Shown: in pieces, positions 1 to 64,000 of the stretch
Layout: every line of letters starts with the position of its first letter
Position numbering within the stretch: the stretch's first letter is position 1
From: a virus
Direction: 5' to 3' (one strand)
Length of the DNA stretch: 64,000 bases
Virus record (IMG/VR): IMGVR_UViG_3300025030_000071
Span: 22,749-86,748 of that record
Notes under the pieces: model-generated
What the model saw: only the letters and a program-made list of their open reading frames with translations
Databases searched by the model: none
Told to the model about the DNA's origin: nothing
Translations under genes and position numbers: made by a program

Positions 1-26
1 GGGTGAGGGGCCTCGACCCCTCACCC
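1..26 (+). terminator. Hairpin terminator of an upstream gene
   Basis: A perfect 10-bp inverted repeat (GGGTGAGGGG at 1-10, CCCCTCACCC at 17-26) with a 6-nt loop is followed by TAATTTT. It most likely ends the transcript of a gene lying left of the window. The T-run is short, so partial read-through into the next gene is possible. Confidence 0.7.
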
Positions 27-45
27 TAATTTTAAGGAGAACAAT

Positions 46-1134
46 ATGTCACAAAGAGATCTCTCTCCTAAGGGGATTGCTGATGCCGCTGATGCCGCCC
101 AGGCTGCTGTTGATACAGCAGAGCTTGTAGTTGATGCCCTTGTAGCAGAAACTGCTGCCGTTGGTGGCAAAGTTATCCTTAAAGAAGCAACTAACAACGG
201 GGTAAATACGGCGACCTTCCAGTGTGCTGCTTCTCTAACTGGTAACCGAACAATCTCAGTCCCGAACGAGGACGTTGTATTAGCCAATATCGCAGTTAAC
301 ACGATTCACACAACTGGTGACGGCTCAGACCATGCCGACGTAGCAACCAATTCGGTTCACGTAGCCGGTGATGGTTCGGACCACGCCGATGTAGCGACCA
401 ATACGGCTACACTGGCAGAAATTGAACCAGGAGCAGTAGCAACAGCGGTTCTAATTTTTGGTGATGCAGTCAATGCTGAAAATACAGTAACCATTGGCGC
501 TGATGTCTACGAATTCGTAGCTCCAGCAGGTGTGGTGGCCCTAGACACCAATATCGCAGTGGCAACCACAGGAGTAGCCGCAACCGAACTTGATAATCTT
601 ATTGCTGCTATTAACGCAGATGACGTTGACAACGAACATCCAACCATTTTCTTGCAGGATGGCATTACTCCTGCACTAGCTAATGGTACAGAATCCGTAG
701 TAGCAGATGAAGTTGCTACTGGGATCAGAGTTAGAAGTGCAACCGTAGTTGGCGGCCAAGCCGTAGGCGCCAACCCAAATATTGTTTTGGCAGAAGCCCT
801 TACTCCGCCTGCGTCGATCTGGGACGTTGGCAATGTTAATCTAAATACCCTTGGCGGGAAAGCCGCAAGTGCTCAGCCCTGTGCTGCCCAGTCAAAGGCT
901 GTAACAGCCCCGATGATCGCTAGCGGTGCAAGATTCTCATTCCCATTTGTTGTAACTAGATTCATGGTCCAGGTTCTAAGTGCTACAGGATTTATCAGAA
1001 CTCCTGCTGGCGCAGAAGCGCTTTCGGCTGATACTTTCGAAATTGATGAAGGCGATGTCCTATATACTAGTGGCGGAGCGGCAACTCCAAACGCAATTGC
1101 TGGGGACGTTATCACAGTAATAGCTTGGCCATAA
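46..1134 (+). CDS. Virion fibre or decoration protein with a 17-residue tandem repeat
   Basis: A 362 aa Ala/Val/Thr-rich protein with the low-complexity, beta-rich composition typical of phage fibres and capsid decoration proteins. Residues about 5-45 form an Ala-rich helical stretch. Residues about 87-120 contain two near-identical 17-residue units with the core GDGSDHADVATN. The middle part (about 140-190) has the VTIGADVYEFVA pattern followed by a helix ending LDNLIAAINA, a module seen in many phage structural proteins. The start is an ATG with AAGGAGAAC upstream. It lies between two terminators (1-26 and 1186-1220), so it is probably a single-gene, highly expressed unit. The exact position in the virion is not known. 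Confidence 0.7.
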   Translation: MSQRDLSPKGIADAADAAQAAVDTAELVVDALVAETAAVGGKVILKEATNNGVNTATFQCAASLTGNRTISVPNEDVVLANIAVNTIHTTGDGSDHADVATNSVHVAGDGSDHADVATNTATLAEIEPGAVATAVLIFGDAVNAENTVTIGADVYEFVAPAGVVALDTNIAVATTGVAATELDNLIAAINADDVDNEHPTIFLQDGITPALANGTESVVADEVATGIRVRSATVVGGQAVGANPNIVLAEALTPPASIWDVGNVNLNTLGGKAASAQPCAAQSKAVTAPMIASGARFSFPFVVTRFMVQVLSATGFIRTPAGAEALSADTFEIDEGDVLYTSGGAATPNAIAGDVITVIAWP

Positions 1135-1185
1135 ACTAGATAATCATCATTAGCCTTAATGGCCACTTAAGATGTGGCTCCATCA

Positions 1186-1220
1186 ATGGAGGTGGCTGAC
1201 CGCTGCCTCCATTTTTTTTT
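1186..1220 (+). terminator. Rho-independent terminator
   Basis: The stem ATGGAGGTGGC (1186-1196) pairs with GCTGCCTCCAT (1202-1212) over 11 bp including two G-U wobbles, with loop TGACC. It is followed by a run of T to 1220. This is a textbook intrinsic terminator ending the transcript of the 362 aa fibre-like gene. Confidence 0.85.
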
Positions 1221-1244
1221 GGAAGTTGAAGAGGAGAATTCTTA

Positions 1245-1832
1245 ATGGAATTTGTACAGTTTATCCAAATGTATGGTCGGATGCATGAACTTATGCTTGA
1301 GCCAGCGTGGGTCTTTAGCAACGAAGTCGTAGTTAGAACTGAAACAGAAACTGCAACATTTCTTTGGGATTCAGCAGACGAAGATAGCGACGTGGTTCTA
1401 ACAAGAACCACTACATATGATGCTGCGAACCTAAAGGTCAGTTCAACAGTTTGGTCTTTGTCGAATGCCCCAACTGTGTCAGATGTAGAAACCGACCAAA
1501 CCCCTGACAGTGAAATTTCATTATCAGGGACCACAGTGTTAACCATAACAGGAACCAACTTCGGGGAAGAAGATACAGACATAAAAGTTTTTGTTTATGT
1601 TCAACCAGCCAAGAACCACAATGGTCCTGGCCCGACCCCAGGAAATTCTAGATTTGTCATAGAAGCAACCATCACAAATATTGACGTTGCCGACCAGGTC
1701 ATCACTGCTTCTCTAGACCTGCCAAGAGTCCATGGTGCCAAGAACGCAGCTAAGGGCCAATGCGAACTGGCAGTCCAGAATGTAAAGCGCCATTTAGCTA
1801 GTACTCCCTTCACCGCTCTGACCGTAGTGTAA
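1245..1832 (+). CDS. Virion protein with IPT/TIG-like Ig domain
   Basis: A 195 aa protein. The C-terminal half opens with the pattern PTVSDVETDQTP, then LTITGTNFG, which is the hallmark of the IPT/TIG Ig-like fold (a strand ending in GxxF/G). The N-terminal half is short, acidic and beta-rich (residues about 25-70). IPT/TIG folds in phages usually decorate capsids or tails and may bind cell-surface sugars. The ATG is preceded by AAGAGGAG. The gene sits directly after the terminator at 1186-1220 and before an intergenic stretch at 1833-1909. Membership of the virion is inferred from context. Confidence 0.65.
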   Translation: MEFVQFIQMYGRMHELMLEPAWVFSNEVVVRTETETATFLWDSADEDSDVVLTRTTTYDAANLKVSSTVWSLSNAPTVSDVETDQTPDSEISLSGTTVLTITGTNFGEEDTDIKVFVYVQPAKNHNGPGPTPGNSRFVIEATITNIDVADQVITASLDLPRVHGAKNAAKGQCELAVQNVKRHLASTPFTALTVV

Positions 1833-1862
1833 TCCAAAGATAATTTAGTAGATAAATTCTCA

Positions 1863-1885
1863 GTTATTTAATATACTTAAGAGTA
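1863..1885 (+). promoter_or_regulatory. Possible late promoter motif GTTATTTAA
   Basis: The AT-rich gap 1833-1909 contains GTTATTTAATATACTTAAG from 1863. The same GTTATT-TAA core recurs in the intergenic gaps at 2863 and 4553, each time 35-70 nt before a well-marked start codon. It could be the recognition site of the phage's own sigma-like factor. Three copies in AT-rich DNA are weak evidence. Confidence 0.25.
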
Positions 1886-1909
1886 CTGTTAACTAGCTGA
1901 GGAGCTACT

Positions 1910-2371
1910 ATGTTTATTTATCTAAACCCACCGAGAACTTTCTGGGCCTTACCAGATACAGATATCATCTTATCTAGATCAAATCCTTATGCTGAACTTA
2001 CTTCAGAAATCTTAGAAGGATTTTCTACAGAACAACTTACCATTTTGGATTCAGCCAAACTGTCAGGCACTGTCACCGAGATAAGCCGAGACTTTGTTCC
2101 ACAAATCGGCACTACTTCTGAGGACATGGTTCTAAGTACCCCCATCCGCGAAATGCAAAGATACTATTTATCAAAGATGGTACTTAGCGGCGATCTCAAA
2201 ATGCTTGAGACCTTATTGGCCAAAGAAGAAACCAATAGATCTCGTCCTGCCGTTCTGAAGATTCTTAGAAACTCTATTGACAGAGTGCTAGATTCTAAGC
2301 CTGAAATGAAATTTTATAATTCAATTAAAGAAGAAATCTTAGACCTTGACGATCTAGATCGAGACGCATAA
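1910..2371 (+). CDS. Unknown small virion-block protein
   Basis: A 153 aa protein with no family I recognise. It is largely helical in its second half (charged stretch from about residue 85 to the acidic end LDLDDLDRDA). There is no signal peptide or membrane segment. The start ATG follows AGCTGAGGAG. The stop codon abuts the next ATG (TAA then ATG at 2372), so it is translationally coupled to the following gene. It may be a small head, completion or assembly protein; this rests on location only. Confidence 0.6.
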   Translation: MFIYLNPPRTFWALPDTDIILSRSNPYAELTSEILEGFSTEQLTILDSAKLSGTVTEISRDFVPQIGTTSEDMVLSTPIREMQRYYLSKMVLSGDLKMLETLLAKEETNRSRPAVLKILRNSIDRVLDSKPEMKFYNSIKEEILDLDDLDRDA

Positions 2372-2833
2372 ATGGCCCGCAGACCATACTCTCTAATTAG
2401 AGGTGACACTTATCAGCCTCTAAGCAGTTCCATAATAATAAACGTTGCTGGTGGAGATGGCTCTGCTGCGGATTCTGCTTGGAATGCAACTACCGATGTT
2501 GAGGTTGGAGATTTTATTTTTATCTCTGGCCCAGAAGAAATAGACAGGGCAAATTCGACCTCAAGAGCCACGCTTCCAGCAATTGCAATAGTTGTTACTA
2601 AACCAACCGATACAACTGCAACTATTCGTTATGCAAATGAATATACTTTTGTAGGTAGAGACCCATTAATTCCTGGTGCCCTTTATTACGTTAGCGACAC
2701 TGAACCAGGAAAGATATTCACTCCTTCCGAAATCGAAACCATGCCTCCATTCCTACAACAAGTAGGCCGTGCGAAATCTGAAGAAATTCTAGTACTTATG
2801 ATTGGCGCACCATTTTCATTTCAAAGTCAATAA
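2372..2833 (+). CDS. Beta-rich virion protein, decoration-like
   Basis: A 153 aa protein beginning immediately after the previous stop. The sequence is beta-strand rich, with a segment reading PGALYYVSDTEPGKI (residues about 107-121) that is common in phage head decoration and fibre-associated proteins. It has no cysteine and no membrane segment. Its partner at 1910-2371 is co-translated. A decoration, fibre-attachment or neck-fibre role is possible; none can be chosen from sequence alone. Confidence 0.6.
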   Translation: MARRPYSLIRGDTYQPLSSSIIINVAGGDGSAADSAWNATTDVEVGDFIFISGPEEIDRANSTSRATLPAIAIVVTKPTDTTATIRYANEYTFVGRDPLIPGALYYVSDTEPGKIFTPSEIETMPPFLQQVGRAKSEEILVLMIGAPFSFQSQ

Positions 2834-2862
2834 TTAAATCCTCCTCACATTTCTTTTCTCCT

Positions 2863-2879
2863 GTTATTTAACAAGTGAA
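2863..2879 (+). promoter_or_regulatory. Possible late promoter motif GTTATTTAACAAGTGAA
   Basis: The 96-nt gap 2834-2929 contains GTTATTTAACAAGTGAA. It aligns with GTTATTGTTAATAAGTGAA at 4553-4571 (shared GTTATT, TAAyAAGTGAA). Both lie before long fibre-like genes with their own strong ribosome binding sites. No hairpin terminator is visible in this gap. Confidence 0.3.
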
Positions 2880-2929
2880 CAGTCGGACATGTTGTTTGAT
2901 TGTAAACTTCGCTAATTGGGAGGAAACAA

Positions 2930-4477
2930 ATGGCATCTAATGCAATTAGGTTTAATGCTTCTGGCGGCTTTGATTTAGTCACTGCCCTACAAGCGACAAC
3001 CCTCGGTCTCGGCGGTGCCCTTTCAGGTGCTACAACTGGTGCTTTTAGTACATCCATCGCATCTCCAATTCTAACTGCACCCGCAGCAACCGATCTAAAC
3101 ATCGACGCCATCGCCGCACAAGACGTCATCGTTAAGTTGGGTGATGCAATTGGCGCAAAGAAAATCCTTTTTAAGGACTCTGCTGCTGCTGAAGTCGGCT
3201 CTATCGACAGTGATGGCTTAGCTTCATTCAGCGCATTCACTACTTCAGGTGCAGTAACCGCTGGCTCTGTCGCTCTGAGCGGGACTTCAATCACCAACGA
3301 TGGTGGTACACTAAAGTGGGGTACTGCTGCATTAGCCACTCAGGCATACGTAAGCGCAGCCATTGAAGGGCTTGACGTAAAGGGTAGCGTTCTAACTTCT
3401 TCAGCTATCAACGTAAGCCTTACAGACTACCTCCTAACCGATGCGATGGACGCAGTTACTATCGCAGAAGGCGATAGAGTACTTCTACTTGCCCAGACTG
3501 ATAGCTCAGAAGAAGGCATTTACGTTGTAGGCGCTGACGGCACTGGTACTTCCGGCGCTGGTTATGCAGCCCTGACTCGTGCTGCTGATATGAGCACTTC
3601 TGCTGAATCTATCATGGCATTCACCTTCATCGAAGAGGGGACTGCTCGCGGTGGCAGGGGCTATACCAACAGCGTAGCAAGCAACTTCGTCCTTGATACT
3701 ACTGACTGCAACTTTGTACTTTTCTCTTCTGCTGGTGCTTACTCTGCTGGCATTGGTATCGCCCTTACAGGCAGCTCTATCTCACTGCACCTCACCAACT
3801 TAGATGCAGCTGTTGTAGACGTTGCAACTGACTCGATCGCTTTCCTAGACGCTTCTGATGGTGGCACTCTCACCAAACTAGAAAGCATTGCTGATCTGGC
3901 AACTGCAATGGCTGGTGACGGTATCCTCGCCTCAGCTGGTGTCTTTGGGGTTGACGTAAGTGATTTTGCTGGTGACGGGCTTGAGGACGACGGTTCAGAG
4001 AACCTTCGGATCAAAGCTGGCGGCGTTGCGGCCTCCATGCTAACAGGTTCCTTCACTGCTGGCGCCAACTTACTAAAAGGTGCCCCAGTTTACTTCAAGG
4101 GTGCTGACAGCAAGATGTGGCCTTCAGTCGACACTGCCCTAGCATCTGCTCAGATCCAGGGTCTAGCTGCTGCTGCGATCAATGCTGATGCCGCTGGGGC
4201 CTTCTACACTGTAGACGGCAGTGTTCTCACGGGTCTTGACCCAACCGTTATCGCTGATGACACAGTGTTCACAGCTACCGGCATCGATGCAGTTGAAGGT
4301 TCTCTAACTGTTGGCGCCCAGGTATATGCTCTCCACACTGGCCGTCTAGTTAGTGCTGGCATGACCTTAGCCAACTGGCTAACAGCTGGCGATTTCTTCA
4401 CCCCAGTTGGCGTTGCGACCGCAGTTGACGCTCTAATCCTACGAATTGGTCAGCCACAGGCTTACCAGGCAGCATAA
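2930..4477 (+). CDS. Tail-fibre-type protein
   Basis: A 515 aa fibre-like protein. Residues about 25-115 are a repetitive strand region (patterns such as LGGALSGATTGAFST and TSGAVTAGSVALSG) typical of trimeric fibre shafts. Residues about 145-255 match the widespread phage tail-fibre module: GLDVKGSV, then VTIAEGDRVLLLAQTDSSEEGIYVV, then LTRAADMSTSAES, then FIEEGTARGG. The C-terminal 150 residues form another beta-rich domain ending LILRIGQPQAYQAA. The start has GGGAGG seven bases upstream. A strong terminator follows at 4508-4536. It could be a neck/whisker fibre or capsid fibre rather than a receptor-binding tail fibre. Confidence 0.75.
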   Translation: MASNAIRFNASGGFDLVTALQATTLGLGGALSGATTGAFSTSIASPILTAPAATDLNIDAIAAQDVIVKLGDAIGAKKILFKDSAAAEVGSIDSDGLASFSAFTTSGAVTAGSVALSGTSITNDGGTLKWGTAALATQAYVSAAIEGLDVKGSVLTSSAINVSLTDYLLTDAMDAVTIAEGDRVLLLAQTDSSEEGIYVVGADGTGTSGAGYAALTRAADMSTSAESIMAFTFIEEGTARGGRGYTNSVASNFVLDTTDCNFVLFSSAGAYSAGIGIALTGSSISLHLTNLDAAVVDVATDSIAFLDASDGGTLTKLESIADLATAMAGDGILASAGVFGVDVSDFAGDGLEDDGSENLRIKAGGVAASMLTGSFTAGANLLKGAPVYFKGADSKMWPSVDTALASAQIQGLAAAAINADAAGAFYTVDGSVLTGLDPTVIADDTVFTATGIDAVEGSLTVGAQVYALHTGRLVSAGMTLANWLTAGDFFTPVGVATAVDALILRIGQPQAYQAA

Positions 4478-4507
4478 TCTAATCCTACCTAATTAATCCT
4501 TCCCCTT

Positions 4508-4544
4508 AAAGCCCCAGAGGATCTCTCTGGGGCTTTTCTTTTAT
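4508..4544 (+). terminator. Rho-independent terminator
   Basis: AAAGCCCCAGAG (4508-4519) pairs perfectly over 12 bp with CTCTGGGGCTTT (4525-4536) around a 5-nt loop, followed by TTCTTTTA. It ends the transcript of the 515 aa fibre gene. Confidence 0.9.
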
Positions 4545-4552
4545 CTAAGTGT

Positions 4553-4571
4553 GTTATTGTTAATAAGTGAA
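4553..4571 (+). promoter_or_regulatory. Possible late promoter motif GTTATTGTTAATAAGTGAA
   Basis: It lies directly after the terminator at 4508-4536 and before the start at 4591, where a new transcript is needed. It shares GTTATT and TAAyAAGTGAA with the motif at 2863-2879. Confidence 0.3.
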
Positions 4572-4590
4572 TAATTCTAGGGAGTCTGCA

Positions 4591-6054
4591 ATGGCACACA
4601 CTAAAGCTATATACTATGATCCGGCTGGTGGTTACCGACAGATAGGGGTGACCAAAGACCTTGGCGTAGATACTGGTTATGGCTTTGTTATAGATGACGG
4701 CGGAGCTGCGCCAGTAAAATTAGACAACATAACTGGCTTAGATCTTTCTGGTGCAGCTGGTGTTGATGTTAAACTGTCAAGTACAGGCGTAATCCAAATT
4801 GGTTCATTGTCCTTATCTGCAACAACTAGCGGGATCCTTAAATGGGATGGCGCCAAAATACAAACTGCCAAAGTTAATGATTTCCAAGAAGATGTACTCG
4901 ATGTGCAAACCGATGCAACGCTGGACCCAGGTGCCACCCCAACAGCAGGTGATAGGTATATCCTCACAAATGTCGCAGCTCTACACGCTAACTTCGGTTC
5001 TATAACTGGAGTTGGTAACAACGATGTTGTTGAATATGTTAGTGCTGCATTTGTTGTTGCTTATGACGTTTCAGCCCAAGGCGAAGGCGCTTTCCTCTGG
5101 GACAGGACTGCCAACGTATTCAAAAAATATGATGGTTCGACTTGGGGGGAGTTCACGGCTGGAGCTGGCGTTTCTGGCGATGGAACAGGTGTCACTGATG
5201 CAGTTGCCTTCAGGGCCGCTATCGGCGCCGGGACTGGGGATGGAACCGTTACGGGTGACGGAACTGGCGTTACAGACTCGTCAGCATTTCGGACTGCACT
5301 TGGGCTTGGAATCGCGTATGTGCCGTCAAGTACTGGGATCCTTACTGACTGGGACCCACATCTTGGCGCATCAATCAGTAGCATCCCATGTGTAGATGGC
5401 GATAATATCGATCTTGTAACTGACCAATCTGCTGGTGCTCATAACGCAACGCAGACAACAGCCGCAAACCGCCCACAATTCCGTTCAAACACTCTTAATG
5501 GATATTCCGTAGCTGAATTCGTAGCAGGCGGAGCAGATTTTATGACTTTTGGGACAGGGATGGGCCGCCCTGCTGATTATACTGAATATGCCATTATGTG
5601 GACTCGTTCAACTAGCTCCCAGTACGTTTTGGGGAGCATCGACTCTCTTGGCACATCTGCTAAATCTTGGGGATGGTTAAATCTAAATGTTTCCAGTGGC
5701 AAGGCATTTACAGTATTTGGCGATGACTCGGTGCAAAGTCGGACAGATACTTCCAATACTGAAATCGAACAACGTAAATGGTTTGCTATTGCGATCCAGC
5801 ACACTAACGGCGAAGATCACTCACATATCTACATTAATGGCAAAGCGCCCGCTTATACAAAAACATCATCAAATACAACATTGTCAACAGGCATCGCTCA
5901 GAATTTTTCTATAGGACGAGTGGGTGATGTTACAGGCACTTATTTTGACGGAATGATTGCTCGTTTCATCGCCTACTCAGCAGCTCATGACGCGACAACA
6001 ATCCGTACAATCCTTACTGGATTGGCATTGCAATACGGGTTAACAACCCAGTAA
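4591..6054 (+). CDS. Fibre protein with C-terminal LamG-like lectin domain
   Basis: A 487 aa protein. The start ATG at 4591 has AGGGAG six bases upstream; a GTG at 4567 in the same frame lacks such a site and would place the Shine-Dalgarno inside the gene. Residues about 25-150 are fibre-like. Around residues 196-235 two units with the core GDGTGVTD are spaced 78 nt apart. From about residue 255 onwards the sequence reads as a concanavalin/laminin-G-like beta sandwich: DNIDLVTDQSAGAHNATQ, HIYINGK, FDGMIARFIAYS and a helical end. Such domains bind glycans, so a role in host or surface binding is likely. Confidence 0.75.
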   Translation: MAHTKAIYYDPAGGYRQIGVTKDLGVDTGYGFVIDDGGAAPVKLDNITGLDLSGAAGVDVKLSSTGVIQIGSLSLSATTSGILKWDGAKIQTAKVNDFQEDVLDVQTDATLDPGATPTAGDRYILTNVAALHANFGSITGVGNNDVVEYVSAAFVVAYDVSAQGEGAFLWDRTANVFKKYDGSTWGEFTAGAGVSGDGTGVTDAVAFRAAIGAGTGDGTVTGDGTGVTDSSAFRTALGLGIAYVPSSTGILTDWDPHLGASISSIPCVDGDNIDLVTDQSAGAHNATQTTAANRPQFRSNTLNGYSVAEFVAGGADFMTFGTGMGRPADYTEYAIMWTRSTSSQYVLGSIDSLGTSAKSWGWLNLNVSSGKAFTVFGDDSVQSRTDTSNTEIEQRKWFAIAIQHTNGEDHSHIYINGKAPAYTKTSSNTTLSTGIAQNFSIGRVGDVTGTYFDGMIARFIAYSAAHDATTIRTILTGLALQYGLTTQ

Positions 6055-6068
6055 TTTAGGGGTTTTCT

Positions 6069-6314
6069 ATGCCAAAGATAAATATTGGGGATGAACTAGT
6101 AACAGTAACAGCAGCAATCAGTGCTGCTACAGAATTGATTGTTATTAATGATGGACGAGTGTTGATGCGGCGGATTGTAAATGGCATAACTGAAGATATT
6201 GAACTGGATTTAAAGCCCCTTGAAGCAACCGGGAAGGTAGTGGCTAGGGGTCCTGCCATTGAAGGCATCCCACTTAGCCAACAAAAAACAAAACCAGAAC
6301 AGGCAAAAGTATGA
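6069..6314 (+). CDS. Small unknown protein
   Basis: An 81 aa protein, about 45 residues of which look beta-rich (LVTVTAAISAATELIVINDGRVLMRRIV), ending in a polar Lys/Gln/Glu-rich tail. Its last codons overlap the next gene by 4 nt (ATGA). No family recognised. The start is preceded by TTAGGGG. Its place between fibre and coiled-coil genes suggests a small virion or assembly protein. Confidence 0.6.
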   Translation: MPKINIGDELVTVTAAISAATELIVINDGRVLMRRIVNGITEDIELDLKPLEATGKVVARGPAIEGIPLSQQKTKPEQAKV

Positions 6315-6571
6315 AAGTAATTCGGTCGTTAGAAGGCCAAGACAAAGAGCTTCTTCTTAATCTTATAGAACAAAAAGAGCATTTAGCCCTTTCATATGTT
6401 GACATATTACTTGAACTTCAGGAAAGACAAAAAGTTCTTGCTGGACAAATGCAGCAACTTAGTAATAAAATTTTATCTCTAGTTAAATCTCTAGAAGCCA
6501 AAACAAATGTTAGTTTGTCAGATGGCTGGACCCTTAATACAGAAGAGGGTTATTTCTGGAGAGAAGAGTAA
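6311..6571 (+). CDS. Small coiled-coil protein, paralogue of next gene
   Basis: An 86 aa, mostly helical protein (heptad-like Leu spacing from about residue 12 to 65) ending in SDGWTLNTEEGYFWREE. The next protein (6595-6996) has the same design: a helical body of about 75 residues followed by a W-x-(3-5)-G-x-Y signature. I read the two as paralogues. The start overlaps the previous stop as ATGA. A structural or assembly role is inferred from context only. Confidence 0.6.
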   Translation: MKVIRSLEGQDKELLLNLIEQKEHLALSYVDILLELQERQKVLAGQMQQLSNKILSLVKSLEAKTNVSLSDGWTLNTEEGYFWREE

Positions 6572-6594
6572 AACAACAATCTGAGAGGAACAAC

Positions 6595-6996
6595 ATGTCC
6601 AAAGAACTAAAGATTCCAGATGAAGAACTAAAATTAATTGTTAGTATGAATGACCAGTACTTGCATCTTTTAAAGCATCATTCCCAGACTCGCCGTTCAT
6701 TCTTGCAGACTGAACATGCAATTCTTGAGAAACTTGGTGAACTCGAAGTCAATTTTAAGAAGTTTGCCAATGTGGTTGCTTCTGAACTAGGGATCCTTGA
6801 AGATGATCTAGCCAATTGGAGTATGGATATTGGAGCAGGTTGCTACCAATTTCTAGGTGAAGAAGAAGCTCTAGAGGAAATTGCAGAAGAGACTCCAGCC
6901 GTTGAGACTGTCAAAACGCCAGAACCGACCTCTACTCCTTCCGAAGTTGCCACTAAGCGCATCAAAGAGCTTCTAAAGAAAGCCAACAAGAAATAA
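6595..6996 (+). CDS. Coiled-coil protein with acidic/Pro-rich tail
   Basis: A 133 aa protein. Residues about 1-75 are helical, then comes ANWSMDIGAGCYQF, equivalent to the end of the preceding 86 aa protein. An additional Glu/Pro/Thr-rich linker (about 85-118) and a basic helix (TKRIKELLKKANKK) follow, absent from the shorter paralogue. The start has GAGAGGAAC upstream. The stop is directly followed by ATG of the next gene (6997). Confidence 0.6.
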   Translation: MSKELKIPDEELKLIVSMNDQYLHLLKHHSQTRRSFLQTEHAILEKLGELEVNFKKFANVVASELGILEDDLANWSMDIGAGCYQFLGEEEALEEIAEETPAVETVKTPEPTSTPSEVATKRIKELLKKANKK

Positions 6997-8001
6997 ATGG
7001 ATATCCTCTCAACCACTCCCGTTAATGGCGCCGAAGGCATAGCTCTTGGAGCAACTATAGAGATTGAATTTGATGAAGAGATTGACCCTTCAACCATAAT
7101 CGATCAAGGCAATCTTGTAATTTCAAGTAGCGCTTCTAAACTTTTTGCTCAGGGTCCTAGCCTAGAAAACCTCACTAATTCAGGTGAAGATTATTTAAGT
7201 TCTAAGTCCTATACCGGAGTGGTTGGGGGAACTTTCACAACTGAAGATAACATAACTTTTGTTTTTACACCAAACTCGCCATTGGAACCTAATAAGACTT
7301 ATTCCGTTTTAGTTGGCACAGGTGTTCTCAGTAAGACCATTGATGCCCCAGTAGCTGAAGTAGACAATACCTCTACTGGCTCTTTTACTCTTTCTGGCCC
7401 ATTCACTGGCGACGAAGATGACTCAATCGATATTGAGATAGTAACAGCAGGGACATTAGGAACAGCCATCTTTAAATATAGATATGGTTCAGTTGGCTCC
7501 TGGTCTGCTAATACCGTTACAGATAGAAACATAGTTCTTCTTGAGGGGGTATCAATCCATTTCTTAAGTGGTAACTTCGTTGAGGCTGATACTTGGACCG
7601 TAGCATTAACCGAAGGGATTCCTTTAGATAGTATCTACAAATTTTCTTTTGTAACTGGCCCCGAAACATATACTGAGGTTTCAGTAGAACCACAATCCTT
7701 TGATATTAAGGAAAGTGAAGTCGGTGGCCTAAAAAGAATAGACGGAGTTGCTTCGGTCGATAGCGCCGATTTTGCTGTTGTGTCTATGACCCCAGAAAAC
7801 AGAGACTCAAATTTGCCGTTATCTTTATCTGGCGTGGTTATTACCTTTAACAAGAACATAGACACAGATTCTTTAACTGAAGCAACCATAAAAGCTATTA
7901 TGGAAAATCTCCCAATGGATGAGTCCTTACAGCAGTCAGTGAATCTGCCAATCACGGTCACAGTTAGTAATAATATTCTGACAATAAAATTTACAGGATA
8001 A
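6997..8001 (+). CDS. Virion protein with two SbsA-like (Big_5) Ig domains
   Basis: A 334 aa protein. The N-terminus (ILSTTPVNGAEG then IEIEFDEEIDPSTI) and residues about 260-334 (VVSMTPENRDSNL then VVITFNKNIDTDSLT) both show the Big_5 / SbsA Ig-like pattern TxPxxGxxxv...i.itFsxxvdxxSl. Between them is a beta-rich region (about 130-215) with a SAFT-like GSWSANTVT segment. This type of tandem Ig-like protein decorates phage heads or tails and may bind surface polysaccharides. It is co-translated with the preceding gene (stop-start contact). Confidence 0.7.
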   Translation: MDILSTTPVNGAEGIALGATIEIEFDEEIDPSTIIDQGNLVISSSASKLFAQGPSLENLTNSGEDYLSSKSYTGVVGGTFTTEDNITFVFTPNSPLEPNKTYSVLVGTGVLSKTIDAPVAEVDNTSTGSFTLSGPFTGDEDDSIDIEIVTAGTLGTAIFKYRYGSVGSWSANTVTDRNIVLLEGVSIHFLSGNFVEADTWTVALTEGIPLDSIYKFSFVTGPETYTEVSVEPQSFDIKESEVGGLKRIDGVASVDSADFAVVSMTPENRDSNLPLSLSGVVITFNKNIDTDSLTEATIKAIMENLPMDESLQQSVNLPITVTVSNNILTIKFTG

Positions 8002-8006
8002 CAATC

Positions 8007-8537
8007 ATGGCATTAGCAACAGTTTACTTCCAAGAATTCAACGGTGAAGCAGGAGTTGAAGTCCCCACATCCAAACAAGCCAGCCCATTACAATTCACAG
8101 CAATTGACAGCCCAGATGTAGAAGAAGTTGAAACAGCAGCCCATGCTCTTGTTTCCCCAAATGCTGGAGTATTTCGTTCATATGAGAAATGGTTGAGAGT
8201 TTGCGTAGAGAGTTTAGGCGACTCCACAAGCATTTCAAATCTAGAAGTTTTTGTTAATGGCGATACGCCTAATGACGGCATCTCGGTTTGGGTTAAAACC
8301 GCTGAGGTATACGCAACACCGAAGGTGGGAGGCTATGCTTCGGCTGGAGCCATGACGGCGCCCAAAACAAACCTCTTTGCAACGAGTTCAGATGACCCAA
8401 TCTCTTTAGGTGCTGGACCTTTTGAAGCAGCAGAAGATGTCGGTCTTTACTTAGTTGTTCAGATGGAAGTATTACCTTCAGCAGGAATTGGACTTACTTC
8501 AAGTTATAGCCTAGTGCTTCGTTATGATGAAGAATGA
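8007..8537 (+). CDS. Beta-sandwich virion protein, unknown role
   Basis: A 176 aa protein, almost entirely beta-type sequence with conserved-looking turns (NAGVFRSYEKWLRV at about 50-63, GLYLVVQMEV at about 148-157). Its stop overlaps the ATG of the next gene (ATGA at 8534). It may be a decoration or neck protein. No family assigned. Confidence 0.55.
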   Translation: MALATVYFQEFNGEAGVEVPTSKQASPLQFTAIDSPDVEEVETAAHALVSPNAGVFRSYEKWLRVCVESLGDSTSISNLEVFVNGDTPNDGISVWVKTAEVYATPKVGGYASAGAMTAPKTNLFATSSDDPISLGAGPFEAAEDVGLYLVVQMEVLPSAGIGLTSSYSLVLRYDEE

Positions 8538-8914
8538 GGCTAGAGTGGCATTTAACCTTTGGTGAATCAGAAATCTTTTCAGTAACAATCGGTGAGAACT
8601 ATCCTGATTTCCACTATGTTTCTTCAAGACTCCCCTTACAGGCTGCCACATTAATCGATCTAGATATCTTTCATCTTTCGGCAGAAACTGATGATGGTAT
8701 TCTTTATACCACTTTATTCCCAGAACTAACTGCTCTCCATAAAGTAATTAGAAGAATAGAACAAGATTTTTCTTCAGGCATCACCCACATAATACCTATA
8801 GTAGTTTATAGATTAGGCAAGAAAAAGAAACTCAATTATTGTTTTGGGTATCCAGACGAACCAACAAAAACACTAGATCGTAGATTCTTTAGGAGCGAAT
8901 ATGGCGACGATTAG
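8534..8914 (+). CDS. Probable neck-region protein
   Basis: A 126 aa alpha/beta protein with no clear family match. It is placed directly upstream of the 230 and 182 aa proteins, the gene order in which head-completion and tail-terminator proteins are usually found before the sheath. It overlaps its neighbours at both ends (4 nt upstream, 14 nt downstream). The C-terminus is basic then acidic (KKKKLNY to RSEYGDD). Confidence 0.5.
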   Translation: MRLEWHLTFGESEIFSVTIGENYPDFHYVSSRLPLQAATLIDLDIFHLSAETDDGILYTTLFPELTALHKVIRRIEQDFSSGITHIIPIVVYRLGKKKKLNYCFGYPDEPTKTLDRRFFRSEYGDD

Positions 8915-9593
8915 TCTTTCACTGGGGGCAATATTAACCCCTTCTCGGCCTGTTGCTAATCGTATTATTCATATATCCGTCGAAGGTCTTCTTGCCACAG
9001 ACGGGAGCTCTTTAACTGGCTCAATTGAATTCTACTATACCACCAGATTTACTCCATTATATTCAAGCGCAATGCGTGTTAGGCTCCTAGCCGGTGAATT
9101 CCTATCTGAAGTACCTGACGATACCATTAACCAAATCATCCATTACTTCTCTGAACAAGCTGGTTTGATGAACTATGTACCAGAGAACTCGGCTTTAAAT
9201 CCCACTACTTATGCTAATTACAGAGCTAGATGGGCTACCGCTGCGACAATAATAACCCTCCTCTCTGGCACTTCTATAAATGCTTCTATGGCCAAACGCC
9301 TAGGAGACTTTTCAGTAAGAAGAGACAAAGCAGCAGAAGAGCTTTTTAGAATGGTGACCAAAGAGTTAATGGAATTAACTCAGATACTTGAAGATGGTGG
9401 TAACTATGGCCGTGACATGCTGACAGTAACAAGGGGCTCAGATTCTCCTGACTTCCCTACCTTTGGCCGTGGTCTATCCCCTCAAGACACCTACGATGTC
9501 CCCTCCGTCCCTGGAGCAAATAGCAGAGGTCAATTCTCAAGAACTTCAGATGGCGTAATGCAAAGACGTGTTCGAAGAGTTTGGAGTAGGTAA
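8901..9593 (+). CDS. Probable neck / head-completion protein
   Basis: A 230 aa protein. The N-terminal 60 residues are beta-rich. The middle is helical (about 75-165) with ALNPTTYANYRARWATAATIIT. The last 65 residues are Ser/Gly/Arg-rich and likely disordered (SRGQFSRTSDGVMQRRVRRVWSR). Position before the sheath gene suggests a connector or neck protein of the gp13/gp14 kind; the sequence does not prove it. The ATG lies inside the end of the previous gene and is preceded by AGGAGCG. Confidence 0.5.
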   Translation: MATISLSLGAILTPSRPVANRIIHISVEGLLATDGSSLTGSIEFYYTTRFTPLYSSAMRVRLLAGEFLSEVPDDTINQIIHYFSEQAGLMNYVPENSALNPTTYANYRARWATAATIITLLSGTSINASMAKRLGDFSVRRDKAAEELFRMVTKELMELTQILEDGGNYGRDMLTVTRGSDSPDFPTFGRGLSPQDTYDVPSVPGANSRGQFSRTSDGVMQRRVRRVWSR

Positions 9594-10142
9594 ATGAAGT
9601 CTTTCAAAACATCTACTTCTCCTCGTGCCAAAGAAATAGATCTTCGTAGTGAATTAAACAAATTCTTCTTTGGAGCTTCAGATGAAGTTGCTAAAGGTTG
9701 TTTCTTTATCCTAAGAAGAATGAGAAGACAAGAAGGCGTTATTTACCCAACAACTAGCAGTGAACTACAAACCTGTATTTGTAAAAGTTCTAATCATTCA
9801 GGCGAAGTTGATAAGGATTATCCCTGCCAAAGCTGTGAAGGTGAAGGCTACCTCTTTGATGACGAAATAGTTGTAGGCTATAAGACTTCAAGATTCGAAT
9901 ACCAAGCAGTTGAGAAATATACTACTTGGGGAAAAAATATAGTTGAACTTTCGTTCTTCTATATTGAACATCATGAAGCAATTTCAAGATATGATAAACT
10001 TATAGAACCACTTACCAACAGTGAAGGAGAAATAATTTCTCCAGTTAAGATACTACATAAGCATAATATCCATATGGCTGAAAGGTTCCGTGATGATTGC
10101 GGTCGCCTTTCATACTTTAGAATTTCATGCTTCACTGATTGA
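9594..10142 (+). CDS. Neck or tail-completion protein with a Cys4 zinc site
   Basis: A 182 aa protein with a likely zinc site: CIC (residues 61 and 63) and CQSC (about 78 and 81), followed by EGEGYLFDDE. This CxC...CxxCxGxGY layout is one I associate with head-tail joining proteins of large myoviruses, though I cannot check it here. The start abuts the previous stop (TAA ATG). A 47-nt gap follows before the next gene. Confidence 0.55.
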   Translation: MKSFKTSTSPRAKEIDLRSELNKFFFGASDEVAKGCFFILRRMRRQEGVIYPTTSSELQTCICKSSNHSGEVDKDYPCQSCEGEGYLFDDEIVVGYKTSRFEYQAVEKYTTWGKNIVELSFFYIEHHEAISRYDKLIEPLTNSEGEIISPVKILHKHNIHMAERFRDDCGRLSYFRISCFTD

Positions 10143-10189
10143 ACCAACACATAAACAGGCATAACCCCTATGGTTATTGGTAGGTAGAG

Positions 10190-10876
10190 ATGGCTGATAC
10201 TGAACTAATTGAAATTTGGGTCAATGATTACTTAGAAGAACTTGCAAATCATGCAATTGTAGAAGCAGGTAACCCCAAATCAAGATCCCCAAGACCAGCC
10301 ATTGATATAAATCAGTTCTATGAAATTGTTGGACAGGCTATTACGACTCAGCAAAGGCTAGAAGGAGTAGAAAAGAATTTAATCTATTCCTCAGCTACTC
10401 CAGAGAATGATGATAACATCGCTGAAGAAAGAATAGTTTATAGTTTGGTAGAAAGAAAGCCTGGTTTGTTTGAACAAAAATCTACAGGTTCAGTTGGAGA
10501 TGACTCTGGTCGTCGCCAAAGAATGAAGATGTTCAGAGAAGGGATCAGAGACCCCGACAACCCAGGAATGGCCATTTACACATATGGCCAGTGGTTTGAC
10601 AACATAGTAGAATTTAAGATTTTTGCGAGAACCAATGATGTTGCTGATAGCAGGGCTCTTTGGTTCGAAGATATGATGGATTTGTGGCACTGGTATTTTA
10701 GAGCCAGTGGAATAAGTCAGTTTAAATACTTAGGTAGGCTATCTGACGAATTCTTGTCTCCAGACAATCGTAAAGTAGTTTGTAGACCTTTAAGATATTA
10801 CGTGCGTACCGAAAAGGTAACAGTAGTTAGAGAAAATATGTTACGGAGCCTTGTCGTACAAAGCTCGGTGCAGTAA
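10190..10876 (+). CDS. Probable tail terminator / tail-completion protein
   Basis: A 228 aa mixed alpha/beta protein located immediately before the sheath gene, where tail-terminator proteins (gp15-like) normally sit. Features: an N-terminal helix (IEIWVNDYLEELANHAI), a charged middle, and DLWHWYFRASGISQFKYLGRLSDEF (about 163-187, shown here only as key residues W, F, G, S, F, Y, L, G). Start ATG with GTAGAG upstream. The function is inferred from position. Confidence 0.5.
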   Translation: MADTELIEIWVNDYLEELANHAIVEAGNPKSRSPRPAIDINQFYEIVGQAITTQQRLEGVEKNLIYSSATPENDDNIAEERIVYSLVERKPGLFEQKSTGSVGDDSGRRQRMKMFREGIRDPDNPGMAIYTYGQWFDNIVEFKIFARTNDVADSRALWFEDMMDLWHWYFRASGISQFKYLGRLSDEFLSPDNRKVVCRPLRYYVRTEKVTVVRENMLRSLVVQSSVQ

Positions 10877-10888
10877 GGAGCACAACTA

Positions 10889-13726
10889 ATGGCAGATAAG
10901 TACCCAAACGTACCAGGAATAGTTGTCGAGCAAGTCGAAAGTCGACTTGCTAGAGAACAAGCTGCCCTTGGACCTACCCCTGTAGTACTAGGCACTGCCG
11001 GTAAGGGGCCTGCTGGAGAAGAGATTCGCGTCTTCTCAGGGCCAGCCGCAGTTAGTAAGTACGGCGTAAGTGGTTCACTAGGTCGAGGACTTGCAGAAGC
11101 ATTCCAAGGTGGAGCCGATAACGCTTTCGGTTTCCGTATTCTTGCAACCAAAGGCCACCTCTCCCACGTCGGAGATGTCCTAGGCGCTGATGGCATGACC
11201 ATCGAACCAGTAGTCGCTGGTTCAGACGCCCTAGAAAAATATGAAATTCTATACGGCCAGGACAACGATGAGCTCAAGGTTTACGAAGTTTCCACTGGTG
11301 ATCTTGTTTATCACAAGACTGGTGCTACAGTAAGTGTAGATCAGGGCCACTTAAATGTAAGCGGCTCAATGGCTTCAGGCAACGATGCCGATTTTAAAGC
11401 CGGTTCCATTGGCCTCCAGGTTGCTGTCGCTACTGACGAAACCCTACAGACCTTCAATGAAGTTGCAGATGCAACTCCAGCAGTTATAACCATTGTTGCG
11501 GCTGCGGGTCTCAACCTAAACATCCTTCAGTTTAGTTCAACTACTAATCCATATGTAGCCCAACTTCTTGATAGCGCAGATGCAGTTGTCCAGGAAGTAG
11601 AAATCGCCAGCGTTAGTGCCGCTGGCCCAACCGTGACCTTAACCGCAGCAAGTGCCGATCTTAATGCAGCTTTCACTGCCAACGGTAGTACTGGCCATAA
11701 AATTCGTTTTGTTTCTACTCTAAACCCAATTCGTATGGACAGAGTAGTAACTAACCGAGTTGGTGTTGGCGGCAGCACAGAGCTCCGAATGCTTCCAGGC
11801 TCAGACTTCAATGGTCTAGCTAAGCTAGTCAACGACGAAGGTGCCGAATTCGATTCTGCGGAGGCGGAAGTTGAACCAGCCAAGATGAACCTTTATGAGG
11901 CCCTTTGTGACGCAGGTCTAGCCCTAGAAGCTACAGACTTTGATCATCTAGTCCTCATGGATGCTTATGCTGACGATCCTGCTCTTGATGGCCAGGACCT
12001 TCCTGGTGGCGAAACCATTCTGCCAGGTGCCCTGTTTGGACAGACAAGTACCGCGACAATTGCAAAGAAAAAGGACCAGTTAAACCTTCTATTTACTAAT
12101 AACTCCGACCAGGCAGCGGCCAGAGTTAAATTGGATCTTGCTGGTCGCGGCGGTTGCTGGTTAACAGTAACCGAACCCAAGAATGATGACTTTGGTGCAG
12201 AAATCACAGCAGATGAATTAGTTCGTTCTGCTCGTATCTTGAACTGGGAAGAAGCAGGAGAAGTTTCAACAGTTGAATGTGTGGCAGACGTGGCCGGTTC
12301 ATTAAATAATAAATACTGGACTTTTGATGATGGCGATGGTTTATACTATGTCTGGTATAACATTAACGCAGAGGGCATAGACCCTGTAGGTGCTGGAACT
12401 GGAATCGAAGTTGCTGGAGCCACTGGCGCGACTGCTGTCACTTTAGCGGCAGCGACTGCCGACGCCATCACCGCAAGTGCTGCACTTGTTACTGCTTCAG
12501 ATCTGTTGGCTGTAGTGACGTTAACAAATACGAATACTGGACTTGCAGTTGATGCTGCTGACTCAGCAGCTGCTACAGACTTCACAATCGAAGTTGGGGT
12601 ACAAGGCACGAACCTGCTCATGCATCTTGATCGAGACCTTAGTTTCTCACTGGATGTCAATGACCTCGTCGAAGCTGGGTTGGACCCCACAGTCGTAGTC
12701 CGTGAAACAGACCTTCTCTTCTTCCATCGTGAAAAGGAAGTGTCTGGCGAACTACTTCACATGTGGTACACTGCCAAAATCGACCCAGATGGATACAGCT
12801 ACAATGAAGTTAACTTTGCTTGGAAACTAGCTAAGACCTGCAAAGATATTAGCGAAAATGAAAAGTCAGTTATTGGTAGCATTGGGGTTCGTCCTCCATC
12901 AAACCACTTCAACCCTGCTTCTTTGTCAACTTGGATCGGTAAGTCACCTTCTTATGATTCAGATGGCGAAGTATCTGTTAACGGCTCTGGCCTCTTAGGC
13001 TGGAAGTTTGTTTCCGGCCGGGCGCTTGACGATGTGGTCGCCGATCAATTCTCAGCTGGTTTCTTACTAACTGACAATGAAGAACTTGATGGCACAGAGT
13101 CCGTACTAGATTCTAATGGTTACGAAGTTGATCTTGGTAAGTTCATTAGCATCGTAGCAGCCTGGCCAATCATGAGCAATGTTTGGGATTCAGCTGGTGC
13201 TGGATACATCGCTTCAGGTGCTGCCCTCTATGCAGGTCTGCTCTGCGGTCTTGCTCCTTGGTCCGGTTCGACAGCAAAGCGCATCGGTGGTTCTAACATT
13301 AGACTACCAAGAAGCTTAGCTAAGCGCCACCAGGACTCATTAACCGGTGCTCGATTCGTAGTGATGAGTGAGAAAGATGGCGTGGTTACTGTAGTCGATG
13401 GTCCTTCCGCTGCTCTACCAGTTTCTGATTACACTCGCAACATGACGATGCGACTTGTAGCAGAAGCAGTTGACCGTTCAAGAACAGTCGCTCGGCCCTT
13501 CCTAGGCGATCCACTGGATGCGCTAAAGAAGATTGGTCTAGAGACTCAGATTAAGAGAGCATTGTCGGAACTCCAGTCTCAGTCAGGTGGGGCACTTGAG
13601 TCCTTCTCAATGGGGCTTACCCAGACAAATCTTGATAAGGCCCGTGGTACTGCAAAACTTAGCTTAGCTCTCAAAGTGATCAATGAGCTACGTAAGATTT
13701 CAGTCTCTGTAGCCCTCACCCTCTAA
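10889..13726 (+). CDS. Tail sheath protein
   Basis: A 945 aa contractile-tail sheath protein. The N-terminus (PNVPGIVVEQVE, then TPVVLGTAGKGPAGE and FSGPAAVSKYG) and the C-terminus (about 760-945: GARFVVMSEKDGVVTVVDGPSAA, ARPFLGDPLD, KLSLALKVINELRKISVSVAL) are characteristic of the family, including the linker arms that join subunits. It is longer than the usual 450-660 aa. The extra length lies in beta-rich insertions at about residues 180-275 and 470-570; the second contains KYWTFDDGD then YYVWYNINAEGIDP, a module common in phage structural proteins. AAGGAG precedes the ATG. Confidence 0.92.
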   Translation: MADKYPNVPGIVVEQVESRLAREQAALGPTPVVLGTAGKGPAGEEIRVFSGPAAVSKYGVSGSLGRGLAEAFQGGADNAFGFRILATKGHLSHVGDVLGADGMTIEPVVAGSDALEKYEILYGQDNDELKVYEVSTGDLVYHKTGATVSVDQGHLNVSGSMASGNDADFKAGSIGLQVAVATDETLQTFNEVADATPAVITIVAAAGLNLNILQFSSTTNPYVAQLLDSADAVVQEVEIASVSAAGPTVTLTAASADLNAAFTANGSTGHKIRFVSTLNPIRMDRVVTNRVGVGGSTELRMLPGSDFNGLAKLVNDEGAEFDSAEAEVEPAKMNLYEALCDAGLALEATDFDHLVLMDAYADDPALDGQDLPGGETILPGALFGQTSTATIAKKKDQLNLLFTNNSDQAAARVKLDLAGRGGCWLTVTEPKNDDFGAEITADELVRSARILNWEEAGEVSTVECVADVAGSLNNKYWTFDDGDGLYYVWYNINAEGIDPVGAGTGIEVAGATGATAVTLAAATADAITASAALVTASDLLAVVTLTNTNTGLAVDAADSAAATDFTIEVGVQGTNLLMHLDRDLSFSLDVNDLVEAGLDPTVVVRETDLLFFHREKEVSGELLHMWYTAKIDPDGYSYNEVNFAWKLAKTCKDISENEKSVIGSIGVRPPSNHFNPASLSTWIGKSPSYDSDGEVSVNGSGLLGWKFVSGRALDDVVADQFSAGFLLTDNEELDGTESVLDSNGYEVDLGKFISIVAAWPIMSNVWDSAGAGYIASGAALYAGLLCGLAPWSGSTAKRIGGSNIRLPRSLAKRHQDSLTGARFVVMSEKDGVVTVVDGPSAALPVSDYTRNMTMRLVAEAVDRSRTVARPFLGDPLDALKKIGLETQIKRALSELQSQSGGALESFSMGLTQTNLDKARGTAKLSLALKVINELRKISVSVALTL

Positions 13727-13736
13727 GGAGTAGACA

Positions 13737-14375
13737 ATGGCAAATCTTAGTAGCGAATTCACACGATCATACAACAGCTTTTCTGGCTGTGACATTCGCG
13801 CAGTCTTCGGCAACCGTGTTATTGCTACGCTCCAGGGCATTTCTTGGAGCGCAACCAGAGAAAAAGGCCCCATTTATACAATGGGCAGCCCCGACCCTCG
13901 CGCATTTGCTAGAGGCAAGCGTGGCATCGCTGGTTCGCTGGTCTTTATCCAGTTCGACCGACATGCAATTCTAGAAGAGCTTCAGGGCATGCGTTTCTGG
14001 GCCGACAAGGACAGCCTCAAGCCAGACGGCATTGAGATTTCTGCACTTGATCAAGGCTCAGGCAACTCCCCAAGTGCAAACGTCTTTGAACAGGAGACAT
14101 CGTTTGGCAACGTTACGGATCCTCGTGACGATCAGATAGCTGCTCTCCCCTGGTTCGCAGACCAGATCCCTCCATTCGATATTACTCTAGTTGCAGCCAA
14201 CGAGTATGGTTCAGCCGCAGTAATGAGAATCTACGGTGTTGAAATTCTGAATGAAGGTTCAGGCTCTTCAATCGACGACCTTGTAATGGAACATCAGATG
14301 ACCTATGTGGCACGGACCATCGCTCCTTGGAAGAGTATGGGCTTCCGTGATCCAGGCAATGGTGGGTTCCTATAA
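13737..14375 (+). CDS. Tail tube protein (paralogue 1)
   Basis: A 212 aa protein placed directly after the sheath, as tube genes are. Features shared with the next two genes: an N-terminal FSGCDIRAVFG strand, a region giving SATREKGPIYTMGSPDPRAFARGKR (residues about 40-64), then a loop before VFIQFDRHAILEEL and the motif PWFADQIPPFDITLVAANEYGS (about 139-160). The end PGNGGFL precedes a hairpin terminator. AAGGAGTAG lies upstream of the ATG. Confidence 0.85.
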   Translation: MANLSSEFTRSYNSFSGCDIRAVFGNRVIATLQGISWSATREKGPIYTMGSPDPRAFARGKRGIAGSLVFIQFDRHAILEELQGMRFWADKDSLKPDGIEISALDQGSGNSPSANVFEQETSFGNVTDPRDDQIAALPWFADQIPPFDITLVAANEYGSAAVMRIYGVEILNEGSGSSIDDLVMEHQMTYVARTIAPWKSMGFRDPGNGGFL

Positions 14376-14411
14376 ACCGGAACTAACTAAATAATTAATC
14401 CTGTAATTGTA

Positions 14412-14444
14412 ATAAGGCCAGTATCGACAAGGTACTGGCCTTAT
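14412..14444 (+). terminator. Hairpin terminator after tube gene
   Basis: ATAAGGCCAGTA (14412-14423) pairs perfectly with TACTGGCCTTAT (14433-14444), 12 bp, 9-nt loop, followed by GTCGTTTAAAA. The weak T-tract suggests partial termination, which would raise sheath and tube expression above the downstream genes. Confidence 0.75.
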
Positions 14445-14464
14445 GTCGTTTAAAAGGATGCCCA

Positions 14465-15229
14465 ATGCCAAACCCATTCACTCAACTAGCTGAAAGTTAT
14501 AAATTCGGCATCAAGGACCGCTCACGTGGTCCAAGAAAAGCTGATGCCCCTTATGACGCCCCAGATTATGCTGGAGCTTTTAGTTCTTTCTCTGGTGCTG
14601 ATATCAGGATTCTTTTAGCTATGCCTGCCGCCAGTGGTAACGAACCTATATTTGTCGAACTTGCCACAGTCCAGACATTGACTTATAGCATATTTAGAGA
14701 GAAAGTTGCTGTACGTTCGGTAGGAACAGTAGGGGAGCGCGGAAGAACTAGGGGCACTAGGACTTGCGCAGGTAGCATGGTCAATACAGTTTTCGACAGA
14801 CATGTACTTTACAATGTGATGAGAAGATACCCAGGTGATCCCGCCAAAAACGCAATAAGCCCAGATAGTGGCTACATTGACTTAGAACATACCCTCCCCG
14901 ACCAACTGCCCCCATTTGATATTGTAGTAAGCTTTGCTAACGAACATGGCCATGCTTCTGAGATGGTTATCTTCGGAATAGATATAGTTTCAGAAGGTCA
15001 GGTAATGTCAATTGAAGATATGATTACAGAAAATACAATGCAATATACTGCACAACATGTAGCTATTATGCGTCCTGGCGGTTACCGAAAAGCAGTATCA
15101 GCAGTCACTGACCAATATGGTAATGAAATCCCCAGCATACAGCCAACTACATTTAAGAGTATTATTGGTGGCGCTCAGTCAGAACAATTGAAAGACTTAA
15201 TCAATAAGTCTTTCAATCCCTTTAGGTAA
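14465..15229 (+). CDS. Tail tube-like protein (paralogue 2)
   Basis: A 254 aa paralogue of the 212 aa tube protein. It repeats FSGADIRILLAMP, then SIFREKVAVRSVGTVGERGRTRGTR, then VNTVFDRHVLYNVM and LPDQLPPFDIVVSFANEHG in the same order. It adds an N-terminal extension of about 38 residues and a C-terminal extension of about 40. It may form a tube end, an adaptor to the baseplate, or a minor tube ring. The first ATG is preceded by AAAGGATG. Confidence 0.75.
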   Translation: MPNPFTQLAESYKFGIKDRSRGPRKADAPYDAPDYAGAFSSFSGADIRILLAMPAASGNEPIFVELATVQTLTYSIFREKVAVRSVGTVGERGRTRGTRTCAGSMVNTVFDRHVLYNVMRRYPGDPAKNAISPDSGYIDLEHTLPDQLPPFDIVVSFANEHGHASEMVIFGIDIVSEGQVMSIEDMITENTMQYTAQHVAIMRPGGYRKAVSAVTDQYGNEIPSIQPTTFKSIIGGAQSEQLKDLINKSFNPFR

Positions 15230-15234
15230 TCAGT

Positions 15235-15894
15235 ATGGCATGGGGAAACGGGTACGTACAGGCGGCAGCTTTGGCAAGCGAACAAAAGAGAACCATCTCT
15301 ACCTACAAGACTTACTACTATTGCGGTGGACAAGCAGAAATCTATCTAAATGATGTTCTTATTGATGAGCTTAATAGCCTAATGTTTAATACCATAACCA
15401 ATAGATCACCTATCTATGGTTATGCTTCTCAACTCTTTGACACAGTAGTTAAAGGTAATCTTATTATTCATGGAACCCTAACTGTTAACTTTATTGAAGC
15501 AGGTTATCTAAACATTATAGCTCAGCATCTATGGGATAGAAGCGCTCCGCCTAATGACTTAGGCATCTCTCTGCGGGACTCCGATTTAGACACAAGCACA
15601 GAGTTCAGAGCAAGACAAACAATCAATCAGATCCATCAATTAGGCAATAAGGAATTCAAAAAATTAGCTACTGATTTGAATAAAAAACAAAATGGTTCGC
15701 ATCAAGTAACAAGATTTGATAAAATACCTCCATTCGACATCTATGCTGTTTTTGGTAACCACCGAGATCCAGATGCTAACCACACAGTAAAACACATTAA
15801 GGGTGTTTACCTAACTGGTGAATCAATGGTGGTAGAAGCAAGTGGCCAACCAATCATGGAACAGTATAGTTTTATTGCCCATGACATCGTTTAA
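15235..15894 (+). CDS. Tail tube-like protein (paralogue 3)
   Basis: A 219 aa, more divergent member of the same family: CGGQAEIYLNDVLIDELNSLMFN replaces the strand pair, NRSPIYGYASQLFDTVVKGN the REKGPIY region, and RFDKIPPFDIYAVFGNH the PPFDI motif. Probably a tube-baseplate or tube-initiator ring component. Start ATG with AGGTAATC upstream, 5 nt after the previous stop. Confidence 0.7.
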   Translation: MAWGNGYVQAAALASEQKRTISTYKTYYYCGGQAEIYLNDVLIDELNSLMFNTITNRSPIYGYASQLFDTVVKGNLIIHGTLTVNFIEAGYLNIIAQHLWDRSAPPNDLGISLRDSDLDTSTEFRARQTINQIHQLGNKEFKKLATDLNKKQNGSHQVTRFDKIPPFDIYAVFGNHRDPDANHTVKHIKGVYLTGESMVVEASGQPIMEQYSFIAHDIV

Positions 15895-15921
15895 TTAATT
15901 CCTTGGAGAAATAGTTTATAT

Positions 15922-16434
15922 ATGGCACCTCTTAACCCCAACGCAAAAACCTCACCAGGATCCCCAGGATCCGTTTTAAGCCCCGAAGCAGACGTTGCCT
16001 ATGGGTCACCCTCTCTCCCAGAAGACGAAGGCTTAGAATCGATCCTTGATCCCCTTGAGGAGATTTCTAGAACTTTCCCTGGTGCACCATCCCGTGATGT
16101 GCTCAATAGTTGGAAGATTGAATTCGGAGCTCTTTATGCATTCGTCCCTGATGACGAGAAGGTCTTCTTGGTCCGTCCCCTCCGGCGCCTAGAATACCGA
16201 AATATCCTGAGGGACACTCGCGGTCTTGGCCAGTCAGGCGTTACTCCAGCAGAAGATATTGAAGACCTTTTCCAGGAGAAGGTCGTTCAGTGCTGCTTAC
16301 TCCATCCAGTGGTAGATCACAAGATGCTAACCATGTCTGAAGCCGGCCTAATCCCAACCCTCTTTGCCCTTATCATGGAGAACTCTAAGTTCGTAAGCCC
16401 TGAAAGAGCAATGAGCGCCTGTTACAAGCTATAA
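15922..16434 (+). CDS. Tail assembly chaperone (first of a pair)
   Basis: A 170 aa protein. Residues 1-50 are Pro/Ser/Glu-rich and flexible. A folded core follows with FLVRPLRRLEYRNILRD (about 85-101), then EDLFQEKVVQCCLLHP. The 238 aa gene downstream has the matching segments VVWTPLPWSEYRKYREARD and IQLEESIFNKCVLYS, so I read them as paralogous chaperones. These act on the tape measure during tail assembly and are normally encoded just before it, as here. The start has TTGGAG upstream. Confidence 0.7.
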   Translation: MAPLNPNAKTSPGSPGSVLSPEADVAYGSPSLPEDEGLESILDPLEEISRTFPGAPSRDVLNSWKIEFGALYAFVPDDEKVFLVRPLRRLEYRNILRDTRGLGQSGVTPAEDIEDLFQEKVVQCCLLHPVVDHKMLTMSEAGLIPTLFALIMENSKFVSPERAMSACYKL

Positions 16435-16451
16435 TAGAAGGAAGTATTTTT

Positions 16452-16817
16452 ATGTTTAAAGATAAGATCATTGTCCTAGTAGAACGCAGAGGATTCTCAA
16501 TTGGCAAGATTGCACAGCCAAACCAACTTGGTCATGGCGACGTTATCGAACTTTATGACGCAAAGACTGAAGAGCCAATCCGTCACAAGACTGGAGCTTC
16601 TTACATTTGCACTTCAAATCCCAAGAAGGCCCCTAGTGGCGAATGGCATATTGATTATGTCCCCGTCCTAGAAGCAAATGACGTCTTCAATGAGCTTGGT
16701 GATGGTGGAACCTTCACTGTCGCCCAGGATACAAGAGGCAATTTCCAGCCAGGTGATAAGTTGAGCCAGGGCAATGTCTGGGACCAGGTCCCAATGTACA
16801 ATCGCAAGAATGCCTAA
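16452..16817 (+). CDS. Small unknown protein between the chaperones
   Basis: A 121 aa beta-rich protein (KIIVLVERRGFSIGKIAQPNQLGHGDVIELYD at the start, EEPIRHKTGASYI in the middle). No family recognised. It is preceded by GAAGGAAG. The last codons overlap a short ATG frame at 16810. By location, a role in tail assembly is plausible. Confidence 0.6.
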   Translation: MFKDKIIVLVERRGFSIGKIAQPNQLGHGDVIELYDAKTEEPIRHKTGASYICTSNPKKAPSGEWHIDYVPVLEANDVFNELGDGGTFTVAQDTRGNFQPGDKLSQGNVWDQVPMYNRKNA

Positions 16818-16884
16818 GCCAGTAATCAATACCAACGGTCAGGTAACTAAGCCTGACCGAACAAAGCCAATCGTAAAGAAATAA
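16810..16884 (+). CDS. Very short ORF, 24 aa, uncertain
   Basis: An ATG at 16810 lies inside the last codons of the 121 aa gene in another frame and reads a basic, Pro/Lys-rich 24-residue peptide. It ends with a TAA at 16882-16884 that overlaps the AAGGAG site of the next gene. It may be a coupling peptide, or the product of frameshifting from the 121 aa gene. Evidence is only the tight spacing. Confidence 0.3.
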   Translation: MPKPVINTNGQVTKPDRTKPIVKK

Positions 16885-16893
16885 GGAGTCAAT

Positions 16894-16995
16894 ATGCTTT
16901 CATTTTTATTTGGGGCTACCTGTGGTGTGGTCGGAACAATTTTCTTCCCCTTGTGGAGTAGACCTTTTAAAAAATGGCTTGGCTTGAGTGCGTGA
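16894..16995 (+). CDS. 33 aa single-span membrane peptide
   Basis: A small gene with a strong AAGGAG site and five-base spacing. It encodes a hydrophobic segment (LSFLFGATCGVVGTIFFPLW, residues 2-21) and a basic end (RPFKKWLGL). The stop overlaps the next start (TGATG at 16993-16997). Gene context is tail assembly. Role unknown; it might be a small membrane or virion peptide. Confidence 0.55.
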   Translation: MLSFLFGATCGVVGTIFFPLWSRPFKKWLGLSA

Positions 16996-17261
16996 TGGAT
17001 CCAGGTCACGGCAATCAGTGTTTTGCAATTCGCTGTACCCACATACCCACCGGCATCACGGCTAGTGGGTGCAGCTGCTCTTTAGGGACTCATAGTCATT
17101 TTTTAACAAAGAAGAAAGTTCTTTGCTATCTTAGATCAAAACTAGCTGTTCATTTAAACCCTTCCATCCTCCCCCCAGAAACAACCAAGGATTATATCTT
17201 ATACGATGGCGAAAACGTACCTAGACTACAAGATAGAATCGACCAGCATATACCGGACTGA
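16995..17261 (+). CDS. RF-1 (class I release factor)-like domain protein with altered GGQ
   Basis: An 88 aa protein beginning at the TGATG overlap. Residues 3-22 read PGHGNQCFAIRCTHIPTGIT, which matches the release-factor domain layout PGGQ...vR.THiPTGI. Later THSHFLTKKKVLCYLRSKL fits the conserved rS..Nk.kAl..L...L helix. The family hydrolyses peptidyl-tRNA ester bonds on the ribosome, using the GGQ glutamine. Here the motif is HGNQ and the spacer to the VR-like segment is shorter, so activity is doubtful. The C-terminal part overlaps the next gene by 56 nt. The true start could be a few codons upstream. Confidence 0.55.
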   Translation: MDPGHGNQCFAIRCTHIPTGITASGCSCSLGTHSHFLTKKKVLCYLRSKLAVHLNPSILPPETTKDYILYDGENVPRLQDRIDQHIPD

Positions 17262-17922
17262 CTTTGAAGAAGGTCATGTAGTCTGGACCCCCCTTCCTTG
17301 GTCTGAATATCGCAAATACAGAGAAGCAAGAGACTTCATGGGTGCCACCATCGACATCCAATTAGAAGAATCTATCTTTAACAAATGCGTTCTTTACTCT
17401 AGCTTTGACGAAGACCCACCAGAAGAACTCTCAGAAGAAGAGAAATGGCGTTGGACAGAAGACTCCCGCGCTCATCAAGATGCTGGCATCATATCTTCAG
17501 TAGTAAAGAATGTCCTTTCTGTATCTGGCACTTTAAATCCTAATTCCATAATAGAAGTTATTTCTTATAATAGACAAGCTGTTGCTAATATCGAAGACCA
17601 GCTAATTGTTTTTATATGTAATGCATTCCCTGCTTATACTCCAGAAATGGTAGAAGCGATGGAATGGGCTACTATACTTAAAAGAGCAGCTCAGGCAGAA
17701 ATGATATTACAAACTGAAATCCAGATAACTGATCCAGAAGAAGAAAGGGTCAAAGCAGCTAGGGCTCAGAAGATCAATATCGAAAAGGAAATAGCTGAAG
17801 TAGGTGCTGCCATGGGCGGCAGATCAAAACAAGACAAAGCAATGGAGCAGCAAGCTGCTGCCGATCACAGAAAGCAGATGGGCGAGCTGAGAGGACAATA
17901 CCTTAGATCAAGAGGCATGTAA
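17206..17922 (+). CDS. Tail assembly chaperone (second of a pair)
   Basis: A 238 aa protein: an N-terminal globular domain with VVWTPLPWSEYRKYREARDF (residues about 25-44), a charged acidic loop (PPEELSEEEKWRW), then a helical domain and a long C-terminal coiled coil (from about 165, ending HRKQMGELRGQYLRSRGM). The start overlaps the end of the RF-1-like gene and the stop abuts ATG 17923. Chaperones of this shape bind the tape measure protein. No frameshift is needed to express it. Confidence 0.7.
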   Translation: MAKTYLDYKIESTSIYRTDFEEGHVVWTPLPWSEYRKYREARDFMGATIDIQLEESIFNKCVLYSSFDEDPPEELSEEEKWRWTEDSRAHQDAGIISSVVKNVLSVSGTLNPNSIIEVISYNRQAVANIEDQLIVFICNAFPAYTPEMVEAMEWATILKRAAQAEMILQTEIQITDPEEERVKAARAQKINIEKEIAEVGAAMGGRSKQDKAMEQQAAADHRKQMGELRGQYLRSRGM

Positions 17923-20900
17923 ATGGAAGAAAAGCCTCTTATCAGTGGTGTTGATAAAAAGCCTTTTATCGAAGTCACCAACCATGAATACGATGAATCT
18001 AGAAGATGGACCCAGGGGCTAACTTATCTTGCTCTATCAAGTGTGGCTTTAGTTGGTGTTAGGTTCGCCAGCAATATTACTTTAAATATAGATCCAAGTA
18101 GATTATCTTATCTTACTCAGGGTCTTGGCAACTGGTGGGAAGTAGCTGGTTATCAATTAGATGCAACTGGCAAAACCCCAGTTAGATTAAGAGACTTCGC
18201 CTTAGAAGGCATCAAGCGTGTCGAAGAAACCATGGGGGGCATTCCGAGAACCTTCGGTCTCTTTGGATATGCTTCCGCCGGCACGCTGACAACTCCTGCC
18301 TCTCGTTTAACAATTCCCCCAGAAGCTCTTGTTGGAGCTAGATCCCATTACGAAACCCTCTTAGGTGAAGCTGGTCATACTCTAACCCCAGAGGACATGA
18401 TCAGAGGCTTCAAGGTCCAGCCGCACGAAGGCAGACCAGCTTTGTTCCGCCTTGCCCCTGACAGTAGTATCTCTGGCGACCCACTTATCTCCGATGTAGA
18501 TATCAGAGCACGTCGTTGGCAGGTCGAAAAGGACTCCCTTCGAGATGCTGAAGGTCGCCTCAAATACCAACACGTAATCAAAGAAACAGAAGTCTACAGT
18601 GATATCGCCGGCGCCAAACCAATCAGCAGAAACAATGAATTCAGATATGTAGTAACTAAAGCTACTGGTAAACCAAAAATCTCTGGAGTCTTGAGAGAAG
18701 CGTTAGAACCATTCCTTAATGTTGATAAGTTAGAATCAAAGATAAACATTCCTCCAGAAGCCCACAAAGTACTTCAAGGTGCTCAGGTATTTGGAAAGCG
18801 CATGACGGAACGTTATATGCGTGTTCTAGATAGCCCGTTGGAATTCATAGAAGAAGTTGTTTATGGTGGACCTTCTTCTGAAAGAGGACTTCTTAAAAAG
18901 AGTATTGAAAGCAAACCATATTCATTCTTTAAGAATGTCTTGGGTGCAGGAGGGGATTATTCAGGCACTGCTTTAGACTTGTGGGGTCGTCATATAAGCA
19001 GGCTCCTGCCAATTGTTGTTGGTGGTGCAGCTGCTTATGAAGTCGGCTCTGCTGTAACAAATCTTTTCTTTGGCAGAAATCTAGAACAGATGGGAGGAGA
19101 AGCTGTTGCAGCAGGTGAAAGAACTTATGCTGGCATCTCTGACCTTACAGGCCTAACTGCTCTAAACAAATATCAAAAAGACAAAGCAGAAGGCTCTCAC
19201 CGGCTCTTAGGCGTTATGGCTTTTCCACTTTCGGGTGCTCTAACTGGATGGGTAGCCGCCGGCCTAACAAACAAATTAGCAACCCCTGAAGGCGTTTTCC
19301 CTTGGGCACATGCCAGAGAAGCGGTCCATGATGCCCCAGCTATTCTCCAGAAAGCGGAAAAGGTTCCACTCCTAGGTAAACTCTTTGGTGCTGGGATGAC
19401 TAGAGGAGCTAAATTCGCTGGGATAGGTGGAGCTATTGGCGGGCTTCTTTCATTACCATTCTTAATTGGTTCTTTAGGTTCCGGCTCCTCCTATAGGGAA
19501 GTGGCTGCTGAGCAGTCTGGAGAAGCTGAAGTATCTATAAAGAAAGGAAGATTTTGGGAATCCGGAAAGTCGGACATCGAGGGCGAAGGAGAACAGATCT
19601 ATACTGAAGGCTGGTATAGAAGATTAATGAACGAAGGCATAGACGACCTTAATTATGGAGACTATGCTGACAGACCTTTCTCAAGAATGATTAAAGGAGT
19701 TACAGATCCCTACTACATTGAAAAAGAAATGTATCATGAAAGACCTTACCCAATTGCAACAGCAGATGATTCTTTTGCGGGTCCGTTAGGTCCAATCTGG
19801 GCGGCCACAATAGGTAGAGTTCTAAAGCCAACCAAATATATGCATGCTGATGAAACATCCGCAGGCGGCCTCGAAGGCATCCAGCAAGGCGAAGCAATCC
19901 AGTATGGGAAGGACGTCTCTCAAGCCCCAGGAGGCGATTTAAGGAGTTCTGGACCTGCGCCTGCACTCACCCCCTTAAGCCCATCCTTCACAGCCGGAGA
20001 AACGATCTACAGAGCTTCTGACGCTGCTGGTTTACCTGGTTATATATTAAGCGAAGCCCTCGGCTCAGACTCTTGGTGGGCTGACAAACCAGTACTTGCT
20101 TCTTCAAGTGATATTGGCAATATGCGTAATTCATTCTGGGATTGGGAAATTGGTGGTGGCGCCATGACCAGTGAGGGAATCCGCAGATTTCTTCCCAAAG
20201 ACAGAACTGATATCCAAACCGTTAACCCAATTGCAAACGATATGCCTGCATGGCTCCCAGGGGCTGATTACTTCCAAGGCTCATTCTTGGAAGGGGACCC
20301 TTACTCTGGCAGAAGGATGAAGGAAAGACTGCCAGGCCCTGGTTTCGCTTCTCGCTTCCCAGAATTGGAAGATGTTCCATATGAAGAATATCCTGATATC
20401 TTCAAGTACAAGATATTAGCCGATGTTGCTAGGTCAAGTGATGAGTTTAAAGAAGTAGCTGGCAGAGTTAAAAACCAAGCAGACTCTGGAGAACTCCCCT
20501 ATAGAGATCAGGCTATTTATGCTGGGACCCAAGCACAACTCTTAGAAAGAGAAAAGAAACTTTCATTTAGAGGAGAGCCAGAAGGCATCTTAGGCAACTA
20601 CTGGGCGGGTCTAACCTCAGCCGGCCACCTAAACCCAGTTGAACATTTACTGCCCACCTCTCCTGTACATAAATCCTCAGGACCAGTTTCACCAATCCAG
20701 ACTTATGAAGAACGAGAAGTATACAGCAAGACTTCTCCTCAATGGAATAAACCAATAAGTGATTTCATTTTACCAGCAGCTAGAACAGCCGTTGCCGCAA
20801 CTGGTGTCGATTTCATCCCAGCTCCAGTCCAAGAAGAGCGAGATCTAAAACAATACTTTGATATCTTAGATTATACTAAAGCTAAAAAACTAGAAGGTGC

Positions 20901-21726
20901 TGCTAGAGAACAAGGTGAAGGCAGAGCTGCTTTTGCTTTTGCTAGAAAAGCTGAATTCACTATGTACGGTGCTGATCCATATGCCGACGTAGAGACAGTT
21001 GAGAAGGTAATCCCCCGAGAAGAGAAACCATACTTCAGGGAATTTGTTGCTGAAGATGACCCAGAAGTTAGAAAGAGAGTGCTTGAAGCCTCTCCAGCAT
21101 ATATGAAGAAATTCTATATGGCTCAATGGCAAAAGAAACTCTATGGGTTCTTAGCCTCCAAAGATGAAATCTCTGACCAAGAATCAGAAGCCATGCAGGC
21201 TATTGAAGCTTCTAGAGCCTTAGAAGGCCAGTCAGCTTCAATGGATATGTTCGGGGACTACTACTCAGGTGTTCAATCAGGTGATATAAGACCTAACACC
21301 TTTCCTGATTTTATTAGGGCAAAAAGATTAGAGGGTTATTTTGAAGAAGAATCTCCTTTTAATGCACCAGCTTCGGATTGGATCGGCTACAATCCTGGTG
21401 CTAATATGGACAGTATCAAGCTAAAAGTAGTACAAGCAGAAGGACTCGACCACCACGATTTCGATTTGTGGGAAGATGATTCAGCCCAGGCTGAACGAGA
21501 TTTGTACGCTGCCGAAGGTGCTAGGGATCTAATGAATGGCCCTGGAGAAGACCCTAACGAATTATCTAAATCTTTAATGGCTCTTAGATTAAGAGATTTG
21601 GATGTTCAGTTCACCAGTTCACCAGGAGACAAAACTAGAATAGTTTTAGATCTTGCGATGGATAAACGTGGTGAGATTAAGCGCCAACTTGAGCTTCAAG
21701 GGATCAGGTATGGAGTCGACACGTAA
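17923..21726 (+). CDS. Large tape-measure-locus protein with hydrophobic segments
   Basis: A 1267 aa protein directly after the chaperones, so it is the first candidate for the tape measure or for a protein ejected through the tube. Three hydrophobic, Gly/Ala-rich segments lie at about residues 361-384, 428-452 and 495-523. The N-terminal 300 residues are alpha/beta and not obviously coiled coil; residues about 540-1267 are charged with many acidic and aromatic stretches. It overlaps the next gene by one base (TAATG). I see no enzyme motif. If it is the tape measure, its length would predict a tail of about 190 nm (0.15 nm per residue, established rule). Start: ATG abutting the previous stop. 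Confidence 0.6.
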   Translation: MEEKPLISGVDKKPFIEVTNHEYDESRRWTQGLTYLALSSVALVGVRFASNITLNIDPSRLSYLTQGLGNWWEVAGYQLDATGKTPVRLRDFALEGIKRVEETMGGIPRTFGLFGYASAGTLTTPASRLTIPPEALVGARSHYETLLGEAGHTLTPEDMIRGFKVQPHEGRPALFRLAPDSSISGDPLISDVDIRARRWQVEKDSLRDAEGRLKYQHVIKETEVYSDIAGAKPISRNNEFRYVVTKATGKPKISGVLREALEPFLNVDKLESKINIPPEAHKVLQGAQVFGKRMTERYMRVLDSPLEFIEEVVYGGPSSERGLLKKSIESKPYSFFKNVLGAGGDYSGTALDLWGRHISRLLPIVVGGAAAYEVGSAVTNLFFGRNLEQMGGEAVAAGERTYAGISDLTGLTALNKYQKDKAEGSHRLLGVMAFPLSGALTGWVAAGLTNKLATPEGVFPWAHAREAVHDAPAILQKAEKVPLLGKLFGAGMTRGAKFAGIGGAIGGLLSLPFLIGSLGSGSSYREVAAEQSGEAEVSIKKGRFWESGKSDIEGEGEQIYTEGWYRRLMNEGIDDLNYGDYADRPFSRMIKGVTDPYYIEKEMYHERPYPIATADDSFAGPLGPIWAATIGRVLKPTKYMHADETSAGGLEGIQQGEAIQYGKDVSQAPGGDLRSSGPAPALTPLSPSFTAGETIYRASDAAGLPGYILSEALGSDSWWADKPVLASSSDIGNMRNSFWDWEIGGGAMTSEGIRRFLPKDRTDIQTVNPIANDMPAWLPGADYFQGSFLEGDPYSGRRMKERLPGPGFASRFPELEDVPYEEYPDIFKYKILADVARSSDEFKEVAGRVKNQADSGELPYRDQAIYAGTQAQLLEREKKLSFRGEPEGILGNYWAGLTSAGHLNPVEHLLPTSPVHKSSGPVSPIQTYEEREVYSKTSPQWNKPISDFILPAARTAVAATGVDFIPAPVQEERDLKQYFDILDYTKAKKLEGAAREQGEGRAAFAFARKAEFTMYGADPYADVETVEKVIPREEKPYFREFVAEDDPEVRKRVLEASPAYMKKFYMAQWQKKLYGFLASKDEISDQESEAMQAIEASRALEGQSASMDMFGDYYSGVQSGDIRPNTFPDFIRAKRLEGYFEEESPFNAPASDWIGYNPGANMDSIKLKVVQAEGLDHHDFDLWEDDSAQAERDLYAAEGARDLMNGPGEDPNELSKSLMALRLRDLDVQFTSSPGDKTRIVLDLAMDKRGEIKRQLELQGIRYGVDT

Positions 21727-24700
21727 TGGGTAACAGTAGCGATTCATTCTGGGGGGAGTATGTAGCTCCAGCTGCCTTATTAACGGGAGCCGGGATCACT
21801 GGCTATCGCACATTCCAACAAGTAAGTGCAGGTCGTATATCTGCACCTTGGCGCCAGCAAAAAGAACAAAAAGACCTTCTCCAAAAACTAAAGAGTGCAA
21901 GAGCTAACCGCTATGAAATCTCTGCAACTGATTTAGCAGATGCTTTAGACTTTGATACTAGCCGATATAAAGGCTTTAACATCTTTACAAAGAACAGAAG
22001 CAAAATTGAACCAGCATTTAAAACAGCCAAAGAACTAACCGTCAAGAGCCTATTACGTTCTTTTAACTTAAGCTCCTATGCTCAAACAGAACTAAAGGTT
22101 AACTTAGAGAATTTAGGCGATATATCAGCAGCTAACCTAAGGCATTTAATAGGGCTTTCGCCAAGCCACAAACAGCATGTTGAAAGAGTTGCTCGCTCAA
22201 CGGGTTTATTACATTTAGTGGATATCCCTGGCGCTGATACGGCAACAGGTCAATCGCTAGAAAAAAGAGCTAAGTTAGCTTACAAACAACTCATCACAGG
22301 GCATGAAGGACTTATAGACAGAACAGCTCCTGATCTTGGTGCTTTTATGGAAGAGCATAATATCTCAAGCGAGATACAAAAGCACAGAAGAATAAAACAG
22401 ATACAGATGGATTCTCCCGAAGTTATCGCTGCATATTTTGAAGAATATGGCTTTGGCAAAAGAGAAGACTTAATAGCTAAAACCCATCGTCTTTTCCAAG
22501 CCGCTAAAGGCAAGGGGTTAAAGACTCAATTAATCCTCTTAAAAGAAGGCGCCAGAACAGAACTCTCCCAAGTAAGAATCTCAAGTGGTAAAGCATTCCA
22601 GGATATCCCAATCCAGCAAGCTAACGGAAGAATAAGACTTGGTGCATTAAGCCCAACTGAATATGTAGCTAGACAGGCTTTAAATCCAGGAGAAATGAGA
22701 TCATATTTAGCTGGCAATAAAGGCACAAAGATCAGTATGGGTGCTGACGAATTCCTGATGGATTACTTTACTGAGAATATGGATGATCTTGTTGAAGGCG
22801 ATAAGTACAAGAGGTTTGTACGTTCTCATATCCAAGTAGGCAGAGAAGATATGGGTAGATTACTCATCCCTACTGTTGCTAATGAAGGACTCAATGTAAA
22901 GCGTGTCTATGAAATGGCTGCTAAAGGATTTGGCGCTTCTGCCGACGAACTCTCTTCTTTGAGAAAGATGTTAGCTGAACGCAATAACTACGACCCAGTC
23001 GCTGGCCTCGGTCCAAACCAGGTTACAAATGATGTTTTTACCCTTCCTCATCCTAGCGGGAGAATAGCAGGTTCACTTCCGGTAGGATACTCTGCTGATT
23101 CCAGAACTACAGCCCAGAGATCACGTCCTTTTAAAATCTTAAATGAAGGTAGGGGCGCAAGTACTAAATTTGTGGGGATGTTAGAAGAGCAATCAGGGGA
23201 CCAGATGCTGCGCATGCGCACAGCGGCAATTCCAGAAGAACATTTAAATGCTTTGCTTGCTGGCTCCAGTAGACCTGAGCTAAGAGCTAATGATGATATC
23301 CTATTTTTATTGGATCGTAATATTAGATATGGTGAAAGCCGCACCATAAGATTAGGTAAAAGCAATCTTCAATCTGCCAAACTTGAAGAACTTCTACAAA
23401 ACGAGACATTAAGGAGGCACGCTTTTGGAGAAGGCATCCAAGCTAGAATCTCTTTCCTTGAAGGTTTAGGTGGAGATACCATAACCGCAGAACAAAAAGC
23501 GGAAAGAGATCTGTTAGAACAAGCTAGAAGGATTTCTCCATCTGAAATTCTTGGGGAATCCTCAAAGGGGGGCTTTCAGAAAGGCCCAAAGTCTGGGAAT
23601 TTTCTTCTAGACAAAATCTTAGAAGATCCAAAGACTGGTGAACTTGCTTTAGCAGGGATGGACGAAAGAACCTTGGGGGATACTGAAAAACTCTTCGGCA
23701 ATAAAAAAGTTATTCAGATGGTGCCTGCAAGGACAGAATTCCGGGGTCTGGCTACTATATATGAAATGGCCAAAGGGTCGTCAGACATATTGCCAATTAT
23801 GGCGCTACCTGAAGGGCCAGAACGTGCCGCTGCATTAAAAGATTTCTATGGTAAATATATGGATGCTTTCCGCAGAAGCTACGGTAAGGCAATAAAATCC
23901 AACAACGGATTTACTTATAGGATTGACCCCAACACAGGTTCTACACACCACATCACTGTAGAAGAAATCATTCGAGGTACCCCAGAATTTAGGGATTTTG
24001 AATTAGGTCCACCAACGGAACCAGAAGTCTTGAGAAGAGCCCCAATTGAAGAGGCTTTAAGAAGAACCCGGGGGGTACAAGCAGTTGAGTCTCAGGGTAT
24101 AAAGAAAATAGGTGAAAAATCCCTAGATACAATCACGACTGCTATGCTTGCAGAACTTTCTGAAAGACACCAGGGAATAGTTAGGGAAGCCGATACAGCA
24201 GCTGCTCATCTCGCAGGTTCTAGTGGCCTAGGTGGCGATTATTCTGATTGGCAAAGAGCCTATTCAGAAGGAGGCGCAGAAAAAGCAAGATTCGGCCATG
24301 CCTTAAGAAGTGGGATAAAAGGTGAAGAATTGGCAGCGGCCAGAGCTGGGATGAAGCGAGCGAAATGGCTTTCTTCTGAAACTGCAAGACTAGACCCCTC
24401 AGTTCAAGGATCCCAATTTACAATTGGCCAATACCAAAAAGAAAGAAGAGACATAGAAGGTTTCTTCGCAGAAGTCGGCATCACCCCAGGAAAAGATAAC
24501 ATCTATAGATATCAAGATGCCCTTACCACATTAAGAGACCCTAGATCAACACAAAATGTAACCAACTTGTTTGATAAGGCCTTGGGGCTTACAAGAGACA
24601 TCGGGATGAGAAATAAGCTTTCTCTTTGGAGCACATCTCAACTCTTTGCAGATATTGCCTCACAACTAGAAGGGTTCAAGGAGAAAGGAGATCTAAGTAC

Positions 24701-27449
24701 TAAAGGCTTAGCAATTAGAGAATTGCTCTGGAAGGACCAGCAAGTAACTGCTGAGATGCTGGACCAGGCCATCCAACAATTCCAAACCCTTGGTAGCCGG
24801 AGTCGCAAAAATGCGGATATCGCTTTTGACCAAATGGTAAAAGGCGAAATGAAGGTTGGCCCTATGGCCAATCTGGACCCCAAACAAATTAGAGAACTTA
24901 TCATCAGAGGAGTTGAACCGCAATTACAGCATCAAGTTTACAACCTGCCGGTAGCAATAGGCGGCAGGTCTACCCTTACAAGTGCTTCTGGCGGCATGGG
25001 TTCTATGAGCTTAGCGAATGTTGGCCACATGAGAGAACAAGGCGGGGTAATGGCCGAATTAGCTGATGAACTTTTAGGCAGACAAACTGGTACCAAATTA
25101 GAACAAGCACAAGAAATTGCGAAAAGATTTACTGCTTTCCAGGGAACAATCCCAGAAGGAATCCAAGCAATTCCATTAGCAGAATTTGCTAACAACTCTG
25201 GGGTAGGCAATGACTATATAGAAGGGCTTTTCAGCCCGACCCAGCCAGAACGAAATGCAGCCTTTGACAAGATTGGTGCTCAGTATGGATTAGACAAACC
25301 ACAGTCTTTGTACTTTGATATTGGTGGCGGAAAATACATCTATCACCCGAGGGCCACTAGCCCACAAACTGGCTCTTTTATTACCTCGGAAGGCCAAGCA
25401 ATCCGGAGTGATCTAGATAAATCATTTGCTGATATTATTAAGGGCCACCAGGTAAATAGCCCTAGTTTAATAGAAAGTGGAAAAAAGGCTTATGGGGAAG
25501 CGATAGTAGAAAGTACTATCGGTCGTGACAAACCACTCATAAAAGCTTACTCTGGAAAAGTTCTAGGATCTATGCGTGGTCAGGCTCGCCCACAATTATC
25601 AGAAGAATTCTTTACTTACTTAAAAGATAAAGGTCTTACTCATAGAGTTGGGATTAGAGAAGCAACCTTCCAGTCCATGTCAGCCCAGGCTGGGATGGTC
25701 GACCAATACAAAGAAGGTTTGGGGTCATTGCGCAGAGGCGAATATGGCATGGTCCTAAGTCGAGACCCACAAACAGAACTTTATAGAACAATGGCGGCTC
25801 AGGGCTATAGTCTTGACGAAGCAGTGGGAGAGTTCACTGATAAAAGACTAAGCGGCATGAGCTTAGAAGAAAAACAATTAGAACTGGTTGGGGTAACAGG
25901 CGAAGAAAAATATAATAAATTTAGAGAAAATTATTTAGAAAAGAGTAGGAAAGCACAGGAAGCAGTGGCTCTGGCACGTAAAAAGCTTGCAGATTCGCAT
26001 CCGAATGCAGACCAAAGACCTTTTGAGAGAAGGGTCGAGAAAGCTGAAAGAAGATTGGAAAAGTTAGGCAGCTGGGAAGGAGCTATTAGCGAGAAAATAA
26101 AGAAGAGCAGATTGGCCGCCTTTGGGAAAGAAGGTGTTTATCTTCCAGAACATGTGTTAAAAGGTCTGGGCGCCGACTTCGACGATGACCAAGTAAACCT
26201 TTTCTTAGCCAAAGACAAAAATGCACGTCAGCGTTTGTCAGAAAGAGCAGGCCACCAAAACGATCTTGTTGCAAGTTGGATGGACCAAACAAATAAAGGC
26301 ATGGCAGATACAGACATTGTGGCGCAGGTAAGAGCAGGCAGAACTGACGAGATGATGAGACCTGAACAACTTCTAGCAGAAGAGGATTTCCTTTACAAGG
26401 CCAAACACAAAGCCTTATACAGCCAGCTCTATGACCGTCCTGGCGGTATTATATCAGCAGAAGCACTTATGCCTGGAACCCCAGAATGGAAACAAAGAGT
26501 AATAGGCGAAATGACAATGGCCCAACTAGAAAAAGGTGAGATCGGTTCCATGTCCAATGCTGTTGACTTTGTTAGAACATCTTTAAGAGCTAAGACTTCT
26601 TCAGATAAAGCTTCAGGAAAATTGTTTACTGAAATGCTATTAGGCATCATGCCAGAGTTACCCCTAAAGGGCAAACAGTACGGCGCCCAGGGCATCGAAG
26701 AAGCAAAAATCCATATCCTTAACTTAAGAAATATCTTGTCTGGCAGAGCGCCAATTTCTACTAGCCCTCAGGCACTTTCAGAAAGCTTTCAGGCTTCATT
26801 CAAGAGCATCATGGGGAGCCATCCAGTTGTTGAAGATATGATGAAATTTGTTCCCGATGTGATAGCTGAGGTTAAAGCTGGCAGCCGTGGAGAAAACGTT
26901 TTTACAAGAATGCTTAAATCTAGACAAGCGGCAGAAGTAAACTTAGACCATTTAATGAAACTGGCCATGGACCCAACCGTGCCATCTCCACAAGGAGAAC
27001 TGATAAGGGAAGCAGCTGGCCAAGCTCCAAGCAAAACAGGTGAAGCTGGAAGACATATTAAGAATGCAAGAGAATCTTTTAGTGATGTTTATAACATAAT
27101 GAAGAAAAATAAAGGTCCTTTGCTTATTGGTGCCGCTGCCGCAGTCGGTGTCTCAATGTTATTGGGAAGTCCAGGGCATATCTCAGAAGAGGAAGCTAAC
27201 GCTGCCGGCGCCAGGCACCAGCCATCTGGAGACCCATCAATCCCACCAATTGAATCAGGGAACTTTGCAAGAGTATCTCCTAGCTCTGGTGGTTCAATCA
27301 GAATTCGTGGAACAGCAGATAGTTCAGTAAGTCAGCAAAGTGTATTATCAATGCTTCAGTCAAAGTATCCTGGAGCTGATGTTTCATATAATATTAATGA
27401 TTATAGTTCATCAATCAACGAAGAGTACTTACGTAGAAGGGTAGGATAA
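21726..27449 (+). CDS. Putative virion RNA polymerase beta'-like protein at the tape-measure locus
   Basis: A 1907 aa protein, the second large product of the tape-measure locus. The stretch at residues 1484-1488 is DFDDD, preceded by GLGA and followed by QVNLFL. This resembles the beta' catalytic loop NADFDGDQM of multisubunit RNA polymerases and keeps all three aspartates (D1484, D1486, D1488). Upstream in the order found in beta' are K1278/R1284 in SGKVLGSMRGQARPQ (compare GKRVDYSGR), VGIREATF (compare vGlPkemA), and VLSRDPQTELYR around R1346 (compare NRAPTLHR). Between R1346 and D1484 lies a charged helical insertion of about 100 residues. A hydrophobic segment at about 1796-1815 precedes a flexible C-terminus. 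The two catalytic lysines of the beta-type barrel were not identified. Co-translated with both neighbours. It may instead be an ordinary tape measure. Confidence 0.6.
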   Translation: MGNSSDSFWGEYVAPAALLTGAGITGYRTFQQVSAGRISAPWRQQKEQKDLLQKLKSARANRYEISATDLADALDFDTSRYKGFNIFTKNRSKIEPAFKTAKELTVKSLLRSFNLSSYAQTELKVNLENLGDISAANLRHLIGLSPSHKQHVERVARSTGLLHLVDIPGADTATGQSLEKRAKLAYKQLITGHEGLIDRTAPDLGAFMEEHNISSEIQKHRRIKQIQMDSPEVIAAYFEEYGFGKREDLIAKTHRLFQAAKGKGLKTQLILLKEGARTELSQVRISSGKAFQDIPIQQANGRIRLGALSPTEYVARQALNPGEMRSYLAGNKGTKISMGADEFLMDYFTENMDDLVEGDKYKRFVRSHIQVGREDMGRLLIPTVANEGLNVKRVYEMAAKGFGASADELSSLRKMLAERNNYDPVAGLGPNQVTNDVFTLPHPSGRIAGSLPVGYSADSRTTAQRSRPFKILNEGRGASTKFVGMLEEQSGDQMLRMRTAAIPEEHLNALLAGSSRPELRANDDILFLLDRNIRYGESRTIRLGKSNLQSAKLEELLQNETLRRHAFGEGIQARISFLEGLGGDTITAEQKAERDLLEQARRISPSEILGESSKGGFQKGPKSGNFLLDKILEDPKTGELALAGMDERTLGDTEKLFGNKKVIQMVPARTEFRGLATIYEMAKGSSDILPIMALPEGPERAAALKDFYGKYMDAFRRSYGKAIKSNNGFTYRIDPNTGSTHHITVEEIIRGTPEFRDFELGPPTEPEVLRRAPIEEALRRTRGVQAVESQGIKKIGEKSLDTITTAMLAELSERHQGIVREADTAAAHLAGSSGLGGDYSDWQRAYSEGGAEKARFGHALRSGIKGEELAAARAGMKRAKWLSSETARLDPSVQGSQFTIGQYQKERRDIEGFFAEVGITPGKDNIYRYQDALTTLRDPRSTQNVTNLFDKALGLTRDIGMRNKLSLWSTSQLFADIASQLEGFKEKGDLSTKGLAIRELLWKDQQVTAEMLDQAIQQFQTLGSRSRKNADIAFDQMVKGEMKVGPMANLDPKQIRELIIRGVEPQLQHQVYNLPVAIGGRSTLTSASGGMGSMSLANVGHMREQGGVMAELADELLGRQTGTKLEQAQEIAKRFTAFQGTIPEGIQAIPLAEFANNSGVGNDYIEGLFSPTQPERNAAFDKIGAQYGLDKPQSLYFDIGGGKYIYHPRATSPQTGSFITSEGQAIRSDLDKSFADIIKGHQVNSPSLIESGKKAYGEAIVESTIGRDKPLIKAYSGKVLGSMRGQARPQLSEEFFTYLKDKGLTHRVGIREATFQSMSAQAGMVDQYKEGLGSLRRGEYGMVLSRDPQTELYRTMAAQGYSLDEAVGEFTDKRLSGMSLEEKQLELVGVTGEEKYNKFRENYLEKSRKAQEAVALARKKLADSHPNADQRPFERRVEKAERRLEKLGSWEGAISEKIKKSRLAAFGKEGVYLPEHVLKGLGADFDDDQVNLFLAKDKNARQRLSERAGHQNDLVASWMDQTNKGMADTDIVAQVRAGRTDEMMRPEQLLAEEDFLYKAKHKALYSQLYDRPGGIISAEALMPGTPEWKQRVIGEMTMAQLEKGEIGSMSNAVDFVRTSLRAKTSSDKASGKLFTEMLLGIMPELPLKGKQYGAQGIEEAKIHILNLRNILSGRAPISTSPQALSESFQASFKSIMGSHPVVEDMMKFVPDVIAEVKAGSRGENVFTRMLKSRQAAEVNLDHLMKLAMDPTVPSPQGELIREAAGQAPSKTGEAGRHIKNARESFSDVYNIMKKNKGPLLIGAAAAVGVSMLLGSPGHISEEEANAAGARHQPSGDPSIPPIESGNFARVSPSSGGSIRIRGTADSSVSQQSVLSMLQSKYPGADVSYNINDYSSSINEEYLRRRVG

Positions 27450-30400
27450 TGGCAGTAGATCAAGATGGCCTATTCAATGACATTGCAAGAGCAGCCCATT
27501 TCTATGATGCAGAGAACATAGAATCAGAAACCGTTAGCGAATTAAAAATTGGCGATCACCCAATCAACTGGGGCGATACTAATTACAAAGAACTTGTTAG
27601 CGGTGAATTCAGAATCAATGGGATAGCATTCCCAGTAGACCCCCAGAACATTTCCATTTGGGAAGAAAACCAGAACTATAAGTATGAAACCCTAAGAACA
27701 AGAGAATCTACCAAAGTACGTTCCGGCCATTCATCAATAAACATGAGTGTGCAGGCAATCTTTGCAGGGAAAACTGTTCTGTTTGGCGACAAGCACCTTC
27801 TTCAGACAACAAAGAATGCTCACTTCGCTCTCAACCATACCCTTATGCCAATCCTCTATAGTCTTAAAAAGATGCCTCTTTGTTTCTTGGACAACGAATT
27901 GCTAAGAACAACCCTGCCTGTTTCCTCAGATGAGAATATTGCTGCTTTCGTAAAGTCAGTAAACGTCAGTACGGTACAAGGAATGCCAGAAGTCCTTTCA
28001 GCCACCTTCCAATTTGTCTGGTATAACCACAGGCCCTTTGCCCCAAGGATCAAGTTCAGAGAAAACTGGTTAGATAAAACTGGGACAGTTGAGAGGATTG
28101 CTGATACTTACAGGGGCATGGCGGTTGATACAGCTCAGACAGTGGTTGGGGCGTCAAATGCCGTACGCGAGGGAACGGACGGTTATGCCTCGCACGTAGG
28201 CCGTGCCGCTTTCATCAAGCAGTATGGGCATCCCAGTATCGCCTTCAATGCAACAACAGGATTAACCGCCACAGAAAACATATACAATGCCGCGCCTCTA
28301 CGTGAATACCTTTGGCCATATGCTTACGAATCAACAAACCCAGCAATCGTAGCTTTAGGTAATGACCCAGCGATTGCAGCAATGCCTCCTTTTGTCCTTA
28401 GCGGATTTGATAGAACAATCAATTTAGATTTTACTATAGTAAAAGCACCAGATACTGTTTTCTACAAAGGTGCTGAAAGAAGTATTTTAGAGTTAGGTGA
28501 ACAAATTGTTCGAGATGACGTTATAAAAGAATACACCTTTGATGATAATGAAACCAACTCTGGGTCTGTCCCAGTTGGATATGTCTGGCCATTAAGTCCA
28601 AAGGGACGCCTTTCCAGCCACACAGGAGCCCGTACTCTCGACGGTGCAACAGGAGACCATCAAGGCATTGACATCCATGCGACAAGGGAATCTAAAGTTT
28701 TAGCTGTTGCCGATGGCAAAGTTTACTATACCTCGCCTCCGGGTCAGCTCAATGATAAGGCTGGTTACTTCATTGAGATCAGCCACAGAGGAGGAGTGTT
28801 TTCAAGATACCTTCATCTAACAAGCGTGAATGTGAAGAAAAACGACATAGTAAGAGCTGGAGACGTTATAGGTCTTGCAGGCAACACGGGTGTCACCAAC
28901 GTTGGGAGCAGCGGGGATGAAAGGATACATCTCCACTTTGAACTAAGAACAGGCGGCCCCAAAGGGCCTTATGTACCAGATCCAGAGAAGCTGTTAAAGG
29001 GTTCAGGCGAACCCCACCATACAGTTTCAACTACAAACCGTTTGATAACCCGCTTTGACCCAGCAGATATCCTATCAGTTATAAATAAAGACCTTGAAGA
29101 CATGCCAGAAGATACTGTTATGTCAAAAATTAATAAATTCATTAGTTCTAAAATGGTACAGGGAAGTACCTTGGCGGCTCAGGCAATGCAGGTAGGGGCA
29201 GGACCTGCTTTAACTAATTTGGTTTCTGGCAGGCAGGCGCCTCCCCCGGATAGCGATGCCCAAACCCTCACCACCGCCATAAACAAACTTATATCTGAGG
29301 GCTGGCACTTTGAGCGAGACCTGAATACTGGCAAGCCAGCACAGATCCGTTACCTAACTCTCTCTGCCAGATCAGACTCTGCTGATATTATTCCTCAAGA
29401 AATAAACTTTGGTTTTGGCACTAACCTAGCTATGACCCCTTTACAAGGCCATAGATTCCCAACGGTCCAATACGTAGGTGGCCAACAATCAGCTATTACG
29501 ATAGCGATGAGAGCAGAAGGCAAATACGGTAGAGAGTACATTAGAAAACTAAAAGACCTAATAGCCTCTACAGAAGAATCAGCTATTCATTTCAGGGAGT
29601 TCACAAAATACAGAGGCATTGGAATAACCAACCAATTAATTAACTCAGTTAACATCAATGAAGTTATTCTTGAGGATATGACGGTTGATGCCATCCCAGG
29701 CAACCCCGAAAGTCTTCAGATAGTATTAAGATTTGTAGACAACTCTAGAGACAAGGCCGCACCACCATTCTTGGTGCCTAGAGACGAAGTAAGTCAAGAC
29801 GATGCAGTCTTAAATGCCTTTGCTTATATCCTTGATCAAGGATGGATCCAAATAGCTATAGAAAAAGAAACGGCAAGAATAAGAACTGGTAAAACGCGAG
29901 CAGAATATAATCCCTATGCTGTCGGGGCCGGAGTAACGAGTGTGCCGATCCTTACAGATGAGATAGATGTTTATAAATTAACTCCAGAAACAAGACCGTT
30001 ACTCCATCCTAATATTGTCCAAAAACAATTGACAAACATTAAAGAGTATATACGAACAAAAGAATATGTTGCAAGAGATGGCGGACTTGCCAATAATGCC
30101 CCATACAATCTTTACAGCATTGATGAGTACAAGGAACTGTCAGGTGTTTCCATGCCATTGGCCTTTAAGGATTATAAATTCACAGAAATTATTTGGAACG
30201 CTGCTGACAACACGATCAGAGATCCTGTCTCCAAGGCGGTGCTTACAAACAAACTTTTTGAAATTATTGCCATCTTAGGAACTCCACAAAGCGACGGCAT
30301 CCCACTTGACCCTTACTTTGCGAAATTATTAACCGAGATAGGAAATACAGTTAGCTTTGTAAAGGGCAATGGATGTTACCCAGATCTACTATTGCCTCCA

Positions 30401-33244
30401 AACCCCATTACTGGACTTACAGTAGATACTCTACCAGATTTCTTCTTATACAATGAGTCAGATGTTTCTACTGCTAATAGCAACATCTTGCGAATGGTCC
30501 ATGGCAGTATCGCGGAGATGCCTAAAACCATAGGGTTAAGAGCTGCAATGTCAGCTATGGAAAATACCTGGGATAACCTAAAAGATTTGTATGGCGAGGG
30601 AGATGGCGAAGGGCTTAACCCAGCCAACGAAGGACGAACCGATGAGGATACAGGAGTTGGGGTCTATTTAAATTATGGGACAAAAACTGGGGCTTCTGGG
30701 AACGGCGTATTTAAACACGGTAACGAATCAAGAAACGTCCCCCCAGACTTGAATGCTGGCATCCTTTCAATCCAGATTGAAAATGGAGATAAACCAGCTA
30801 GGCTACAGACAGATATCAGCTCTCGCTACGACCGAAACGAAACAAATAGAGACAAGGCCCTCGATTTTAACTATGCATCTTCACCATACAAAGATATAAT
30901 CAAAAGCAACCCATCTATAAATGCCCACCAAATGCAGCATGTCTTTCATAAAGGCGAATATGAACGTTTGTTCAATAATTTTGCTGATAATTATTCAGGT
31001 GAACATTTTGCCATTAGAAGAAGTTTTCCAACATTCAAGATTTATTTTGTAGATGAGAACGCTGCAATTGGCCAAAACACAGATGACCAAACAATAAACA
31101 ATCTTATTTATACAATGGCTTTAGATGATTTCTATGGTGTAAATGCTGTTAAAGAAATACGCATTGTAGAAAACAAAGACATGGCAGCAAGTACTTGCAT
31201 CATAAGTATATTAGATTTGGATGGGGTTCTTTACAACAGAAAGTTCATGGATCCAAGCTCTGAGTTTGGTTCTAGAGATAGCAAAAAGTCAGAAAACAAC
31301 AACCCATTTGGTAATACAATGATTACTGAAGGGATGAAAGTCGTAGTTAAATTAGGACATATGAATGACCCTTACCAATTAAAGACTTGCTTTGTTGGCC
31401 AGATAGTTCAGTTTGAAGGCACGGATCTGGTAGAAATAATTTGTCAAAGTTATGGGACTGAACTAGTCCAACAAACCTTTGGCAGTAAACCCGCAGAGAA
31501 TGCCAACTTCTATAATACATATACTGTGGATTTGATCCATGACGTAATGGATAGAGAAGAACTCAGGCACTTTGGCCGGTGGGAATTAAAAAACATTGAT
31601 GCTCTTGGGTTCTATTTAGGTCACGAGAAATTAAGGCCAGATGGACAGACTAAAACAGTGTGGACTTGGAAGCCCTCAGTGGTAGATGATAATATTTTTG
31701 CCCCTCCTGCTGGTTCAGAGGCTGGATGGTGGGATAAGTTTGCAGGTAATCTAGAGTACGTCCTTTGGAATACAACCATTTGGGATGTACTCAAGGAAAT
31801 GGAATTGCGTAATCCAGGCCATATCGCCTACCCAGTTCCTTATGGAAATACCCCCAGCGCAAGAATGACAATGTTCTTTGGCGTACCTGGTATGGAGTAT
31901 CTTTTTGCTCCAGCAGAAACCCCAAATGAACAGATTAGTGATTTCTATGGGCAAAATTACAATGATGCTGTAAAGCAGTCAATCATATCTTTAGGGAATC
32001 ATTGGATCCCACAAGGGATCCAGGCCAGCACGCTAGAGCGCCTTGCATATAAAAAAGGCATTGAAGATTTAGCAACATTCTTTGAAAGTCCTGGATATGC
32101 ACAAAGATGGGATTTATCTGCGATGCAAGGGATGACCCTCTGGAGCGCTAGCGACATAGCCAACCTAACGACTATTGCCCCACATGCCCGAGCTATCGTA
32201 AATAAAATTCATCAATTGAAGCCAGGTGCTTCAAACGAAGAGTTCTGGAAAGCTACTATGATCTTCAACGAAGGTCGAATGAAATCATTTAGAAATTATG
32301 AACTTATAACTAGCGTCCATGATATTATAGCAAATGAAATTAGAACCGATCATAGAGACACGTACAACAGCATAGAGCTCAGATATACCGATGGATTAAC
32401 TGCGGTTGATAACGATGTTGATTTTATTGAATTTCAAAACAATGGGAATGTTGGGACTTTTACTGCCAATCTCGACGACAACATCAAAGAGCACCACATA
32501 AGAAGAAATATAGAAAATTGGCCCAATTGTAGCACGCCAGATTTGGCCAGAAGATATGCTTCCCAATTATTAGCTAACTCGCTAAAGAGAACCTATAAGG
32601 GTTATCTTATGATAATGGGGCGTCCTAACCTGAAACCCTATGATTACATTTATCTCAATGATGCTTATAGCGACATGTCAGGCCCATTGGAAATTGAAGA
32701 AGTAGTTCATACTTTCTCTCAAGAGACAGGCTTTATAACTGAGATAGTTCCCAACATGATTGTTACAGTTAAAGACGAAGTAAGCCTCATGACGGCCGAC
32801 ATGATGACGAGTTTCTTTGCAGAGACTTGCAAGCATATGGAAAACGAAATTCGTGCATCTTCGAAAGTTGGATGGGAAGAAGAAACGGTAGCAGCAAAGG
32901 GCCTGGGTGCAGGAGTTGTGATCGGCGCAGGCATACTAGCTGTTCCAACTTTCGCTTCTATATCAGGAATATTATCTGGCTATCTTGCTTACAAATATGT
33001 AAAATATTGTCAGACAAGAGAACCTATTGTAATTATTCCCCTCATCAAAGAAGGTAAGCCCTACGTAACGGGCATCGAGAGCATGGAGTCTGATGGGCTT
33101 GTCCTTTCAGATATTTTCGACCCAACAAAAACAGATAAATTTATTGATAGAATGGCAAAGAAGAAATGGCGTTACTGGGTAGATGGGATTAAGGATGCTA
33201 ATGAACTTATCCAAATCGGGTGGGCTAACTGGTTAACACGATGA
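27449..33244 (+). CDS. Baseplate hub / tail protein with embedded M23 endopeptidase
   Basis: A 1931 aa protein after the tape-measure locus. The first 210 residues and residues about 635-790 are each a hub-like domain (FRINGIAFPVDPQNI... and a matching LQGHRFPTVQYVGGQQ... layout), suggesting internal duplication. Residues about 370-530 form a lysostaphin-type M23 metallopeptidase: zinc ligands H404 and D408 (HQGID), H456 (YLHL), then H494-L-H496 (HLHFEL). It should cut peptide cross-links in peptidoglycan as the tail passes the wall. The remainder continues with beta-rich and mixed domains; a Gly/Ala-rich hydrophobic stretch follows near residue 1825. The start overlaps the upstream stop (ATAATGG at 27448). 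Confidence 0.85.
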   Translation: MAVDQDGLFNDIARAAHFYDAENIESETVSELKIGDHPINWGDTNYKELVSGEFRINGIAFPVDPQNISIWEENQNYKYETLRTRESTKVRSGHSSINMSVQAIFAGKTVLFGDKHLLQTTKNAHFALNHTLMPILYSLKKMPLCFLDNELLRTTLPVSSDENIAAFVKSVNVSTVQGMPEVLSATFQFVWYNHRPFAPRIKFRENWLDKTGTVERIADTYRGMAVDTAQTVVGASNAVREGTDGYASHVGRAAFIKQYGHPSIAFNATTGLTATENIYNAAPLREYLWPYAYESTNPAIVALGNDPAIAAMPPFVLSGFDRTINLDFTIVKAPDTVFYKGAERSILELGEQIVRDDVIKEYTFDDNETNSGSVPVGYVWPLSPKGRLSSHTGARTLDGATGDHQGIDIHATRESKVLAVADGKVYYTSPPGQLNDKAGYFIEISHRGGVFSRYLHLTSVNVKKNDIVRAGDVIGLAGNTGVTNVGSSGDERIHLHFELRTGGPKGPYVPDPEKLLKGSGEPHHTVSTTNRLITRFDPADILSVINKDLEDMPEDTVMSKINKFISSKMVQGSTLAAQAMQVGAGPALTNLVSGRQAPPPDSDAQTLTTAINKLISEGWHFERDLNTGKPAQIRYLTLSARSDSADIIPQEINFGFGTNLAMTPLQGHRFPTVQYVGGQQSAITIAMRAEGKYGREYIRKLKDLIASTEESAIHFREFTKYRGIGITNQLINSVNINEVILEDMTVDAIPGNPESLQIVLRFVDNSRDKAAPPFLVPRDEVSQDDAVLNAFAYILDQGWIQIAIEKETARIRTGKTRAEYNPYAVGAGVTSVPILTDEIDVYKLTPETRPLLHPNIVQKQLTNIKEYIRTKEYVARDGGLANNAPYNLYSIDEYKELSGVSMPLAFKDYKFTEIIWNAADNTIRDPVSKAVLTNKLFEIIAILGTPQSDGIPLDPYFAKLLTEIGNTVSFVKGNGCYPDLLLPPNPITGLTVDTLPDFFLYNESDVSTANSNILRMVHGSIAEMPKTIGLRAAMSAMENTWDNLKDLYGEGDGEGLNPANEGRTDEDTGVGVYLNYGTKTGASGNGVFKHGNESRNVPPDLNAGILSIQIENGDKPARLQTDISSRYDRNETNRDKALDFNYASSPYKDIIKSNPSINAHQMQHVFHKGEYERLFNNFADNYSGEHFAIRRSFPTFKIYFVDENAAIGQNTDDQTINNLIYTMALDDFYGVNAVKEIRIVENKDMAASTCIISILDLDGVLYNRKFMDPSSEFGSRDSKKSENNNPFGNTMITEGMKVVVKLGHMNDPYQLKTCFVGQIVQFEGTDLVEIICQSYGTELVQQTFGSKPAENANFYNTYTVDLIHDVMDREELRHFGRWELKNIDALGFYLGHEKLRPDGQTKTVWTWKPSVVDDNIFAPPAGSEAGWWDKFAGNLEYVLWNTTIWDVLKEMELRNPGHIAYPVPYGNTPSARMTMFFGVPGMEYLFAPAETPNEQISDFYGQNYNDAVKQSIISLGNHWIPQGIQASTLERLAYKKGIEDLATFFESPGYAQRWDLSAMQGMTLWSASDIANLTTIAPHARAIVNKIHQLKPGASNEEFWKATMIFNEGRMKSFRNYELITSVHDIIANEIRTDHRDTYNSIELRYTDGLTAVDNDVDFIEFQNNGNVGTFTANLDDNIKEHHIRRNIENWPNCSTPDLARRYASQLLANSLKRTYKGYLMIMGRPNLKPYDYIYLNDAYSDMSGPLEIEEVVHTFSQETGFITEIVPNMIVTVKDEVSLMTADMMTSFFAETCKHMENEIRASSKVGWEEETVAAKGLGAGVVIGAGILAVPTFASISGILSGYLAYKYVKYCQTREPIVIIPLIKEGKPYVTGIESMESDGLVLSDIFDPTKTDKFIDRMAKKKWRYWVDGIKDANELIQIGWANWLTR

Positions 33245-33612
33245 TTAAAACTAAGTTTAAAAAGTCAAATGCAGAGTTTAAGAGCCTACAACAAAATGCT
33301 ACTTACATCCAACGGGTAAGAATTAAAGAATTTTTTCCAGAAAATAATTCAGTTACAGTAAGGGTTATTGACAATCAGAGCAGTTTGGATGGATCTACTG
33401 TGACGGATCAAATGTCAGGAACCGATTACCAGTTTCCATTGGGTTACAGAGGAGACGTTTCTGAGTCAATGGCCCCACAGCCAGGAGAGGTTTGCTATCT
33501 TATCCATTCAGGCTCCCAATATAAAACAGGCTTTGTGATCTTAGCTTATAGCCCTGGCGGCGATAGGGCCATGAAATACACCCCGTTAAGAGGAGGCTGG
33601 GCTTTAGGATGA
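33241..33612 (+). CDS. Baseplate spike/hub OB-fold protein
   Basis: A 123 aa protein with the pattern of the gp5/VgrG N-terminal OB-fold: VRIKEFFPENNSVTVRVID, then YQFPLGYRGDVSESMAPQPGEVCYLIHSG and GFVILAYSPGG. Such domains connect the hub to the spike. It overlaps both neighbours by 4 nt (ATGA at each end), consistent with translation coupling within the baseplate operon. Confidence 0.65.
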   Translation: MIKTKFKKSNAEFKSLQQNATYIQRVRIKEFFPENNSVTVRVIDNQSSLDGSTVTDQMSGTDYQFPLGYRGDVSESMAPQPGEVCYLIHSGSQYKTGFVILAYSPGGDRAMKYTPLRGGWALG

Positions 33613-34055
33613 GTGTAAGAGACAAACTCCAGACCAGACTAGACAAGATGGAAGATCCAGAAAAAGATCTTCAAGATGCTGTCAACAAATTCAGAAATCC
33701 TCGAACTGAAAAAACAAAGATCATTAAGGCAGCCTCAGGCAACGCTGCCGCAATTGCTGTGTCCCCGAGAGTGATTGACTTATCGGCACCAGAAAGTGCT
33801 GAGTCAGGCGAGCCGTTAGGGCTTACCATCATAGGCGGGATGGGTACAGTAGTTAAAGGCCCAGTTGCTTTTACAGCAACTCCAGGAGAAATGAGGATTG
33901 GAGGTATGTGGAAGTTTAACAACCTTTTACTATCAGCTGCACCATCCACAATGCTGACCCCCATACCTGTACTTCGTTTCTCCCTCCCTCTTGAAGGCGT
34001 AGCTAGATTTGCTAAGAACGCCACGATAATAGCAGCACTTGCAGGAGTCCTATAA
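33609..34055 (+). CDS. Small baseplate protein of unknown fold
   Basis: A 148 aa protein with a charged helical N-terminus (residues about 1-40) and a Gly/Pro-rich strand region thereafter (GEPLGLTIIGGMGTVVKGPVAF, then MWKFNNLLLSAAPSTMLTPIP). It lies between the OB-fold spike protein and the gp25-like wedge protein, so it is probably a hub or spike accessory. No family recognised. It overlaps the next ATG by one base. Confidence 0.55.
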   Translation: MSVRDKLQTRLDKMEDPEKDLQDAVNKFRNPRTEKTKIIKAASGNAAAIAVSPRVIDLSAPESAESGEPLGLTIIGGMGTVVKGPVAFTATPGEMRIGGMWKFNNLLLSAAPSTMLTPIPVLRFSLPLEGVARFAKNATIIAALAGVL

Positions 34056-34468
34056 TGAGTCGTTTCGACGCAGCAGACTTATGGTTTACTGAAGAAGGCG
34101 ATTTAGTATTAGGCGATAATGGCGACCTAAAAGATACCACTTCTGTTTATGGCCGCTCCCTCTTACAAGAAATAAGAACAAGATTAAAAGCTGATAAGGG
34201 CGATTGGAAGCTCCATACAAGCCTAGGCGCCAACCTAACAAGTTACTTAGGTGAAGCTGCAACCAAAAGATATGTCTCCTTAATCGGAAGAGCAATTGTA
34301 GAATCCCTTACTTATGATCGCTTACTTCTTCCAGGAGATTTCGAAATCATTCCCTTGACATTAGCCAATGGGATTGTCTTATTCAGGCTTGTTGTTAAGA
34401 CTGCCGAAGGTGAACTGATTGCTAACTTTGGCTATGATAGTGATCGTAGTCGCTTCATGGGATATTAA
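34055..34468 (+). CDS. gp25-like baseplate wedge protein
   Basis: A 137 aa protein. The sequence DLWFTEEGDLVLGDNGDLKDTTSVYGRSLLQEIRTRLKADKGDW (key residues: W, D, G, D, L, Q, I, R, L, G, W) and the end ELIANFGYDSDRSRFMGY follow the gp25/XkdS/W-type lysozyme-like wedge family. This protein helps start sheath assembly on the baseplate. It is followed after 3 nt by the J-like gene, the standard gp25-gp6 order. Confidence 0.8.
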   Translation: MSRFDAADLWFTEEGDLVLGDNGDLKDTTSVYGRSLLQEIRTRLKADKGDWKLHTSLGANLTSYLGEAATKRYVSLIGRAIVESLTYDRLLLPGDFEIIPLTLANGIVLFRLVVKTAEGELIANFGYDSDRSRFMGY

Positions 34469-34471
34469 GAC

Positions 34472-35686
34472 ATGGCTAATATTTTAACTGAACGAGCTGA
34501 TCAAATCTTAGACAGAACTCTAAACCAATTAACAACCAATACTCAGATTAAAAGAACAACAGCAGGGTCAAAGGCTAGGAGTATACTTGCTATTGTAAGT
34601 TCTGAGATTGAGAATCTAGAAGGTATCTTAGCTGCTAACATGGTCTTAGGACTTGTTAATGGAGCTTCGGGTATCTATCTAGATTTTATTGGCGACCTAC
34701 TAGGTATCGACCGTGGTACCCAGAACCCAGCCAGAACTTACAGGGACGAGCAAAATATAAAGGTCTCTGCGCCTACCGGCTATCTCTTTGGTGCCTTAAA
34801 CAATGGTGCTCCAATAACAGTTCCTTCTGGGACTTCTATTACCTCCAAGAATGGTGATATTCGTTTCATAATGGATGAGGATCTGGTTCTTGGCCCATTA
34901 GACAATGAAGCCTTTGCCTCTGCCCATGCGGTCAATCAAGGACGTGACGGCAATATCTCTGCTGGTCTTCTCTCAGTCCTCAACTTCGACGGTTATGCCG
35001 CCCAAGCAAACACCCCATTAGAAGTAACCAACCTATCTTCAATTGAGAGTGGTTCTATCCCTGACAAAGATGACTACTATAGAAATAGAATAAAGAATGC
35101 CCTCCTATCTGCCGAGTCAGCAAATGAAACAGCAGTTAGATTAGAAATATTAAAAATTCCTTCTATCACAGATGCGATCTTCTTAAGGCGTTATCGAGGG
35201 ATCGGAACAGCCGACATTGTAGTAGACTCTGAAACCGGAGAAGTCTCAGGTATTACTATGGAGTCAATTAACAGAGCTATTGGCAGAACAGCCGCAGTGG
35301 GCATGGACATCAAGAGCAGAGGCCCCAAACGTGTTGGGCTCTCAGCAACTCTCACCGCAAAGTTCTCTGCACAATCAAGCGTGGCGATTAAAATTCAGGC
35401 CAAGACCGCCATCAGGGCTGCGATTGAAGCGCTAATAGCCAGCACCCCGCTTGGCGGTTCCTTAAGGCTCAACGACATCGCTGAAACAGCAAGAAAGGCT
35501 CATCCAGCCATTGTAGATCTAGGGCGCCCAAACAAACCCATTGATGACATCGTTATATGGAGAGACTCCCAAATCTCAGGTAGAGCCCCTTTCACTTTAA
35601 GAGAACAAGATATCTCTCTTGAGATAGATGAAAGATTAACCCTAGAAGGCTCTTTAATCAACGCTATAACCATTTACGAAAAATAA
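34472..35686 (+). CDS. Baseplate J-like (gp6-type) wedge protein
   Basis: A 404 aa protein. An N-terminal helical region (ERADQILDRTLNQLTTNT...) precedes GASGIYLDFIGDLLGIDR. The core is that of the J-like family: QNIKVSAPTGYLF, PITVPSGTSITSKNGDIRF, EAFASAHAVNQGRDGNISAG (residues about 145-165), ESANETAVRLEILKIPSITDAI and a C-terminal SLRLNDIAETARKAHPAIVDL. It forms the baseplate wedge ring together with the gp25-like protein. Confidence 0.85.
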   Translation: MANILTERADQILDRTLNQLTTNTQIKRTTAGSKARSILAIVSSEIENLEGILAANMVLGLVNGASGIYLDFIGDLLGIDRGTQNPARTYRDEQNIKVSAPTGYLFGALNNGAPITVPSGTSITSKNGDIRFIMDEDLVLGPLDNEAFASAHAVNQGRDGNISAGLLSVLNFDGYAAQANTPLEVTNLSSIESGSIPDKDDYYRNRIKNALLSAESANETAVRLEILKIPSITDAIFLRRYRGIGTADIVVDSETGEVSGITMESINRAIGRTAAVGMDIKSRGPKRVGLSATLTAKFSAQSSVAIKIQAKTAIRAAIEALIASTPLGGSLRLNDIAETARKAHPAIVDLGRPNKPIDDIVIWRDSQISGRAPFTLREQDISLEIDERLTLEGSLINAITIYEK

Positions 35687-37615
35687 ATGATAACCTATAT
35701 TTTAACAGCTCCAGCAGTTACTATTGATCCAGGCTCAACTGAGATTGCTGTTTCATTCACAAGCACTAATCCAGATCAAGATATGAGCGATACTTTTAAG
35801 CTGTATCTGAACTATCTTGAAGTAGTTGCTGTAATTACCGAGGATGCCGGAGTATATACTTTAACCGCAACTGAGTTCCTAGAAGGTGGCAATGAAGTCG
35901 TAGTAACAGCAGAAGGCAGTGACAAGGATGGATGGAGTTCTGACCATTGGAATATAACAGTTAACCCAGAGGCATTATTCTCAGATGAACAATATTTCGT
36001 TTCATCTTATCTAGACAAAATGTTAACCTATTTCCCTTCTTATACAAAAGCCAGAACAGACAGGTATAGCTTAACGAGGCAATTCTTAAATCCCATTGCG
36101 CTTAAACTTGAAGAAAACCTAACTAGGCTTACGACAATGAACAGGGCCATGTCTCTAACAAATCTGAACAATGATGAACCGACTTGGTTATATGAGCATA
36201 GGTTAGAAGATGAAGAAAGTTTTCCAGAATTCGCAACAAGCTCAGGCGAATCAAGATATATACCACCAAGGGTTTGGGGTTATCGCGGCGTCAACAGAGT
36301 AGAACTTACAGCCGCAGAAGGGTTTAGAGAGATGTGGTACGAGGCATTACCAAGCCTTTATGAAGTAACTGATTTAGACAAGATCCTGGCTTCGCTAACT
36401 CCGTCGATAAAGATTACCTCCCTCAGGGAATTGTCAGTCTTCGATGTTCCACTACCCGGCAAACTCTGGATTGAAGTCCATTCGGCTACAAACCTTTTTA
36501 ATCTAGTTGATCAGCAATTCACTATAATAAGACTAGAAGGCCAAGGGCCTACAGGCAAGATCCAAGCAGAAAATTTAAGACTCTTCAAAGAAGGGACAAC
36601 ATCAACAGCTTTAGAATGGTCAAGAGTTGAGAAAGTCTTACTAGTCAGATCACCCGAAGAAATCACTGGTGAGTTAGTTATATATAATGCCCCGAGAAGA
36701 GCTATCGCCAAAGATGACAAACTTAATATTTACTTAGATGAGAATGAAGATAAAAAGCTAACATGGTCTCTTGGCTCAGACAGCTTAGGGAGCTTCTTAA
36801 CAACTACAGTTTCTGGCGAAGGCGATATCTTTGATATCGTGAAAGGCATAAACACAGCAAAGACTTTAGAATACTATAGATTGGCCGATACAACCGGTGT
36901 AGCGATTACTGTTGATGACTTCTGCCTTTCTAGTTTAAGCAATAGAATGTTCGGCATCGACAAAGACCAGCTTTATATATGGGACCGCCGAGACCCTCAC
37001 CATTCAAACCTCTCTGCCTTAACGGGTCAAACTACTGACCCAGAAGTAAATTTCTTCTTATTAAAATACTCTCAACCAACTCCAGTAGAAGGCGACTTAA
37101 CAACTGAAATAACAATTGAACTAGATACTCCTAAATCAGGTAAGATAGTCAGACGTTGGTACTGGGCTATTATCAATAGTGACAACTCAAGACTATACAT
37201 TGATAGAGACAAAAATCTAACAGCTTTATCCCCAGTATGGATAGAGAATCCAACCCCAACTGAATTCTTTGGTATTAACGAAAAGTCTTTTACAATTGAT
37301 ATGGTTGGTACTGGCGACTTTGTTGCTGAGCTTGTTGTTGATTTCAGAGATCACGAACAAGAGACCACTCGCATTCCCTTTCAGATCTACAACAAAATAG
37401 CTCTAGCTGAGTATTCATTAGATCATAGAGTAACTCTAAATGATGATATATCTACAATCTATTTAGATAATCATGGAGAACTCTTTATCATCAATAGATC
37501 AAAAGCTTATAGGCTTACTCCAGTATACAATGCCTTCATCCCTGATTACTCAAACAATAGAATACTTATGCGTGAAGAATATGATTCTGTTGAGGTTAGC
37601 TTAAATGAGTCTTAA
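35687..37615 (+). CDS. Baseplate wedge / peripheral protein with N-terminal Ig-like domain
   Basis: A 642 aa protein. Residues about 1-95 form an Ig-like domain (DMSDTFKLYLNYLEVVAVITE...). From about 100 it turns helical with YLDKMLTYFPSYTKARTDRYSLTRQFL, as in tail protein I / gp7-type wedge proteins that follow J. The second half is beta-rich (YLDENEDKKLTWSLGSD, LYIDRDKNLTALSP, YLDNHGELFIINRSKAYRLTP), with a recurring Y/L-x-D strand. The start abuts the J-like stop. Confidence 0.65.
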   Translation: MITYILTAPAVTIDPGSTEIAVSFTSTNPDQDMSDTFKLYLNYLEVVAVITEDAGVYTLTATEFLEGGNEVVVTAEGSDKDGWSSDHWNITVNPEALFSDEQYFVSSYLDKMLTYFPSYTKARTDRYSLTRQFLNPIALKLEENLTRLTTMNRAMSLTNLNNDEPTWLYEHRLEDEESFPEFATSSGESRYIPPRVWGYRGVNRVELTAAEGFREMWYEALPSLYEVTDLDKILASLTPSIKITSLRELSVFDVPLPGKLWIEVHSATNLFNLVDQQFTIIRLEGQGPTGKIQAENLRLFKEGTTSTALEWSRVEKVLLVRSPEEITGELVIYNAPRRAIAKDDKLNIYLDENEDKKLTWSLGSDSLGSFLTTTVSGEGDIFDIVKGINTAKTLEYYRLADTTGVAITVDDFCLSSLSNRMFGIDKDQLYIWDRRDPHHSNLSALTGQTTDPEVNFFLLKYSQPTPVEGDLTTEITIELDTPKSGKIVRRWYWAIINSDNSRLYIDRDKNLTALSPVWIENPTPTEFFGINEKSFTIDMVGTGDFVAELVVDFRDHEQETTRIPFQIYNKIALAEYSLDHRVTLNDDISTIYLDNHGELFIINRSKAYRLTPVYNAFIPDYSNNRILMREEYDSVEVSLNES

Positions 37616-38918
37616 ATCTTTTGCAGGTACCCTAACAATAGGGGCTCTCCCCTTTGCTGTAACAGGTAGCTTATCGAAAGTAGGTCTCAGGGTCCAGGGT
37701 AGTCTCATCTTTGCAGATGATATTACTAGAATCTTTCCAATTGATTATAGGATCAATGGTTTAGCTTTTACTAGTTTAGCCAATATGCTGTTTGTTGATC
37801 CCGAAGATAGAGTTGTACTTCTCTCCCCATTAGTTATAGCTGATACTTCTATAGATGCAGATTTTACTAATCTAACCATTACTGAAGCCCCCTGCACGAT
37901 TGATGGCCCAGCTGATGTTCTAACTTTAGATATTGATTCAGTAGAAGTGGTTGTTGATTATGGCGCCCTTGCCGATGAAGGCCCAGCGGTCGAATTCCCT
38001 TCTATCTATTCACCAGAAAGATTACGCATAAACGAAATAGCCAATCCTTATGACCATTTCGGCGATCTTCTTTCAGTTAATAGAATACCAGGTGAGTCCA
38101 ACGAATCATATCTAAACCGCATTAGGCGTGCAGCTAGCCACCCATCCAACAGCACATACCTTGGCCTCCTCAACGGCGTTTTAAGGGCTTTGAACCTCGA
38201 AGCTATACCCACAGCTAGGGTAACCATTAAAGAGGGCTTAGAATCGATCTCAGGCGCTCTCAGGTTGACATTAGATGGTACTTCAGTAAAAATTTATGAG
38301 ACCTGGATTTCAGAACAAGATCAACTGTCAGGACTGCGTCCAACGATAGAACAAGAGACCACCTTGGAAGGGTTCACAATAGCTGAGCTTGTTGACTGGA
38401 TTAACCAAAGCGAGTTCTATGAGGCCAAGCTTCTTGCTAATGGAGATGAGCTAGCTAACTTCATAATCAAATACGATTCAATTCGGTTAGTAACTGATTA
38501 CCTCCGGCCACAAAACATAACAAAGCTTACTGAAGAAAACCTTATTCCAGGAAGCCTTAGCTTCTTAGAAACTGAATACATGAATAATGAATTAGCCGAA
38601 GCCGCTTCATTAACCCAAATAGGAGATTTCAAAATCCATCATTCAGATGGAAGAATAGAAATCTTTGATCCTCCAAAAGAGCAAATGGCGTTCACGTATA
38701 TGATTAGTGACAATTCCTTTGAACTTGAATATTCTCCAGTCAGACTTATTGATTATTCAACCGAAGCTGGCCAAGAACTTCTATTCAATCAAGTTGAACT
38801 TGATCTTTATGATACAGAAGAAGGCCACTATATCAACGGTTTACCAACCGAAGAAGGCTATAAGGTAATAAGACAAGTCCTCGATCTAGAGGAGTTTCCT
38901 CAGCGGTGGGGTGAGTAA
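37605..38918 (+). CDS. Baseplate-associated protein, related in part to its upstream neighbour
   Basis: A 437 aa protein starting 11 nt inside the end of the 642 aa gene. The N-terminal part is beta-rich and uses the FVDPEDRVVLLSPL pattern seen near the end of the upstream protein (NHGELFIINRSKAYRLTP). A middle helical region has YDHFGDLLSVNRIPGESNESYLNRIRRAA (residues about 148-176), typical of baseplate peripheral proteins, then NSTYLGLLNGVLRALNLEAIP. Exact role not known. Confidence 0.6.
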   Translation: MSLKSFAGTLTIGALPFAVTGSLSKVGLRVQGSLIFADDITRIFPIDYRINGLAFTSLANMLFVDPEDRVVLLSPLVIADTSIDADFTNLTITEAPCTIDGPADVLTLDIDSVEVVVDYGALADEGPAVEFPSIYSPERLRINEIANPYDHFGDLLSVNRIPGESNESYLNRIRRAASHPSNSTYLGLLNGVLRALNLEAIPTARVTIKEGLESISGALRLTLDGTSVKIYETWISEQDQLSGLRPTIEQETTLEGFTIAELVDWINQSEFYEAKLLANGDELANFIIKYDSIRLVTDYLRPQNITKLTEENLIPGSLSFLETEYMNNELAEAASLTQIGDFKIHHSDGRIEIFDPPKEQMAFTYMISDNSFELEYSPVRLIDYSTEAGQELLFNQVELDLYDTEEGHYINGLPTEEGYKVIRQVLDLEEFPQRWGE

Positions 38919-41581
38919 TGGCCCAGGCTAGAAATTTATCTTTAATTGACAGGCCACAAAGTAAAAGACTCTTTAGAGATCTAACAGGATGGAAGTGGGA
39001 TGCAGGCTCTTGGAGGGATCAAGCCCATTCCAATAGAGAGGTTAAACTCCCTGATCTAGGCGTTATCGATCTTACAGGTCTCAACAAAAAGTTCTATCGT
39101 AGTGGTTGCCTGCTTCCTGGAGGACATCTAGATTTAGAAGAGGTTCGTTTTGAGAACGAACACTACTTAACTGGTTGGACTCCTGGGGTTAGGAGAGGTA
39201 CTTACTATATCCACAACCAACCTTCTTATTTGCACGGCTCTGAAAGTCTCCTGTTACTGGTCCGCGACCAAACAAACAACGATACTGAACTACGTTCAGT
39301 TGTAGACCTCCAGCACCAACCAGATCCCTCTCTGCCTATTATAGTAGAATATCTATCAAGGAATACTTCTACATTAGGCATTGAACCTTCTTCAATATTT
39401 AATCAAGTAAGTACTTTCACTGGTATTCGAGTAAACGGCATTGAACATAATGGAGATATCTTTGGTCAGATGGACACTTCCAAAGATGAATTCAAGATTG
39501 TTCAGAACGATTCAGACCCAGTACTTAATTTATCCATTATAGAAGGCGAGAACTACTCAGCCTTCCAACTCAATATCTATCATATAGATTTAGAAACAGA
39601 TCCTATCCATTGGTGGAAAGTCCAATTCTCCAAACCAAACATCTTCCGAAATGAATTAAGCTTTTCAGATTTCGTGGTGGGCCATGCACTTGGGACATTA
39701 ATTGAAGGTGACTACGCAATTGGTTATGATGGTACTTGGGCAGAAGGTCTGGGCGTCCGAGTCTTCCTCGAAAGAAGTCACCCCAATTATGGAACTATAA
39801 GCTACAAACCCGCTGAATCAGCTACCCTAACATTCAATAAGGATGTCCTAATTGACCGAACCACTTCGTTTGACCCAATAGCCGGTGAGAATACTTATTA
39901 CCTCCCCAATTTTCCTGTCCTAGATCTTTCAATGTACCAGGAAGGGGAATTAGCTGGAGCCTTATTGCTCGACACAGCAAGCCTAGAACTAACCGTTGAC
40001 GCTGTAGCCTGGACCAGAGTTCAAGACCTTACTGATGTTGGGGTCGCAGATGATGATCTGGTTTTCGAACTAGACCCACTTTGGGGAGAAATCAGATTTG
40101 GTAAAGCAGGCATTGATGATATCCACGGGGCACTTCCAGAAGGGCTTATTGAGATAACTTGGAAACAGGTTCCCCTAATCAGATACGATACTATTTCCAA
40201 TAATGAAATCTTTTTTGATTCTAGAGAAGACTTAGACCCACAAGTAAATGCCCTTAAACATGGCTTCTTAGTTCTAGATACAAAGCGTTTAATTCCTCAT
40301 AAGATTACCTTAACTGCATTAGGCCCAATTAGCAAACACGACAACGGAGATTGTTTTTGGGGGCCATTGGACATCCCAGCTACTAGCACAGATGATATCT
40401 TAACTCTCAGAGCTAGAGTAACGGCCAGAGGCAATCCCCCAATGCCTGTTGCTAATATTCCTGTTCAGTTTAATTCCATAGATGGGCTGATGCATTTCTC
40501 GCAAGAATTTGCAGTTACAGACGGAGATGGTTGCGCTTATACCGAATCATTTGGTAAGGGACATTTTGACGAGTACGTAGTTGCAGTCTGGATGTACGAA
40601 CCGATGGACTCTGACCAAATCAACTATCTAAACCCACATCCTCATACCCTTGTCGCTCATATACCAGAGTGGGGATTCCCAATTGTTGGTGGTGATACAC
40701 TTATTATTCCTGAGACTTTAGAAGCAGAACTTTCTGAAGTTTATCTTCTTGTTACAAGTATACCAGCCGAGGGCGCTGATCTTCTAGATTACGCAGCACT
40801 GCCTCGTCTAGAAGACGAGTACCTAACTCCATTCAACGGTAAGACAAGACAAAATGGTTTAACCGTTGTGTGGCATACGACATCTGACGGCGCCGAAAAG
40901 ATAGTTCACCCAACAGCGATTGTTGAAGGTCCAATGCCCGGAACATCAGCTATTACTTTCCCCATTGACCTTCCTACTGGACATTTGATAGTTGCCTATA
41001 AGCTTGTTATTGATAGAACAGCATTCGTAAATGCAAATACTGTTGAAGATCCAATCCTTACAAGCAACCAAATTGAAATTTTACTTTCGTTGGATGACAC
41101 GATGACAGGACAATGGAAACTCCCAAACTTGCTGCCTCCTGACTGGGATGGTTTTCATGAAGAAGAACCTTCTGGTCCTAATATGGATTCTTCAAGAATA
41201 AGCTCAGCAGTTTATATGTCTCCTAATGATTTTGAAGTTCTTAATATAGTACTTGCAGGAGATGGCCCAGGTGACGCAATAAACTCAGCTGTTGTTGGAA
41301 CTGATATTGATCTAATAGGCACAAGCTTCCCTGCCACTGGTGAACTTGATGTCTCTGTATTTATAATAAAAGCAGATGTTGATGGGAATATAATTTCAGT
41401 TAAAGATATTACTTCTAGTTCAGCAGTAATAGATTCAACCAGATTAAGAATCACTTCTTTGCCAGTGCCGCCAACTGAAGAATACGAAGTAGAATATTGG
41501 ATAGCTGTTGGAGGTTTCCACCCCGCAGATGTAGATGGTGTGAGAAAAACCGCTGTTACTTTAACAATCCTTGAGGCTTAA
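38918..41581 (+). CDS. Large baseplate or tail adhesin with invasin-like Ig domain
   Basis: An 887 aa protein with several beta domains. Residues about 490-560 read as a Big_1/invasin-type Ig domain (LRARVTARGNPPMPVANIPVQFN, then FAVTDGDGCAYTESFGKG). Residues about 780-870 resemble an IPT-like domain (DIDLIGTSFPATGELDVSVFI). The N-terminal 300 residues contain paired YxxH/Trp-rich strands. The stop of the upstream gene overlaps the ATG (GTAATGG). Suggested as a large tail adhesin or baseplate arm. Confidence 0.6.
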   Translation: MAQARNLSLIDRPQSKRLFRDLTGWKWDAGSWRDQAHSNREVKLPDLGVIDLTGLNKKFYRSGCLLPGGHLDLEEVRFENEHYLTGWTPGVRRGTYYIHNQPSYLHGSESLLLLVRDQTNNDTELRSVVDLQHQPDPSLPIIVEYLSRNTSTLGIEPSSIFNQVSTFTGIRVNGIEHNGDIFGQMDTSKDEFKIVQNDSDPVLNLSIIEGENYSAFQLNIYHIDLETDPIHWWKVQFSKPNIFRNELSFSDFVVGHALGTLIEGDYAIGYDGTWAEGLGVRVFLERSHPNYGTISYKPAESATLTFNKDVLIDRTTSFDPIAGENTYYLPNFPVLDLSMYQEGELAGALLLDTASLELTVDAVAWTRVQDLTDVGVADDDLVFELDPLWGEIRFGKAGIDDIHGALPEGLIEITWKQVPLIRYDTISNNEIFFDSREDLDPQVNALKHGFLVLDTKRLIPHKITLTALGPISKHDNGDCFWGPLDIPATSTDDILTLRARVTARGNPPMPVANIPVQFNSIDGLMHFSQEFAVTDGDGCAYTESFGKGHFDEYVVAVWMYEPMDSDQINYLNPHPHTLVAHIPEWGFPIVGGDTLIIPETLEAELSEVYLLVTSIPAEGADLLDYAALPRLEDEYLTPFNGKTRQNGLTVVWHTTSDGAEKIVHPTAIVEGPMPGTSAITFPIDLPTGHLIVAYKLVIDRTAFVNANTVEDPILTSNQIEILLSLDDTMTGQWKLPNLLPPDWDGFHEEEPSGPNMDSSRISSAVYMSPNDFEVLNIVLAGDGPGDAINSAVVGTDIDLIGTSFPATGELDVSVFIIKADVDGNIISVKDITSSSAVIDSTRLRITSLPVPPTEEYEVEYWIAVGGFHPADVDGVRKTAVTLTILEA

Positions 41582-41583
41582 TC

Positions 41584-43947
41584 ATGTCTGATTTAAATCT
41601 TCTTAATATCCCAGTCGAATTTGTTGATGGGCAGCAACCTACTGCGGCTTTTCTAAACGCGGCGTTCGGCCAAATTGATACAGCCTTTCAAATCTTAGGC
41701 AATATCATAGGGGATTACTTTGGCGATTCAACTAGCTTAGATACTTACCTGACAAGCTTTGTTAATGCAATAGGCAGCTTGGGCTGGATCAATACCAGGC
41801 TCCCAAGAGATACAAAAGCCAGAACTGCTGGTGGCGCAGATGACACCACTTATATAAAGGACAAAATTGGTATTGCATTTGCTGGCAAGAAAGAAGCAAT
41901 CCTAGCTTTTCAGCCAGATGCAGAAGAGGCCACAAGCGCAGGAGTGACAGGCTTTGGTCTTGGCACCGAAAAAGACAAAGTAGTTGGTGCTCCTTACGAA
42001 AACCTAGATGTGGCTGGCCAGTGGGTCCTTGACGGTCGTCGAGTCGTATCCTCCTCTTTGATTGAAGCTGCTGACTATGTAGTCTATCCAATTGACACTG
42101 ATGCTGATGATTACTATGATTCTTACGCTCCTGACAGTGGAGCAAATGTTATTCCTAATATTTATGATATTGCAAGAGAAGCACAAGACCTTTGTACTAT
42201 AAGTGCTTACCCAGCTGGTGACCCAGAGGACTTCCTTCTAACCTTCCCAATTATCAGAAGAATACAAAATCCAATTGCTCCATTTAGTACAGAAAATGCC
42301 GATACCATAGACCTTAGTCTTTCGGGTGAATCTATACATTGGTCAACTGATGCTGGCGCATTACCAGCCGAAAATCTAATGCCTACTTATGTAGTGCCAC
42401 CTTTCATTTATCAAATCGCTTCAGCACCAGGTCAAGGACTAATCATTCCTTCTGGCTTAGTCTCTCTTTGGTGCAAGAATGGAGATTCAATCCAACGAGT
42501 GAGACCTGGCCTAGATACTGAAGAAATCACTTTCAAGATCGAAGCAGGTACGCGCAGGGCAATCAAGATCACTGTCCCTGACAGCCTTTCTGGTGATATG
42601 CCACACCAATTAGCAGACCCACCAGACTCACTTGATGACCAATATATTTTAGTTTTTGCTGGCACAACAATAGCAGAAGCACTTATCCACGAAAGAGCAG
42701 GCGCTTTACGCCATACTCACGATGGCCATGATGATTCTTATCCCATCTTAACTCAGAGTCTGAGCGAGCGATTTGATCCTGCTAATTGGTATCCATCCTT
42801 AAACCTTTATAACCATTTTCCACAGTATCTACATCGTGGAGGTTATACAGCCAACCAGGATCCCCTGAACAGAGACAACGCTTTCTTAGGAGACTTCCTG
42901 TTAGGAACCTCTATATCGCTACCTACGAATCAGATTGGAGAATCTTCTGCTTCAGATAATTCACACAAACTTTATATCGGCAGTACAGTTACGCCTTACT
43001 TGCAATGGAGAGCTGAAACAAATGACCCGGCCTTGGTTCTTGGCTATGAAGAAAATAATGCCTTAGGAATAAGAATACAAGGCAAGCTCTATTTAGGTCC
43101 TTTAGCCCAATCCACCTACTTTATTTCTGAGATACCAGCAGCAACATTCAGAAAAGTTTCCCTGAAAACGGGAGCAACAGAGGCTATCGCTGATACTAAT
43201 CTAGAATTTTCAGCAGGGACCTTAGAAGCCAGGGCAGGCATAGTGGAGTTTGACGACGCTGAAGACCCATTATGTCTAGAAAATGATGGGTTATTAGGGA
43301 CTGGGTATACAAGGCTTGCCTTAAGAAAAACAGGCTCAACGGTGACGACTCAGATGAGCGTGGGCGAGCTATCAGTATACAAAATAAAACCAGAAGACCT
43401 AGTCAAAACTGATAAAATTTTCATATCTGCAATGGATTTTCGGAAAGACAAAGTGCTTGAGTCCACCCTAATAACAGAAGATAGTTCTGGGTATGCATAC
43501 TGGACCTTAGTGGATGTTGGCATACACTCATTCTATACCAATCTAAATAAATATTGTCAAAAAAAATTGGCTGGTATAGACACGGATATTTATATACAAA
43601 AAATACATATTATATATGCACCAGCAAATGACACAGCTGGCGACTTTTTACAGTCACTAGTATACAAAATAAGTACTTGGGATGGAGAGGGGGTTTTTGA
43701 CCCAGATGCCACCGTAGAGACTTTAGACACAAGCGATACGATAGACCCAACGACATCATTCTCAGACCCAGATCTAGATGGCTTTTCTGACTGGTGCATA
43801 TATACAATTGACAGTTTTGATAACTACCCACTGCTTGGCATACCAATTGATGGCGATGGGTCTTATCCACTAGAAATACGATGGACCAAAGTTAATTCTG
43901 GCGGGAATTTTGCCGGAGTACATCTTGAATATAAGATAAACGTTTAA
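41584..43947 (+). CDS. Large baseplate/fibre protein
   Basis: A 787 aa protein. The N-terminal 70 residues (LLNIPVEFVDGQQPTAAFLNAAFGQIDTAFQ...) are of the type that attaches fibres to baseplates. Residues about 370-440 include HDGHDDSYPIL and a PSLNLYNHFPQYLHRGGYT-type Trp/His/Tyr stretch. The last 250 residues are beta-rich and may be a receptor-binding or lectin-like end (DPDLDGFSDWCIYTIDSFD then HLEYKINV). The start follows 2 nt after the previous stop. Confidence 0.6.
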   Translation: MSDLNLLNIPVEFVDGQQPTAAFLNAAFGQIDTAFQILGNIIGDYFGDSTSLDTYLTSFVNAIGSLGWINTRLPRDTKARTAGGADDTTYIKDKIGIAFAGKKEAILAFQPDAEEATSAGVTGFGLGTEKDKVVGAPYENLDVAGQWVLDGRRVVSSSLIEAADYVVYPIDTDADDYYDSYAPDSGANVIPNIYDIAREAQDLCTISAYPAGDPEDFLLTFPIIRRIQNPIAPFSTENADTIDLSLSGESIHWSTDAGALPAENLMPTYVVPPFIYQIASAPGQGLIIPSGLVSLWCKNGDSIQRVRPGLDTEEITFKIEAGTRRAIKITVPDSLSGDMPHQLADPPDSLDDQYILVFAGTTIAEALIHERAGALRHTHDGHDDSYPILTQSLSERFDPANWYPSLNLYNHFPQYLHRGGYTANQDPLNRDNAFLGDFLLGTSISLPTNQIGESSASDNSHKLYIGSTVTPYLQWRAETNDPALVLGYEENNALGIRIQGKLYLGPLAQSTYFISEIPAATFRKVSLKTGATEAIADTNLEFSAGTLEARAGIVEFDDAEDPLCLENDGLLGTGYTRLALRKTGSTVTTQMSVGELSVYKIKPEDLVKTDKIFISAMDFRKDKVLESTLITEDSSGYAYWTLVDVGIHSFYTNLNKYCQKKLAGIDTDIYIQKIHIIYAPANDTAGDFLQSLVYKISTWDGEGVFDPDATVETLDTSDTIDPTTSFSDPDLDGFSDWCIYTIDSFDNYPLLGIPIDGDGSYPLEIRWTKVNSGGNFAGVHLEYKINV

Positions 43948-43948
43948 A

Positions 43949-46144
43949 ATGCTTCCAATCAAATTCAACATAAACCAAGTTCCAAGCTCTCACGTAATAG
44001 CAGACATCGAATTATCTCTGCAAGACGACTACAGGAATCTTGTTTACGTTGGCAAGCCTCAGCCTGACCAAGTGCCTATATCTTATATAGGAATGCCTGA
44101 ACCTTCTGTCCTTGATATTGATATTTATGATTCCAATGAATCTCCTCGCTCTTTAGAGATCATTGAGAACTCATATATAACAAGATTTAGAAGAAGATTT
44201 ACTCAGAAGGAATTCTTTCTGTCAGTAAAGGACGCCCTTATAACTGATGTAGTAAATGTTGATGATAGTGGCACGCCAATACCCCTCTTCTACAAGCATG
44301 TAATAAGCGACAGCTTTGCTGCTGAGCCTGAAGTCCTCGACCAAGATCTAAGACCAGTCCCAGCTTCTAGCTATAAACTTCTAGTAACTGATAATGAAAT
44401 TGCCCTTTGCCACAATCTAGATCCTACATACAACGATATCAATCGTAATGTAACTATCTACTATATTAGATATACTAACCTAGCTGGCGAATCTATATTC
44501 TCGCTGTTAGAATCTGCATCAGTATTTAAGAGAGCAAACTTAATTGATGGCCTTAACAGGTGGAACAGGACTTATACTACAAGAAGAAGAGGCACAAACT
44601 ACAAGTTTAATATTCTATTTGCTGGCAACGGTCCCTTCTTTCTGAAGGCGACCCAAGAGCACCAGATCAAATTAAACAAGCCTCTCTTTATCCAGCCAAA
44701 TTCTCCTTGGAATTTAAGGATTAGTGATGGAGAGATTTCTGCTGCCTACCCAGTTGGCGGAGTAGAAAGATATTCAATACCAGAATATCACCTCCAGCAA
44801 TTCAGCCCAATTGAGCCAACCCAGTTAATCAATACAGCCGAATGCCTGCAACTAACTGATCATATAGTTAAAACTCCATACAACCATTTGCTAGATGACG
44901 TTGATCATATTATCGATGTTCTAGTTACAGACAGTTCATTCATCCCTAAGTACGGTTGGACTACGGGTCCGGTAAACCCTCCTAGGGTTTGGGTAGACAG
45001 ACTAGACAGGTGGCGAGCCCAGGGGGATGCCTTTAATTTTGAGCTAGCTCCTAAATCAAGAGGGTTCTCAGTTAACAAGTTCCATGGGTTCCTGCATATA
45101 CCAGCAGTTTTAGAACCAACCGATAGAGTATTTATAAGGGCTCACAGAGAGGTGAGAGATTACACCTACCTGAATCTTAACTTGAATCCACTACATAATC
45201 GCCTAATGAATACTTGCAGGGCTATTGTTTACGTGATACCCGAGTCCTCAGTAAATGAAATGCAGACTTCAATCTACCATATTCTAGTAGACGAGAATGA
45301 TGATATTGTTAGTTGGAATGACCCAAGGCTTGGTGACGAAGAACTTATAGCTGGACTAGTGCCAGGAGAAGGCGAAACAGGCTTGGGTTTATTTAAGACA
45401 GAGTTCCCAACAAACCTGATAGTAGGAACGGTTTCGGTGAATAGAGGAATTGCTCTTTCAGATCTAACATTTATAGATGTTAGAGAAAAAGGAAATACCC
45501 TAACTGCACAGACACTAAGCCGTCTCCCCGAGCTACTAGAGACTTACCCCGAACTACTCTGGCTTGCGGATGAAACCTTATCAGGCAGAAGTATCCCAAT
45601 ACTAGGAGCTTTTAAAGTTGAGGCTCCATTTGAGATACTTGAAGAGGCTGGTGGCGATTTTACAAGAGAAACAATAAATAATATTGTCCATCGACATATG
45701 GCCGTTGGCTCTCACCCTATAATTGATTACTATGCCGATATCCCTTACATATTAGACTTGTTGTTTGACGCCACGGCTAAAACATTAAAGGTCACTTGGA
45801 CAGGTATTGACCAAGCAGACAACTATAGAATCTACTTAGGTGATAAGCCAAGGGCTATTTACTACAGCCATGAAGCTGTCGGGGCAGAAAGTTCTATCTT
45901 TGAAGGGGCATTTGAGGAAACAATTCAGTTAGCAGGAGCCGATGCTTCTGCTGATATTGACCTCACCGCCTTAGACACAATCTATGTTTATATCGCTCCA
46001 CTAAAAGATGGTACCGAATGGCCAGCAAGCAGAGTAGGCAAGATCGACATCACCCAAACAAACAACATAGTTGTTTTAGCTTTCTCGGCGATACTTACAT
46101 CTCCACCAACTGTTTCATTAATAATCAACGCGATTATCGAGTAA
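43949..46144 (+). CDS. Baseplate/tail protein with C-terminal FN3-like domain
   Basis: A 731 aa protein. The N-terminus (IELSLQDDYRNLVYVGKPQPDQVP) and body are of mixed fold; residues about 600-690 look like a fibronectin type III domain (TLKVTWTGIDQADNYRIYLGD). A region near 105-225 has paired strands with RWNRTYTTRRRGTNYKFNILFAG. The gene starts one base after the previous stop. A structural tail protein of the peripheral baseplate is the most economical reading. Confidence 0.6.
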   Translation: MLPIKFNINQVPSSHVIADIELSLQDDYRNLVYVGKPQPDQVPISYIGMPEPSVLDIDIYDSNESPRSLEIIENSYITRFRRRFTQKEFFLSVKDALITDVVNVDDSGTPIPLFYKHVISDSFAAEPEVLDQDLRPVPASSYKLLVTDNEIALCHNLDPTYNDINRNVTIYYIRYTNLAGESIFSLLESASVFKRANLIDGLNRWNRTYTTRRRGTNYKFNILFAGNGPFFLKATQEHQIKLNKPLFIQPNSPWNLRISDGEISAAYPVGGVERYSIPEYHLQQFSPIEPTQLINTAECLQLTDHIVKTPYNHLLDDVDHIIDVLVTDSSFIPKYGWTTGPVNPPRVWVDRLDRWRAQGDAFNFELAPKSRGFSVNKFHGFLHIPAVLEPTDRVFIRAHREVRDYTYLNLNLNPLHNRLMNTCRAIVYVIPESSVNEMQTSIYHILVDENDDIVSWNDPRLGDEELIAGLVPGEGETGLGLFKTEFPTNLIVGTVSVNRGIALSDLTFIDVREKGNTLTAQTLSRLPELLETYPELLWLADETLSGRSIPILGAFKVEAPFEILEEAGGDFTRETINNIVHRHMAVGSHPIIDYYADIPYILDLLFDATAKTLKVTWTGIDQADNYRIYLGDKPRAIYYSHEAVGAESSIFEGAFEETIQLAGADASADIDLTALDTIYVYIAPLKDGTEWPASRVGKIDITQTNNIVVLAFSAILTSPPTVSLIINAIIE

Positions 46145-46148
46145 TAAT

Positions 46149-46694
46149 ATGGCAGGTTGGCTAGCAAGAGGCTCAGATGGAAACGTCCTAGAAGAACTAG
46201 TCTTTAGTAATCTTACTCCTGGTACCACTGAGATCATCAGTATATCCTTTGAATATCGAGGGTTTAGACCAACTAAAGTCTATGGGTTTTATTTAAGACC
46301 AATTGCTGAACCTCTCTACGAAGGAAGCAACAATCCAATAATTGATCCAGCTGAACTTATTCGTTGGGCAGATGAATACACACTGGCTCCAGCAATGGAA
46401 TCTGAGAACCCAGGAATGGAAATATCACAAACTGACCCAGACGGGTTAGTAGTAATCACCCAGGTTAAGTCTGGTACTGGCGATGCCGAATGGTCTTACC
46501 TAGAATATGTAGGGCATCAAGGTGGCTACGTTAGATTAGGCGATAGGGTTAGCTTAGGCATCAGAATAACAACTCCTTTAGCTTCTAATAAGGAAATATC
46601 CAAAGCAGCAAGATATCATTTCCTGTTAGACATTATTGCAGAAGAAGTTAACTTCAATCTGGTCGACATCCTACTGCCCGAAGGTGAGTGCTAA
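46149..46694 (+). CDS. Small baseplate-associated protein
   Basis: A 181 aa protein with N-terminal WLARGSDGNVLEELVFSNLTPG and a beta-sandwich-like body (EIISISFEYRGFRPTKVYGFYLRP, VRLGDRVSLGIRI). No known family recognised. Its stop TAA overlaps the next ATG (TAATG at 46692-46696), indicating translation coupling to the first of the three discoidin-like proteins. Confidence 0.55.
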   Translation: MAGWLARGSDGNVLEELVFSNLTPGTTEIISISFEYRGFRPTKVYGFYLRPIAEPLYEGSNNPIIDPAELIRWADEYTLAPAMESENPGMEISQTDPDGLVVITQVKSGTGDAEWSYLEYVGHQGGYVRLGDRVSLGIRITTPLASNKEISKAARYHFLLDIIAEEVNFNLVDILLPEGEC

Positions 46695-48475
46695 TGGGTA
46701 AGATATTAGACAAGTTCATTTCTACAATGCCCAAGCTCCAAGCCAGGAGTATTGAGAAAGAGCTACTGCGCCAGGAAAACAGAATCCTTTACAGCTCCCC
46801 TCAGCAATTCAGAGAAGAGTTTGTACGTCGTCTTACCTCTTTGTTAGAATCGGATTACAATGCTCAATTTGCTGCTTATCCTATTCTTGATGGCGAAAGA
46901 AGATCCTCTGAACTCTTTAACTATATGTTCAGAATCATTGGTGGTGATCTTGAAACCCTCTTTACAGAAGCAGACTTAATTGCTGAGCTTTCAGATCTAC
47001 AAACAAGAATCTATGAACAAGATATCATCTTTAGACTCTCAGCAGCTTTAGCTGAAGCAGAAACTGAAGTAGAACTTCTAGAACTCTTATTAAGCAATAC
47101 TGCTGGTCTTAAAGACGCAGTTATCGAAAACTTTAGAACTGGCAGTAACAGCCTAACTAGAAATCATCCTCTAGCTTCCTTCTTGTATATTGATCCAAAA
47201 ACCAATCATCAATATGGCCCAGCTTCAGAGATGGTAGTTGATGTTTCTGTTGGCGGACTTACCTTGCCAATTGACATAAGAAAAGCTCACCGCCCAACTG
47301 CAATAAAAGAAATCACAACAAGAGATATCAGAGATAATGACCAGCAATTTGTTCTCCCCGGCAGCGTCACTCCCAGCACTCCATCAAATAGAATAGTAAC
47401 TGGTGAAATAAGCAATCTGATCGATGGCCAATACGATACCACCTTTGTTCGGATGTTCACTGTCAACCAGTTAGTTTCTGGCGGGGCAAAGATGACCCTA
47501 TTACTTGACCTTGGAAGACCAAGAACTGCTAATTACATTACCATTGATCCAGCAAATGAATATAACCAAAAACTAACTGAACTATACTATGTTGATTCAC
47601 TTGCTAAAGTTTATGCAATTAATCTCCCAACTGATGGGGTTTCTTTAGCTGACAAGGCGATGGTCCATTTTAACCCAGTTGAAACACAGTCCTTAGTCTT
47701 AGTATTTAAACAAGAAAATGATGTTCTAGTTCCTGAATTGAATGCAGGTAACGTCCAAAAATATCGTTATACTTTTGGGCTAGATAATATTTCAGTTGGG
47801 GAAACAAGTTATCTTAAAGAAGGAGTTTATGTTTCTAGGACTTTATCTGCTGACAAGATATCTAAACTCCATCTTAAAACAACACAAAACACAAACATCG
47901 GTTTAGATGAAAACGAAGCCGAACTAGATCCAATCACAAGCCCATTGCCGACTCTTGAATACTGGGTGCACTTTAGAGAAATCGATGATAGCAACAACAT
48001 AGTTTCTCAGCTATTGCCAATTGCGCCTGTAGGAATGGAAACGATAAGAGAAAAGATATATATACAGCACAATGGAAAAGCTAGATTGAACTTTACTGTT
48101 GATCACGAGATGGCAGATGATGATGCAAGCTTAAGGCTTTATAGAGATGGGACCTTAGTGCTTAGAGATGCAGATTATACAATCGATGTTCCTGGAGTAG
48201 TTACAATCGGTTCGATACTGACAGTAGATAGAGGCTTTCAAGAGGAACATGAGTATATCGCAGAGTATATCCCCTGGCACCAAGACCAAACTAAAATACC
48301 ATTTACAGATGCTACAGAACTTGTAAGATACAACCCAGATAATACGATAGACATAACACGCCCTGCTTCTTCAAGAGCAGTAAGGTCAGAAGCTAACCTC
48401 ATTATTATCATGAGGGGAACTGGCACTGACGAAATGACTTCTATATTAGACAAATATGTCTTCTCGGTAGGCTAA
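46694..48475 (+). CDS. Discoidin-like baseplate/tail protein (paralogue 1)
   Basis: A 593 aa protein. I place the start at ATG 46694 with AAGGTGAG upstream; a GTG six bases earlier is less likely. Residues 1-150 are helical. Residues about 240-400 contain TLLLDLGRPRTANYITIDPANEYNQKL, the FA58C/discoidin (galactose-binding-like) pattern in which the strand l.ldlG...... is followed by i.i.p. The last part (about 400-560) is beta-rich. The same design recurs in the next two large proteins. It may bind sugars at the cell surface or serve as an arm of the baseplate. Confidence 0.65.
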   Translation: MGKILDKFISTMPKLQARSIEKELLRQENRILYSSPQQFREEFVRRLTSLLESDYNAQFAAYPILDGERRSSELFNYMFRIIGGDLETLFTEADLIAELSDLQTRIYEQDIIFRLSAALAEAETEVELLELLLSNTAGLKDAVIENFRTGSNSLTRNHPLASFLYIDPKTNHQYGPASEMVVDVSVGGLTLPIDIRKAHRPTAIKEITTRDIRDNDQQFVLPGSVTPSTPSNRIVTGEISNLIDGQYDTTFVRMFTVNQLVSGGAKMTLLLDLGRPRTANYITIDPANEYNQKLTELYYVDSLAKVYAINLPTDGVSLADKAMVHFNPVETQSLVLVFKQENDVLVPELNAGNVQKYRYTFGLDNISVGETSYLKEGVYVSRTLSADKISKLHLKTTQNTNIGLDENEAELDPITSPLPTLEYWVHFREIDDSNNIVSQLLPIAPVGMETIREKIYIQHNGKARLNFTVDHEMADDDASLRLYRDGTLVLRDADYTIDVPGVVTIGSILTVDRGFQEEHEYIAEYIPWHQDQTKIPFTDATELVRYNPDNTIDITRPASSRAVRSEANLIIIMRGTGTDEMTSILDKYVFSVG

Positions 48476-51285
48476 TGAAGATCGATAAAATCCAACCAAT
48501 TGAAGGTTCAAGAATCCTCCAAGAGCAAGCGGAGAGGCTTTCTAAGCGTGTTCTATTGCCTAGCGATGTCGAACTCCTAGGTAGCGAAGTCGCTTCCCGC
48601 AGGAATGCCCTCATAGCCCTTGAAGCTGAGAATGTTGAGCCTATCGCCAAACCCCCAAAAATCCGCCCAGGAGAAATTGCAGAACCAGAGCCACTGGATG
48701 AAGTTTTAAGAAATATAGAAGAGGATTTACAAATCCTCTCAAATATCAGTGAGAACATTTCAGAAACCTTAAGAGCAAGTTACAATATAACCTCAATCAA
48801 AGAAAACAACACGATAGGACTTCTCAAGACTCTACGTGATAGGATTGCTAGCTTAAAGTTGTATGCTGCCGATTCACTTTCAAGTGATGAGCACATTGCT
48901 TACTCTTTTACGGATGGGACTAAGCTTAGAGTTCCTGATTCAGAATTCGTTGCTACTTACATAGAAGAAGAAGGAGCTATTACGCTTCCATTCTCCGCTG
49001 GCAAAATCAAAATCCCTGAGATTATTTCTACAACAATACTGGATATAAGCAATGGCGTTCCTGGCAACAACCACGATAAGACAAGACAACGCCATGCTTC
49101 GATTGACACCATATATGACAGCAACATCCATACCTGGTTTGAATATGAAAAGGTGATGAGGGATTCCGGCGAGAAGCTTACATTAGCTCTACGCTTGGAC
49201 TTTAAAGAACCAACAGTTATAAACCATATTAAAGTTATCCCTGCATTGATTGGTGCGCCCACCTGGCCAAAGATAAAAAATATCCAAGTAGACGTAGGCC
49301 AAAGACTCGTCTCTATTGCCCAGGATGTTACCAATCTCGACTGGGTATCTCTTGATGAAGTCTTTACTTTATCTCCATCAAGTTCTAAATATGCAGGTTA
49401 TGGAGCTTTTACTTTTGAACCCAAATTAGCTAGAGCTATCGTAGTCACTATTGAACAAGATAAATATTATCCAATTAGAAATGAAAGAGGAAATATTCTT
49501 TGGCGCGCAGTAATAGCTTTACGAGAGGTCCAAGCATTACAGATTCCTTTTGACAGTGAAGGAGAATTTAGTCTAGCTCCTGGAACTTTTAACAATCCAG
49601 TTCGAGCAATAGGCATCCTTCATAATGCCAAACCATTTACAGATAAAGACGCAACCATTACTTATTCAATTTCAACTGACGGAGAAGACACCTGGACAGA
49701 AATCAGCCCTTTAGAATCTAAGAACACTCTTATAGATGAAGCTTATATCTTAGAAGTTCCAACAGCAAGAGTGGCGTTAAAAGGTAAGATAAAGAGAAAC
49801 TCAGAAGCCTTTCAAGGCTCAAGAAGTACAGCTGAAGACAAATTAGAAGTAGTAGAGAAAGTCTTTCCCTTAACAACTGAAGCATCTACAAAGTACTTCT
49901 TAGATAATACCCCAGAGACTTTTGTTGAGGCCATTCAGATTGGGCTAGGTGCAGTCGGTTATAGTGCAGAGCCTCTATTCTTAGGACAAGCCACTGGATC
50001 TTTGGGCAATTCACAAACATTCAAATTACCTTTCTCAATAGAGCCTTTTAACAACAACCTATTAGTTGACAACGAGATCTGGATCTGGGCTGAAACATTC
50101 ACTAGCAATACCCATAAGGCTTACCTTTATGACGATACCACAAACCCACCTCAAATCATTCTAGGAGATGGAAAGCCAATTGGCCAAGGACTGAGCGGAC
50201 GCTTACCCGCATCAGGTACTTCTATTTACCTAATGTTTCATCCAGATAAATTGCCAATTGTATCTGGAACTGGTCCTTACAAAATAGAACTTAGTCATCA
50301 ATCAGACAAGATCAAAGGTTCAACTGAAATCTTCTTCATTGAAGAACGCCAGATTGCCGAAAAGAGAGCAGGTCCTGGAATAGCTAAAATAGAAATTCCT
50401 GACGAGCATAGAGAGACAACTTTTATTTCTCTTAGCTCATCAGAACGTACTTACTCAAATGAATTGCATCCAGTAGGAAACCAGATATTATTTTTAAATG
50501 GCTCCAAAGAATTTACTGAATTGGATTTAGAAGATGATGAATATGTTTATTCAGCAGACTCTGACACTGGCTTCCTCTACCTTCATCCAGCTAACACGGA
50601 GTCTTCTCCTGACATCGTCTATAGATATTCTTATGCACCATACAAGAAATTGACAGAAGATTGCTGGAGATACTCAGATGTGGAAAACGCAATCTATGTT
50701 GATTCGCCTTTGGCCACCCCAACAATAAAAACTTATGATATTGAAGAAGTATTAGCGGGAAGGGTATTAAACCTTCTCTATGTGCCAAGGGTTATAAAAG
50801 GATCCTTAAAAGCGGTGGATAACATAGGCGATCTTGCTTTAGCATTAGAAGTAGAAATTGCTTTCATAGATGGGGCTCAAGAATTCCAGAATCTTGGTTT
50901 GGAAGATCTAACAGGGTTCTTTAGTTTTGATTACAAGGAGAACCAACTTTATTTGCCAGAAGGGGGAACATTCCCAATAGGGACCTTGCAATATTCTGTT
51001 GTAAAATTAGAACTGCATTATGGTCGTGGCATCCAATTAAAGAAAGGCTTGGACTTTACAGCCGCCCAAAACACCATTGAAATCACTCCATACTTTATGA
51101 ACCAATATGCTGAAAGGCTAAGAAGCAGACCTGCTTACAATCGCCTGTTGGCTAGATACGATGCTAAGGTTGGGGCAAGTGTCGATGGTTCTTTGTTGGA
51201 ACAGTTCTATAGTCCTGTAATTAGAGACATTGATATTATCGGGATTACGATTGACCCAAGACTAGGAACATTAGAAAGTCTATGA
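48475..51285 (+). CDS. Discoidin-like baseplate/tail protein (paralogue 2)
   Basis: A 936 aa protein with a helical N-terminal 140 residues (EEDLQILSNISENISETLRASYN...), then a discoidin-type segment LTLALRLDFKEPTVINHIKVIPAL followed by IKNIQVD. The long beta-rich remainder includes several FELDLEDDEY / LYLHPANTE-type strands. It overlaps the previous stop (TAATGAAG at 48473) and the next ATG by 4 nt. It is the longest of the three paralogues and likely a peripheral baseplate component. Confidence 0.65.
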   Translation: MKIDKIQPIEGSRILQEQAERLSKRVLLPSDVELLGSEVASRRNALIALEAENVEPIAKPPKIRPGEIAEPEPLDEVLRNIEEDLQILSNISENISETLRASYNITSIKENNTIGLLKTLRDRIASLKLYAADSLSSDEHIAYSFTDGTKLRVPDSEFVATYIEEEGAITLPFSAGKIKIPEIISTTILDISNGVPGNNHDKTRQRHASIDTIYDSNIHTWFEYEKVMRDSGEKLTLALRLDFKEPTVINHIKVIPALIGAPTWPKIKNIQVDVGQRLVSIAQDVTNLDWVSLDEVFTLSPSSSKYAGYGAFTFEPKLARAIVVTIEQDKYYPIRNERGNILWRAVIALREVQALQIPFDSEGEFSLAPGTFNNPVRAIGILHNAKPFTDKDATITYSISTDGEDTWTEISPLESKNTLIDEAYILEVPTARVALKGKIKRNSEAFQGSRSTAEDKLEVVEKVFPLTTEASTKYFLDNTPETFVEAIQIGLGAVGYSAEPLFLGQATGSLGNSQTFKLPFSIEPFNNNLLVDNEIWIWAETFTSNTHKAYLYDDTTNPPQIILGDGKPIGQGLSGRLPASGTSIYLMFHPDKLPIVSGTGPYKIELSHQSDKIKGSTEIFFIEERQIAEKRAGPGIAKIEIPDEHRETTFISLSSSERTYSNELHPVGNQILFLNGSKEFTELDLEDDEYVYSADSDTGFLYLHPANTESSPDIVYRYSYAPYKKLTEDCWRYSDVENAIYVDSPLATPTIKTYDIEEVLAGRVLNLLYVPRVIKGSLKAVDNIGDLALALEVEIAFIDGAQEFQNLGLEDLTGFFSFDYKENQLYLPEGGTFPIGTLQYSVVKLELHYGRGIQLKKGLDFTAAQNTIEITPYFMNQYAERLRSRPAYNRLLARYDAKVGASVDGSLLEQFYSPVIRDIDIIGITIDPRLGTLESL

Positions 51286-53423
51286 ACATCTCACAAGCAA
51301 GATTAGAAGAAGTAACTAAAGATATTCTTTTAGAATCTCTGCATAAAGGCTTAGTCCCAACCGCTGACTATTTACAGAAGTCTCTCCGGACTAAGCTGGA
51401 GGACAAAGACATAACCTTACCATTTCATGTTCAGCCTTCAGTCCCTCAGTTTAACTATCTAGAAAACTCTAGCGCCAGCAAAACAAATCAGATCTTTGAT
51501 ACAATGATATCAGATCTGAATATGCTTTATGATCTTTATACGGCAATTGAAAAGAGTGCTATTGAAGTTTCAGATAGAGTGCAGCTGAAGCTATTGAACA
51601 TTGAGAAGAGAATTGCTCAGCTTCTATCCAGAATTAATAGGCTACTTCTTGTCACAAACAGGACTGAAGGCTTCTTGGATTATGTCGGAGACAGCTTTAT
51701 CGACAAGAGCAAGGTAGATCAAACAAGGACTACTGCTATTATCGACCTGACAGGCCAAGCAGCTTACGGCGGGTATTTAACTGACCGTGTTCCAGTTACT
51801 GAGACTACAGACTTATCTGCTATCCAAAATACAAACATCCAGGTCACTCCATTAGATCCAAGACTTTCTCGTTCACCTGGCACTACTAACAGCCAGCTTA
51901 CTGATATGCTTTCAGATTCCAACACTCCTTGGATATATACTGTGAGTTCTGAACAGCCTATTCCTGCTAGCATTGAAATTCAGATTAATTTTGCCCCTGT
52001 TATAGAACAGTATGCTGCTCCAGTCGAGGCGACAAAGATAATCCTTAACCCATATATCACCAACAACTCTTTCTTAGTACTGGTTCAATACTCTGAGGAC
52101 GGTATTATATGGAACGATCTTCCTGTTGCATCACCAGCTAGAAGGATTGAAGGCCCAACTCTTTTCTTATTTGAACCACTGAATATGACCAACCTAAGAT
52201 TGATCATGACCAGCGACACTCACAGCAGACTCGGACTAGGTACCCACAAATTCATTTATGAGTTTGGCATTAGAGAGTTAGTTGTTCATGGAACCCTAGC
52301 TCGTTATGCTGAAGAAACTGAACTAGTTTCTTCTCAGCTTACTCTTCTAGATGAAGATGGTGAACGTCAGCAATTTACCCAAGTAGCCTTATCAGCAGTT
52401 TGTGAGGATGTCCCTGGAGATACACAAATCGAATACCAGATAGCATTCTTAGTTCCTGATGGAGGCAACTTAGTTGAGGGCGAATTCCAAAAGATAGTTC
52501 CATTAACAAGAGGAGATATTGATGGCGCTTCAACTCTAGTCGTTGACTCTCTCTCCACTTCTCTAAGTTCTCAGAATATAGATATAACCCCTCCTGTCTT
52601 TGCGGCGAGCACGAACAAAGCTAATAAGCTTTTGGATACAGACGTAACCTCAGTATCTAAAGTTTGGAGAAATGTTGGGGATAAAACTCGGTACTATCTA
52701 ACAAGGCAGAACGACCAACTTGCCACAGAAGACGGTTGGTTCTTTACCGGAACTCATTACCAAACATATGTTTATGTTTCTGACCAAGGTGGGAAGATTT
52801 TTGACTTTGGTGAACGCCCATTAGATATTGACGGCCTTAGGGTTTCTGGAAAAGTTCGCTTGAGTAAAGGAAACCATTTCGTCAGCACCCCAGCTACTAA
52901 CTGGACATCCCTAAAAGGCCTTTATGGAGTAGTTTCTTTTAATGAAGCCACCAAACGGTTCACAGGAAACCAAAGGGCATTTGGGGCAAGTGGCTTAGAA
53001 GATGATGAAGTTTTGGATAATAGTTATAGTGTTATTGATCACTTGTACCCTTATAACCATAAATTGATCATAGAAGGTCTTGACTACTCAGAGATATTTA
53101 ACCAGGACATCTTAAAACCAAAATATACTGGGGTAGCTAGATATGCTTCTAAATTACTAGAGAAAGTTTCTCCTACTGATCTTGAATCAAATACCACCAA
53201 TGATGATTACTCCAGATTCTCAGTAGTAAATACTGCTTCAGAAACTCAAAGAGTAATGGTGAAATGGCAGCAATACCAAGATGAATTACCAAGGGAAGAC
53301 TTTCTGGTCGAGACCAAATCAGCAGACTTTGCAGAAGGAGTTGTTCTAAAGGCAATCTTCAGAACAACAAACCCACTAAGAACAGCCGCTCTAGAGGGCT
53401 ATGAAATTAAGTTGGCACAATAA
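51282..53423 (+). CDS. Discoidin-like baseplate/tail protein (paralogue 3)
   Basis: A 713 aa protein. Residues about 60-125 form a coiled coil (TMISDLNMLYDLYTAIEKSAI...RIAQLLSRINRLL). A discoidin-like region (about 180-340) has TVSSEQPIPASIEIQINFAP, then ATKIILNPYITNNSFLVLVQYSEDG, matching the pattern of the other two. The C-terminal part has a beta region with NNPLRTAALEGYEIKLAQ-type ending. It overlaps its neighbours by 4 nt and 1 nt. Confidence 0.65.
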   Translation: MNISQARLEEVTKDILLESLHKGLVPTADYLQKSLRTKLEDKDITLPFHVQPSVPQFNYLENSSASKTNQIFDTMISDLNMLYDLYTAIEKSAIEVSDRVQLKLLNIEKRIAQLLSRINRLLLVTNRTEGFLDYVGDSFIDKSKVDQTRTTAIIDLTGQAAYGGYLTDRVPVTETTDLSAIQNTNIQVTPLDPRLSRSPGTTNSQLTDMLSDSNTPWIYTVSSEQPIPASIEIQINFAPVIEQYAAPVEATKIILNPYITNNSFLVLVQYSEDGIIWNDLPVASPARRIEGPTLFLFEPLNMTNLRLIMTSDTHSRLGLGTHKFIYEFGIRELVVHGTLARYAEETELVSSQLTLLDEDGERQQFTQVALSAVCEDVPGDTQIEYQIAFLVPDGGNLVEGEFQKIVPLTRGDIDGASTLVVDSLSTSLSSQNIDITPPVFAASTNKANKLLDTDVTSVSKVWRNVGDKTRYYLTRQNDQLATEDGWFFTGTHYQTYVYVSDQGGKIFDFGERPLDIDGLRVSGKVRLSKGNHFVSTPATNWTSLKGLYGVVSFNEATKRFTGNQRAFGASGLEDDEVLDNSYSVIDHLYPYNHKLIIEGLDYSEIFNQDILKPKYTGVARYASKLLEKVSPTDLESNTTNDDYSRFSVVNTASETQRVMVKWQQYQDELPREDFLVETKSADFAEGVVLKAIFRTTNPLRTAALEGYEIKLAQ

Positions 53424-55246
53424 TGTTTAAAAGATTATCACAGAGATCGATTGTTCGCCCAAGATTAAATGATATGTCCCAGGTCACAGATAGCTTTAGA
53501 GAAGTCATCTCTGACCTTACGGATATGAGCTTACAGTGGAATGAAAACATCTATCCACTTCTAAGTTCTTTGCCGGGCGGCAGAACAAAACAAACTGTTG
53601 CAAGTAGAACTTCTGCAATTGACCCAATCGAAAATGGGCTTGATGGTTCTCAGCTGTATATGGATATGGCCGCTACGCCTCAGGTCTACAATGGATTGCT
53701 TCATAACGGCACCCGCCCAAAAACAATCAAAGAAGTCCTTTTGGATAGTTACCAAAAAGTTCTAGCAAAAGTAGATAGGCAACAGGACATCTTAGATGAC
53801 CTTGATCTTGGAGCTACTGCATATGACGATTCTGAATTACGCAACTGGATATTACAATTAGCCGGAGATACAGTATCAGGCATTGCTCAAGGTGCTACTT
53901 ACAATGCTAACAACTTTGATAACGCCCCGGCGAAACAAGCAGAATATTCTTTACACCAACGAGATGTAGGAGTTAGGACTCTTATCGGTGTAGAAGCAGA
54001 AAGCTATGGCTACATAAACCTTTCACCCCTCTTTGTCGGAAGCAATTATCTAATTGCTGAAACTGACGTTGTAGAAGCTTTACTAGCTTTAGATGCAGCA
54101 GTATTTGCAGGGGGAGGGCTTACTACTCTCAATATTGCTTATGAAAATGGCTCATTGATAAGTGTTGATGAAGGCGACCCAGTTACTCTTACTTGTTTAG
54201 ATGGAGATATTAACGCTCTAAACATTTATGGGACCATAGCTTGTCAAGCAGAAACTCCATCCGGAGAATTACCGGTAGTTCTTGACGCCCTGTTCTTGGA
54301 AACAGCCTGGTCAGGCACAGTTGATGTTGATGACATAATAAGTCTTGAACTTTCAGGCCGCAATCTAACTCCAGCTAACAAATTCATGTATTTTGAAAAG
54401 AAAACTGGGAATATAACCACTCCAGCAGAAGCAGCAATCTATATCGGCAAGAAAACAGCAGACACAGTTGAACAATTAGGTCAGATTTATATTGGAAGAC
54501 AAACCGTAGCCAATGGTGGCGTTCCTCATCTTGCAATTGAATCCTATAAAGATGGTGCATCTTTCGCTTCAAAGATTGAAGCAGTTACCCCATTAGAAAT
54601 TACTTCAGCAGATGATATCCTTATCACTGCCGGCACAACAACCTATTTAGACTCTCCACTTGTCCCTCTTACCATAACTGTTAACTCAGTTGAATTAGGC
54701 AGAGCAGTTGGATTAACCGGCAAGTACTCTGATGCAGGGTTCCAGGGCTCAGTTGGGAGTGTTGATGGATTAAACTTTGAAACTGGAAGTCTAGAACTAA
54801 CCGGCTATGCGCCAACACGCAGTACAGCAGGGATCTTTGGAGGTGGAGAACCCGAAATCACTGCTCTCTATCGTGACAATATTATCAAGTGCAAAGGTAA
54901 GTTGGTTTTGGATCCAGTTTTCGTTGGAGACCCCGTAACAATTACCACACCTATGGCTTATGATATGTACAATGTAGGATTAGATGGGGCCGGGAAAGCT
55001 ATATCACAAATAGATATAAATGCAGGTACAGTCAAGATAGGATTCCTAACCTCTTTGCCAAATGATGATTATACCATCACCTGTGGAAGTGGCAACTGCA
55101 CAAAATTAATTCATTTTGCTGTTACTAGCCAATCAGTTGATTATTTTATCGTCAAACCATACTTCTGGAATACGATAACCTCTGCCTGGGATGTTATGAC
55201 AGCTTCTTCCGGCTTGCCATTCGACTTCCACTTCACAGTAGTTTAA
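53423..55246 (+). CDS. Fibre/peripheral virion protein ending the baseplate run
   Basis: A 607 aa protein. The N-terminal 150 residues have an attachment-like layout (QVTDSFREVISDLTDMSLQWNENIYPLLSSLPGG). The middle is fibre-like and the C-terminus is beta-rich with CGSGNCTKLIHFAVTSQSVDYFIVKPYFWNTITS. It starts at the base overlap with the previous stop (TAATG). Likely the last large tail protein, possibly a fibre or receptor-binding protein. Confidence 0.6.
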   Translation: MFKRLSQRSIVRPRLNDMSQVTDSFREVISDLTDMSLQWNENIYPLLSSLPGGRTKQTVASRTSAIDPIENGLDGSQLYMDMAATPQVYNGLLHNGTRPKTIKEVLLDSYQKVLAKVDRQQDILDDLDLGATAYDDSELRNWILQLAGDTVSGIAQGATYNANNFDNAPAKQAEYSLHQRDVGVRTLIGVEAESYGYINLSPLFVGSNYLIAETDVVEALLALDAAVFAGGGLTTLNIAYENGSLISVDEGDPVTLTCLDGDINALNIYGTIACQAETPSGELPVVLDALFLETAWSGTVDVDDIISLELSGRNLTPANKFMYFEKKTGNITTPAEAAIYIGKKTADTVEQLGQIYIGRQTVANGGVPHLAIESYKDGASFASKIEAVTPLEITSADDILITAGTTTYLDSPLVPLTITVNSVELGRAVGLTGKYSDAGFQGSVGSVDGLNFETGSLELTGYAPTRSTAGIFGGGEPEITALYRDNIIKCKGKLVLDPVFVGDPVTITTPMAYDMYNVGLDGAGKAISQIDINAGTVKIGFLTSLPNDDYTITCGSGNCTKLIHFAVTSQSVDYFIVKPYFWNTITSAWDVMTASSGLPFDFHFTVV

Positions 55247-55259
55247 AGGACAAATCAAG

Positions 55260-55670
55260 ATGAGTAACATAATCGTATTAGGCAAATCGCCAAAACCAAC
55301 TGCCAAATTTAGTAGACCAGCTCCTAGGGCTTCACAGGTTTCTTTTGAACCTACTTCTATTCAGCCAACCCCAAAGCTAGAAATACCTTCGGCCGAACCA
55401 GCTAAAAAAGAAGAACCAGTTCATATCCCAGAACCAATTCTAGAACCAGCACCAGAAGAACCAGAGATCCATCCTCAGGATGAAAAAGACCTGATTACTT
55501 TTCATCTTGATAATTTACAATCTTCTGATTTTAAAAGAGAGCTTCAAGAAGAGGATCAACCAGAACTTGGCTCAGAAGAAGAACTTTCTTCTGAAAACAA
55601 TCAGGATATTCCTTTAGCTGATTCAATTAGGCCAAGAAAACGTAGACGAAATCCACTCCCTATTGAGTAA
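55260..55670 (+). CDS. Disordered Pro/Glu-rich protein
   Basis: A 136 aa, highly acidic, Pro/Glu-rich protein (PEPILEPAPEEPEIHPQDE, then SSDFKRELQEEDQPELGSEEELSSE) ending in a basic patch RPRKRRRNPLPIE. Such acidic unstructured proteins are seen near lysis or assembly functions, but I assign none. AAGGACAAATCAAG precedes the ATG. Confidence 0.55.
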   Translation: MSNIIVLGKSPKPTAKFSRPAPRASQVSFEPTSIQPTPKLEIPSAEPAKKEEPVHIPEPILEPAPEEPEIHPQDEKDLITFHLDNLQSSDFKRELQEEDQPELGSEEELSSENNQDIPLADSIRPRKRRRNPLPIE

Positions 55671-55675
55671 ACAAT

Positions 55676-55960
55676 ATGTCATGGCAAAAATTTTTAATTG
55701 ATAATGGTTTTAAGAGTAGAAAATTTCTTATAGTACTCTTATCAATAATTATCATTTCTATTCTAGGCGTAACTTGGGCTTGGGTCATTTGGCCAACTTC
55801 ACTATTTGATATTATTACGAGTTCAATAGTAACGTTAGCTCTAGGTTTCTGCGGCATAAACGCTACAAGAGCAGCTTTACCAATAAGTGCTTCCATGTTT
55901 GCAAAGATTCTAAAACCAAAACAAGAAACAACAGGAAATACCGAAGACTTACAACCATAA
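55676..55960 (+). CDS. Small protein with two membrane segments, holin candidate
   Basis: A 94 aa protein with hydrophobic segments at about residues 17-39 (FLIVLLSIIIISILGVTWAW) and 44-66 (SLFDIITSSIVTLALGFCGI), a short basic N-terminus and a polar C-terminal tail (KPKQETTGNTEDLQP). Two-span small proteins at the end of a virion block are often holins. No separate endolysin gene is seen nearby; the only murein hydrolase motif in this window is the M23 domain of the 1931 aa hub protein. Confidence 0.5.
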   Translation: MSWQKFLIDNGFKSRKFLIVLLSIIIISILGVTWAWVIWPTSLFDIITSSIVTLALGFCGINATRAALPISASMFAKILKPKQETTGNTEDLQP

Positions 55961-55975
55961 GGAGGAAGTACTTAT

Positions 55976-56191
55976 ATGGCAGCCACACTAACAGAACTAG
56001 AATCTGCTCTAAATTCATTAACAACAAGAATTGAACAGATAGAAAGACTAATCGCCAATCTCGTTTCTACACGACAACTAAATCAAATTTCATTAATAGT
56101 AGAATCAGATATTGGGGATTTACAAACAGACGTTGCTACTCTCAAGAGTCAAGTAACAACTTTAGAAGGGATTGTCGCTAACCTTAGCTAG
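55976..56191 (+). CDS. Small coiled-coil protein
   Basis: A 71 aa protein with heptad-like Leu/Ile/Val spacing throughout (LTELESALNSLTTRIEQIERL...VATLKSQVTTLEGIVANL). Strong ribosome binding site AAGGAGG seven bases before the ATG. Its stop overlaps the end of the convergent gene on the other strand by 8 bp. May be a coiled-coil partner of the preceding membrane protein or a spanin-like component; unproven. Confidence 0.55.
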   Translation: MAATLTELESALNSLTTRIEQIERLIANLVSTRQLNQISLIVESDIGDLQTDVATLKSQVTTLEGIVANLS

Positions 56192-56819
56192 CTCTGAGGT
56201 CTTCTGAACTAGCAACACCAGCCCACTTAATATTATAGGTCTCACCTGGAAGGAACCCTCGCCAGTGCTGCACTGGAGGAGTACTACAAATATACTTAAC
56301 AAATTTTATATTTGGATAACCTTCAATCGAATCATAGAACCTAGCTACACAGCGAAGGTTCTCAAAGACCTTGCCTACCGACTTGCCAGTCTTTTCGTCC
56401 TTCCCAGTAATAAGGGCTATTGTCTTTCCATGTAGGGAATCCATCTGTCTATAAGGCTCTTCACCTTGTTTGTAGAAGAGTTCAACCTTATAATGTTTAC
56501 CACCTTCTTTAGTGGTCTTGATAGCAAATGGTTCTAGTATATCAGCGACCCATTTCTTCCCTTCTGCGAATTTGACTCGGATCTCAGACCCGTCGCCAAT
56601 TTCATAAAAATTAACTCCAAGATCAAAATCTTTTCGAAATACAACCTGTTCCTCTTCATCCTCGGCAACCGAGGCTTCCACAGGACCAGATTCAAACCCC
56701 TCACCAAAAGCCCCAGGATCCATTTTAAGCTCCGAGGAATCTTTTTCTATAGGGTCACCTAGGGTCCCTTTTTCTGAGGGCTTAAAAACGATCGCTTTTT
56801 CTTTCTTCTTATTAGCCAT
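56184..56819 (-). CDS. Unknown acidic protein of the DNA-metabolism block, possible ssDNA-binding protein
   Basis: A 211 aa protein. The first 60 residues are disordered and acidic. The rest (about 62-205) reads like a beta-barrel: DFDLGVNFYEIGDGSEIRVKFAEGKKW, YKVELFYKQGEEPYR, then CVARFYDSIEGYPNIKFVKYICSTPPV. An OB-fold single-stranded-DNA binding role fits the context (it sits beside a RecB-like nuclease, AAA+ ATPase and RusA resolvase), but no diagnostic motif is present. GGAG lies 6 nt before the start. The gene's stop overlaps the rightward block by 8 bp. Confidence 0.5.
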   Translation of the reverse strand: MANKKKEKAIVFKPSEKGTLGDPIEKDSSELKMDPGAFGEGFESGPVEASVAEDEEEQVVFRKDFDLGVNFYEIGDGSEIRVKFAEGKKWVADILEPFAIKTTKEGGKHYKVELFYKQGEEPYRQMDSLHGKTIALITGKDEKTGKSVGKVFENLRCVARFYDSIEGYPNIKFVKYICSTPPVQHWRGFLPGETYNIKWAGVASSEDLRAS

Positions 56820-57813
56820 TCAAAGCTCCTTCACGAATACCAACCAAATCAGCTTCAGGATTTGGTTTGCCATTCCTCAAATAACAAAAACTTCTATATT
56901 CACAATAAGACTGACACAAGAAATGGCCAGGAGTATCTTTAAGACTTGCTAACGGCTTACCTGCTTTTACCCAATCTTCATAGGCAGTTTTGCCTATTTC
57001 TTCTTCATCACGCAAAGCCTCAATCTCTTCTTCAGAATAAAATCTCTTATAAGTTCTTTCGGGAATAATCCCTTCATTAATATATCTCATTTCTTCTTCA
57101 GTTGAAGCATAAATATCTTCTACAGAAAAACGTTTTTCAATATATGGAAGGAAATCTTCAGTCTCTAACTTGGCATAATGCTTACCATCAATTTCTACAA
57201 GAGTAACTGTATATTCCCTATACATGCCTGTTTGATCACGAGGAATATAAATCAACTGGAACCAATCAAGAACAAAGTCAGTTCCTTTTCCTTCAGAACA
57301 CTCCCAAAGGTAAATCATAGTCTGCATCAAAGCACTATCTTTTGGTTTCGGTTGAAATGCAGGCTGTCCTTTCCAGGGTCTAGCTCTACCTTTAATATGC
57401 TTTAAAGCACCCTGACCCCAACAACTTTTTGCTTCGGTGCCGTAGTACCTAGTGCTGCTATCGTCTGCTCTATAACGCCCAACAATGTCTAATTTACCCG
57501 AAAGATTAAAATCTTTTACATAGACCCGAACATCTTCGTGTTCATAGATACCTGCTCGCTTCATACCCTCGATAATAGCTTTCTCAACAGCATTGCCTAA
57601 AATGTGTGACAATTTAATATATAGATTGCTTGGGTCAGAATCAGGCACATCATGTATCCGATACCAATCCGCCCTCCAACAACCACCTATCTGTCTGCCA
57701 TTAGCCAGCTTAACTGAAGCCGAACTAGGATATAAAGTAGGATTTCTTCTTTCAGTAGGATGCCTTTTTCTAGTTAATTCCCTTTCAACAATAGGCATTA
57801 AATTAAAAACCAA
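56812..57813 (-). CDS. Cas4/RecB-like PD-(D/E)XK nuclease with Fe-S cluster
   Basis: A 333 aa protein. Catalytic residues visible: D109 in SGKLDIV, then E127-x-K129 in TEAKS, and Q164-xxx-Y168 in QTMIYLW. Four cysteines, C45 (GGCW), C300, C304 and C310 (CQSYCEYRSFC), match the 4Fe-4S cluster pattern of the Cas4/AddB/RecB-like group. This group acts as 5'-3' or 3'-5' DNA exonuclease or in strand processing. TTG start with GGAG 7 nt upstream; an ATG 15 nt downstream (57798) would be an alternative. It overlaps both neighbours. Confidence 0.85.
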   Translation of the reverse strand: MVFNLMPIVERELTRKRHPTERRNPTLYPSSASVKLANGRQIGGCWRADWYRIHDVPDSDPSNLYIKLSHILGNAVEKAIIEGMKRAGIYEHEDVRVYVKDFNLSGKLDIVGRYRADDSSTRYYGTEAKSCWGQGALKHIKGRARPWKGQPAFQPKPKDSALMQTMIYLWECSEGKGTDFVLDWFQLIYIPRDQTGMYREYTVTLVEIDGKHYAKLETEDFLPYIEKRFSVEDIYASTEEEMRYINEGIIPERTYKRFYSEEEIEALRDEEEIGKTAYEDWVKAGKPLASLKDTPGHFLCQSYCEYRSFCYLRNGKPNPEADLVGIREGALNG

Positions 57814-58702
57814 TTCTTTTCTCCGTTTTTATTACATCAGTAATATGCGACTCAAGTCCTATTGAAAAATCATTAAATGAAATCAAAGAAACATCTGCTA
57901 GACTTAAGTCTTTATTGTCATTAGCTAATGCAAAATGCTCTCTAGCTTTATTCAACAATAAATTTTCCACTATGTCCCTGACTGAAGCACCAGTCAAAGA
58001 CTTCACTTTGCTTATAGAAATATCATAAGGACTAAAATCAAAAAGCTTTCTACTTACTCGGTTCTCAGCTAATCTCATGTGCTTATCCATTACTATCAAA
58101 ACATCTTCAGGTAACAAAGGAAGAAACTTAATTTCTTTAAACCTGCCAGGCCTTTTCAAAGCCTTATCAACAGTTTCCCAGACATTTGAAGTAGCAATGA
58201 TAGTAAAGTTTTCACAATCTTCTAAACCACCATCAATCCATTTAATAAAAAAGTTAGTCTTTTTCTTATCACCACTATGGGCATTGGCTTCTGTTCTATC
58301 TTGAAAAAGCATATCAGCTTCATCAATCAAGATAAGTACATGCCCATGTTCTTTAGATACCTTAGCAGCTAAAGCTTTAAATTCCCTTAGTTTTGAAATT
58401 GCATCATCATACAAATGAGAAGCTAAATCTTCATAACTAAGTTCCATTAACGGGCATTGTATCTCGTTAGCTAAAGCCCTAACACTGGCCGTCTTACCCG
58501 TTCCGGGTGGCCCAGTTAAAGCAATAGCATTAGGTTTCTTTACTGCCCAAGATTCAAAAATACCTGGGAAAGAAACTTGATTAACTAAGTCTCTTAAAGC
58601 TTCTATGGCCTCTTTTTGACCGACAATAAAATCCAATCTTATGTCAGGCTCAACGACCACTAAGCTATCACTAAAATCTATTTCAGTCTCTTTCCTTTCC
58701 AC
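57803..58702 (-). CDS. AAA+ ATPase
   Basis: A 299 aa AAA+ protein: Walker A GPPGTGKT (residues 64-71), Walker B LILIDEAD (123-130), sensor 1 ATSN (around 171), and an arginine-finger region KRPGRFKEI (about 181-189). The type is that of the classic/FtsH-like AAA ATPases, here without a protease or clamp-loader tail. It starts at GTG in the end of the sigma-like gene. It probably remodels protein-DNA complexes such as replication or packaging proteins; substrate unknown. Confidence 0.85.
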   Translation of the reverse strand: MERKETEIDFSDSLVVVEPDIRLDFIVGQKEAIEALRDLVNQVSFPGIFESWAVKKPNAIALTGPPGTGKTASVRALANEIQCPLMELSYEDLASHLYDDAISKLREFKALAAKVSKEHGHVLILIDEADMLFQDRTEANAHSGDKKKTNFFIKWIDGGLEDCENFTIIATSNVWETVDKALKRPGRFKEIKFLPLLPEDVLIVMDKHMRLAENRVSRKLFDFSPYDISISKVKSLTGASVRDIVENLLLNKAREHFALANDNKDLSLADVSLISFNDFSIGLESHITDVIKTEKRIGF

Positions 58703-59483
58703 TATTATAATATTCCTGCAATTTACTATGGATACTATTTAAATGTCTCTTAATAGTATCTTTATCTCGTTGTAACCTTTCTCCAATCGCCACCACGGAC
58801 AAACCTTCTCTATAAACTAAAGAAAGCAAATACCTTTCATATACAGTTAACCTCTTATAAATTGTTTCTATCGGCGACATAACCCAGTTAAGATCAAAAT
58901 CAGTTTTAATTAACTCTGGATCTTCATCGGTTAAACTATGCATATCGATCAAGAAATCCATAGGATCTCCATAAGTCTCATCTTCTTGGCAATCAGAAAA
59001 ACTTACTTTCTTATTTAATGGATCTCTTACAAACTTTGTAAACCAATCTTTTAATCTAAATCTAAACATCTTAGTCAAAGGATTAGAAGCATCTACTCCT
59101 TCATGGATTGTGTACCTACTAAGATAAGTTAAAAAGATAAGCGTAAATTCAGCTTTCAGATCTTCTTTAGTAAGTCCTCGTGCTGAATGAACAATGTAAT
59201 TACGTTGATGAATGAAATTAGCGAATGTTTTTGGGCGCCCACTTAAGAACAAACCAAGAAAAACTCTAGTATCATAATTCTTTAAATCGATAGGTGCCCC
59301 AAGAAATAAACTTACATATTTCTCTAAATACCCATCAAAGAATTCTAATATCTGAGCTTGAGCATAACGCTTTTCTTTTGCTTCTCCATTAATATATTGA
59401 TAACACAAGATATTAATAAGATCGATATCTTCATTTTGGATCTTACGTCCAAGGGCTTTTTCTTTCTCAGTAACAAGGGCCAA
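58683..59483 (-). CDS. Sigma-70-like factor
   Basis: A 266 aa protein. A region around residues 30-65 (EAKEKRYAQAQILEFFDGYLEKYVSLFLG) resembles sigma region 2. The C-terminal 60 residues (LTVYERYLLSLVYREGLSVVAIGERLQRDKDTIKRHL) are a region-4 helix-turn-helix of the type that recognises -35 elements. The two parts are joined by an acidic linker. The start is a TTG preceded by GAGGAG at 8-9 nt spacing. It likely directs host RNA polymerase to phage promoters, perhaps the GTTATT-type motifs upstream of the fibre genes. A divergent phage sigma factor is the best fit. Confidence 0.7.
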   Translation of the reverse strand: MALVTEKEKALGRKIQNEDIDLINILCYQYINGEAKEKRYAQAQILEFFDGYLEKYVSLFLGAPIDLKNYDTRVFLGLFLSGRPKTFANFIHQRNYIVHSARGLTKEDLKAEFTLIFLTYLSRYTIHEGVDASNPLTKMFRFRLKDWFTKFVRDPLNKKVSFSDCQEDETYGDPMDFLIDMHSLTDEDPELIKTDFDLNWVMSPIETIYKRLTVYERYLLSLVYREGLSVVAIGERLQRDKDTIKRHLNSIHSKLQEYYNSGKERD

Positions 59484-59518
59484 GAACAGCTCTCCTCGCT
59501 ACACCATCCATCTACATT

Positions 59519-60004
59519 TTAGATTACTTCGTTATAAAAACTCAAATAAATCTTAGTACTTGGAGGACAAGAAACTTTTTTATTGTCCTCATCTCGCATC
59601 ACACCGGCATAATACTTACGGCAATCCATAAACCAAACTTGTCTGTCATCCTTCCACGCAATACCAGTTAATGCATCAAGCATAGCTTTTAAAACATTAT
59701 CTATATCAGGCTTTGCTAAATGATGGATAGGATCCATGCCGAGTCTTTCCTGCATCATACCTACCGGCCGAGGAAAATAAAAATGAGCCCCAACTTGTAC
59801 TAATCCCTGATGAGGGAAAGCAACCTTCTTCTCAACAGCAATCTTTCCAAGAGCATTTTCAAAACCCTCTCTAACCGCTTGTTTATATTCCTTAACATTA
59901 TTATCATTAGGAGTATACATCTTAATAAGGTTACCACGCCTAGCGGCTTTAATTCTGGGTTGAGCTATTGGTCTACCAAGAACCTCATAATCAATCAATA
60001 TCAT
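59519..60004 (-). CDS. rusA: RusA-type Holliday junction resolvase
   Basis: A 161 aa protein with the RusA signature HxxKPDIDNVLKAMLDALTGIAWKDDRQV (key residues K, D, D, K, D, D, D), plus VLGRPIAQPR near the N-terminus and an RPV motif (PRPVG) in the middle. RusA cuts Holliday junctions using Mg2+ bound by the aspartates. I prefer the ATG at 60004 (AGGGG six bases upstream) over the ATG at 60010. It overlaps the end of the spliced nuclease gene upstream. Confidence 0.9.
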   Translation of the reverse strand: MILIDYEVLGRPIAQPRIKAARRGNLIKMYTPNDNNVKEYKQAVREGFENALGKIAVEKKVAFPHQGLVQVGAHFYFPRPVGMMQERLGMDPIHHLAKPDIDNVLKAMLDALTGIAWKDDRQVWFMDCRKYYAGVMRDEDNKKVSCPPSTKIYLSFYNEVI

Positions 60005-61593
60005 TCTCATCCCCTAGGCTTCTTTTATAAGCTTTAGCTAACTGATATTTTTCCTTTCTAATACTTTTAGCTAACTCTTTTCTCTCTTGATAGTAACTAC
60101 TTTCTTTATATAGTTCATAAGAACATCGCCAACAACTTCTCTTATATCTAACCCAATTATCTGAAGTATTTTCCTTTATAGCAGTTAAGCATTTATCCTT
60201 AAAAGAAACAATATCAGTTAAATCATCATCAAACCAAATACAAATTAAACTGATACCTTGCTCAACGCAAAGGTCCTCTTTCCGCTTATCCCTATGCTTA
60301 GAAGCTAAAAACCCACCTTGATCTTTATGGAAGTGCTCAACAAATTCCCTATGCTGTCTTCCATGACCAGTTTTGTTATCACTAAAGTTTTTTATCTCTA
60401 GTTTCTATATGTCACCATATAGCTCAGCATATATCATCGCCCTCGACTCTACGTTAGGGCGTCCAGCGCTCGTGGTAGTTTTATTGGATGAGTTCCTCAA
60501 CTACTATGCGTTGCACCTTCCATCTTACTTTGATACTCTTCTGATGGCTTGGCTCAGAATTTTCTGCAATTGTTTTTCATCTAGCCAATAAGGCTGTGAA
60601 GTATCTAAACGCAATAAATAAATATCATTTTCCAAACAAAAAGCATCTTTAATTAGATCTTTTTCTCTTTGATAAAAATATCTTTCATCACCATAAAGGC
60701 CTTTTATCCTATGTATAGGGCCATCAACCTCAATAGCAAAATTAATCGATGGTATCCAAAAATCTAATTCTAAAAAACAATTAGTTACAAGATTCTTAAT
60801 TAAGGAACGATGTCTCCTAAAAACAAGTTCTCTATTAACTAAATTTGCCAAAAGATTAAAAACATAGTCTTCTGCTCCGGACTGCCCCAGCGGCTTAACA
60901 CCTTTTTGACGCCTATACTTTTTTAAACGTGATCGCTCTTTAACTAAGCATCCATCACATTTTACAAAATTAGTAATAGGCTGAGCGCATTCTGTGCACA
61001 AACCATTAGATTTAAGATAAGCTCTTCTTTTCCGCCTTTTTAAACGAATTTCAGTTTTTTCTTCATCAGTAAAATTTTTTCTTCTGTTTTTCTTTTCAAC
61101 AGATTCTCTTTCTTTTTTTCTATCTGATGCACAAAAAAAACAGTATACATTCCTAGTATGCTTATCAATCTTTGTTTCACAAGTTTTACACGATCTATAA
61201 AGCTGAATCTTTAGCTTTTGCTCACGCTTTTCACTATAGATTTTTCTAGAATAAATACGTTTACGCTCTAACTCAAAAATAGTTTTACATTCAAAACAAC
61301 GTTTTTTATTACCATGACCAAATAATTCTTTATTACACTCTAAACAATTCATTAGATATACTCCATAAACTAAATGTTGTATACCTCGCAATAACAGACT
61401 TCCTCTGAATTCACTGGATTATTCGACTATAATTTCTTATAGAAGGAGCAATCTACTCTATTCCAAGACCATAATCTGGCAAATAAAAATCCAGCCTAAG
61501 CCCTTCACCTAAATGAAACTCAGACTGGATCTTTACATCTATCCCAAAAATATTAAGTATTAAATCTTTAACTTGCTCCGATAACTTTGACAT
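59991..61593 (-). CDS. Vsr/DUF559-like nuclease gene split by a group I intron
   Basis: Two exons: 61593-61455 and 60379-59991 on the minus strand, total 528 nt, 175 aa. Exon 1 ends ...LRLDFYLPDYGLGIE plus T; exon 2 starts AT then AAC. Joining them gives E-Y-N-K-T-G-H-G-R-Q-H-R-E-F and restores one open frame to the stop at 59991. The joined motif DFYLP...IEY...GRQH...RDKRKEDLCVEQGISLICIWF is the PD-(D/E)XK / Vsr-like endonuclease fold. The intron sits right after the catalytic Glu codon. Without splicing, exon 1 would stop at TAG immediately after GIE and exon 2 has no start codon. Exon 1 overlaps the end of the 109 aa gene; exon 2 overlaps rusA. A zinc-like C-xx-C pair lies in the second exon. 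Confidence 0.85.
60380..61454 (-). ncRNA. Group I self-splicing intron with its own ORF
   Basis: A 1075-nt intron. P1: 5' exon GAGU pairs with intron GCUC, giving the U-G pair at the splice site. P2: CUAUAA/UUAUAG at 61427-61442 with a GAAA loop. P7: GCAUA (60509-60505) pairs with UAUGC (60431-60427). P8: CGCCCU/AGGGCG at 60438-60461. P9: CUAUAU/AUAUAG with loop GGUGAC at 60405-60422. A further stem precedes the 3' end ...UUUAGUG. This matches the layout of phage T4 td-like introns as I recall them (P8, P7', AUGGUGACAU-type P9, terminal G). The P7 pair differs in sequence from td but keeps pairing, i.e. covariation. P4-P6 was not worked out fully. Confidence 0.85.
60525..61352 (-). CDS. Intron-encoded homing-type endonuclease with three zinc ribbons
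   Basis: A 275 aa protein encoded inside the intron. The start is the ATG at 61352 with GGAG 8 nt upstream. Three Cys4 zinc ribbons lie in the first 140 residues (CLEC..CFEC, CKTC..CFFC, CTEC..CDGC), separated by highly basic Lys/Arg stretches. The C-terminal domain carries LELDFWIPSINFAIEVDGPIH and later LIKDAF..ENDIYLLRL: a Vsr/EDxHD-like catalytic fold. Homing endonucleases of this kind spread the intron into intronless copies of the gene. The C-terminal nuclease domain is related in fold to the gene it interrupts. Confidence 0.8.
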   Translation of the reverse strand: MNCLECNKELFGHGNKKRCFECKTIFELERKRIYSRKIYSEKREQKLKIQLYRSCKTCETKIDKHTRNVYCFFCASDRKKERESVEKKNRRKNFTDEEKTEIRLKRRKRRAYLKSNGLCTECAQPITNFVKCDGCLVKERSRLKKYRRQKGVKPLGQSGAEDYVFNLLANLVNRELVFRRHRSLIKNLVTNCFLELDFWIPSINFAIEVDGPIHRIKGLYGDERYFYQREKDLIKDAFCLENDIYLLRLDTSQPYWLDEKQLQKILSQAIRRVSK

Positions 61594-61897
61594 TATTCCA
61601 CACCGATATTGGCCTATTAATTGATGTAGGAGGAATTCTCCAAACTACTGGCCCATCCTTATAGGCACAGATACAAATCTCACAATCAAGAATACCTAAA
61701 TCTTTATACATATCTAACAAAGCAATCATGTCTCCCGAAATACCGAAGACTTCTTTTACACCCTTTAACCATTTGGCATCATCAGAATTCTCATAACGAT
61801 AATACCAAACAAAGTCTTTAATATGTTCTAAATCACTTTCGTTCCAGATGCTACCCTTAACACCTGGAAAAATTCTATATGATTCACCTTTTTTCAT
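61568..61897 (-). CDS. Small unknown protein
   Basis: A 109 aa protein with Trp- and Tyr-rich sequence (KDFVWYYRYENSDDAKWLKGVKEVFG) and a Cys pair (CEICICAY). The start ATG overlaps the end of the Cas4-like gene (ATGA). Its last 26 nt overlap exon 1 of the split nuclease gene. No family recognised. Confidence 0.55.
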   Translation of the reverse strand: MKKGESYRIFPGVKGSIWNESDLEHIKDFVWYYRYENSDDAKWLKGVKEVFGISGDMIALLDMYKDLGILDCEICICAYKDGPVVWRIPPTSINRPISVWNNVKVIGAS

Positions 61898-62586
61898 CTA
61901 ACATTAACCGCCTCACATACCGAAACCAAAGGGCATGTAATACAAGAACTCGTATTAGGATATGTAGTTTTAATCTGCATAGATTGCATAACAGAAGCAA
62001 AATCTAATAAAGCAGATTCAAAATATCGGTTGGTAGGCTTCATCTCTAACGCAGACAGCAAACGAATAGGGCCAACTGCAAGAACATAGATCTTGTTTAC
62101 AGGTAAATCCTCATTTAAAACAACACTCGTATAACGAACAGAAGGCTCAACAAACAAAAGATTTTCATTAAGAGTACTATTCAAAATAAAAACCAGATCT
62201 ACTTTACCAGCAGTTTGTATAACAACTGGAATTTCAGAAACAAGTTGATGACCGTAAACTAAAGAAGAAGACATGCTATAATTTACGGCTAAAACTTCTC
62301 CATTTACATCAGTATACCAGTCATACAATTTGGTTAAAAGTAATATTGATTGGTTAAATTCTTTCTGAGTGAATTCAACAACAGAAGCTTCGCATAAAGA
62401 CTTCCATTTCTTCTCAAATCTAGCCCAAGAAAACTTTCCTCCAGATTCCATATCATGCCTAAAAGCAAACTCAACTATTTGCCTAACAAGAAGTGCATAA
62501 TCCGTTAAAGGTGCCACATGGCCACCTTGTTCATAGAATTTAGGACAAAAAGAAAAACCCACTAACTCATTTATAGATGCTTTCAT
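61894..62586 (-). CDS. Cas4/RecB-like Fe-S protein lacking the ExK motif
   Basis: A 230 aa protein. An N-terminal Cys (C14 in FSFCPKFYEQ) and a C-terminal trio (C215, C218, C224 in SSCITCPLVSVCEAV) form the 4Fe-4S pattern of Cas4-type proteins. D130 in AGKVDLVF fits the acidic residue of the PD-(D/E)XK core, but the position of E-x-K reads VEPS (E147-P-S) and lacks the lysine. The fold is probably kept and nuclease activity lost. It overlaps neighbours by ATGA at both ends. Confidence 0.65.
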   Translation of the reverse strand: MKASINELVGFSFCPKFYEQGGHVAPLTDYALLVRQIVEFAFRHDMESGGKFSWARFEKKWKSLCEASVVEFTQKEFNQSILLLTKLYDWYTDVNGEVLAVNYSMSSSLVYGHQLVSEIPVVIQTAGKVDLVFILNSTLNENLLFVEPSVRYTSVVLNEDLPVNKIYVLAVGPIRLLSALEMKPTNRYFESALLDFASVMQSMQIKTTYPNTSSCITCPLVSVCEAVNVR

Positions 62587-63122
62587 GTTGCTTTAATATT
62601 CACCACCGTAAAAGAAATACAATCTTTGTTCTCTTCTATCATCTGTTTTAGTTTTCTTTGATCATCATTAAGTCTGGCATTCTTACCAGTCTTAACATCC
62701 ATAAATTCAATACAACCAAGGCTATTTTCATCTGGAAACTTAATAGCTAAGAAATCTACTATGTCATTAATAGGAATCAATCTATCGTAATCTGACTTAA
62801 GCTTTAAAAAACCAATAAGTTCACCCATCTTACCGCTAGTTGTATTCACCGAACCTTGGATAACATTAAGAGTTTTGGTTGGAACATCTTTTAACTGGCT
62901 TTGGAGATTGCTTAATTGTCTGTCTTGAGTACCCAAAAAGTTTTGCATCTCTCTTAAAGAATCCCTCATGCCACCACTAACATCAGAAACCTTTTGTCTT
63001 AAAGAAGAATTGGCATCCTTTTCGGAGTTTAGTTGTTTTACAAGTTCAGCCAACGTCTTACCCTGGCGCCATAAAACAAAACTAGAACATACTATGCACA
63101 CAATAATAACCAACCAAGTCAC
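62583..63122 (-). CDS. Membrane-anchored coiled-coil protein with Holliday-resolvase-like endonuclease domain
   Basis: A 179 aa protein. Residues about 2-17 form a membrane segment (TWLVIIVCIVCSSFVLW). Residues about 22-110 are coiled coil. The C-terminal domain with GCIEFMDVKTGKNARLNDDQRKL (E139, D142, K144) resembles the endonuclease group distantly related to archaeal Holliday junction resolvases (COG4741 type), with a PD-(D/E)XK core. GTG start with AAGGAG upstream. Possibly a membrane-tethered nuclease acting at the host surface or on entering DNA. Confidence 0.65.
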   Translation of the reverse strand: MTWLVIIVCIVCSSFVLWRQGKTLAELVKQLNSEKDANSSLRQKVSDVSGGMRDSLREMQNFLGTQDRQLSNLQSQLKDVPTKTLNVIQGSVNTTSGKMGELIGFLKLKSDYDRLIPINDIVDFLAIKFPDENSLGCIEFMDVKTGKNARLNDDQRKLKQMIEENKDCISFTVVNIKAT

Positions 63123-63133
63123 TATCCACTCCT

Positions 63134-63466
63134 TTATACCTTTCTTCTTCTTGGTATTATGTATTCCATTTCGATCAGTACTTCGCCAAACTCTTTATGT
63201 TCTTCACAAAAAGCACATTCTAACTTAGACCAATTAACAAAAGTTAAATCTGAAATAACGGCCATAGGACAATGGCCTTTTTCACAACTGATAGAAAATA
63301 AAGGTTCTAACTTCCCTTCAGCAACAAGACTATCAAAAGCCAAATCAGCTTCTTCACTTTCTAAATCAAAAACTAAAGTAATCAGTTTAGAATTAAACCT
63401 TTCTACACCATGTTTCTTAAACTGGTAATCAATATAGCTTTCAATTAGAAAATATTCATAGTTCAT
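63134..63466 (-). CDS. Small zinc-binding protein, unknown role
   Basis: A 110 aa protein with two Cys pairs: CEKGHC and CAFCEEH, likely ligands for one zinc ion. The N-terminal half is helical and acidic (YIDYQFKKHG...LESEEADLAFDSLVAEGKL), resembling a winged-helix-like part. It ends in a basic tail PRRRKV. Possibly a small transcription-related or zinc-ribbon protein. No family recognised. Confidence 0.55.
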   Translation of the reverse strand: MNYEYFLIESYIDYQFKKHGVERFNSKLITLVFDLESEEADLAFDSLVAEGKLEPLFSISCEKGHCPMAVISDLTFVNWSKLECAFCEEHKEFGEVLIEMEYIIPRRRKV

Positions 63467-63469
63467 TTT

Positions 63470-63685
63470 TTAAATCGAAATACCCCTCATGTTGATCTTG
63501 AAGGTTGCACTCTTACCTCCCCAAATTCTCTTCCAGTTATTTGCACCACATTCACAATAAAAATCATCAGGGGTTTCACCTGCCGACAAACCACACAACT
63601 CTCCAACCCTAATATTGTTAGAAGCATTAAGTCTCATGGTGGTTTCTTTATCGCAAACCATACATCTAAAATCATAAACAATCAT
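63470..63685 (-). CDS. FmdB-like zinc-ribbon protein
   Basis: A 71 aa protein opening with YDFRCMVCDKETTMRL, close to the FmdB zinc-ribbon opening (Y-x-Y-x-C-xx-C). Further cysteines (C in GELCGL, and CECG) complete a possible ribbon. FmdB-type proteins are of uncertain function, often linked to regulation. The start overlaps the previous stop (ATGA at 63682-63685). Confidence 0.6.
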   Translation of the reverse strand: MIVYDFRCMVCDKETTMRLNASNNIRVGELCGLSAGETPDDFYCECGANNWKRIWGGKSATFKINMRGISI

Positions 63686-63795
63686 TTCTTTTTCTGTCTC
63701 TTCTTAGGTTTATTATCTTGCTCTTTCACTTCTTTAAGAATGCTAATACTAGCATCAATAAAAGCACCCTTAATCAACTTAACCAATTCATTCAT
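63682..63795 (-). CDS. Small 37 aa protein, translationally coupled
   Basis: A 37 aa protein MNELVKLIKG... ending in a basic KPKKRQKKK tail. AGGG lies 7 nt before its ATG. Its TGA overlaps the ATG of the next gene (ATGA), and its start overlaps the end of the partial gene upstream. The tight couplings make it likely to be expressed. Function unknown; a helix plus basic tail could bind nucleic acid. Confidence 0.55.
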   Translation of the reverse strand: MNELVKLIKGAFIDASISILKEVKEQDNKPKKRQKKK

Positions 63796-64000
63796 ACTTG
63801 GACCCTATGGTAAAAGGGATACTCTTATCCTTTCCCAAATAACTATAAGCGAATCTACAATTGAACAAGAAAGTAGTTAACATACCCACCTTAATATCAT
63901 GTTCAATGATACAAACATCAATAGGGCTTTCAACAACTAAATCTTCTTTCAAAACTATTAGATTAGGTAAATCAGAATCCTTTCTAGGATCCCAAATTAT
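63788..64000 (-). CDS. Partial gene at the right edge
   Basis: The 3' 70 codons of a leftward gene whose 5' end lies beyond the window. It reads IIWDPRKDSDLPNLIVLKED and later LFNCRFAYSYLGKDKSIPF, ending at TGA (63788-63790). No family recognised. It overlaps the 37 aa ORF by 8 nt. Confidence 0.6.
   Translation of the reverse strand: MIWDPRKDSDLPNLIVLKEDLVVESPIDVCIIEHDIKVGMLTTFLFNCRFAYSYLGKDKSIPFTIGSKYE

Follow-up and report, generated by a model that had tools for sequence, protein, structure and literature searches.

A probably mobile group I intron in a Vsr-like nuclease gene

A small Vsr-like nuclease gene of a phage is interrupted by a genuine group I intron of the IA type, which is probably mobile and carries an endonuclease that is homologous to the product of the interrupted gene. 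The intron occupies positions 61454 to 60368 on the minus strand of a stretch of 64,000 nt, hereafter the window, which corresponds to positions 22,749-86,748 of the 86.7-kb IMG/VR record IMGVR_UViG_3300025030_000071. The element itself is of a known kind; what is new is its host, a gene for a Vsr-like nuclease into which an intron with a related nuclease has been inserted. From the sequence comparisons it is very probably a homing-capable, self-splicing phage intron of this type, inserted in codon 47 of the host gene and with its endonuclease ORF in the P5 loop. Sequence comparison establishes how the RNA folds, where the exons join and to which families the ORF and the host gene belong, and from this we infer splicing activity, cleavage and homing for the system.

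The intron ends are fixed by three agreeing constraints, namely the possible pairing of U61455, the base before the 5' splice site, with G61449, the terminal G60368, and the exact restoration of the IECHGRQH frame; the U-G pairing and the final G are the ends expected of a group I intron. The other group I features are also present: P7 and P3 form a pseudoknot around P8, and the P4-P5-P6 domain appears in the unconstrained minimum-energy fold, with compensation of P4 in relatives. P1 is short, with only 4 bp, and no convincing P10 candidate was seen. The positions of all these elements are given in Table 1.

Table 1. Features of the intron and of its host gene, in window coordinates.
Feature	Position	Strand	Basis or remark
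Exon 1, ATG to GAG-T (46 codons plus base 1 of codon 47)	61455..61593	(-)	translation; homologue alignment
UAG stop across 5' splice site in unspliced mRNA (GAG/U-AG)	61453..61455	(-)	sequence
Group I intron, 1087 nt	60368..61454	(-)	A61454 (after U61455) to terminal G60368
Putative P1, exon GAGU 61458-61455 / GCUC 61449-61446, U-G at 5' splice site	61446..61458	(-)	sequence
P2 hairpin CUAUAA-GAAA-UUAUAG	61427..61442	(-)	sequence and MFE fold
P3 5' strand UCCAGUG	61412..61418	(-)	pairs with 60468-60462; MFE fold; six relatives
P4 5' strand UUCAGA	61404..61409	(-)	pairs with UCUGAG 60558-60553; compensated in six relatives
P5 5' strand UCUGUuAUUG	61389..61398	(-)	9/10 pairs with 60572-60563; ORF between P5 strands
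Intron ORF, 275 aa, ATG 61352, GGAG upstream	60525..61352	(-)	sequence; family match
P5 3' strand CAAUuGCAGA, within ORF	60563..60572	(-)	sequence and MFE fold; compact P5 hairpin here in relatives
P4 3' strand UCUGAG, within ORF 3' end	60553..60558	(-)	compensated in six relatives
P6a CCAUC 60547-60543 / GAUGG 60524-60520, ORF stop UAA (60527-60525) in loop	60520..60547	(-)	MFE fold
P7 5' strand, A60511, bulged C60510, GCAUA 60509-60505	60505..60511	(-)	alignments of relatives
P7.1 GUAGUU 60504-60499 / AACUAC 60480-60475, inner P7.2 GAG/CUC	60475..60504	(-)	covariation
P3 3' strand CGCUGGA	60462..60468	(-)	7/7 pairs; between P7.1 and P8
P8 GCCCU 60460-60456 / AGGGC 60443-60439	60439..60460	(-)	covariance model and MFE fold
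P7 3' strand, UAUGC and U60426	60426..60431	(-)	alignments of relatives
P9 hairpin CUAUAU-GGUGAC-AUAUAG, 60422-60405, GGUGAC loop	60405..60422	(-)	covariation
P9.1 terminal hairpin ACUAGAG 60402-60396 / CUUUAGU 60387-60381	60381..60402	(-)	covariation
Exon 2, GT-CAT-GGA... to TGA	59991..60367	(-)	matches uninterrupted homologues L002-L016

Covariation in the 3' domain

The original prediction placed a P7 helix of GCAUA (60509-60505) with UAUGC (60431-60427) in the intron and argued that changed bases with kept pairing, relative to T4 td, reflect a real helix. The comparison of relatives confirmed P7 at exactly these bases and added a sixth pair, A60511-U60426, around the bulged C60510. For this analysis we used a MAFFT alignment of 34 distinct introns, the window intron and 33 divergent phage introns. 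Every sequence forms the full set of six P7 pairs (100%), a figure inflated by the fact that the rows were cut around a P7 strand chosen by complementarity; in an alignment not selected on P7 complementarity, with rows of differing layout included, each pair is formed in 86-97% of the sequences. Two-sided changes were observed in three of the six P7 pairs of the 34 introns (A-U/G-C; C-G/A-U; A-U/C-G/G-C). They were also found in all six pairs of P7.1 (82% of cells paired), in four of six pairs of P9 (100%) and in all seven pairs of P9.1 (89%). For P7, P7.1, P9 and P9.1 jointly, 92.8% of the cells are paired, against 64.8% in shuffles, none of which (0/500) reached the observed value, and against at most 52.7% when the partner strand was slid. 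P7 is thus not a chance similarity, as the two-sided changes and both controls indicate.

A scan of IMG/VR with one consensus of P9 and the 3'-end region, in which P7 was left unspecified except for its last C, returned at least 119 stretches. The matches listed, from all loci with the window included, number 128; of these, 43 have UAGUC as the 3' strand of P7, 43 have UACGC and 38 have UAUGC. The exact P7 complement occurs upstream in 114 of these 128 listed matches, where about 1/6 would be expected by chance as estimated from 5-mer frequency, and the next pair outward, which had played no part in locating the strand, reads A-U or G-C in 112 of the 114. In these matches P7 thus has three common versions, namely GCAUA/UAUGC, the GACUA/UAGUC of td, and GCGUA/UACGC. 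The difference from td is therefore not a change private to the window intron.

Fold of the ribozyme core

We folded a core of 277 nt, from which the sequence between the P5 strands had been removed. Its unconstrained minimum-energy fold contains P2, P3, P4, P5, P6, P7.1, P7.2, P8, P9 and P9.1 together; only P7 is missing, as expected because it forms a pseudoknot. The fold energy has a z of -3.47 and none of 200 shuffles folded as well. P3 taken alone in the 69-nt 5' segment is unconvincing, since about 4% of shuffles do as well, and P4 alone is likewise unconvincing, so that both count only because of the joint fold and their compensation in relatives. Six relatives show the same layout with other bases. 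P3 has 7/7 pairs in the window intron and in all six, with UCCAGUG/CGCUGGA in the window against CUGGAUG/CGUCCAG, UUGGGUG/CGCCCAA and UCGCGUG/CGCGCGA in relatives, and P4 reads UUCAGA/UCUGAG in the window against UUCAGU/ACUGAG, CUCGGU/ACCGAG and UUCGGG/CCCGAG. P5 in the six relatives is a compact hairpin exactly where the window intron holds its ORF, and therefore the ORF sits in L5. The 3' end of the ORF also supplies strands of P5, P4 and P6, with the stop codon in the P6a loop.

The 3' order that had been read from the window sequence at the outset (P7, a P7.1/7.2-like region, P8, the P7 3' strand, P9 with loop GGUGAC, a terminal stem and a final G) is present in full, although that list omitted the 3' strand of P3 between P7.1 and P8. 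The complete folding that had been proposed as a check, with P3-P6 included, now extends from P1 to P9.1, with P3 and P4 covarying in the six relatives. Introns of subgroup IA2 are described as having an extended domain 9 and a domain 7 with two hairpins (PMC4227781). P7.1 with a short inner P7.2, and P9 with P9.1, are present in the window intron, in which P9.0 was not made out.

Covariance models

A covariance model built from the 33 relatives, with the window excluded, matched positions 60373-60518 with 117.3 bits (E = 2.2e-23), and the 3' domain agrees with the family consensus almost throughout. The next-best place in the window had an E of 0.2, and neither the rest of the window nor the rest of the 86.7-kb record gave a further significant match. 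RF00028, the group I model of Rfam, scored 27.7 bits at the intron (E = 1e-4 in a short search), under its 50-bit gathering cut-off, and Rfam at the gathering threshold gave no match in the window. A covariance search over 60380-61454 had been suggested as a check of the intron, and it gave a significant score with the window-free model, the stock RF00028 alone staying below threshold. The low-threshold RF00028 alignment puts P1-P3 within the ORF; we discarded this placement and assigned these helices to the 5' segment 61454-61386 instead. Five related phage loci carrying the same 3' domain gave no Rfam group I match at E 0.001. Because the window match is below threshold and these five loci are without match, the Rfam group I model under-detects this intron family, in line with the limitation of the stock group I model stated elsewhere (PMC11878797).

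Host gene and splice junction

Based on homologue alignment, the host gene (59991-61593, minus strand) is a small Vsr-like nuclease of 171 aa when spliced. The exons join as GAG-U/GU-CAU, inside codon 47, and the joined exons restore exactly the motif IECHGRQH, which is invariant in 11 uninterrupted homologues; this invariance is inflated, as the homologue loci were seeded partly on the motif, while length, frame and alignment of the rest of the protein are unbiased. The spliced product also follows the family pattern LDF-x-IP...IECHGRQH...D..K in the alignment with the 11 homologues. The uninterrupted homologues show 24-39% identity to the host gene and the empty site rests on them, the homologue searches having found no close uninterrupted allele; such an allele is predicted to read contiguously ...ATAGAGTGTCATGGA... 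across the joined exons. Since a UAG stop spans the 5' splice site, unspliced mRNA would yield a stub of 46 residues that lacks most of the active-site motif. The structure model of one homologue (pLDDT 90) has Vsr (1vsr) as its closest meaningful solved fold, with probability 0.99, TM 0.55 and a weak E of 0.04, and the modelled fold of the host exon family thus resembles Vsr.

The neighbours of the host gene in the phage include RusA, an AAA ATPase and a sigma-like HTH protein, and no RecA or DnaB gene was recognised in the 86.7-kb record. A scan of genome contigs for the host nuclease returned no relative, and the neighbouring 109-aa protein, the sigma-like protein and the intron ORF, used as queries for relatives of the phage, returned nothing useful. 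Homologues of the IECHGRQH nuclease in eight IMG/VR contigs from diverse phages (L002, L005, L008, L010-L014) lie in a conserved block that runs from a RecA-like gene to a DnaB-like helicase gene and that in several contigs also holds a dCMP-deaminase-like gene; the block was read by eye in the eight contigs, and the Pfam check covered L008 and L012. In the window, two further proteins (61894-62586 and 56812-57813, minus strand) have a C-terminal cysteine cluster. One of them, of 333 aa, matches a Cas4-type exonuclease PHROG (E = 0.001), and the other, of 230 aa, is without clear family and appears Cas4/RecB-like by eye. On this reading, the operon would carry several nucleases.

The intron-encoded endonuclease and its relation to the host nuclease

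The intron ORF, which could also start at an in-frame TTG at 61391 to give 288 aa, consists of zinc-ribbon-like CxxC pairs and a C-terminal Vsr/EDxHD-type domain with the motif IEVDGPIH...D..K. It matches phrog_559 (E = 6e-13) and phrog_9084 (E = 2e-9), and by profile match and catalytic motif it is a predicted Vsr/EDxHD-type (phrog_559) homing endonuclease. Of the two proteins closest to it in public phages, one is encoded between the halves of a split terL gene (Aerococcus phage AVP) and the other between those of a split major tail gene (Staphylococcus phage F1). Sequence searches against solved structures gave no significant match to the ORF, and its AlphaFold model alone was too poor to use (mean pLDDT 40). 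A 328-aa relative in Staphylococcus phage SEP9 (2389-3375), annotated as 'homing endonuclease', is encoded directly upstream of DnaB helicase and primase genes, which suggests a replication-module nuclease rather than a homing enzyme.

The profile of the host gene aligned to the intron ORF over 68 columns (hhalign E = 3e-7, probability 93), and hmmsearch with the same profile scored 21.3 bits, against at most 9.2 in 200 shuffles. These matches indicate that the intron nuclease and the interrupted nuclease share the catalytic domain. The pattern LDF...IP...IE-x-[HD]-G-x-x-H is common to the products of both genes, and at the insertion site the aligned DNA agrees in 33 of 63 bases. One speculation, which we consider unlikely, is that the two share ancestry and that the intron may have arisen, or be maintained, through a nuclease that targets the active-site codons of its relatives, by which competing phage nucleases would be disarmed and the own allele protected.

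Alternative explanations

The same locus might be read as a degenerate group I remnant that has lost splicing and left the nuclease gene split and inactive, a view that agrees with the sub-threshold RF00028 score, with the short P1 and with splicing itself being a predicted activity. We regard this as improbable, because all core helices are intact and the 3' domain departs from the family consensus at few places. In addition, neither the exon frames nor the 275-aa ORF are interrupted by stops, and joining the exons at the predicted junction gives back the exact conserved motif. Going by its family match alone, the ORF could be a homing endonuclease gene that stands free between two separate small genes; there would then be no intron, and the helices would be due to chance. 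The covariation in P3, P4, P7, P7.1, P9 and P9.1 and the match of the independent covariance model (E = 2e-23) make this highly improbable, as does the finding that the sequences on either side correspond to the halves of a single conserved nuclease family. An intein, or another in-frame protein insertion, would share the location within active-site codons of a conserved gene, which inteins also favour; however, the first codon that reaches into the insert from exon 1 is a stop (GAG-UAG) and the RNA structure is complete, so that the chance of a protein insertion is practically negligible.

Comparison with known introns

The T4 td intron belongs to group IA2, interrupts the thymidylate synthase gene, encodes the GIY-YIG endonuclease I-TevI in its P6 loop and has the P7 GACUA/UAGUC. 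The window intron is similar to td in the order of group I helices, in the P7.1/P7.2 domain and in a P7 of the same length with compensated bases. In contrast to td, its ORF lies between the P5 strands and encodes a phrog_559 Vsr-type nuclease, and its host is a Vsr-like nuclease gene; neither a P6-loop ORF nor a GIY-YIG endonuclease, the marks of td proper, was found. Of the original description as td-like group IA, the assignment to group I and the IA-type P7.1/P7.2 domain hold, whereas 'td-like' is too specific given the ORF position, the endonuclease and the host. The endonuclease I-Bth0305I, reportedly an EDxHD family enzyme encoded in a phage recA intron, has the same Vsr-like/EDxHD active-site type as the window ORF.

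Similarity was also found with terL group I introns of Sextaecvirus staphylococcal phages and crAss-like phages (e.g. MT596499, MW589261, NC_055895), which share with the window intron the P7 GCAUA/UAUGC, the P7.1 domain, the P9 GGNGAC loop and the terminal GAUAACAA. They differ in the host gene, terL instead of a Vsr-like nuclease, and the endonuclease ORF of MT596499 ends just before the P6 3' strand and P7, whereas the window ORF is in the P5 loop. In Arcanobacterium phage TPWB06, related group I 3' domains occur at about 1235-1375 and 2424-2563, between fragments annotated as terminase large subunit, so that terL there carries at least two introns. The terL introns of Bastillevirinae encode phrog_559, a Vsr-domain nuclease (PMC11878797); they are group IA-like and carry the same nuclease type as the window intron, in a different host gene. 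The HNH intron endonuclease gp210 of phage PhiPA3, whose host gene is an RNA polymerase gene, can target co-infecting relatives (PMC11620839). That intron, like ours, is of group I and lies where a gene important to the phage encodes conserved catalytic residues, with an HNH enzyme in an RNA polymerase gene there and a Vsr-type enzyme in a nuclease gene here. A light literature search found no described case of introns in nuclease genes.

Proposed mechanism and significance

In the mechanism that we propose, guanosine would attack at U61455 and the RNA core from P1 to P9.1 would release the intron, with ligation after G60368, and the joining of GAG-U to GU-CAU would rebuild the catalytic motif IECHGRQH and restore the host nuclease. 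The 275-aa zinc-ribbon and Vsr/EDxHD-type endonuclease would most likely cut intronless copies of the same nuclease gene, and repair of the cut allele would copy the intron, that is, homing by analogy with known mobile group I introns. Ribosomes reading the 3' end of the ORF would probably block the ribozyme fold; ORF translation and ribozyme folding should thus exclude each other on one transcript, because that end forms strands of P5, P4 and P6.

The covariation evidence settles an intron call that had been made from RNA only. It also points to a widespread family of phage introns (more than 100 among the matches listed) with one 3'-end consensus, three P7 versions and an A-U/G-C switch around the bulged base, which the Rfam group I model sees poorly. 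The unusual part is the host, a Vsr-like nuclease interrupted between conserved active-site residues by an intron with a nuclease of the same domain, and in this case it can be tested directly whether a homing endonuclease is directed at active-site codons in genes related to its own.
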